A stretch of DNA of 39,240 nucleotides from an uncultured Clavibacter sp. (GTDB taxonomy: Bacteria; Actinomycetota; Actinomycetes; Nanopelagicales; Nanopelagicaceae). The DNA lies in contig CAKZXY010000049.1 in assembly GCA_937883945.1 (NCBI GenBank), positions 1 to 39,240 on the forward strand, in the 5' to 3' direction. The translations under genes and the position numbers were made by a program. Numbering within the stretch: position 1 is the first letter of the stretch; every line of letters starts with the position of its first letter. The notes under the pieces were generated by a model that had not been told where the DNA came from, did no database searches, and saw nothing but the letters and a program-made list of their open reading frames with translations. Positions 1-39,240 of the stretch are shown in pieces.

Positions 1-1
1 A

Positions 2-235
2 ATAAAAGAGCATCCCAATCTAGAACTTCTTATGGAGCCAGAACTTTCAATTGTGGCCTTTACGAGAAAAGGTTGGCAGATAAGTGATTATCAAAGATGG
101 AGCGATAAATTATTGCTAGATCAAATTGGCTTTGTAACTCCCTCATCTCACCAAGGTGAGCCGATACTGCGATTTGCCATAGTAAATCCCTGGACCTCAA
201 TTACTGATATCAAGGTAATCCTGGCCACCCTCTAA
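2..235 (+). CDS. C-terminal fragment of a group II PLP-dependent decarboxylase (aromatic-amino-acid/glutamate decarboxylase-like)
   Basis: Frame is open from the window edge: IKEHPNLELLMEPELSIVAFTRK...ILRFAIVNPWTSITDIKVILATL*. The pattern resembles the C-terminus of DDC/GAD-family decarboxylases. 5' end lies outside the window. Confidence 0.65.
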   Translation: MKEHPNLELLMEPELSIVAFTRKGWQISDYQRWSDKLLLDQIGFVTPSSHQGEPILRFAIVNPWTSITDIKVILATL

Positions 236-273
236 ATCCCAAAAATTTAGCAATTCTCTAGTTCAATAGAGCC

Positions 274-531
274 ATGGAAGAAGCCTCACTACAACTTGGC
301 TCAAATCTTTCAGATCTTGAGGTGCGGATTCTGGATTTTGAGCGCCAATGGTGGAAATACGCTGGGGCAAAAGATGCTGCAATCAAAGAGCTCTTTGATC
401 TATCAACTAGAAGCTATTACGAACTACTCAATAACTTAATTGATCGAGAAGATGCCCTCACCGCCTCACCTCTTCTAGTAAAGCGCTTAAGGCGCCTTCG
501 CCAGGCTCGAATCTCAGCTCGATCCCTCTAA
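274..531 (+). CDS. DUF3263-like small protein
   Basis: 85 aa; LSDLEVRILDFERQWWKYAGAKDAAIKELFDLSTRSYYELLNNLID..., an actinobacterial DUF3263-like pattern. Confidence 0.75.
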   Translation: MEEASLQLGSNLSDLEVRILDFERQWWKYAGAKDAAIKELFDLSTRSYYELLNNLIDREDALTASPLLVKRLRRLRQARISARSL

Positions 532-566
532 GGCCTTGCGGGGCGGGAGTCCTAGAAAAACCTGAT

Positions 567-595
567 TTGAGAACGGGAATAGAGCCCTCTAGGCT
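567..595 (+). promoter_or_regulatory. Predicted sigma-70-type promoter of groEL (-35 TTGAGA, 17-nt spacer, -10 TAGGCT)
   Basis: TTGAGA at 567-572, TAGGCT at 590-595, immediately upstream of the CIRCE element. Confidence 0.6.
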
Positions 596-600
596 TGGCG

Positions 601-627
601 TTAGCACTCGGCAGGTGAGAGTGATAA
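601..627 (+). promoter_or_regulatory. CIRCE element (HrcA operator)
   Basis: TTAGCACTC-N9-GAGTGATAA, one mismatch from the consensus TTAGCACTC-N9-GAGTGCTAA, 52 nt upstream of the groEL start. Confidence 0.9.
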
Positions 628-664
628 GTCACCTGAAGCTAGAAATAACTGGTTAATTAAATGA

Positions 665-2299
<1,635 letters not shown>

Positions 2300-2320
2300 T
2301 TAAATAGGTTGTTAACCAGA

Positions 2321-2348
2321 TAAACGCCCAGTATTTACTGGGCGTTTA
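2321..2348 (+). terminator. Hairpin terminator downstream of groEL
   Basis: TAAACGCCCAGT-ATTT-ACTGGGCGTTTA, perfect 12-bp stem with 4-nt loop, 21 nt after the groEL stop. Confidence 0.8.
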
Positions 2349-2377
2349 CTTTATCCCTAAACGATTGAGCCTTAACC

Positions 2378-4456
2378 ATGGAAAAACTAGACGTTCTCTC
2401 CCCTGAATTCATTATTGATCGTGAGTTGAGTTGGCTTGATTTTAATACTCGAGTTCTTGAACTTGCTGAAGATACCAGCATCCCATTACTTGAAAGAGTG
2501 CGCTTTCTTGCAATTTTCTCCTCTAATTTAGATGACTTCTTTATGATTCGAGTCGCTGCAACTAAATTAAAAATTGAGTCTGGGGCCAGTGCGCCAAATG
2601 CCTCTGGTTTAACTCCAGTTGCTCTACTTGAAGAGATAACTCAGAAAGTTTCAGAGTTGATTAAGCGAAAGGTTGAGTGTCTTCACAACTCAATAAAGCC
2701 CGGGTTAGTAAAAGCTGATATTCACATGGTTCACTGGAATGAACTCACTCAAGCTGAGCGAAGCTATGTTGGAGAAATATTTGATAGTCAGATATTTCCA
2801 GTCTTAACACCTCTTGCGGTTGATCCTTCACACCCTTTTCCTTATATCTCAGGGCTCTCGCTAAGTCTTGCGGTAATTGTTAAGCATCCAGAAAGCGGCG
2901 AGGAGTTCTTTGCACGAGTTAAGGTGCCTAGCGTTATAGCTCGTTTTATCTCTACTCAGAAATCAATCAAAACACGTTTCATCGCCCTGGAAGAGATAAT
3001 TGCAGCTCACCTAACAGAGCTATTTCCAGGAATGATAATTGTTGATCACTATGCATTTAGATTGACCAGAAATGAAGATTTAGATCTAGAGGAAGAAGAT
3101 AGTGAAAATATCCTAGAGACTATGGAGCAAGAGCTCTTGCGTAGAAAGTTTGGTCCACCAGTTCGTCTTGAAGTTGATTCTGAAATTCAAGATGTTCTCC
3201 TAGATCGCTTAATTAGTGAACTTGAGATCACTGAGCGCGAGGTGATTAAATATCAAGGTCCACTGGATTTAACGGGATTAAATACTCTTGCAGATCTTGA
3301 TAGGCCAGATCTTCACTTTCCCCCTTTTAAATCCCAGATGCCAACTGGCCTTGTTGATATTGAAGATTTAGGAACAGATGCGCTCTTTAATCTCATTAAT
3401 CAAGGCGAGATTCTCCTTCACCATCCTTATGATTCCTTCTCATCTTCAGTGGTTAGATTCATTGAGGCAGCTGCGATTGATCCAAAAGTATTAGCTATTA
3501 AACAGACTTTATATCGAACCTCAGGTGATTCACCGATCATGGAAGCGCTAATTGAAGCAGCGCAGGCTGGCAAGCAAGTTCTCGCTGTTGTAGAAATTAG
3601 AGCGCGCTTTGATGAGCTAGCAAATGTTCGTTGGGCAAGAAAGTTAGAGGAGGCTGGTGTCCATGTGGTCTATGGCCTTATGGGCCTTAAGACTCATGCC
3701 AAACTCTCACTTGTTATAAGACAAGAAGAGTCAGGATTAAATAGATACTGCCATGTAGGAACTGGAAACTACAATCCAAAGACGGCTCGTCTCTATGAAG
3801 ATTTAGGTTTGCTAAGCGCAGATCCAGTTCTCTGCGACGATCTCTCACGTCTATTTAATCAACTCTCTGGCTTTGTTAGTGATATCGAGTTTAATCGCTT
3901 GATTGTGGCTCCAAAATCACTTCGTAAATCATTAATTAATAAAATTGATCATGAGATCGAAAATGCTAGAGAAGGAAAACCAGCGCATATTCGGTTTAAG
4001 TTAAATTCTCTTCTTGATGAGCAATTTGTTTCAGCTCTTTATAGAGCTTCTCAAGCTGGGGTAAAAGTTGAAATTGTCGTTAGAGGAATCTGTGCTTTAA
4101 AGCCTGGCATCGTTGGGCTCTCTGAGAATATAACGGTGCGCGCCATATTAGGAAGGTTTTTAGAGCACTCTCGGGTTTATCACTTCCATAATGCCGGTAA
4201 GGATGAGTATTGGATTGGAAGCGCTGATTTAATGAATCGAAACCTAGATCGCAGAATTGAAACTTTGATTAGCATCCAAGCCCAGAGCCATAAAGAGCAG
4301 ATTAATCAACTGCTAAGCCTTTATCTAAGCCCTGAAGTAAAGAGATGGCAGATGGATAGCGAGGGTCTTTGGAAGAGAGTTTTACTCTCAGAGGCCAATG
4401 AAGAGCTAATGGATATTCAAGAGTATTTGATTGGAGAGTCTCGTGTCAGACGATAA
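2378..4456 (+). CDS. ppk1: Polyphosphate kinase 1
   Basis: 692 aa; RELSWLDFNTRVLELAED, SSNLDDFFMIRVAA, ILLHHPYDSFSSSVVRFIEAAA, KQTLYRTSGDSPI, RYCHVGTGNYNPKTA. Confidence 0.97.
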   Translation: MEKLDVLSPEFIIDRELSWLDFNTRVLELAEDTSIPLLERVRFLAIFSSNLDDFFMIRVAATKLKIESGASAPNASGLTPVALLEEITQKVSELIKRKVECLHNSIKPGLVKADIHMVHWNELTQAERSYVGEIFDSQIFPVLTPLAVDPSHPFPYISGLSLSLAVIVKHPESGEEFFARVKVPSVIARFISTQKSIKTRFIALEEIIAAHLTELFPGMIIVDHYAFRLTRNEDLDLEEEDSENILETMEQELLRRKFGPPVRLEVDSEIQDVLLDRLISELEITEREVIKYQGPLDLTGLNTLADLDRPDLHFPPFKSQMPTGLVDIEDLGTDALFNLINQGEILLHHPYDSFSSSVVRFIEAAAIDPKVLAIKQTLYRTSGDSPIMEALIEAAQAGKQVLAVVEIRARFDELANVRWARKLEEAGVHVVYGLMGLKTHAKLSLVIRQEESGLNRYCHVGTGNYNPKTARLYEDLGLLSADPVLCDDLSRLFNQLSGFVSDIEFNRLIVAPKSLRKSLINKIDHEIENAREGKPAHIRFKLNSLLDEQFVSALYRASQAGVKVEIVVRGICALKPGIVGLSENITVRAILGRFLEHSRVYHFHNAGKDEYWIGSADLMNRNLDRRIETLISIQAQSHKEQINQLLSLYLSPEVKRWQMDSEGLWKRVLLSEANEELMDIQEYLIGESRVRR

Positions 4457-5336
4457 TTCAATTCTTGCTGCTGGAGCGCTCATCTGGCGGAGAAATGAGA
4501 GCGATCAAATCGAGATTGCATTTGTCCATAGAGTTAAATACGACGATTGGTCAATCCCTAAGGGAAAGCTAGAGGGGGATGAATCCCTAATCGCCTGCGC
4601 TTATCGAGAGGTGATGGAGGAGACCGGGTTCTCAGTTCGCTTTGGTCAATCTCTAGGGAGCATCTCTTATCAAGTAGGGCAGAGATCAAAGTCTGTTACC
4701 TATTGGGCGGCTAAGTACTTGGCTAGCCCAGGCTCACCCAACCCCAGTGAAGTTGATGAAGTTCGTTGGGTACTAGCAAGTGATGCTGATTCATTTCTTA
4801 CTCGCACTCTTGATAAAGAGATAGTTAAAAGATTTCTCTCAACTGATCCCGATAGCAAACCACTAGTTCTCTTAAGACATGCTAAAGCTATCGAGAGAGT
4901 TGAATGGGCGGGAGAGGATACCGATCGTCCACTTAGCTCTATCGGTGAGCGACAGGCAAAGCGTTTGATTTCAAGTCTTGCGCCATATGGCATTGAAGAG
5001 ATTCATTCCTCTAGCGCAGTGCGCTGCTATGAGAGCATAACTCCAATAGCTCGAGGGCAAAATATAGATTTTTTCTTTACAGATAGCCTCTCCGAAGATG
5101 TCTATAAAAAGGATAAAGAGCGGGCAGCGAAATATGTCAATAAGCTACTGGTAAATAACTACAGCGCTTTAGTCTGTAGCCATAATCCAGTACTTCCTGC
5201 GATACTTTCAAGTTTTGTTGATAAATTCGGAATAGAAGTTACTGAAGTTAAATTAGAACCAGGTGATGCTTGGGTAGTCCACCATGTTGAGCGCGAAGTA
5301 GTAGGCATTGATTTTCTCCCCGCTCCTAAGATTTAA
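4443..5336 (+). CDS. mutT1: MutT1-like NUDIX hydrolase fused to a histidine phosphatase domain
   Basis: NUDIX box GKLEGDESLIACAYREVMEETGF and C-terminal phosphohistidine motif LLRHAKA; GTG start at 4443 overlaps the ppk1 end. ppk1-mutT1 adjacency resembles mycobacteria. Confidence 0.88.
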   Translation: MSDDNSILAAGALIWRRNESDQIEIAFVHRVKYDDWSIPKGKLEGDESLIACAYREVMEETGFSVRFGQSLGSISYQVGQRSKSVTYWAAKYLASPGSPNPSEVDEVRWVLASDADSFLTRTLDKEIVKRFLSTDPDSKPLVLLRHAKAIERVEWAGEDTDRPLSSIGERQAKRLISSLAPYGIEEIHSSSAVRCYESITPIARGQNIDFFFTDSLSEDVYKKDKERAAKYVNKLLVNNYSALVCSHNPVLPAILSSFVDKFGIEVTEVKLEPGDAWVVHHVEREVVGIDFLPAPKI

Positions 5337-6250
5337 GACTCCATCCAATCCAGCCACTTTAAAACAATTCCCTCCCGCAGCGCCCAAGGACAGATCTCTA
5401 ATTCATCAATATCAAGATTTCGCATAACAGCCTCTGCTACAAATGCGCCAGCAGTTATTTGTTTGGCGCGGGTATTTGAAACTCCTGGAAGCTCAGCTCG
5501 ATCTTCTTGCGACATCTCTGCAAGCCTTGGAGTAATTTTGCGCAAAGAATCAATTCTTAACTTCTTTCCATTTCCATCAACCCAATCCCCGCAGATTCGA
5601 GCTAGCGTTCTAAGCGTCTTACTGGTTGCGATAGAGCGATCGCTATCTTGGTGCTGAACTATTGTGGGAAGTATTTCGGCGATATCTCGCTCAATATGAT
5701 CTCTAAGGTTTCGAATTGATTTCTTGGTAAAGGGGTCGCCTTGTAGGTGATCTTTAGTTAATCGTGACGCGCCAAGGGGTAGTGAGAGCGCCACATCAGG
5801 AACTTCATTAACGCCAACAGCAAGTTCAAGTGATCCGCCGCCGATATCAACCATCAATAACCGTCCACTTGACCAGCCATACCAACGCCTTGCTGCCAGA
5901 AAGGTAATCCTTGCTTCATCTTCGCCGCTTAATACTTGAAGATCAATTTCAAAATCTGCATTAATTCGAGAGATTATCTCTGCGCCATTTACTGCTTCAC
6001 GAAGCGCTGAAGTTGCGAAGGGAAGCAGTTCATCTATCTCAGCGCTCTTTGCAGCAGCAAGGGCTCGCTTGATTGCCTCTCTTAGTAATCGCGCTCCTTC
6101 TGCTGAAATAAAACCATCGGCTGATAAGTATTCAGCAAGTCGGAGATCTTCTTTATGGTTGATATTGGGATTTGGGCGCGCTCCAGGAGATGCATCAACA
6201 ACTTGAAGATGCACAGTATTTGAGCCGACATCTAAAACTCCAAGGCGCAC
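5333..6250 (-). CDS. ppx: Ppx/GppA exopolyphosphatase family protein
   Basis: 305 aa; MRLGVLDVGSNTVHLQVVDA, FATSALREAVN, MVDIGGGSLELAVG. GTG start. Confidence 0.93.
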   Translation of the reverse strand: MRLGVLDVGSNTVHLQVVDASPGARPNPNINHKEDLRLAEYLSADGFISAEGARLLREAIKRALAAAKSAEIDELLPFATSALREAVNGAEIISRINADFEIDLQVLSGEDEARITFLAARRWYGWSSGRLLMVDIGGGSLELAVGVNEVPDVALSLPLGASRLTKDHLQGDPFTKKSIRNLRDHIERDIAEILPTIVQHQDSDRSIATSKTLRTLARICGDWVDGNGKKLRIDSLRKITPRLAEMSQEDRAELPGVSNTRAKQITAGAFVAEAVMRNLDIDELEICPWALREGIVLKWLDWMES

Positions 6251-6312
6251 CTGCGTACTTTACTAACCTTTTGCTTTGCTTCCGCCTTACCATCGCCAAT
6301 AGACTTAGCCTC

Positions 6313-6999
6313 ATGTCCAAAGCAAAGAAAGCAAAAGGTGCTGATCCTTTCCAGGCCCAAGAGCTAGCCAGAGGCGCTGCGCTGGAGGATGCCAGAGATG
6401 AAAAATATGTAGGATCTTTACTTGGCATCGAAGCAGATGATGAGCGAATTGCAACATATCTGTTTGAAGCAAATCTTCCGGGATATCAAGGCTGGAATTG
6501 GGCGGTAACAGTTGCAAAGGTTGATCAGCAGAGCGCTCCAACAGTTTGTGATGTAGTTCTATTACCAGGTGCTGGAGCTTTACTTGCACCTGATTGGATT
6601 CCTTATAGTTCAAGAATTACAGCAGGTGATGTTGGAGTGGGAACAATTGTTCCAACAGCTCTTGACGATCCACGTTTAGTTCCAGCTACTAGCGCACTAC
6701 CAGGTGATGAAGAGCTAGATCTCCATGAATTATTTGAATTTGGCGCAGGAAGAAATCGCATTCTCTCTATCGAAGGCCGTGATCAGGCAGCAAAGCGTTG
6801 GATAAGTGGAGATCGCGGTCCTGATACTCCAATGGCGCAATTTGCTCCAAAGAATTGTGGAACTTGCGGCTTCTATCTACCTATCGCTGGCTCTTTTAGG
6901 GCGGCATTTGGCGTCTGCGCCAATGCGATATCCCCTGAGGATGCTCGCGTAGTTGCGGTAAATCATGGATGCGGCGCCCATTCAGAGGCGATAAACTAG
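6313..6999 (+). CDS. DUF3027 family protein
   Basis: ORF track begins at 6172, but ATG 6313 (MSKAKKAKGADPFQAQELARGAALEDARDEKYVG) is the better start. C-terminal CGTCGFYLP...CANAISPEDARVVAVNHGCGAHSE is characteristic. Confidence 0.8.
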   Translation: MSKAKKAKGADPFQAQELARGAALEDARDEKYVGSLLGIEADDERIATYLFEANLPGYQGWNWAVTVAKVDQQSAPTVCDVVLLPGAGALLAPDWIPYSSRITAGDVGVGTIVPTALDDPRLVPATSALPGDEELDLHELFEFGAGRNRILSIEGRDQAAKRWISGDRGPDTPMAQFAPKNCGTCGFYLPIAGSFRAAFGVCANAISPEDARVVAVNHGCGAHSEAIN

Positions 7000-7066
7000 A
7001 GCCCTGTCCGCAGAGCGCGGCGCACATGACACCTAAAAAGAATTTATAAATAAGGAGGTTGCTCTC

Positions 7067-7447
7067 ATGCCAGTTGGACGCGTGAAATGGTTTAGCTTGG
7101 AGAAAGGCTTTGGCTTTATCTCATATGATGAGGGCGAAGATGTTTATCTTGCAGCCTCAGCACTTCCTGAAGGTGTTAGCACTGTAAAGCCTGGAACTAA
7201 GTTGGAATTTGGCGTTGCAGAGGGACGCAAGGGACCACAGGCGCTATCTATTCGAATTATTGAAGCCCCACCATCTCTGGCTAACACAAAAGCTGGAGCT
7301 GATGATTTAGCGGTAATCATTGAAGAATCAATCAAGATGCTAGATCGTGTTGGTAATGGTCTGCGCCAAGGTCGACATCCAAGTGATGCAGAGGCTGCTC
7401 GCGTTGCTAAAGTCTTGCGCGGTATTGCTAAAGAAATTGAAGGCTAA
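7067..7447 (+). CDS. Cold-shock-domain protein with actinobacterial C-terminal extension
   Basis: MPVGRVKWFSLEKGFGFISYDEGEDVYLAASAL...RKGPQALSIRII, followed by an ~60-aa alpha-helical extension. Strong SD AAGGAGG. Confidence 0.93.
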   Translation: MPVGRVKWFSLEKGFGFISYDEGEDVYLAASALPEGVSTVKPGTKLEFGVAEGRKGPQALSIRIIEAPPSLANTKAGADDLAVIIEESIKMLDRVGNGLRQGRHPSDAEAARVAKVLRGIAKEIEG

Positions 7448-7629
7448 CGAGCCTTTCTCTCTCTAGCTTTTGTGTAGTAGATACCAATAAAGCCTAGAAG
7501 TATTGCAAGTAGGCAGGTAAGAATTATCTTTGCTACTGCGTTTACTACTATTGCAACAACTAAAGCAATACTCCATAGGATGATTCCAAAGATGATTACT
7601 CTAATTGCGCTCTGCATATCGATAAGCAT
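7444..7629 (-). CDS. Small two-TM protein, DUF2530-like
   Basis: MLIDMQSAIRVIIFGIILWSIALVVAIVVNAVAKIILTCLLAILLGFIGIYYTKARERKAR; position next to csp fits DUF2530. The exact start is uncertain. Confidence 0.5.
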   Translation of the reverse strand: MLIDMQSAIRVIIFGIILWSIALVVAIVVNAVAKIILTCLLAILLGFIGIYYTKARERKAR

Positions 7630-7643
7630 ACTAGAATACGCAG

Positions 7644-8897
7644 ATGGGAACGCTGCGATCATTTAAGCATCGCAACTTCAAGATTCTCTTTAGCGCAAAC
7701 TTTCTCTCAAATATCGGCACCTGGGCTCAAGGCGTTGCACAAGCTTGGTTGATTCTAGAGCTAACTGATAGCGGGACCTATCTTGGAATAGTAACTTCCC
7801 TTCAATTTGCTCCAATACTTTTCTTTAGTATCTCCGGCGGAAAGATTGCTGATAAGTTCAATAAACGAAAAGTTCTAATGCTTACCAACTTAACTGCTGG
7901 AATTTCGGCGCTCTCAGTTGCCACCCTAGTGTTAACGGAAAATATCAAGATTTGGCATGTGATGTTCTTTGCCTTCATGCTTGGGATGGGAAATGCCATT
8001 GACGCCCCAGTTCGCCAGAGCTTTAATGTTGAAGTTGTTGGAAAGCAAGATCTGCCAAATGCAGTGGGGCTAAACTCCACAAACTTTAATGTTGGCCGCT
8101 TGATTGGCCCTGGTTTATCAGGGTTATTGATTGCTGCCTATGGCACCGGAGTCTCATTCCTATTTAATGGAATCTCATATTTATTTGTGATTTTGGCGCT
8201 GATAAGCATCCGTGAGAATGAACTATTTATCGAGCCTAAGAAATCAAGCTCAACCAAGATTAGGGAGGCGATGGAGTATGTGGCCGCTCGCCCAGACATT
8301 TTGGCGGTAATGATCACAGTATTTTTTGCAACTAGCTTTGGTCTTAATTTCAATATTTTCAACACAATGATGGCAACCCAAGTATTTGATAAGGGCGCAG
8401 CAGAGTATGGCGCGCTGGGAAGTATTTTGGCTGTTGGCTCTCTAACTGGAGCAATTATCTCTGCTCGACTAGAAAAAAAGCGTGGACCAAGATTTGTGAT
8501 GATTGGATCTATGATATTTAGCGCGATTCTTATTATCTCTGCATTTGCACCTACTTATCTGGTCTATTCAATCTTGCTTCCAATGATTGGCTGCGTGGCC
8601 CTGCTTACCTTTATTGCAGCTAATACGATGGTTCAGCTAAGAACTGATTCACAGATACGCGGGCGAGTAATGGGAATTTATCTAACAGTCTTCTTAGGAG
8701 GAACTCCTATAGTTTCGCCCTTTATTGGAATTATGACTCAAGAGGTCGGTACTAGGCCAACAGTTGCGATCTGCGGACTGATTTCACTACTTGCAGCAAT
8801 TGCTACCTTTGCAAAGTTTAAAGATAAGGGTCAAGAGCCCGATAGCTTTGCTATTGCAGATGTCTTAGAGCCCACTTATGAGAACAAAAAAGACTAA
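7644..8897 (+). CDS. MFS transporter (MFS_3 / enterobactin-exporter-like)
   Basis: 417 aa, multiple TM segments; FRNF-like start FKHRNFKILFSANFLSNIGTWAQGVAQAWLIL, GGKIADKFNKRKVLM, APVRQSF. Confidence 0.9.
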   Translation: MGTLRSFKHRNFKILFSANFLSNIGTWAQGVAQAWLILELTDSGTYLGIVTSLQFAPILFFSISGGKIADKFNKRKVLMLTNLTAGISALSVATLVLTENIKIWHVMFFAFMLGMGNAIDAPVRQSFNVEVVGKQDLPNAVGLNSTNFNVGRLIGPGLSGLLIAAYGTGVSFLFNGISYLFVILALISIRENELFIEPKKSSSTKIREAMEYVAARPDILAVMITVFFATSFGLNFNIFNTMMATQVFDKGAAEYGALGSILAVGSLTGAIISARLEKKRGPRFVMIGSMIFSAILIISAFAPTYLVYSILLPMIGCVALLTFIAANTMVQLRTDSQIRGRVMGIYLTVFLGGTPIVSPFIGIMTQEVGTRPTVAICGLISLLAAIATFAKFKDKGQEPDSFAIADVLEPTYENKKD

Positions 8898-8954
8898 GCT
8901 AAAAAGTATTACCAAAGTAACAATTCGTCTCGTCTTATAATTCATTATTTATCC

Positions 8955-10088
<1,134 letters not shown>

Positions 10089-10754
10089 CTATGGGGAGAG
10101 TCGCTCAAGGTTCCAATTGGAACCGCTTAGATTAAAGCGAAGTCGATCATGTAGGCGTGAATATCTCCCTTGCCAGAATTCAATACTGCTTGGCTTAACT
10201 AGATATCCACCCCAATTCTCTGGCTTTGGCACAACGCTGCCTTGCGGGTATTTCTCTGCTAATTCTTTAAAGCGCTCCTCTAACACCTGTCTTGAATCGA
10301 TAACCTCTGATTGACTACTTGCAAGAGCGCCAATCTGACTAGACCAGGGACGAGTAGCAAAGTATTTCTCTGACTCTGCTTGGTCAATCTTGCTTGCACT
10401 TCCTATCACAATTACTTGACGCTCCATTGGATACCAAGGAAATAGCAGTGAGACATTGGGATTTATCTGGATCTGACGGGACTTATCTGATTGATAATTG
10501 GTAAAGAAGGTAAAACCATTTTTATCAACATCTTTTAAAAGAACAGTTCGCGCACTTGGTCCATCTTGACCAAGAGTTGATAGCACCATGGCATTGGCCT
10601 CAATGATCATGGAATTTGCTGCAGCCTCTTTTAACCAGAGTGAGAATTGCGTTATTGGGTCAGGATTTATTGAGCTTTCAGTAATTCCAGCCTCACCATA
10701 GGAGCGGCGCATCGCTGATATTGCCTCGCGGCTAATCTCTGGGCTCTCTGCCAT
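10089..10754 (-). CDS. pdxH: Pyridoxamine 5'-phosphate oxidase
   Basis: ARTVLLKDVDKNGFTFFTNYQSDKSRQIQINPNVSLLFPWYPMERQVIVIG...ATRPWSSQIGALASSQS...WGGYLVKPSSIEFWQGRYSRLHDRLRF. Start set at MAESPEIS (10754) rather than GTG 10772. Confidence 0.95.
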   Translation of the reverse strand: MAESPEISREAISAMRRSYGEAGITESSINPDPITQFSLWLKEAAANSMIIEANAMVLSTLGQDGPSARTVLLKDVDKNGFTFFTNYQSDKSRQIQINPNVSLLFPWYPMERQVIVIGSASKIDQAESEKYFATRPWSSQIGALASSQSEVIDSRQVLEERFKELAEKYPQGSVVPKPENWGGYLVKPSSIEFWQGRYSRLHDRLRFNLSGSNWNLERLSP

Positions 10755-10772
10755 AGGTGTATCTAACGTCAC

Positions 10773-10799
10773 TTTGCCAACCTTGGCATCTTTGCCAAG
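10773..10799. promoter_or_regulatory. Three alternating half-sites in the pdxH/citA divergent region (candidate operator)
   Basis: TTTGCCAA-CC-TTGGCA-TCTT-TGCCAAG: TGCCAA / TTGGCA / TGCCAA half-sites forming two overlapping inverted repeats. Confidence 0.45.
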
Positions 10800-10841
10800 C
10801 TCTATTTGGTCTAGCAGGGTATTAAGTGGAGAATACGTCGC

Positions 10842-11957
10842 ATGAATGAAGACTTTAAGCCAGGCCTTGAAGGGGTAATCGCCTTCGAATCAGAGATTGC
10901 AGAGCCGGATAAAGAGGGAAGCGCGCTTCGATATCGCGGCGTTGATATAGATGATCTAGTTGGGCGAGTCACCTTCGGCAATGTCTGGGGCTTACTTGTT
11001 GATGATGAATTTAATCCTGGTCTTCCAGCAGCAGAACCATTTCCAATTCCAATTCACTCAGGTGATGTAAGAGTTGATGTGCAATCAGCGATTGCAATGC
11101 TTGCTCCATCATGGGGGCTAAAGCCGCTTCTAGATATTTCAGATGAAGAAGCAAGAAGTAATCTAGCTAGAGCTTCGGTTATGGTGCTTTCATATGTTGC
11201 GCAATCTGCTCGCGGGACATGGCAGCCAATGGTCTCTCAAGCTGAAGTTGATAAAGCACATACCGTTGTTGAGCGAATGATGATTCGCTGGCGAGGAGAG
11301 CCGGATCCAAAACATGTTCGCGCAATTGATGCCTACTTTGTCTCTGCTGCAGAGCATGGAATGAATGCCTCAACATTTACTGCAAGAGTAATTGCATCAA
11401 CAGGTGCTGATGTTGCCGCTGCTTTATCTGGCGCAATTGGAGCGATGTCTGGACCACTTCATGGCGGCGCTCCTTCGAGAGTTTTACATATGATTGAAGA
11501 AGTTGAAAAACGTGGCGATGCAAGAGCTTATGTGAAAGAGTTGTTAGATAAAGGTGAGCGTTTGATGGGATTTGGTCATCGTGTTTATCGCGCGCAAGAT
11601 CCAAGATCTAGAACTCTTCGCAGAACTTGTGAAGAACTTGGTGCTCCTCGTTATCAAGTTGCTAAGGCGCTAGAAGATGCAGCGTTAGCAGAACTACGCG
11701 AGAGAAGACCAGATAGAGTTTTGGAGACAAATGTTGAATTCTGGGCAGCAGTTCTTCTTGATTTTGCTGAAGTTCCAGGACATATGTTCACACCAATGTT
11801 TACATCAGCAAGAACTGCTGGATGGTCGGCGCATATCTTGGAGCAGAAGAGAACTGGTCGCTTGATTAGGCCATCTGCTAGATATATTGGCAAAGCCCCA
11901 AGAAGGCCTGAGGATGTTGAGGGCTGGGATGAGAGCGTTTCAGGGCTTCATCTCTAG
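10842..11957 (+). CDS. citA: Citrate synthase 2
   Basis: 371 aa; LEGVIAFESEIAEPDKEGSALRYRGVDIDDLV, AAEHGMNASTFTARV, GAMSGPLHGGAPSRV, MGFGHRVYRAQDPR, MFTPMFTSARTAGWSAHILEQ. Confidence 0.95.
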   Translation: MNEDFKPGLEGVIAFESEIAEPDKEGSALRYRGVDIDDLVGRVTFGNVWGLLVDDEFNPGLPAAEPFPIPIHSGDVRVDVQSAIAMLAPSWGLKPLLDISDEEARSNLARASVMVLSYVAQSARGTWQPMVSQAEVDKAHTVVERMMIRWRGEPDPKHVRAIDAYFVSAAEHGMNASTFTARVIASTGADVAAALSGAIGAMSGPLHGGAPSRVLHMIEEVEKRGDARAYVKELLDKGERLMGFGHRVYRAQDPRSRTLRRTCEELGAPRYQVAKALEDAALAELRERRPDRVLETNVEFWAAVLLDFAEVPGHMFTPMFTSARTAGWSAHILEQKRTGRLIRPSARYIGKAPRRPEDVEGWDESVSGLHL

Positions 11958-12118
11958 TCTGAAAACTAGCGTGTAAAAGTAAGAGCTTTATAACGAATAA
12001 GTAACCCTCCAAGTTGGCTCGCCATTGGGGCCATTCTGCCTTGACGGGCTCTGTCCTAAGGGCTGGAATTGCCTTCTCTGGAGCCCCTCGCTGCAGATAC
12101 TTCCATGGAGGAAAATTA

Positions 12119-13372
12119 ATGAAGAAGAAATTATTTAGAGGGTTCGCAGTTATAGCAACACTTGCTCTTGCAGCAGGTCTTGCTGTGACCCCTGCTCACG
12201 CCAACAAGAATATTGTGGTCTGGGCAGATGAATCACGCGGACCAAATTTGACGACAACACTTAAGACAAAAGGTGACTGGGTTCCGGGATATACCGTGAC
12301 TATTAAGTCATTTGCTAACTTCGATGCTCTAAAAGATGCGATCGATAAGGCAACAGCAACTACTGGTCCAGATATCGTAGTTGGTGCTAACGACTGGGTT
12401 CCAACACTTGCTAAGAATGGAAAGCTAGCTCCATTAACTCTGACCGCTTCACAGCGTGCCAGATTCTCAGCATCCCAGTTCTATGATCTTTCTTATAAGA
12501 AGAAGCTTTATGGAATTCCTGTTGATGTAAACAACGTGGCAATGATCTACAACACTAAACTCGTAACATCGGCGCCAAAGTCACTTGGCGAGATGGTTGA
12601 TTACTACAAAGCCAACAAGACTTCAAAGAGCTTAAAGGCTGGTCTATGTGTAGCCGGTGGCGGTATGTCATGGGGCGCTCACTCAGTATTTTCAGCACTA
12701 GGTGCTGATGCTTATTACTTCAATTCAAATGGAACAATTAATAAGTCAAAGTCATTTAATCCAAATGAGTTTGGTGGCAATGTTAAGAAGTTCCTAATGG
12801 ATGGCAAGAAGAGCAATGGCTTCTTCCCAGCAACTGACACTGGCTGCAAGGACAACTTCCTAGCTGGAAGCGTTCCCTTCGCAATCATTGGAAACTGGGA
12901 GTGGAACGATTACAAGGCAAAGGGATTCACTATGAATCTAATGCCGGTTCCAGGTGCTTCTGCAGGTAGAAGTGGAAATGCATTCGGATCAGTATCTGGC
13001 GCACTTCTAACAACATTTGCAGCATCAAATGGCGTAGAGGCAGCTGCAAAATCTCTCCTTGTTGATTTCTTTGGATCAACTGCTGGTCAAGTTGCTTATC
13101 AGCTAAATGAAAAGCGTCCACCAGCTGAAAAGGGTGCTTCAACAGATGCAACAGTCACAGATGGCCAAAAGGGCTTTGGTGCCTCTGCAGCTGCTGCTAG
13201 CGTTCCTCAGGTTGGAGCAATTTTGAATGGACCTAGCGGCACTAGCTACTGGGATTCAGCTCCTGCTTACTGGACTGCAGTACTAGTTGATGGCAAAGAT
13301 CCTGTTAAGGAAGCTAAGAAGTTGGCCGCTATTTGGCGAGCAAATCTCAAGGCTGCCGGTAGCGATCTATAG
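12119..13372 (+). CDS. malE: Maltose/maltodextrin-type ABC transporter solute-binding protein
   Basis: Signal peptide MKKKLFRGFAVIATLALAAGLAVTPAHA|N; KNIVVWADESRGPNL..., DIVVGANDWVPTLAKNGKLAPL, VDVNNVAMIYNTKL, NWEWNDYKAKGF. SD GGAGG before ATG 12119. Confidence 0.88.
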   Translation: MKKKLFRGFAVIATLALAAGLAVTPAHANKNIVVWADESRGPNLTTTLKTKGDWVPGYTVTIKSFANFDALKDAIDKATATTGPDIVVGANDWVPTLAKNGKLAPLTLTASQRARFSASQFYDLSYKKKLYGIPVDVNNVAMIYNTKLVTSAPKSLGEMVDYYKANKTSKSLKAGLCVAGGGMSWGAHSVFSALGADAYYFNSNGTINKSKSFNPNEFGGNVKKFLMDGKKSNGFFPATDTGCKDNFLAGSVPFAIIGNWEWNDYKAKGFTMNLMPVPGASAGRSGNAFGSVSGALLTTFAASNGVEAAAKSLLVDFFGSTAGQVAYQLNEKRPPAEKGASTDATVTDGQKGFGASAAAASVPQVGAILNGPSGTSYWDSAPAYWTAVLVDGKDPVKEAKKLAAIWRANLKAAGSDL

Positions 13373-13388
13373 TCAGTAGTAGATAAAG

Positions 13389-13406
13389 TCTTGATCTAGA
13401 TCAAGA
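13389..13406. repeat. 18-bp perfect palindrome in the malE-malF intergenic region
   Basis: TCTTGATCTAGATCAAGA equals its own reverse complement. Confidence 0.9.
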
Positions 13407-13416
13407 TGAAGTAGTT

Positions 13417-13450
13417 GAACTGACGTGGTTCTTATGGACCACGTCAGTTC
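13417..13450 (+). terminator. Intercistronic hairpin between malE and malF (attenuator or mRNA-stabilising element)
   Basis: GAACTGACGTGGT-TCTTATGG-ACCACGTCAGTTC: perfect 13-bp stem, 8-nt loop. The following GCTTTCTGCA is not a clear U-tract. Confidence 0.65.
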
Positions 13451-13507
13451 GCTTTCTGCACTAAAGTCAGTTCTAAATAATTGGAGTTGGTGATACCTCT
13501 GCTTTCG

Positions 13508-15034
13508 ATGATTATCCGTGGCAAAGTGGCAACCACCATCAAGGTTGCCTTAGTGGCGCTAATTAGCGCTGTTCTTTTAACGCTTACGCAGAGCGCCTTC
13601 GCCAAGAAAGAGTATGTAATAGCAGCATTTTTAGCTGCCTCAATATTTGCAATTAATTTCACTTACTTCAGCAAAAGAAGCGTCCCACTAAAATTTTTTC
13701 TCCCAGGAATTCTACTTCTGGCAGCGTTTGTAATTACTCCAATCCTTTATACCGTGGTGATGTCTACCTATAATTACAAAACTGGAAATTACATAGGCAA
13801 AGAAGAAGCAGTAGGGCGAATTCAAGCGCTGGCACTTGAGCCTGATGAAAATAACTCAGCCTTTGATATTGTAGTTGGAGAATTTCAAGAAAGTGATGCG
13901 CTACTTGTTTCAGATATCACCAATAACTCATACTTTATTTCAACCCCAGAGCGAAGAATTGAGCTCACTAATAATCAATTGGACCTTGATGAAAACCTTG
14001 TGGCACAAGGCGCAACTGGATTTACAAGGGTAGATGCAGGAGAAATATCCTCCAGTAAGGCAGCGACAAAACGTTATTTCTATAACGGAGAATATTTCAT
14101 CACCGTGGAGAACTTAAATGTAGGGGCAGTATTTCGCCAAAGTTTGGAATACCTACCGCAGCAAGATATTTTTCGAAGCCTTTTAAGTGATGCGATTTAT
14201 CGTGATAACGGCAATGGAAATTATGTAAATCCTGATGATAAAGCAGATTTTCTTGAACCAGGTTGGAGAGATCCGGCTTGGTTTACCAACTACGTACGTC
14301 TAGTAAACGATGAACGGGTCAGAGACCCTCTAATCTCGGTATTTATCTGGACAGTGGTTTTTGCTACTTTGACTGTTCTGACGCAATTTGCCTTTGGACT
14401 TTTATTAGCTCTTGCTCTAAATAAACCAATCAGGGGCCGTCGAATCTATCGATCAATATTGATTCTGCCCTATGCCATGCCAAGTGTGATGTCAATATTG
14501 ATTTGGGGCGGTATGTTCAACACAGAGTTTGGCGCAGTAAATGAAATATTGGGTAGCAATATTGCCTGGTTCCAAGACCCGACTTTTGCTCGAGTTGCAG
14601 TCATTCTTGTAAATCTCTGGCTTGGGTTTCCTTACTTCTATCTAGTCTCAAGTGGTTCTTTGCAAGCAATACCAAGTGAGCTACTAGAAGCTGCAGCTAT
14701 CGATGGAGCAAATCCTAGGCAAGTCTTTAGCAAGGTGACGCTTCCTTTGCTTCTCCAAATACTTTCACCACTTCTCATCGCTTCTTTTGCTTTTAACTTT
14801 AATAATTTTAATTTAATTTATCTATTAACTGGCGGGGGGCCAAGAGAGCAATTAGATGGCGAAATTGCAGGATCGACTGATATTCTCATTAGTTATACCT
14901 ATCAGATAGCCTTTGGAAGCAATCTACAAGATTTAGGTTTAGCTAGCGCAATTTCTGTTCTAATATTCTTCCTTGTTGCAAGTATCTCGCTTTATGGGGT
15001 TAGAAAATCTAAAATTCTGGAGAGTTTCTCATGA
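13508..15034 (+). CDS. malF: Maltose/maltodextrin ABC transporter permease MalF, with large extracytoplasmic P2-like loop
   Basis: FIWTVVFATLTVLTQFAFGLLLALALNKPIRGRRIYRSILILPYAMPSVMSILIWGGMFN..., EAAAIDGANPRQVFSKVTLPLL, ASFAFNFNNFNLIYLLTGGGP. Start at ATG 13508 is probable. Confidence 0.92.
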   Translation: MIIRGKVATTIKVALVALISAVLLTLTQSAFAKKEYVIAAFLAASIFAINFTYFSKRSVPLKFFLPGILLLAAFVITPILYTVVMSTYNYKTGNYIGKEEAVGRIQALALEPDENNSAFDIVVGEFQESDALLVSDITNNSYFISTPERRIELTNNQLDLDENLVAQGATGFTRVDAGEISSSKAATKRYFYNGEYFITVENLNVGAVFRQSLEYLPQQDIFRSLLSDAIYRDNGNGNYVNPDDKADFLEPGWRDPAWFTNYVRLVNDERVRDPLISVFIWTVVFATLTVLTQFAFGLLLALALNKPIRGRRIYRSILILPYAMPSVMSILIWGGMFNTEFGAVNEILGSNIAWFQDPTFARVAVILVNLWLGFPYFYLVSSGSLQAIPSELLEAAAIDGANPRQVFSKVTLPLLLQILSPLLIASFAFNFNNFNLIYLLTGGGPREQLDGEIAGSTDILISYTYQIAFGSNLQDLGLASAISVLIFFLVASISLYGVRKSKILESFS

Positions 15035-15882
15035 CCAAGTGGCTAAGAGAAAACCTTTGGAGACATATAACTGGCTGGATTATGTGCGCATTTGCAGTAT
15101 TTCCACTCTACTTAGTTTTCTTATCAGCGTTTAATGAGTCAGGAAGCCTTCAAGTCACTTCATTTCTTCCTAGAGAGATTTCCTTTGCTAATTTTGATGT
15201 GCTTTTCAATGACGAGAGAATTCCTTATCTGACCTGGATGAAGAATTCTCTGATGATCTCTGGATTTGTTGCAGTTGTCTCTGTGGTTATTGGTGCGGCT
15301 TCAGCCTTTGCCTTTAGCCGTTTGCGCTTTAAAGGAAAGAAGTTTGGAATCCAACTTCTTCTATTGATCCAAATGTTCCCAGCAATTCTGGCTCTTTCGG
15401 CGGTCTATGTAATTATGGAGCGGGTATATAAGTTTGCTCCAGGCTTAGGAATAGGAACGCAAGCAGGCTTGATTTTGATTTATCTAGGCGGTGCCATGGG
15501 AGTAAATATCTGGCTTCTAAAGGGATTTGTGGACTCCATTCCTGTAGAGCTAGATGAAGCAGCCAAGATTGATGGAGCTAGCGCAATGCAGACCTATTGG
15601 CAGATATTTGTGCCCTTAGCTGCGCCAGTTTTAGCAGTCGTCTCACTCTTAAGCTTTATTGGAACCTTTAATGAATTTATCTTGGCTAGATTGTTCTTGA
15701 TAGAGGTAGAGAGTCGAACAGTTGCTGTTGGGCTACAACAATTTATTGGCGGACAGTATTCTGAGAATTGGGGGCCTTTTGCTGCAGGATCGATAATTGC
15801 CTCAATCCCGATTGTAATTATTTTCTTAAGCCTGCAGAAATATATTATTAGTGGCCTAACTGCTGGTTCTGTTAAGGGCTAA
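15031..15882 (+). CDS. malG: Maltose/maltodextrin ABC transporter permease MalG
   Basis: 283 aa; EAAKIDGASAMQTYWQIFVPLAAPVLAVVSLLSFIGTFNEFILA. ATGA overlap with malF. Confidence 0.93.
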   Translation: MTKWLRENLWRHITGWIMCAFAVFPLYLVFLSAFNESGSLQVTSFLPREISFANFDVLFNDERIPYLTWMKNSLMISGFVAVVSVVIGAASAFAFSRLRFKGKKFGIQLLLLIQMFPAILALSAVYVIMERVYKFAPGLGIGTQAGLILIYLGGAMGVNIWLLKGFVDSIPVELDEAAKIDGASAMQTYWQIFVPLAAPVLAVVSLLSFIGTFNEFILARLFLIEVESRTVAVGLQQFIGGQYSENWGPFAAGSIIASIPIVIIFLSLQKYIISGLTAGSVKG

Positions 15883-17831
15883 TGAAGCTTTCAAGGCTGG
15901 CCTTATTAGCTCTACTTGCTTTACTACTAACTCCACTTACTTCTCTTTATGCTCAGACTCCAACCACAGATGTTGCAAGAACTGGGATAGATAAAGAGGT
16001 TATTTATTTTGTTATGCCAGATCGCTATCGAAATGGTGATTCAAGCAACGATAACTTCCCTGGATTGAATCCAACTCATACTGCTTTCTTTCATGGTGGA
16101 GATTTAAAGGGCCTTACCGGCAACTGCGTTGATGATGATGGCCTGGCAAGATTAAAGAAATTAGGTTTTACAGCAATTTGGCTGACCCCATTAGTGGTGC
16201 AACAGCCACCAACAGATGGTGGGGCTGGATATCACGGCTACTGGGGCGTTGATTTCCTTGGCGTTGATCCTCATTTAGGCACCAAGGAAGATCTATTGGC
16301 GCTAAGTAGCTGCGCCAAAAAGTTGGGGCTAAAACTAATTCTTGATGTGGTTACTAATCACACTGGAGACATTGTTTGGTATAACAATCGTGATGCCTAT
16401 ATCCCAGATAAGTATAAAAATATTAAGAATCCAAACTGGCTCAATGAGATCAGTAATTATCATAACTATGGAGATATGAATAGTTGCTGGAGCCCTGGAG
16501 CGTGCGTAAGAGATGGTGATTTCTTTGGGCTAGATGATTTAGCCACAGAAAAACCTGAGGTATATAACGGACTTGCTGACGTTTATGGAGATTGGATTGA
16601 AAAGTATGGATTTGTTGGATTTCGGGTTGATACCGCAAGGCATCTAGATGATCAGTTCTTCAAAAACTGGAGCCCGCAGATAAATCAAATTGCTGAGAAG
16701 TCCGGCATTGCTAACTTCACAATCTTTGGTGAAGTTTGGGAGCCAAGCCCAATTGCACTTATGCCATATATAAGGGTTAATAAGATGCAGAGCGCTCTCG
16801 ATTTTCCCTTTCAAAGAGTCGCTGTTGATTACGCCGCCTCTAGTTCTAGCGCATCGATTCTTAAAAATCTATTCGCCTATGATGATTATTACACCAGCAC
16901 AACTACCTCAGCTTCAAATTTAGTGACATTTCTCGGCAATCACGATATGGGGCGAGCAAATTTTCTCATCGAGCGCGTGAAAATAAATCCACCAGGTCAA
17001 CTTCTCTCTAGAGTAAAACTTGCTAATACTCTGCTTTATCTAAGCCGTGGAATTCCAACCGTTTATTATGGCGATGAAGTCGGACTCCTTGGAAGTGGAA
17101 ACGGACGAGATCAATTAGCTCGCCAAGATCTATTTCCAACTAAGGTTGAAATTTGGAAGCAAGAGGCCAGGGTTACTGGTAAGCCAGTTGGGGACGCTGA
17201 TTCATTTACCAATACCTTCTCAAATCCGATTGCCAAGCATCTAATGGCCCTATCTGAACTTAGAAAAGCTCATCCAGCTCTAGCAAATGAGCAGATGCAG
17301 ATTCGATATGCCAAAGGCCCAGTATTTGCATTCTCAAAGCGCGCTTTAAATGAGAAACGAGAGTATCTAGTAGTGCTTAATAATGGCGCCAAGTCAAGCA
17401 TGGTAACTATCCAAACGGCTACAAGCGGGAAATGGCGAGATTTAATCGATGGTAAGTCTTTCACTAGCAAGAACGGCAAACTCACTATAAAGCTTGATGG
17501 ACTTAGTTCAGCTGTCTTAAGGGCTGAGAGTGAGATAAATCAGAGAGGGATAAAGCTTGGAAAACTGATAGCAAAAGAAGATTTTCTAAGTGGATTCCAT
17601 AAAGTTTCATTAAAAGTTGAGAGCAAAGATCTAGCTATTGCAGAGTTTTTTATTCGATCTACGGGCGATAACAAGTGGAGCTCACTTGGCGTTGATCTTA
17701 ATCAACCATTTAATATATTTATTGATCCCAATGAATACTCTGGGCCTGTTGAATTAAAGGCAAGAGTTATTGACTCCAAAGGAGGGAAATATGAGCTCTC
17801 AGAACTCGCTTTCAATATTGCCTCACCATGA
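15882..17831 (+). CDS. Secreted GH13 alpha-amylase
   Basis: Signal peptide MKLSRLALLALLALLLTPLTSLYAQ; GH13 motifs DVVTNHTG, GFRVDTARH, IFGEVWE, FLGNHDM; C-terminal beta-type extension. TAATG coupling to malG. Confidence 0.92.
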   Translation: MKLSRLALLALLALLLTPLTSLYAQTPTTDVARTGIDKEVIYFVMPDRYRNGDSSNDNFPGLNPTHTAFFHGGDLKGLTGNCVDDDGLARLKKLGFTAIWLTPLVVQQPPTDGGAGYHGYWGVDFLGVDPHLGTKEDLLALSSCAKKLGLKLILDVVTNHTGDIVWYNNRDAYIPDKYKNIKNPNWLNEISNYHNYGDMNSCWSPGACVRDGDFFGLDDLATEKPEVYNGLADVYGDWIEKYGFVGFRVDTARHLDDQFFKNWSPQINQIAEKSGIANFTIFGEVWEPSPIALMPYIRVNKMQSALDFPFQRVAVDYAASSSSASILKNLFAYDDYYTSTTTSASNLVTFLGNHDMGRANFLIERVKINPPGQLLSRVKLANTLLYLSRGIPTVYYGDEVGLLGSGNGRDQLARQDLFPTKVEIWKQEARVTGKPVGDADSFTNTFSNPIAKHLMALSELRKAHPALANEQMQIRYAKGPVFAFSKRALNEKREYLVVLNNGAKSSMVTIQTATSGKWRDLIDGKSFTSKNGKLTIKLDGLSSAVLRAESEINQRGIKLGKLIAKEDFLSGFHKVSLKVESKDLAIAEFFIRSTGDNKWSSLGVDLNQPFNIFIDPNEYSGPVELKARVIDSKGGKYELSELAFNIASP

Positions 17832-19614
17832 TGGCAGTGAGCTTTACTTAAGCTCAAGCTCTCCCAAGTTAGGGCAGAGAGTTACCTTTAATTTTCGAGC
17901 TGGCTCTAATTTCCCAATCGAACAAGCAATATTAAGGCTTTATCACGATGGGGAACCACGTTTCTTTCCAATGAAGCGAAGCCTTATAAAGGGTGAGCAA
18001 TGGTGGCAGGTTAAAGTTGAGATAAGAAATTTGAAAACTCCATATCGATTCTTAATCGTTAATGGTGATAACTACTCCTGGCTTAATGCTCGTGGATTTC
18101 AAAGCCATGATGTAACCAGCACCAATGACTTTCAATTGCTTGCAACACCAGCTTTTCCAAATTGGATTAGAAGCGCAGTTTTTTATCAAATCTTTCCTGA
18201 TAGATTTGCAACATCAGGTAAGTACCAGCACTTAAAGCCCGAAAAATTCATTTCAAGGCCTTGGGATCAACTTCCTAACGGACGAGATAAGAGCACTGGG
18301 GTGGAATTCTTTGGCGGAGATCTCGATGGGGTCTCTCAGCGCCTAGATCACTTGAAGGAATTAGGAATTAATGGAATTTATTTCACGCCAATATTCCCGG
18401 CTGGCTCCACCCATAGATATGACGCAAGTTCATTTGATGAAGTTGATCCACTTCTTGGAGGCGATGCTGCGCTATTGCGCCTAGCAAAGAAGGCAAAGAG
18501 TTCCGGTATTTACCTGATGGGGGATTTAACAACTAATCATTGCGGCAGAGAGCACTCTTGGCTGCAAAGATCTTTGAAGTCCAAGAAGGCTAAGGAGCGA
18601 GAGTTTTTCTATTGGGATAAATCGGTAAAGCATGGATATGAGGGCTGGTGGGGACTTGCCTCTCTCCCAAAGTTAAATTACAACTCGAAGAAACTTCGCG
18701 AGATTATGTATGAAGGAGAGAATTCGATCGTTAAGAAGTGGCTTAAAAAACCTTACAGCCTCTCTGGTTGGCGCATAGATGTTGGCAATATGACTGGTCG
18801 CTACAAAGGAGAAGACATCAATCGTGAGGTCATTACTGGCGTGAGAAAAGCACTGCAGGAGAGCAACAGCCAAGCCTGGTTAGTGGCAGAAAATGCCGAC
18901 CATTTCCCTAGCGACTTAGATGGTTTTGGATGGCATGGAACTATGAATTACAACGGATTTATGCGTCCTATCTGGGGTTGGCTAAGCAATAAAGCTCAAG
19001 TTGAAAAAGCTTTCTTTGGAGTTCCAGTATCAATTCCTCGTTTTACTGCTGGCGAGATGGTTTCTGCTATGAAAGAGTTTTCTTCAACCATTCCTTGGCG
19101 AAACTTTGTCTCCTCAATGCTCCTACTAGATTCACATGACACAGCAAGATTTAGAAATGTTGTAGGAACAGATCCCATGCGTCACATTGCAGGAATGGGA
19201 CTCCTACTTACCTATCCTGGAGTTCCTTCAATTTATGCGGGAGATGAATTAGGAGTGGAAGGTCAGTGGGGAGAAGATGGCCGCAGAACTATAGATTGGA
19301 GTGAGCAGAGCTGGGATCATGATTTTCTAAGTGAAGTAAAGAAGCTCATTAAAATTAGACGCCAATCTCACGCCTTAGCTCAAGGAGGGCTGCGTTGGAT
19401 TTTGATTGAAGATGATCTCTTGGCCTTTGAAAGAGAGTCTAAGCAGGAAAAAATTTTAGTGGTTGTGAGTCGAACTGCTCAGAAGGTCAAAATTGAAGGG
19501 ATCACGGAAGTTAAACAGCGCCTCTATGGCCCCGAATTGAAAGGCCTGACTTATAAATCTGATACTTCCTCTCTCGGTATCTATCGACTCTCTTATTCAA
19601 GATCGCAGCGCTAA
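17791..19614 (+). CDS. Cytoplasmic GH13 maltodextrin hydrolase (alpha-glucosidase / neopullulanase-like)
   Basis: No signal peptide; N-terminal CBM34-like region; motifs DLTTNHCG, GWRIDVGN, WLVAEN, LLDSHD. SD GGAGGG before ATG 17791; overlaps the amylase by 41 nt in another frame. Confidence 0.88.
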   Translation: MSSQNSLSILPHHDGSELYLSSSSPKLGQRVTFNFRAGSNFPIEQAILRLYHDGEPRFFPMKRSLIKGEQWWQVKVEIRNLKTPYRFLIVNGDNYSWLNARGFQSHDVTSTNDFQLLATPAFPNWIRSAVFYQIFPDRFATSGKYQHLKPEKFISRPWDQLPNGRDKSTGVEFFGGDLDGVSQRLDHLKELGINGIYFTPIFPAGSTHRYDASSFDEVDPLLGGDAALLRLAKKAKSSGIYLMGDLTTNHCGREHSWLQRSLKSKKAKEREFFYWDKSVKHGYEGWWGLASLPKLNYNSKKLREIMYEGENSIVKKWLKKPYSLSGWRIDVGNMTGRYKGEDINREVITGVRKALQESNSQAWLVAENADHFPSDLDGFGWHGTMNYNGFMRPIWGWLSNKAQVEKAFFGVPVSIPRFTAGEMVSAMKEFSSTIPWRNFVSSMLLLDSHDTARFRNVVGTDPMRHIAGMGLLLTYPGVPSIYAGDELGVEGQWGEDGRRTIDWSEQSWDHDFLSEVKKLIKIRRQSHALAQGGLRWILIEDDLLAFERESKQEKILVVVSRTAQKVKIEGITEVKQRLYGPELKGLTYKSDTSSLGIYRLSYSRSQR

Positions 19615-19642
19615 ATCTGCAATCTAGTGGTTGAATCACGCC

Positions 19643-20998
19643 ATGAGTAAGCGCTCTATATTCTGGTTTCGTAGGGACTTAAGGCTTTCAGATAATCCTG
19701 CTCTTCTAGCCTGCCTTGATGAAGCAGATGAAGTTATCCCGCTATTTATTTTAGATGATGAAATCTCAGAGCGAGCTGGCGAGCATCGCAGGGCTTTTCT
19801 TGCTAATTCACTAACGGCTTTAAATAAGTCTCTTGGAGGGGCTCTCCATGTGATTAGTGGAAATCCTGTGGAAGTTCTATCGAATTTAATGAAGCGATAT
19901 GAAACTACTTCAATTCACTCTGCTTTTCCTTTTGCTCCTTATGGAAATGCAAGAGATGAAGAACTAAGCAGTGCAGGGATAAAATTAGAACAACTTGGAT
20001 CGGCCTACGCTGTTGCTCCAGGAAGAGTTCTCAAAGGGGATGCAACGCCATATAAGGTCTACACACCTTTTTATCGAGCATGGCTAGCGCATGGCTGGCG
20101 CGCTCCAGTTGCTGCTCCTAAAAATCCAAATTGGGTTACACCTAAGAAAAGCGACCAGAATATTCCAAATTGGAAAGCCCCTGATGGAATTGCCTTGCAA
20201 GAATCTGGTGAGGCAGTGGCGCTCTTAAGATTCAAGAAGTTCCTAAAGGAGTCAGCTGAAGATTATGGGGATAATCGAAATATTCCAGGCATAGAAGGAA
20301 CAAGTAAATTAAGTCCTCATCTTCGCTGGGGAGAGATTCATCCTAGAACTATCCTTGCCTCTCTTGGTCAATCAAAAGGCCATGAGGTTTATCGCAAAGA
20401 GATAGCTTGGCGCGAGTTTTATGCTGATGTACTTCACAACAATCCCCACACTAGTCGTGATTACTACGACCCCAAATACAAAAAAATGCGTTATGAAAAA
20501 CCCGGAAAGGCCTTTGAAGCCTGGACTAGTGGAAAAACTGGCTATCCATTTGTTGATGCAGCAATGCGCCAATTAGTTAAAGAAGGATGGATGCATAACC
20601 GAACTCGCATGGTGGTTGCCTCATTCCTAGTTAAAGACCTTCATATTGAGTGGCAACACGGCGCTAATTTCTTTATGAAATACCTAATTGATAATGATGT
20701 CGCCTCAAATTCACATGGCTGGCAATGGACGGCGGGCTGCGGCACCGATGCCTCGCCGTATTACCGTGTCTTTAACCCAATTGAGCAGGGAAGAAGATTT
20801 GATCCCGAAGGAATTTATATTAAGAAATATGTCCCAGAGCTATCTCACCTAACGGGCAACGATCTTCATGAGCCCTGGGAGTCTGAGGATGGATATAAAA
20901 ATAGCTATCCAAAACGCATAGTTGATCATGCAGCAGAAAGGCTTGAGTCACTTGCACGCTTAGAGGAAATCAAAGCAGCTAAGCCACTCAAGCCTTAA
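19643..20998 (+). CDS. phrB: Deoxyribodipyrimidine photolyase
   Basis: MSKRSIFWFRRDLRLSDNPALLACL...; WREFYADVL, FVDAAMRQLVKEGWMHNRTRMVVASFLVKDLHIEWQHGANFFMKYLIDNDVASNSHGWQW, YYRVFNPIEQGRRFDPEG. Confidence 0.97.
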   Translation: MSKRSIFWFRRDLRLSDNPALLACLDEADEVIPLFILDDEISERAGEHRRAFLANSLTALNKSLGGALHVISGNPVEVLSNLMKRYETTSIHSAFPFAPYGNARDEELSSAGIKLEQLGSAYAVAPGRVLKGDATPYKVYTPFYRAWLAHGWRAPVAAPKNPNWVTPKKSDQNIPNWKAPDGIALQESGEAVALLRFKKFLKESAEDYGDNRNIPGIEGTSKLSPHLRWGEIHPRTILASLGQSKGHEVYRKEIAWREFYADVLHNNPHTSRDYYDPKYKKMRYEKPGKAFEAWTSGKTGYPFVDAAMRQLVKEGWMHNRTRMVVASFLVKDLHIEWQHGANFFMKYLIDNDVASNSHGWQWTAGCGTDASPYYRVFNPIEQGRRFDPEGIYIKKYVPELSHLTGNDLHEPWESEDGYKNSYPKRIVDHAAERLESLARLEEIKAAKPLKP

Positions 20999-21001
20999 TT
21001 A

Positions 21002-22435
21002 CTAAACCAGGAAGTTAGAGAACTGCCAAGGATCGCTACTATCAACTTTCTTGCCATTCCAACCTTCAAATAAATCTTTTCGATTCATCAAAGGATCCCA
21101 AGCGCTAGCCTCGGAATGAATTCCACCCCAGTACTTCTCGGCATAGCCAAGTACTTCTCGCCATGGAAGTTCATCAGGAACAAGTAAGCCTTTATCAGGA
21201 TTTTTCATCGCCCAAGCAACAGCTGCATAAACTGCAGAGGCAACTTGAACTGTTGTTGCTGATTGATCAGGAATCAACTTTCTTGAGTCATGGATGTTAA
21301 GCAGCGATCCAGTCCACCAAGCTTTATAGGGATGGCCCATCAGTAATACCCCTAGACGATCATCGCCATCTGTAATCTCATCATTCATTATTCTTTGATT
21401 CTTATGAAGATCCCAAGAGCGCATCTCAAGTTCTTTCATGGAGGCAATAGCTTCATTTGTGGGGCAGTAGGCATAGTGAACTGTTGGGCGATAAAGAGCC
21501 TTGGATCCATCCCAAACAGTTAAGTGATCTGAGATTGTAAATGCCTCGCCATGGCGAATTACCATGCCATGTATTTCAAAATTTGGCACCCAGGAGCGAA
21601 CCCAAGTTGTTGCTCCAGGTTGTGCAATTGCAATCTGATTCTTTGGTCCGCTTTGATGTTCATAGGCATTTAAAGGAAGTGTTTTTTCGTGAGTTCCCCA
21701 ACCTAGTTCTGCTGGAGCAATACCCTCTTCATAAAAACCTTCAACTGACCAAGTATTAACAAATTCGCCCCATTGCTTAGGCTTGTTAGTGACTTGAGTA
21801 TCACGCTCAGAGATATGAATTACTTTAACTCCAAGCAGGTGAGCAAGATCGTTATAACGCTCATCAGTTAGGGCGCTTTCTACCCCTGCTGCTGCCTTTG
21901 ACTCTTTAAGGGCAAGGGTTGCAATATCAACCATAGATTTCTTTACTAAGTGGGAGACAAGTCCAGGATTTGCGCCATGTTCAACAATGGCGGTTGCGCC
22001 AACTTTCTTCCACTTTGATTTCATCTCACGCATACTCATATGGCGGTGGTAAAGAGTTCTCTCTAGCGGATGTTTATTTGCTCCTCCCTCATAAGGATCC
22101 CACTGCTCAATTGAGGTGTTTAGGTAGAGAACTCCATTGTCATGGCACCAATTTAGAATTGTATTGGCATCAATATTCCATGCTAAATCAAGGAGAAAAT
22201 CTCCGGCACTTAAATACTTTTTTAACTGACTATCAAGATTATCTTGAGTTATCTGATCTTGGATATAAGTAGCGCCTTTATCTAGCGCACCTTTTACTCT
22301 CAAGCGATTATCTCGCTGATCCATAATGGTGATTTGCTTTGCATCAACTAGATGCTCGATTAGAAGGGGTAATACTGATTGGGATACTGATCCTGCTCCC
22401 AGGATTAGAACTTTATTGTTGAACTTCTCTGCCAA
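21002..22435 (-). CDS. hss: Homospermidine synthase (saccharopine dehydrogenase superfamily)
   Basis: 477 aa; VLILGAGSVSQSVLPLL, GANPGLVSHLVK, HISERDTQ, VNTWSVEGFYEEGIAPAELGWGTHEKTLP, QPGATTWVRSW, RPTVHYAYCPTNEAI, LGVLLMGH, as in bacterial HSS. TTG start with SD GGAGG. Confidence 0.88.
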   Translation of the reverse strand: MAEKFNNKVLILGAGSVSQSVLPLLIEHLVDAKQITIMDQRDNRLRVKGALDKGATYIQDQITQDNLDSQLKKYLSAGDFLLDLAWNIDANTILNWCHDNGVLYLNTSIEQWDPYEGGANKHPLERTLYHRHMSMREMKSKWKKVGATAIVEHGANPGLVSHLVKKSMVDIATLALKESKAAAGVESALTDERYNDLAHLLGVKVIHISERDTQVTNKPKQWGEFVNTWSVEGFYEEGIAPAELGWGTHEKTLPLNAYEHQSGPKNQIAIAQPGATTWVRSWVPNFEIHGMVIRHGEAFTISDHLTVWDGSKALYRPTVHYAYCPTNEAIASMKELEMRSWDLHKNQRIMNDEITDGDDRLGVLLMGHPYKAWWTGSLLNIHDSRKLIPDQSATTVQVASAVYAAVAWAMKNPDKGLLVPDELPWREVLGYAEKYWGGIHSEASAWDPLMNRKDLFEGWNGKKVDSSDPWQFSNFLV

Positions 22436-22529
22436 TTAGGGAACCTCCGTTGCTAGGGCTTGTGAATCTCACCTCTTGTTGTTAAGCCTTTAGGGCTTAC
22501 TTGGTTGGATGTTTCTGACCTGGCGAAAT

Positions 22530-23945
22530 TTACAACCTAGAGCCAGATGTGCCTAATTGGTTATGCCAGGAGACCACGCCAAGTTTTGATCTCTTTGCTT
22601 CATACATCGCCTCATCAGCTCTTCGAAGGAGTTGCTCTGCAGCGCTTGAGCCCGGCTCATTACTTGCCTCACCGATTGAAACATCTAGGCAGATTTCATT
22701 TGAGTTAATATGGAATGGATAGGTAAGAGTTGCCTTTAGAGCCCTTGCCACCTCTATCCCATCACTTCCTGGAATGAGGGCGCCAAACTCATCCCCGCCT
22801 AAGCGAGCTAGCAGAGCATCTGAGGGCATAACTCTTTGGAATCGGATAGCTACCTGCTTAAGGAGTTGGTCGCCAATTCCATGCCCCAGGCTGTCATTGA
22901 CTGCCTTAAATCCATCTAAATCAAGAATCAATAGCGAGCCAGGACTTTTAAGAAATTCTTGGCAATCAACCATGAATCTGCGTCGATTGGCAAGGCCAGT
23001 TAGCTCATCTGTCCTTGCCAGAATCTGTTCATTACTCATGTTGCGAGCATCATTGATAGCAACGCCCATGCGTAGAAAAGATAGCGCGATAGTTACAAAG
23101 GCGGGAAGGATTAAAAACCGGGGGATATAAGAGGGCTGCAGAACTGCAATTGCAAGAAGGGTAGAGCTTCCAAGGAGAGCAATTGTTGCAACTGCGGGAT
23201 TAAAGCTTCTAGGGGCCTGCTCCTCATTATTTGCAAACCAAAATGCCTCAGAGAGAAGTATAAAACTTATCAACCAGCCAACATCAGTTAGAGATCCAAA
23301 TTCATATTCGCCTAGATAGGATTGATAGAGAAAGTAGAAGTCAGAGAGAAAAAAAGTAGTTGCTCCAATGAGAAGTAAGCTATTTCGCCAGCTTATTCTC
23401 TGTCTCAAAACCAAGAGAAGAACTAAAACTAAAATGACGATATCTCCTACTGGATAGAGAATAGCTAGGAATACCTCAAAGATACTTCCCTCAATAGTTG
23501 TCATTGCTGGTCTTACTAAAAGCGCAGTTAATATCGTGGTGTATCCAATTGCGATAATTGAAGTATCTAGTAACTCTAGGGATTTACTCGTGGCCTTGAA
23601 ACGAATTGCTCTAGTGAGGCCAAATATTGCCAGTGGATAAAAGAGTGCATAGAGGCTCTGAGCCAAAACATCAAGATTAAGTAGCGTCTTAATCTCAAAG
23701 AAAGAGTCGAGCGATGAAGTTATCGACCCAGCGCTCCAGGAGATGATTGCGCCGATAACTCCAGCCCTGCCAAATGGATCATCAAGGATTGGTGATAGGG
23801 CAATTGAGGCAGCAGCAAGAAGCGCTACTAGATTAAATAGGACCAGGTCATACTCCCACCTAGCATCTGAATTGTTCCTGAGAAATAGGTAGGTGATTAG
23901 AGTTGCGATGGCAAGGGGGCGGAAAAGGAGATAGATTTTCATCAT
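22530..23945 (-). CDS. Membrane-bound GGDEF diguanylate cyclase
   Basis: About 8 N-terminal TM segments; ARTDELTGLANRRRF, LILDLDGFKAVNDSLGHGIGDQLL, ARLGGDEFGALI. No EAL domain; no obvious RxxD I-site before GGDEF. Confidence 0.93.
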   Translation of the reverse strand: MMKIYLLFRPLAIATLITYLFLRNNSDARWEYDLVLFNLVALLAAASIALSPILDDPFGRAGVIGAIISWSAGSITSSLDSFFEIKTLLNLDVLAQSLYALFYPLAIFGLTRAIRFKATSKSLELLDTSIIAIGYTTILTALLVRPAMTTIEGSIFEVFLAILYPVGDIVILVLVLLLVLRQRISWRNSLLLIGATTFFLSDFYFLYQSYLGEYEFGSLTDVGWLISFILLSEAFWFANNEEQAPRSFNPAVATIALLGSSTLLAIAVLQPSYIPRFLILPAFVTIALSFLRMGVAINDARNMSNEQILARTDELTGLANRRRFMVDCQEFLKSPGSLLILDLDGFKAVNDSLGHGIGDQLLKQVAIRFQRVMPSDALLARLGGDEFGALIPGSDGIEVARALKATLTYPFHINSNEICLDVSIGEASNEPGSSAAEQLLRRADEAMYEAKRSKLGVVSWHNQLGTSGSRL

Positions 23946-23968
23946 CTAAAGGTATTAAAGGGGAGAGA

Positions 23969-24394
23969 ATGGATAGCGAAAAAAATGTATCAAGACGGGC
24001 AGTACTTTGTGGTCTTGCTGTTTTGACGCTTGGTTTAATACCTGAAAATGCTATTGCTGCAAGTGGTGTCAAGATGCTAGCGAATGGAAAAGTCGAGGTC
24101 CTCTTAGCCAAAAATCCTGCCTTGAAAAAAGTTGGCGGAGTAGTTCAATTCACCAACAATCAAGGCATAGATATTGCGCTAGTAAGAACTGGAAAAGGCA
24201 GCACTGCTTATAAGGCTTTAAACCTAGCTTGTACCCATCAAGGTTATCCCTTAAGAAAAGATGGAAATAAGTGGGTATGTGATAATCACTTAGCAAATTT
24301 TTCCATTACTGGCGATGTTACTAAGGGACCTGCAGAGAGTCCACTACAGAATATTGCGCTGAAAGTGACTAAAACAAAAGTTACGGTTGGCTAA
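23969..24394 (+). CDS. Tat-exported Rieske-type [2Fe-2S] protein
   Basis: MDSEKNVSRRAVLCGLAVLTLGL (twin Arg); C-T-H-x13-C-x2-H (CTHQGYPLRKDGNKWVCDNH) then LANFSITGDVTKGPAESPL. Confidence 0.78.
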   Translation: MDSEKNVSRRAVLCGLAVLTLGLIPENAIAASGVKMLANGKVEVLLAKNPALKKVGGVVQFTNNQGIDIALVRTGKGSTAYKALNLACTHQGYPLRKDGNKWVCDNHLANFSITGDVTKGPAESPLQNIALKVTKTKVTVG

Positions 24395-24402
24395 CCAAAA
24401 CT

Positions 24403-25101
24403 CTATAAACCAGGCTTACAGGCCTGCTTTCTATTTTGGAGAGTTGACTTAACTTCAGCCTTTGTATTTTCAACAGTCTGCAGAACATTTACCTTTCGCT
24501 TCTCTGCCTTTTCAACCTCACCTATCTTGTCGCGAAGGCTGGCAGCTGATCGTTCAAAGTTCTTTGCAGCAAGTTCATAACTCCGTGCAGCCTTAGTCCA
24601 AGTAGAAGCGTTAGTTGTGTATTGCTTTCCAGCAGTAGTGGTTGCGCCAACTTTTGTTGCGTTATCAGTATTAGCTTTAGCTTCTAATAGCGCAGATGCT
24701 TGCTTGACCTTGGCATCAGCGGCTTTCTGATCAAAAACTTTGGCCTCTGCTTCATCGGTAGGAGCGGCAGCCTTAAGGGCTGCAATTTCAGTATCGAGCA
24801 TTGTTGCTGCCTGAGCAGCAGTCTCAGTGATTGTTACTAATCGAGCGCTTGACTCAAGATAGAGCTTATTTGAATCAATACATCCAACCCAAACCCAAGT
24901 TAACTTTGCATTCTTGACGGTTGGATTCTTGGTACAGACATATCCATCTCCGCCAATTTTGGTCTTTGCATTAGCTTTTGTGCAAGCGGCTCCAGCTTTG
25001 TTAGCAGCCTCTGCCGGAATTACAGCGGTAGTTGCCATTAGTAGGGAGGTTGCAGCAAATAGGGTTGCGCCTCGTCCAAGTTGCTTTAGTGAGTTACGCA
25101 C
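24403..25101 (-). CDS. Secreted Cys-containing coiled-coil protein of unknown function
   Basis: Signal peptide ...TTAVIPAEAA|NK; GAACTKANAKTKIGGDGYVCTKNPTVKNAKLTWVWVGC module, then Ala/Lys/Glu-rich helical region. GTG start with SD AAGGAG. Confidence 0.75.
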   Translation of the reverse strand: MRNSLKQLGRGATLFAATSLLMATTAVIPAEAANKAGAACTKANAKTKIGGDGYVCTKNPTVKNAKLTWVWVGCIDSNKLYLESSARLVTITETAAQAATMLDTEIAALKAAAPTDEAEAKVFDQKAADAKVKQASALLEAKANTDNATKVGATTTAGKQYTTNASTWTKAARSYELAAKNFERSAASLRDKIGEVEKAEKRKVNVLQTVENTKAEVKSTLQNRKQACKPGL

Positions 25102-25218
25102 AATTATTCTCCTTAAAAAGTAAGTGACCTATATGGAACTATCTTAAAGGGGGAAGTCTGTTTTTTTGGTGAGGGAAATGCGCAAAGTTCTAGAGAATTT
25201 ACTGAGAAGTTAGGGAAA

Positions 25219-26001
25219 TTACTTCTTTCTCCCTCGACGAGAGCCCAGATTCATTCCTAGTTTTCTAACCCAAGGCCTTGGAGCATATCGAGCCAGCTTT
25301 GCGATTACTTGATACTGCCTTCCTGGGATACAGAGAACTTTTCCAGCTTGAGCAGAATTCCATGCATCTTCAGCAACTCTTTCAGAGGTGAGCCAGAGCC
25401 AATTGGGCAAACCATTCATCTTCATGTTGCCTCTTTGGTGAAATTCTGTTCTGGTGTAACCGGGTGCTAGGGCTAGTACTTTTACATTGCTACCCAAAAG
25501 TTCAGTGTGAAGGGACTCGGTTAACACTGTTAGGTAGGACTTAGCTGCGCTATATGTTCCACTGGCAATCCAGCCAGCAATACTTGAGACATTAATTATT
25601 ACTCCACTATTTCGCGCCTTCATGATGGGCAATATGGCATGCATTAAACGCATTGGCGCGGTTACTAAAACATCAAGTAGAGCAATCTCATCTGAAATCT
25701 CACTAACTAAAAAGCTCTTCTTTATTCCAAAGCCAGCATTATTAATTAATACTTCAACTGGCCTTGAAGTATTTTGCAGGCGTAGCTCAACTCGCCTGAT
25801 ATCTTCATCGCGACTTAGATCAGCAACTAAAACTTCCACCTCAATGCCGAAGTTCTCTCTCCATTTAATAGCATTTTGATTTAATCGCTCTAAATCACGA
25901 GCAACAATTACTAGATCATGGCCTTTTTTTGCTAGTAGCTCAGCAAAGGAGGCGCCAATACCTGCTGTGGCGCCAGTTATTAAAGCGATGGGCTTTGACA
26001 T
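25219..26001 (-). CDS. Short-chain dehydrogenase/reductase
   Basis: ALITGATAGIGASFAELLA, VLINNAGFG, NVSSIAGWIASGTYSAAKSYL (S-YxxxK). Confidence 0.93.
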   Translation of the reverse strand: MSKPIALITGATAGIGASFAELLAKKGHDLVIVARDLERLNQNAIKWRENFGIEVEVLVADLSRDEDIRRVELRLQNTSRPVEVLINNAGFGIKKSFLVSEISDEIALLDVLVTAPMRLMHAILPIMKARNSGVIINVSSIAGWIASGTYSAAKSYLTVLTESLHTELLGSNVKVLALAPGYTRTEFHQRGNMKMNGLPNWLWLTSERVAEDAWNSAQAGKVLCIPGRQYQVIAKLARYAPRPWVRKLGMNLGSRRGRKK

Positions 26002-27227
26002 TACTTTACGATATTACTGGCATCTTCTTCTCTGATATGCCAAGAGGTGCCATATTCCTCTAATAAATCTAGGAAAGGTTTGGCATCAAACCACTCGGGG
26101 CCATTTACCCCTCTTGGCTTCCAAATTCCCTTTTCAATTAATTCCATTGCAATAATTGGATTAACTGCTGTTTGCCAGACTACAGCTTGATCGCCATATT
26201 CCTTCATAGACCACTGATTATCAATTACGTTATAGATATAGACGGCTTTTGGATTTCCTGACTTGTCTAAACCTTTTACTAAAGTTCCAGCGCAAGTCTT
26301 TCCCTTCATTCTTGATCCAAGAGTTGCTGGATCTGGAAGAGATGCCGCAAGAAGATCTCTTGGAGAAACTGATACTCCTTGAACATCCACATTTTCTTTC
26401 TTATCCATTCCAAGCATATTGATGGTCTTTAAGATCTGGATGAACTCTGCTCCAAGACCGTATTTAAAGTTAACTTTTTTTGCATCAATCTTTTGAGGAA
26501 TTAGAACTACCTCTTCGTGTTCCACGTTTACACATTCAACTGGCCCAATACCTTCTGGGAAATCAAATATCTCAATCTCGCTAAATGGTTCAGTGGTAAA
26601 CCAACCACGGCCATCTTCCCAAACTAGTGGAGGATTTAAACACTCCTCGATTGTGGTCCAGATTGAGAAAGAGGGCGCAAAGTCTGCCCCTTCAACTCTT
26701 AAATTAGAGCCATCCAGAACAGTTATTGAATCAATTCGCGAGAAGAGTTCATCATTGGCATATTTAGCAAAGATATCGCTCATGCCAGGCTCTACACCCA
26801 TACCAACTAGAGCAAAGATTTTTCTCTCTTCCCAATTCCAATCTCTTGCAAACTGCTCATCTCCTAGCTTCACACCAGTTTCACGATGTGGGTAGTGAGG
26901 ATGCGGCCTTGAGAGAGACATGGCCATATCGATGTAATTAGTATTTTCGATCTCGCATGCAAGAAAAATCGGCATTACAAATCTAGGATCAACAGCGTTA
27001 ATTACTACATCAGGATCGACTTTGCGAATTAGTTCGCGCAGGTCTTCAAGTTCGGCAGCATTTACCTGAGCTGCAGAAAAGCGCGGGTCTTTAACGCGAT
27101 ATACAGCCTCTTCGGCGCGTGACAGGGTGCGATCTGCAATTACCATTGAGGTAATAAAGGGCCTTCGCACAGCGATATTTGCTATCGCTCTTCCGACGCC
27201 ACCGGCACCTATTACTAGGGCTTTCAT
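26001..27227 (-). CDS. Saccharopine dehydrogenase-family oxidoreductase (saccharopine reductase / carboxynorspermidine synthase-like)
   Basis: MKALVIGAGGVGRAIANIAVRRPFI...; VGMGVEPGMSDIFAKYA; LLAASLPDPATLGSRMKGKTCAGTLVKG. Substrate not determinable. Confidence 0.8.
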   Translation of the reverse strand: MKALVIGAGGVGRAIANIAVRRPFITSMVIADRTLSRAEEAVYRVKDPRFSAAQVNAAELEDLRELIRKVDPDVVINAVDPRFVMPIFLACEIENTNYIDMAMSLSRPHPHYPHRETGVKLGDEQFARDWNWEERKIFALVGMGVEPGMSDIFAKYANDELFSRIDSITVLDGSNLRVEGADFAPSFSIWTTIEECLNPPLVWEDGRGWFTTEPFSEIEIFDFPEGIGPVECVNVEHEEVVLIPQKIDAKKVNFKYGLGAEFIQILKTINMLGMDKKENVDVQGVSVSPRDLLAASLPDPATLGSRMKGKTCAGTLVKGLDKSGNPKAVYIYNVIDNQWSMKEYGDQAVVWQTAVNPIIAMELIEKGIWKPRGVNGPEWFDAKPFLDLLEEYGTSWHIREEDASNIVK

Positions 27228-27385
27228 GATTAGAAATCAACTCCAAACGAGATTGAGCGTTAGGCTATCTGAAAGCATTGAATTAAGCAATTTACCGCGT
27301 AAAAATATTGAATTATCATTAGATACTTCACATTTATTACGTAAGTAATATTCTGTGAATAGAGTGTGAAATTATTTTCACTTAA

Positions 27386-27458
27386 GTCCTTGTAGCTCAG
27401 TGGATAGAGCAACCGCCTCCTAAGCGGTAGGTCGCCGGTTCAACTCCGGCCAAGGACA
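27386..27458 (+). tRNA. tRNA-Arg (anticodon CCT)
   Basis: GTCCTTG acceptor pairs with CAAGGAC; D arm GCTC/GAGC; anticodon arm ACCGC-CTCCTAA-GCGGT; T arm GCCGG-TTCAACT-CCGGC; discriminator A; CCA not encoded. Confidence 0.95.
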
Positions 27459-27498
27459 CAAAATATTTTTAATTTCTAATTAATTTGAGAAAATCAGC

Positions 27499-29601
27499 TC
27501 AGTGATTAATTTGGAAGCGCTTAAGCGAGCGTGGAGCCCACCAATTCCAGTTACCGAAGAGTCTCATAAGAGCTGGCACTAGAAATGCGCGAATCAAAGT
27601 AGCATCAAGAAGTATTGCGAAAGCAACGCCAAATCCCATCATCTTGATTGATGTCACACCGCTAATAACAAAGGCAGCAAAGACCACCGCCAGAATAAAG
27701 GCTGCTGCGGTGATGATTCGTGCTGATTTTTGTAAACCCATCGCAACAGAATCAATATTGGAATTGCCAGCATCATGCTCTTCTTTAATTCGTGAGAGCA
27801 AGAAGACTTCATAGTCCATAGATAACCCAAAGGCTACAACTGCAATTAAGACCATGGTATTTGTATCAAGCGATCCAGTCTCAATGAAATCTCCGACAAG
27901 GAACTTTAGATTTCCATCGATAAATACCCAGGTCAGAACTCCCATGGTTGCAGCAAGTGAGATGAAATTTAAGATCAAGGCCTTAATCGGAAGAAGGACT
28001 GAGCCAGTAAATGCAAAGAGAAGTAATAGCACAGTAATTATGATCCAACCAAGAACGGCAGGAAGAGTGCTAGAGATTGCATTTTGCGTATCTGCATAAT
28101 CTGCCGCAGCGCCGCCTATCAAAGTTCCATCAGGTGAGGGCAGATTGCGAAGCTCCTTAATTAGAGCCTCACCCTCACTAGTTCTTGGCTGCATTGAATG
28201 AATTGCTACAACGCGTGCACTTTCACCAACTAACTCAATTTGGCCAACTCGAGAGATGCCTTGAGTTGCTGAAACTTGGTTTAGAAATGCGTTTATCTCA
28301 CTTGTCTGTGATGCTCCATTTGGAAAAACTATTTCAATCGGGTTGCTCTCCTGGCCTGGAAATTCATCAGCAATAAATTGCGATGCGATATATGCCCGAT
28401 CGCCTCTAGGCAGAACCCCACTATCTACTTGGGAGAACTTAATATTTGCTATTGGAGCAATCATCAAGAAGAGCACTGCTAAAGAAGCAGTTATTACACC
28501 GATCGGTCTTCTCATAACAAATCTTGCAACCTTTGACCATCTTCCATCTTCTTTTTGAACTATTCCACCTTTGCGAACTACGCCCTTATTAATTTTTGTT
28601 CCCAATAGGGCCAAAATTGCTGGCAGAGGAATGAGCGCTCCAACTACGGCAAGTGCTACTACTGCAGCACCGGCATAACCCATAGATTTTAAGAAATTCT
28701 GCGGAAAGAATGTAAGTGATAAGAGAGTAAGAACAACGGTGACTCCAGAGTAAAAGACCGTCTTTCCAGCTGTTCGAAGCGTATTTACTATCGCACTTTC
28801 ATTATCAAGACCCTTAGCTAATTCTTCTCGGAATCTATTAACTATCAATAGCGCGTAATCAATTCCTAAGCCCAAGCCAAGTCCAGTAGTTAAATTCAAG
28901 GCAAATATGCTGACATCGGTAACAAGTGTCAGTAAGAGCATAACTAGAAGTGTTCCCAAAATCGCTGTAATGCCAACAATTAGAGGCATAGCAGATGCAG
29001 CCATAGCTCCAAAGACAAAGAGTAGAAGAAGAAATGTAAGTGGAATAGATACTGCCTCAGAGATTTTTAGATCATTTTGGATTCGGCCATTAATGGCATT
29101 TGCAAAAACTGCGCCACCAGATGCATAAACTTCCATGCCTTCAAATGCTCCATCATATTTTTCTTGATAGAGGCCGCCGAGTTTATCTATCTCAGTAAAG
29201 TCTGTTGACTTTAGGTAGACGAAAATAAACGCAGAATTTCCATCTTTGCTCTTAAGCGAAGGAGCTCTACCTGCAGACCAATAAGAGAGAACACTTTCGG
29301 CGCTGGGCTCACTTCGAAGGCTAGCTTCAATTTTCTCTGCAGTTGCAACCACGCTTAGATCATCAACAGACTTATCTTTTCCATCCACAACCAATACAAC
29401 TGCCGGACTCTTTACTTCAAATGTTTCATCTAGATACTCCCAGACCTTTGCTGAGTCACTATTGGGGTCCATGTATCCACCGGTATCAAAGCGAGAGAAA
29501 ACCTGAGAGCCAACGACCCCAGCAAATATCGTTGAGAGCAAGAAGAGAGCAAGTATTGGCTTTTTGCGCTTAGCAATTAGATGTCCAAGTTTTTCAAACA
29601 T
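27499..29601 (-). CDS. MMPL/RND-family transporter
   Basis: About 700 aa from ATG 29601 (MFEKLGHLIAKRKKPILALFLL); two repeats with TM bundles; GLGLGIDYALLIVNRFREEL and AFGLSMDYEVFLLSRIKEE. Confidence 0.93.
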   Translation of the reverse strand: MFEKLGHLIAKRKKPILALFLLSTIFAGVVGSQVFSRFDTGGYMDPNSDSAKVWEYLDETFEVKSPAVVLVVDGKDKSVDDLSVVATAEKIEASLRSEPSAESVLSYWSAGRAPSLKSKDGNSAFIFVYLKSTDFTEIDKLGGLYQEKYDGAFEGMEVYASGGAVFANAINGRIQNDLKISEAVSIPLTFLLLLFVFGAMAASAMPLIVGITAILGTLLVMLLLTLVTDVSIFALNLTTGLGLGLGIDYALLIVNRFREELAKGLDNESAIVNTLRTAGKTVFYSGVTVVLTLLSLTFFPQNFLKSMGYAGAAVVALAVVGALIPLPAILALLGTKINKGVVRKGGIVQKEDGRWSKVARFVMRRPIGVITASLAVLFLMIAPIANIKFSQVDSGVLPRGDRAYIASQFIADEFPGQESNPIEIVFPNGASQTSEINAFLNQVSATQGISRVGQIELVGESARVVAIHSMQPRTSEGEALIKELRNLPSPDGTLIGGAAADYADTQNAISSTLPAVLGWIIITVLLLLFAFTGSVLLPIKALILNFISLAATMGVLTWVFIDGNLKFLVGDFIETGSLDTNTMVLIAVVAFGLSMDYEVFLLSRIKEEHDAGNSNIDSVAMGLQKSARIITAAAFILAVVFAAFVISGVTSIKMMGFGVAFAILLDATLIRAFLVPALMRLFGNWNWWAPRSLKRFQINH

Positions 29602-29618
29602 GGTGACATAATATCGGC

Positions 29619-29720
29619 ATGAGCGAGATACTTCCGGCAATAACTTCAGATGAAGTAGAAACCGAGATAGATATCACTCGCGAAGATGAAATCAAGAACG
29701 ATAAGCCCCCGCATCACTAG
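29619..29720 (+). CDS. Candidate unannotated 33-aa acidic small protein
   Basis: ATG...TAG: MSEILPAITSDEVETEIDITREDEIKNDKPPHH. -10-like CATAAT sits 6 nt before the ATG; absent from the supplied ORF track because of its length. Confidence 0.45.
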   Translation: MSEILPAITSDEVETEIDITREDEIKNDKPPHH

Positions 29721-29734
29721 CAACTAGCTAAGAA

Positions 29735-29980
29735 TTAATCACTCTTTGTAGGTGGTGGTGTGCTGGTTGCAGCCGGAGTTGGCTTTGGCGCTTCACTCTT
29801 TTTAACTTGTGAATCAGTCTTATAAAAGCCAGAACCTTTGAAAACGATGCCGACATTTGAGTAAATCTTTCGAACCTCTTTGCCACACTCAGGACAAATA
29901 GAGATTGGCTCATCTGTGAAGGATTGCACTTCCTCGAAGGCATGTTCACAGGCGGTACATTGATATTGGTATGTCGGCAC
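29735..29980 (-). CDS. FmdB-family zinc-ribbon protein
   Basis: MPTYQYQCTACEHAFEEVQSFTDEPISICPECGKEVRKIYSNVGIVFKGSGFYKTD, two CxxC pairs. Confidence 0.93.
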   Translation of the reverse strand: MPTYQYQCTACEHAFEEVQSFTDEPISICPECGKEVRKIYSNVGIVFKGSGFYKTDSQVKKSEAPKPTPAATSTPPPTKSD

Positions 29981-30034
29981 AGCGTAATCTTAGGGAGTAT
30001 GAATTACTTCGGCGAATTGGAGTAGCAGGCGAGC

Positions 30035-31819
30035 ATGTTCTTTGATCTAGCAAATAGCGCACTTGCTGTCCTTGTAATTGGACTTTTAATTTCCCTTGCC
30101 TTTCTACTGCCGGAGAATCAGGGTCGTCTAGAGCAGAGCGCTTCATTAACTCTTCAGGGTTTAAAGCTTGCCTCCGGATTATGGTTTGTTATTTCAATTG
30201 GCTATTTATTATCTAGCCTTGCTGAAATATTTGGTAGTGGAATTAGTGAAATCTTAAAAGTGAATATCTTGCAATCATTTATAACTCAGATAACTCTTGG
30301 AAAATTATTGGCCTATCAAGTCATAGTGGCTCTTCTGGTATTTATCTTTTCAAATCTAATAAAGAAAAACGGGGGCGCTCTAGCACTTCTTATCTTGGCA
30401 CTTAGCGGGATTGTTGCGCCACTTTTTCAAAGTCATTCCAGCTCACAAGGCAGCCACTCACTAGCAATCGGCTCACTTGTGATTCATGTAATTGCCTTGA
30501 GCTTTTGGATTGGTAGTGTGATTGCTATAAAGATAATGCCAAGTGAGTTACAGAACTTTGCTTTCTCTAGAGTCTCTACAATTGCCCTTTGGTCATCTCT
30601 TTCGGTCGTCTTAACCGGAATTACTAACGCTTGGACAAGACTTCGCTTGAGTCAGGATTGGTTTAGCGGATATGGCGCTTTAATTTCTCTAAAAATTGTA
30701 TTAACGCTTCTTGTTTTTATTATTGCAAGCAGAGTAAGAAATAATCTATCGGTTAATGCTCTAGTCACATTTGAAATTGGGGTAATGGCGGCAATTTTAG
30801 GGATTGGATCAATTCTTAATCGCTTTACTCCAAAGGAAAGTGGAGAAGTTGAATTTGATCGCATCAGAGAGCTAGTGGGAATTTCTATGCCGAGTGAGCC
30901 CACTCTTTCTAAAGTGTTCTTTGAATATGAGGCAAATGGCTCAGCACTTGGCGCTCTGATTTTTGCTACTGCGCTATATATTCGAGGCGTAGTTGCCCTA
31001 GCTCGAAGGGGAGATCGCTGGCCAGTTGGCAGAACAATTTCTTTTGCTATTGGAATTTCACTTCTAGATTATGCAACAAGTGGCGGCTTAGGTCTCTACT
31101 CTCATTTCTCTTTTCAATATCACATGATTGCTCATATGGTTTTAAGCATGATTGCTCCAATTGCAATCATATTAAGCGCTCCAATCACACTTGCTTTAAG
31201 AACTCTTCCTATTGGTCGCGATAAATCTGAGCGAGGAATTCGAGGCATGCTTATCCAAACTCTTCACTCTCGGCCAAGTAGAGTCATTACTCATCCAGTT
31301 TCAGCGTTAGTAATATTTGATGGCTCTCTCTTTGCACTTTATTTCACTCCGCTATTTTCAAATCTAATGAGTGGACACTTTGGTCACTTGATTATGAATT
31401 TTCACTTCATTGCTGCCGGCTTGCTCTTCTTTCATGTCATAGTTGGAATTGATCCAAATCCCAGAAAAGTTCATCACTTAGTTCGAGTAGTAATACTGCT
31501 TGCAGCGATGAGTATCCACGCCTTCTTCTCAATTGCTTTAATGTCAGCTAATGAATTAATTGATGGTGGTTTTTATCAGTTATTGGATCGACCTTGGGCC
31601 ACAGATCTTCTAAGCGATCAAAAGGCGGGGGCTGCTATTGGTTGGGCGATGGGTGAGATACCAATCGTTATCGCCCTTGTTGCAACTTTCATTCAGTGGG
31701 TAAGAAGTGATGCCAGGGAAGCTAAGAGGGCAGATCGTCGCTCCAATACAGATCTTGCCGAATATAACGCCTATCTTGAGCAACTTTCTCGCAAGAACAA
31801 TTCAGCACAAGATAAGTAG
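30035..31819 (+). CDS. CopD-CtaG fusion membrane protein (copper resistance D / cytochrome c oxidase assembly-like)
   Basis: 594 aa polytopic; N-terminal CopD-like (HVIALSFWIGSV), C-terminal CtaG/caa3-like (HMIAHMVLSMIAPIAIILSAP, HFIAAGLLFFHVIVGIDP). Confidence 0.85.
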   Translation: MFFDLANSALAVLVIGLLISLAFLLPENQGRLEQSASLTLQGLKLASGLWFVISIGYLLSSLAEIFGSGISEILKVNILQSFITQITLGKLLAYQVIVALLVFIFSNLIKKNGGALALLILALSGIVAPLFQSHSSSQGSHSLAIGSLVIHVIALSFWIGSVIAIKIMPSELQNFAFSRVSTIALWSSLSVVLTGITNAWTRLRLSQDWFSGYGALISLKIVLTLLVFIIASRVRNNLSVNALVTFEIGVMAAILGIGSILNRFTPKESGEVEFDRIRELVGISMPSEPTLSKVFFEYEANGSALGALIFATALYIRGVVALARRGDRWPVGRTISFAIGISLLDYATSGGLGLYSHFSFQYHMIAHMVLSMIAPIAIILSAPITLALRTLPIGRDKSERGIRGMLIQTLHSRPSRVITHPVSALVIFDGSLFALYFTPLFSNLMSGHFGHLIMNFHFIAAGLLFFHVIVGIDPNPRKVHHLVRVVILLAAMSIHAFFSIALMSANELIDGGFYQLLDRPWATDLLSDQKAGAAIGWAMGEIPIVIALVATFIQWVRSDAREAKRADRRSNTDLAEYNAYLEQLSRKNNSAQDK

Positions 31820-31828
31820 TATTGCGCC

Positions 31829-32977
31829 ATGGAAAATCTCTTCGACCTTCCTGAGGAATACCAAGCCTTAAGAGCGAGCGTTCGCTCACTTGCTGATAAA
31901 AAAATCCAACCCTTTGCGCATGACGTTGATGCTAATTCCAGATATCCGCAAGAAGCATTTGAAGCTCTTCAAGGTGCAGGTCTTGCAGCAGCCCATGTTC
32001 CTACTGAATATGGCGGCGATGGAGCAGATGCACTTGGCGTTGTAATAATCATCGAAGAAGTTGCCAGAGTCTGTGCTTCTGCATCTTTAATTCCTGCAGT
32101 AAATAAACTTGGATCTGTTCCACTTATATTGGGTGGTAGCCCTGATCAACAAAAGCGCTGGCTAACACCGCTTGCTCAAGGAAAAGGTTTTTCATATTGC
32201 CTCTCAGAATCAGAGGCTGGATCAGATGCTGCTTCAATGAAAACAAAAGCGGTAAGAAAAGGCGATGGTTGGGTTCTAAATGGAAGTAAGAAGTGGATTT
32301 CAAATGCTGGAGTCTCTGAGTTTTATACAGTTTTAGCATCAACAGATCCAGAGAAAGGCGCAAAGGGAATTACAGCATTTATCGTAGAAAAAAGTGATCC
32401 TGGTCTTTCATTTGGTGCGCCAGAGAAGAAGATGGGCTTTAAAGGATCTCCAACCCGTGAGGTCTACCTAGATAATGTTGAAATTAGCGATGATCGCAGA
32501 ATTAGTGAAATTGGAGCAGGTTTTGCTCTTGCTATGAAGACTCTTGATCACACCAGAATTACTATCGCTGCGCAAGCACTAGGCATAGCCCAAGGAGCTT
32601 TTGAAGTTGCTACTAAATATGCTCATGAGAGAAAGCAATTCGGCAAACCAATCTTTGATTTTCAAGCAGTGCAATTTATGTTAGCTGACATGGCTATGGA
32701 AATTGCTGCTGCAAGGCAGCTGACATATGCCGCAGCAAGTAAGAGTGAAAATAGCGCAAGTGATTTAACCTTCTTCTCTGCTGCTTCAAAATGTTATGCA
32801 ACCGATGTAGCCATGAAGGTAACAACCGATGCAGTCCAAGTTCTCGGTGGATATGGATATGTAAGTGATTATCCTGTGGAGCGAATGATGCGAGATGCGA
32901 AGTTAACTCAAATTTATGAGGGAACTAATCAAGTCCAGCGCCTAGTGATGGCTCGAAACCTTAATTCTTTGCTGTAA
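31829..32977 (+). CDS. Acyl-CoA dehydrogenase
   Basis: 382 aa; CLSESEAGSDAASMKT, NGSKKWISNAG, KMGFKGSPTREV, YAHERKQFGKPI, QVLGGYGYVSDYPVERMMRDAKLTQIYEGTNQVQR. Confidence 0.95.
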   Translation: MENLFDLPEEYQALRASVRSLADKKIQPFAHDVDANSRYPQEAFEALQGAGLAAAHVPTEYGGDGADALGVVIIIEEVARVCASASLIPAVNKLGSVPLILGGSPDQQKRWLTPLAQGKGFSYCLSESEAGSDAASMKTKAVRKGDGWVLNGSKKWISNAGVSEFYTVLASTDPEKGAKGITAFIVEKSDPGLSFGAPEKKMGFKGSPTREVYLDNVEISDDRRISEIGAGFALAMKTLDHTRITIAAQALGIAQGAFEVATKYAHERKQFGKPIFDFQAVQFMLADMAMEIAAARQLTYAAASKSENSASDLTFFSAASKCYATDVAMKVTTDAVQVLGGYGYVSDYPVERMMRDAKLTQIYEGTNQVQRLVMARNLNSLL

Positions 32978-33524
32978 ACCTAACCAAGATTTCAGGGGTT
33001 GCTGCAGCATCTAATTTGCAATCAAAACTCTCTACAGGAAGTTTCTCACTTGTTAGTTCACCGCTATAGACCAGAGCAACTTTCCAGGAATTTAACTTCG
33101 CTAATGCGCGATCATATGAGCCTCCACCTTGACCGAGGCGATTTCCCTGGCGATCAACGTGAAGAGCTGGAACTATCACAACATCAATGTTTCCCATAAA
33201 ACTCTCACCCTTTGGTGACTTTACTTTGCCATCAATTTCTAGATCTTCATCCTTTCCTGTCCAGATAATCCAATCTAGATCATTATCTGGAAGGCGTCTT
33301 GGCAATAAAAGAGTCTTACCACTTTGAATCAAGGATTTGTTTAGCTCTGATGTGTCTGGCTCACTTGCATATGAGTGATAACTTGCAAGAACCTGGGAAC
33401 TTTTGATTTCTTTACTATCTAATAAATGCTGCCAAGAACTCTCTGTGATGAGAAACTCTCTCTCACTTCGAAAGCGCCGGCGAAGTTCTGACTTAATTAA
33501 TGACGCACTCTGGGTTGAATCCAC
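32961..33524 (-). CDS. 5-formyltetrahydrofolate cyclo-ligase
   Basis: SELRRRFRSERE, DVVIVPALHVDRQGNRLGQGGGSYDRAL. Confidence 0.93.
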   Translation of the reverse strand: MDSTQSASLIKSELRRRFRSEREFLITESSWQHLLDSKEIKSSQVLASYHSYASEPDTSELNKSLIQSGKTLLLPRRLPDNDLDWIIWTGKDEDLEIDGKVKSPKGESFMGNIDVVIVPALHVDRQGNRLGQGGGSYDRALAKLNSWKVALVYSGELTSEKLPVESFDCKLDAAATPEILVRFTAKN

Positions 33525-33557
33525 GGGATTAGCGTAGATTCAAAGTAGGGTTACTAC

Positions 33558-34481
33558 GTGAGCGAAACGATTAAGGTGGCTGAACTTGCTACTGAACTGC
33601 TAGCGCTAGCAAAGCCGCTTGCTGCCTTTGATATGCCCTTACTTGATGCCCATGGGGCAACTCTGGCCCTTGATGTTCTCTCTGGTGAGCAGGTTGCGCT
33701 TAAATCTGGTTCAAGAATCCGTTCCACTCAAATAGGCCTTGCTGCATCTCTTGGTTTAGATCGCCTTCCAACTAGGCCGCAGCCAAGAGTGGTAATTGTT
33801 TCAGCAGGAGATGATTTAGTAGAGCCGGGATCACCCCTTAGAGATGGCGAAGATGAGTATGAGACCAATTCATGGCTATTAACAACGGCAGTCAAAGAGG
33901 CTGGAGCAGTGGGCTATCGAGTTCATACCATCCCAGAAAATGCTGCCCAATTAAAAGATGTAATTGAAGATCAATTGGTAAGAGCTGATTTATTAGTCAT
34001 CTGCGGCGAAAGACATGATGAGTCTTTTTCTCTCATCTATTCAGTACTTAATGAACTTGGAAAAGTTCGTGAAGTACTTCCATTAATCGAGGGAAGTGGT
34101 AAACATTCATTTGGAGTTGTGGGCCCAGATCAGACTCCAGTGGTTTCACTTCCAGGAGATCCGATATTTGCATATATCTCAACAGAGCTTTTTATCCGTC
34201 CAATGATCCGAAATATGATGGGGCTATATGACATCCATCGACCAGTAATCAAAGCAACTTTAACTGGTGATGTGTTAAGTGAAGTTGGAAAACACTCTTT
34301 TATAAGAGGAGTTCTCTCTAGCGATAATCCAGAGCGAAGACTCATTACTCCAATTGAAAATCAAGGAGATTTAATTGGATTATCTGATGCCACAGGTCTA
34401 ATAGTTATTCCAGAGAATGAAAGTGGCGCTAAAGCTGGCGCTGAAGTTGATGTCTTAGTTCTCGAGCGACGTTTTAATTGA
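33558..34481 (+). CDS. glp: MoeA/gephyrin-like protein (Glp-like), shortened and with degenerate active-site motifs
   Basis: 307 aa; LDAHGATLALDVLS then directly LKSGSRIRSTQIGLAASLGLDRLPTRPQPRVVIVSAGDDLVEPGSPL, ETNSWLLTTAVKEAGA, ADLLVICGERHDES, VSLPGDPIFAYISTELFIRPMI. MoeA domains III/I/IV recognisable; domain II missing. GTG start. Confidence 0.82.
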   Translation: MSETIKVAELATELLALAKPLAAFDMPLLDAHGATLALDVLSGEQVALKSGSRIRSTQIGLAASLGLDRLPTRPQPRVVIVSAGDDLVEPGSPLRDGEDEYETNSWLLTTAVKEAGAVGYRVHTIPENAAQLKDVIEDQLVRADLLVICGERHDESFSLIYSVLNELGKVREVLPLIEGSGKHSFGVVGPDQTPVVSLPGDPIFAYISTELFIRPMIRNMMGLYDIHRPVIKATLTGDVLSEVGKHSFIRGVLSSDNPERRLITPIENQGDLIGLSDATGLIVIPENESGAKAGAEVDVLVLERRFN

Positions 34482-34485
34482 TTTT

Positions 34486-35058
34486 ATGGCAAGTCTTTCT
34501 AGCCATAAGTGGCCCACAGTTCTCAAAGAGGATCAGATAACTCTTAGACCACTTAGGTTGCGTGATAGGTCAGCTTGGTTAGCTGTTAGAAAAATCAATA
34601 GAGCATGGCTCTCTCAGTGGGAGGCAACCTCACCCATTAGCCATGAGAATAAGAATCTTCCTAGCTACTTTGAGATGGTTAATTACCATCGAGGTGAGGG
34701 CAGAGCTGGAAGATCGCTAACTCTGGCTATCTGGTTTGAAAAGAATCTGATTGGCCAAATTACTTTAGGGGGGATCTCCTATGGCGCATATCGCGGAGGT
34801 CATATCGGCTATTGGATTGATGAGCGATATGCCAATAAAGGGATAACCACTAGGGCTGTAAGGAGATTGACCAGTTATGGCTTTGAGGAACTTGGTTTAC
34901 ATCGCATCGAAATTAATCTAAGACCTGAGAATTCAGCATCTAAGAGAGTGGCTGAGAAGGCTGGGTATGTTTTTGAAGGGCTTCGTCCTCGTTATCTTCA
35001 TATTGATGGTTCATGGCGCGATCACCTTTGTTATGTGAAAGAAAATCCCAGAATTTAG
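34486..35058 (+). CDS. RimJ/RimL-type GNAT acetyltransferase
   Basis: LRPLRLRDRSAWLAVRKINRAWLSQWEAT, IGQITLGGISYGAYRGGHIGYWIDERYANKGITTRAVRRLTSYGFEELGLHRIEINLRPENSASKRVAEKAGYVFEG. Confidence 0.93.
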   Translation: MASLSSHKWPTVLKEDQITLRPLRLRDRSAWLAVRKINRAWLSQWEATSPISHENKNLPSYFEMVNYHRGEGRAGRSLTLAIWFEKNLIGQITLGGISYGAYRGGHIGYWIDERYANKGITTRAVRRLTSYGFEELGLHRIEINLRPENSASKRVAEKAGYVFEGLRPRYLHIDGSWRDHLCYVKENPRI

Positions 35059-35141
35059 AAATATTAAAATCTTAAAAATCTCAAATTTACTATCAGGTAA
35101 ATACCAGAAAAGTCGAACCTCTACCTTTAAGGTTATCTTTC

Positions 35142-35948
35142 ATGGGCTCAGGGCTTATCTACTTAATCATCATCGGCATGTGGATTGCCTACTTCCTGCC
35201 CCGTTGGATTTCAAATCATGAAGAGATAAGCGGTAGATCTGTTAAACGATTTGATGAAGCAATGAAGGTCGTGGGAATGAGTTCTGGCCATACCGCTCCA
35301 GATATTGATTCTCTAAATAAGAAACGTGAACACCAGCTAGCAATGCGCCGAATTCAATTCTTCTCGATAATTGGATTAGCAATCGTTGTCTCTCTATTTA
35401 CTTTAGTGGGACTACTTTCTCCAGTTATTCTTCTTCTACCAGGATCAGTCTTTCTGATGTATGTAGTTAATGCTCGATATCAGATTAGTTTGATACAAGA
35501 AGAAGTAAAGCGAATCAATTCTGCAAATAAAGTTACAAGCAAATCATCTGCAGCAAATTATGCAGAAATCATTGGACGATCTAAGCGCGCAGCATCTCTT
35601 GCAAGTATTACCGAAGGTTCAGGTTTGAGTGAAGAGCAATGGCTTCCATTGTCAGAGCGACTCTCTTCCTACCAAGATAGTGGAAGTATTACCTTGCTTC
35701 CTAAGGGCAGCGCAAGTAAAGATGATAAAAGCTGGGATCCAGTTTCAGTTCCTGCTCCAAATTATGCCAATTCATCTAAGGCAGTTCCTCGTCGCGTAAT
35801 TGACTTAACTATTCCTGGCGCTTGGAGCGAGGCACAAGAAAAGATTATGCGCGAAGTTTTGGCGCCGAGTGCAGATAAGATTTTTGATCAAGAAGTTGCT
35901 GATCAATACGAAGAACACCTTCGCAGCAATAGAGCTGCTGGCCAGTAA
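35142..35948 (+). CDS. glpR: GlpR-like membrane protein (putative receptor of the gephyrin-like protein)
   Basis: N-terminal TM SGLIYLIIIGMWIAYFLPRWISNHEEISGRSVKRFDEAMKVV, second TM region, low-complexity tail, conserved-looking C-terminal RRVIDLTIPGAWSEAQEK. Position after moeA-like and rimJ fits. Confidence 0.7.
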   Translation: MGSGLIYLIIIGMWIAYFLPRWISNHEEISGRSVKRFDEAMKVVGMSSGHTAPDIDSLNKKREHQLAMRRIQFFSIIGLAIVVSLFTLVGLLSPVILLLPGSVFLMYVVNARYQISLIQEEVKRINSANKVTSKSSAANYAEIIGRSKRAASLASITEGSGLSEEQWLPLSERLSSYQDSGSITLLPKGSASKDDKSWDPVSVPAPNYANSSKAVPRRVIDLTIPGAWSEAQEKIMREVLAPSADKIFDQEVADQYEEHLRSNRAAGQ

Positions 35949-37211
35949 TTAAATCCAACTAGGAAACCACATTCGCGCATACCAATCTTGGTATGGCAAA
36001 ACTGATCCAACATAGAGCGGCAAAAAGTAGGCAAAAGTAAGGCCTATCAAGCCAATAGTTAGCAGGGCATACTTCTTCCTAACCCCCTTTAACTCCTGAT
36101 TTTCTAGCGCTTTTGACATCACATAAATCAAAGCCAGGATTAAGTAGGGCTCAAAGGCTATGGAGTAGAAGTAGAAGGTAGTTCTCTCTGGAAATGCAAT
36201 CCAAGGAAGGTAATTAGCAAATAGAAAGAGCAGAATTAGGCCAGCGTTTAATTCTCTTCGATAAATGAAATAACCCAAAGTAATAAAGATTGAGAAAAGA
36301 CCTAGCCACCATAGCGTTGGAGTTCCTAGAGCAAGTACTTCTTGTGAGCAACTCTCCTGACCACACTGTTTTGGGGTTGCATAGAAGAAAGATGTCGGCC
36401 GCCCAAGAATCAACCAATTCCATGGACTTGCTTCATATGGATGATTAGTTTTTAGATTAGTATGAAAATTGAGTATCTCACGATGATAATTAAAAAGCGA
36501 TAGTAGAGAATTACTTGCTGAATCTCTCTTCCATCCAATATCACTTATAAACCAACCGCTCCAAGTAATTAAATATGTCGATAATGGTAGAACTATAAAT
36601 TGTATTGAAGTTTTTATATATGTTCGCTTATAGATGAGTATGAAAAGAATGAGCGCTATTAAGAGATAGAGCGCACTCCACTTAGTTGCAAGTGCTAATC
36701 CTATGGCAATGCCTGCTAGCCAATACTTTTCTTTAATCACTAGATAAAAAGTGAATAAAATGAAGAGCGATAAGAATATATCTAGAAGTGCAGTTCTTGA
36801 CATTACAAGATGTAATCCATCAAGTGAGATCAGGGCTGTGGCAGTTAGACTTAAAAAATTGGATTTAAACAAAGATTGTGAAATGAAATAGATGAGAGCT
36901 ACTGAAGCAAGGCCAAATAAAGCTGCGCTAAATCGCCATCCAAAGGGGTTGTCACCGAAAATTTGAATTCCTATAGCAATTAGCCACTTGCCTAGCGGTG
37001 GATGGACCACAAACTCTGCTTCACCTGATTGACTTTCAACCCCATAGGCAAGGAAGTCTCTTGCGCCATCTACATAATAAACCTCATCAAATACTAATTC
37101 ATTGGGCCGGCCTAGATTGGCAAAACGTGTAATTGCTGCAAAAAATAAAATAAGCGCCAGTGCAATCTGATTGCGATAGTTGAAAATCGGCCTAGCTATT
37201 AAGGCACTCAT
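35949..37211 (-). CDS. pmt: Dolichyl-phosphate-mannose-protein mannosyltransferase-like (PMT)
   Basis: ALILFFAAITRFANLGRPNELVFDEVYYVDGARDFL...VVHPPLGKWLIAIGIQIFGDNPFGWRFSAALFG, polytopic; HPYEASPWNWLILGRPTSFFY. Start taken at 37211 (MSALIARPIF). Confidence 0.92.
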   Translation of the reverse strand: MSALIARPIFNYRNQIALALILFFAAITRFANLGRPNELVFDEVYYVDGARDFLAYGVESQSGEAEFVVHPPLGKWLIAIGIQIFGDNPFGWRFSAALFGLASVALIYFISQSLFKSNFLSLTATALISLDGLHLVMSRTALLDIFLSLFILFTFYLVIKEKYWLAGIAIGLALATKWSALYLLIALILFILIYKRTYIKTSIQFIVLPLSTYLITWSGWFISDIGWKRDSASNSLLSLFNYHREILNFHTNLKTNHPYEASPWNWLILGRPTSFFYATPKQCGQESCSQEVLALGTPTLWWLGLFSIFITLGYFIYRRELNAGLILLFLFANYLPWIAFPERTTFYFYSIAFEPYLILALIYVMSKALENQELKGVRKKYALLTIGLIGLTFAYFLPLYVGSVLPYQDWYARMWFPSWI

Positions 37212-37245
37212 GATGGATAAGGATACTAAGGGCCATAATGAGGCA

Positions 37246-38079
37246 GTGAGCGAGTTGATTCTGGCTGGGGTGCCCCTTGGAAACATTGGCGATGCATCGA
37301 CGAGATTAAAGGCAGCTATCTCAAGTGCGGATGTAGTCCTTGCAGAAGATTCACGCAGGTTTAGCCGTCTCTGCAAAGACCTTGAAATTGATTGTCCTGC
37401 AGAAGTTCTCTCATTCTTTGAAGGAAATGAAATCTCGCGACTTGATGAAGTAGCAAATCATTTAGCATCCGGGCGCCAAGTTTTACTAGTAAGTGATGCA
37501 GGGATGCCATCAGTTAGTGATCCTGGATATAGAGCAGTGAGAATGGCAATCGATAAGGGATTTAAAGTCTCAGTGATTCCAGGTCCAAGTGCTCCACTAG
37601 CAGCGCTTGCTATCTCTGGCCTTGCTAGTGACTCATTTGCATTTGATGGTTTTGTGCCAAGAAGTTCTGGCGCACGTGATCAATTCTTTGAAGACCGCGC
37701 TATGGAGACTCGAACTCTGATTGTGTTTGAGGCGCCACATCGAATTAGTGAATCACTCCAATCAATGATTAAGAGCTTTGGTCCAAATAGACAGGCAGCT
37801 ATCTGCCGCGAACTAACCAAGACTTATGAAGAGGTTGTGCGCGGCGAACTAGCAGAATTACTTAGCTGGTCTGAAAGTAAAGAGATGCTTGGCGAATTCA
37901 CCATAGTCATTGCCCCCTATGATCCAAGTGAGCAAGTAGTAAGTGATCAGGATGTAGTTGAAACCGTTTCGCGCTATGAAGCATCGGGAATCACCCGCAA
38001 GGAGGCAATTGCCTTAACTGCCAAAGAGCTTCGCATACGCAAACGAAAAGTCTTTGACATCATGGTGGAACAGAAGTAG
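37246..38079 (+). CDS. rsmI: 16S rRNA (cytidine(1402)-2'-O)-methyltransferase RsmI
   Basis: LILAGVPLGNIGDASTRLKAAISSADVVLAEDSRRFSRL, VSDAGMPSVSDPGYRAV, VIPGPSAPLAALAISGLASDSFAFDGFVPR. GTG 37246 preferred over upstream ATGs at 37210/37213. Confidence 0.93.
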   Translation: MSELILAGVPLGNIGDASTRLKAAISSADVVLAEDSRRFSRLCKDLEIDCPAEVLSFFEGNEISRLDEVANHLASGRQVLLVSDAGMPSVSDPGYRAVRMAIDKGFKVSVIPGPSAPLAALAISGLASDSFAFDGFVPRSSGARDQFFEDRAMETRTLIVFEAPHRISESLQSMIKSFGPNRQAAICRELTKTYEEVVRGELAELLSWSESKEMLGEFTIVIAPYDPSEQVVSDQDVVETVSRYEASGITRKEAIALTAKELRIRKRKVFDIMVEQK

Positions 38080-38093
38080 ATAGAATTCAGCCC

Positions 38094-39240
38094 ATGTCAG
38101 ATACCGGTAAATCTTTCTATCTGACTACGCCTATTTATTATGTTAATGATGCGCCCCATATCGGGCATGCCTACACAACTGTGGCCGGCGATTTATTAAC
38201 TCGCTGGCATAGACAGAGAGGTGAATCAGTCTGGTTTCTTACCGGAACTGATGAGCATGGCCAGAAAGTTATGCGCACAGCTGAGGCTAATAACACTGCG
38301 CCGCAACAATGGTGTGATCGTTTAGTTGAGCAGGAATGGAAGCCGGTCTGGAAGCATTTAGAGATAGCTAACGATGATTTTATTCGCACTACTGAAGCAA
38401 GACATACAAAGAGAGTTCAGAAATTTCTCCAAGGATTGATGGAGCAGGGCTATATCTATGAAGGAAAGTATGAAGGCCCTTATTGCGTTGGCTGTGAAGA
38501 ATTTAAATTACCTGGAGATTTAATTGAGGGAAATTGTAAAATTCACTCAAAGCCGGTTGAAATGCTTAGCGAGACAAACTGGTTTTTCAAGTTATCAGAG
38601 TTTGCCGCCCCACTTCTTGAGCACTACAAGAAAAACCCTGAAAGTTGCCAGCCAGAGAGCGCTCGAAATGAAGTAATTTCATTTCTTGAAGGTGGAGTTT
38701 CAGATCTATCGGTATCTCGCTCAACTTTTGATTGGGGAGTAAGAGTTCCATGGGATGAGAAACAAGTTGTTTATGTCTGGTTTGATGCTCTTTTAAATTA
38801 TGCAACAGCAGTTGGCTTAACTGATGATCCATCAAGTGATGGTGGTAAATTCTTTGAAAAGACTTGGCCTGCTGATGTTCACCTAGTCGGCAAAGACATC
38901 CTCCGCTTTCATGCTGTGATCTGGCCCGCAATGCTTATGGCTGCAAAGCTTGCTCTGCCAAAGAAAGTATTTGCCCATGGCTGGCTCTTAGTTGGGGGCG
39001 AGAAGATGAGCAAGAGTAAATTAACTGGCATCGCGCCTTCAGATATCACAGATCACTTTGGCGTTGATGCCTTTCGTTATTACTTTATGAGAGCAATTCC
39101 GTTTGGTAGTGATGGCTCATTTTCTTGGGAGGATATGGCTGCCCGCTACACAAGTGAGCTAGCAAATGACTTTGGCAATCTAGCCTCACGCCTTGCGGCA
39201 ATGGTTGAAAAGTATTGCGATGGCATTCTGCCAAATCCAG
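38094..39240 (+). CDS. metG: Methionyl-tRNA synthetase (3' end outside window)
   Basis: MSDTGKSFYLTTPIYYVNDAPHIGHAYTTVAGDLLTRWHR...TGTDEHGQKV...VGKDILRFHAVIWPAMLMA...GEKMSKSKLTG. Absent from the ORF track because it runs off the window. Confidence 0.96.
   Translation, partial: MSDTGKSFYLTTPIYYVNDAPHIGHAYTTVAGDLLTRWHRQRGESVWFLTGTDEHGQKVMRTAEANNTAPQQWCDRLVEQEWKPVWKHLEIANDDFIRTTEARHTKRVQKFLQGLMEQGYIYEGKYEGPYCVGCEEFKLPGDLIEGNCKIHSKPVEMLSETNWFFKLSEFAAPLLEHYKKNPESCQPESARNEVISFLEGGVSDLSVSRSTFDWGVRVPWDEKQVVYVWFDALLNYATAVGLTDDPSSDGGKFFEKTWPADVHLVGKDILRFHAVIWPAMLMAAKLALPKKVFAHGWLLVGGEKMSKSKLTGIAPSDITDHFGVDAFRYYFMRAIPFGSDGSFSWEDMAARYTSELANDFGNLASRLAAMVEKYCDGILPNP

Follow-up and report, generated by a model that had tools for sequence, protein, structure and literature searches.

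The window analysed here, a stretch of 39,240 nucleotides from a member of the Nanopelagicaceae, carries a short form of glp next to fthC, rimJ and glpR. The features at this locus are the following:

32961..33524, - strand: fthC, encoding 5-formyltetrahydrofolate cyclo-ligase, a divergent neighbour kept beside glp (Pfam, NCBIfam, synteny).
33558..34481, + strand: glp, short form, encoding a 307-residue Glp/MoeA homologue that lacks domain II (ORF, Pfam, NCBIfam, 8bve match, alignment).
33681..33686, + strand: the junction codons S42|G43, where a domain II of about 100 residues is missing (alignment with full-length Glps; C. glutamicum domain II; pLDDT).
33777..33788, + strand: P74-x-P76-R77, hinge 2, the Pro-rich link from domain I to domain III and a signature of Glp; it is invariant among Glps of both lengths.
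33777..34229, + strand: domain III, of the MoCF_biosynth fold, with the catalytic motifs lost (GDDL, CGERHDESF, LPGDP; Pfam, alignment, tree alignment).
34230..34478, + strand: domain IV (MoeA_C), the domain with the lowest conservation among short Glps (Pfam, 8bve alignment).
34314-34343, + strand: the counterparts, domain IV residues 253-262, of the hairpin that binds FtsZ in C. glutamicum (8bve alignment).
34486..35058, + strand: a RimJ-like GNAT acetyltransferase gene between glp and glpR (Pfam, synteny).
35142..35948, + strand: glpR/sepX, encoding a membrane protein and predicted Glp partner (NF050099, synteny, alignment).
35733..35825, + strand: the GlpR tail motif W-x-P-x3-P-x-P-x-Y-(x)n-R-x-I-D-L-T (alignment).

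The glp ORF begins with GTG and is open end to end. Pfam matched MoCF_biosynth (residues 80-218) and MoeA_C (232-302) in the protein and gave no match to MoeA_N. The top-scoring model was NF045515, the NCBIfam profile for Glp, with 234 bits versus 173 bits for the actinobacterial MoeA profile; its E-value of 2e-69 rules out a chance resemblance, and only profile positions 139-403 were covered. As expected because one domain is absent from the protein, the score misses the NF045515 equivalog cut-off of 475 bits, which four full-length relatives within the family exceed. The best PDB sequence match, the solved C. glutamicum Glp (8bve), aligns from its residue 152 only. In the alignment with full-length relatives, a gap opened between S42 and G43 (window 33683/33684), at the site of C. 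glutamicum domain II (residues 46-145; PMC10522489), and residues 1-42 of the short Glp join straight onto the segment that matches C. glutamicum residue 151 onward. By Pfam, alignment and model, the four-domain architecture I-IV is therefore absent, domain II being the missing part. The fused MogA (G) domain of gephyrin was not found either, with one MoCF_biosynth domain detected by Pfam. Of the Pro-rich hinges described for Glp (PMC10522489), hinge 2 was the one assessed, and it is present in the short protein.

The same junction recurs well beyond the window. The genomes sampled across the order and the class are mostly metagenome-assembled, and in the 15 short-Glp genera that were aligned the junction lies at the identical place without indels. 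Among the matches listed, four cover the whole profile (G028, G108 and G154 of genus g6, and G175 of genus g40), and all other main matches begin at profile positions 137-144. A probable fifth full-length Glp, in G196 of g6, is apparently split at contig ends. One apparent short Glp, in G541, was rejected as a cut gene, as its match stops at a contig end with moaC adjoining. Because all aligned short copies share the junction and the order-wide matches start at the same place, this intact ORF has neither a frameshift nor a local gap in the assembly at ~33670. The preliminary description had proposed a clean deletion of the ~100-residue domain II from an otherwise intact ORF, which is what we observed; the two things it named as speaking against the deletion, domain II lying elsewhere or a break near 33670, were not found.

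Phylogenetic analysis placed the short Glp in the Glp clade together with C. glutamicum Glp, split from E. coli MoeA and the second-copy MoeAs with 99/99 support. The short Glps of the family form one clade (100/100) that adjoins the full-length in-family copies, and the branch leading to it is long (~0.8 changes per column). The preliminary description had called the protein a MoeA/gephyrin homologue; by tree and profile it is, more precisely, the Glp paralogue rather than a generic MoeA. Judged by profile, structure match, tree and locus, the window protein is orthologous to Glp and represents, in the Nanopelagicaceae, a version cut down to the non-catalytic part. This family is mentioned in neither of two papers on Glp, the evolutionary one of which is also silent on domain II; among open-licence PMC papers, we found no report of a MoeA or Glp that lacks domain II. 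Megrian et al. stated that Glp-bearing bacteria hold at least two MoeA copies; here, in g6, g40 and about ten outgroup genomes, the protein of the Glp clade or Glp locus is the sole MoeA_N match, with moaC present.

The gene order fthC (divergent)-glp-rimJ-glpR is common to the short-Glp genera of the family that were read, in agreement with the conserved neighbourhood noted earlier, and linkage to glpR, a feature of Glp membership, was found in the window as in these other genera. In the window, 4 bases separate glp from rimJ. In g6, which has the full-length form, the order is fthC, a nucleotidyl transferase gene, glp, moaC, a MogA/MoaB-type gene, rimJ and glpR, and moaC follows glp in many outgroups; by comparison with this order, the short lineages lack moaC and the MogA/MoaB gene in the interval from glp to rimJ. 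The window GlpR matches the SepX/GlpR model NF050099 with E=3e-23 and 83 bits, under the 150-bit cut-off. Its tail motif is kept in most sequences across the class, and we infer that it is a candidate Glp-binding segment. In addition, SepF was found in the window's genome and in 22 of 23 relatives of the same genus, and the FtsZ sequences retrieved by BLAST have a conserved tail, EDEIDIPDFMK. This tail is similar in most short-Glp genera; it reads DELDVPDFLK in g10, also a short-Glp genus, where it may have drifted after the loss of domain II.

Because the protein is a Glp orthologue and is linked to glpR/SepX, we propose that the short Glp is probably a non-enzymatic divisome scaffold, with GlpR and probably FtsZ as its partners and with domain II dispensable. 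The protein would dimerise through its core, be recruited to the septum by the membrane protein GlpR, act there as the cytoplasmic adaptor and probably touch the FtsZ tail. Domain II would have served molybdate insertion only, and could be deleted once cofactor making was no longer required. For the full-length Glp of C. glutamicum, rather than for the short form, these steps are supported by published work, with a Kd of 4.7 µM for FtsZ and 5.5 nM for GlpR (PMC10522489).

Modelling, one of the checks suggested in the preliminary description, gave a confident fold: the AlphaFold2 monomer of the short Glp has a pLDDT of 87.6 and a pTM of 0.87, and pLDDT is about 93 over residues 31-50, across the junction. 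The top Foldseek matches were 8bve and 8bvf, with a TM-score of 0.82-0.83 over the query. The remainder of the protein is therefore predicted by the model to fold as MoeA domains I-III-IV. Furthermore, 2nqm_A, a MoeA chain of which only 322 residues are modelled, can be aligned with no 100-column gap of the kind that complete chains show, and this gap-free alignment suggests that the MoeA-fold core is stable in the absence of an ordered domain II.

Conservation is distributed differently in short and full-length Glps, the short set being taxonomically narrower than the full-length one. The modal frequency in domain I is ~0.80 in short versus ~0.65 in full-length Glps; conservation in domain III is 0.70 versus 0.77, with 45 of 151 short-Glp positions at 90% or more, and in domain IV 0.47 versus 0.61, with 1 of 83 positions at 90% or more. 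Two FtsZ-loop residues of C. glutamicum, M361 and Y369, are replaced by S254 and R261. M361 is absent also from the other full-length Glps aligned, and Y369 is kept in most of them and lost in the short ones. Since domain IV is the least conserved domain and both residues are changed to S and R, it is uncertain on these alignments whether the short Glp binds FtsZ through the known domain-IV hairpin, and such binding should not be taken for granted. A possible, though rather unlikely, variant is thus that the short Glp remains a scaffold whose contacts, to GlpR or another partner, are made mainly by domain I and the core of domains I and III, and no longer by the hairpin. The higher conservation of domain I, the lower conservation of domain IV, the loss of Y369 and the long branch to the short clade favour this variant; however, the equivalents of L360 and L370 are still leucine, the FtsZ tail is conserved, and the other hairpin residues vary among full-length Glps as well.

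The scaffold reading also takes the short Glp to be non-enzymatic. The DNSAMDG and TGAP motifs are gone along with domain II, and the alignment bore out the motif changes that had been listed for the rest of the protein: GDEL to GDDL, SGGVSxGxYD to CGERHDESFS and LPGNP to LPGDP. In addition, the PGKP lysines are lost, and the equivalents of E188, D259 and K275 are all altered. In the window's genome (G000, ~88% complete), no match was found to MoaA, MoaC, MoCoBD_1 or MoeA_N, and thus no domain II or other MoeA; a search for cofactor genes had been suggested in the preliminary description. Across the order, MoeA_N and MoaC occur together in 66 genomes, MoeA_N only in 5, MoaC only in 2 and neither in 178, a co-occurrence for which the Fisher p cannot be read as the probability of independent events, the genomes being related. 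Nearly all genomes with both encode a separate MoeA of ~390 residues alongside the short Glp. In G004, of the same genus as the window, this MoeA is grouped with moaA, moaC, moaE, a MobA-like gene and a transporter gene, and Glp is short. The G004 cofactor genes (L201 153-12834) lie close to a nitrate-reductase-type molybdoenzyme and were possibly acquired as an island. The text of a published acI genome paper describes the pathway and formate dehydrogenase in one of its strains only (PMC5301498). The exceptions are g6 and g40, in which the sole MoeA_N protein is a full-length Glp with intact DNSAMDG, GDEL, SGGVS and LPGNP and with moaC adjoining. Relatives with the pathway thus have either a full-length Glp (two genera) or a canonical MoeA beside the short Glp. 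Three of the full-length Glps with intact Mo-insertase motifs (L161 2403-3617 in G028, L173 in G108 and L172 in G175) are candidates for true dual-function Glps. An intermediate state was observed in G040 (L174 1314-2537), a reduced-genome relative in which domain II is kept and the active site is degraded; MoaC and MoaA were not detected in this genome.

Two enzyme-derived readings bear on these data. The short Glp might bind a pterin or nucleotide in the domain III pocket and thereby act as a metabolite sensor with a regulatory role, instead of as a plain scaffold, as the many invariant positions of domain III would allow; with the catalytic and substrate-contacting motifs changed and the precursor pathway absent from the genome, we regard this as improbable. 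Continued Mo-insertase activity, with domain II either provided in trans or unneeded, accords with the retained and recognisable MoCF_biosynth fold but is scarcely credible, given the absence of MoeA_N, MoaC and MoaA from the window's genome and most relatives, the separate MoeA or full-length Glp of the pathway-bearing relatives and the altered E188, D259 and K275 equivalents.

Glp is nevertheless retained. A Glp match was found in 242 of 251 genomes of the order and in all 108 good genomes; all 17 single-contig genomes have an intact Glp of the short form, and 14 of the 17 lack both MoeA_N and MoaC. A Glp on BGOH01000001.1 (L035), which matches that of G005 of the window's genus at 96%, is encoded by a glp split by an apparent frameshift. 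The dN/dS of glp against close relatives, another check raised earlier, is 0.05-0.07, close to the values for rimJ and glpR and below that for fthC, comparisons near dS saturation (L024 and beyond) being left out. On this measure, glp is under strongly purifying selection. A decaying pseudogene leaving a streamlined genome, which the lost domain, the lost active site and the reduced genome might suggest, is therefore hardly conceivable and, as far as sequence evidence allows, refuted by the dN/dS values, the intact copies and the constant locus in the genera read. Taken together, the loss of domain II, the changed catalytic positions, the absent pathway and the continuing selection strongly support the view that the enzymatic role of the short Glp has been lost; the earlier proposal of a retained function other than molybdate insertion, as a non-enzymatic scaffold, is supported, the scaffold role by orthology and linkage.

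A second lineage has a Glp of the same form. In genus g85 of family f38 (G367 and G535, 1.5-1.6 Mb), Glps of 307 and 318 residues lack the same domain and lie in an fthC-glp-rimJ-glpR locus:

L204 2572-3495 (G367): short Glp of f38, domain II lost at the same boundary.
L205 3775-4731 (G535): short Glp of f38, domain II lost at the same boundary.

In the sister genus of g85 (G375), the fthC-glp-rimJ-glpR locus encodes a full-length Glp whose active site has decayed, and another copy, its motifs intact, lies beside moaC. A single origin of all short Glps was rejected for the f38 lineage (AU p = 0.004). The tree calls for two separate losses, and domain II thus appears to have been lost twice independently at the same place, the long branches making the AU test less than certain. 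Because G535 encodes two further MoeA-type proteins, loss of domain II does not require the loss of every MoeA. This parallel in a second lineage suggests that domain II is not needed for division, a role for which the remaining domains would suffice. We tentatively propose that an ancestral single Glp/MoeA served both cofactor synthesis and division, as it appears to do in two genera, and that at least two actinobacterial lineages, after cofactor synthesis was lost or moved, independently excised domain II, the partner surface then moving away from domain IV and onto the domain I/III core.

It is an open question in the field whether Glp is an enzyme that moonlights or one that has been repurposed: whether its enzymatic function had been kept was first reported as unknown, and the loss of that function was later argued from active-site decay (PMC11733289). 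A family living with a Glp that lacks the catalytic domain, together with the independent second case, amounts to a deletion experiment made by nature that separates scaffold from enzyme, and the short Glp is a minimal construct for scaffold testing. Compared with MoeA, Cnx1E and gephyrin E, domains I, III and IV fold alike (TM-score ~0.85 over the query to the E. coli MoeA, Cnx1E and gephyrin E chains), whereas the short Glp, unlike the Mo-insertases, lacks domain II, the catalytic signature and a genomic cofactor pathway. Neuronal gephyrin offers a working analogy, as a MoeA-fold dimer that bridges a membrane protein and a tubulin-type cytoskeleton, but its fused MogA domain has no counterpart here. 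Subdomain II of gephyrin makes dimer-dimer contacts in assemblies (PMC13086950); because domain II is absent, the short Glp should not build a gephyrin-type array, and higher-order assembly would need other contacts. As with SepX/GlpR of Streptomyces and Corynebacterium (PMC8748795, PMC10522489), the neighbouring membrane protein has a conserved tail motif, but the window GlpR has diverged to below the curated score cut-off. The closest known system is C. glutamicum Glp (8bve/8bvf, PMC10522489): this 419-residue chain has four domains, whereas the short Glp lacks domain II and the M361/Y369 hairpin residues, and the two share their clade, domains I-III-IV, the glp-glpR pair, the Pro-x-Pro hinge and a degenerate active site.
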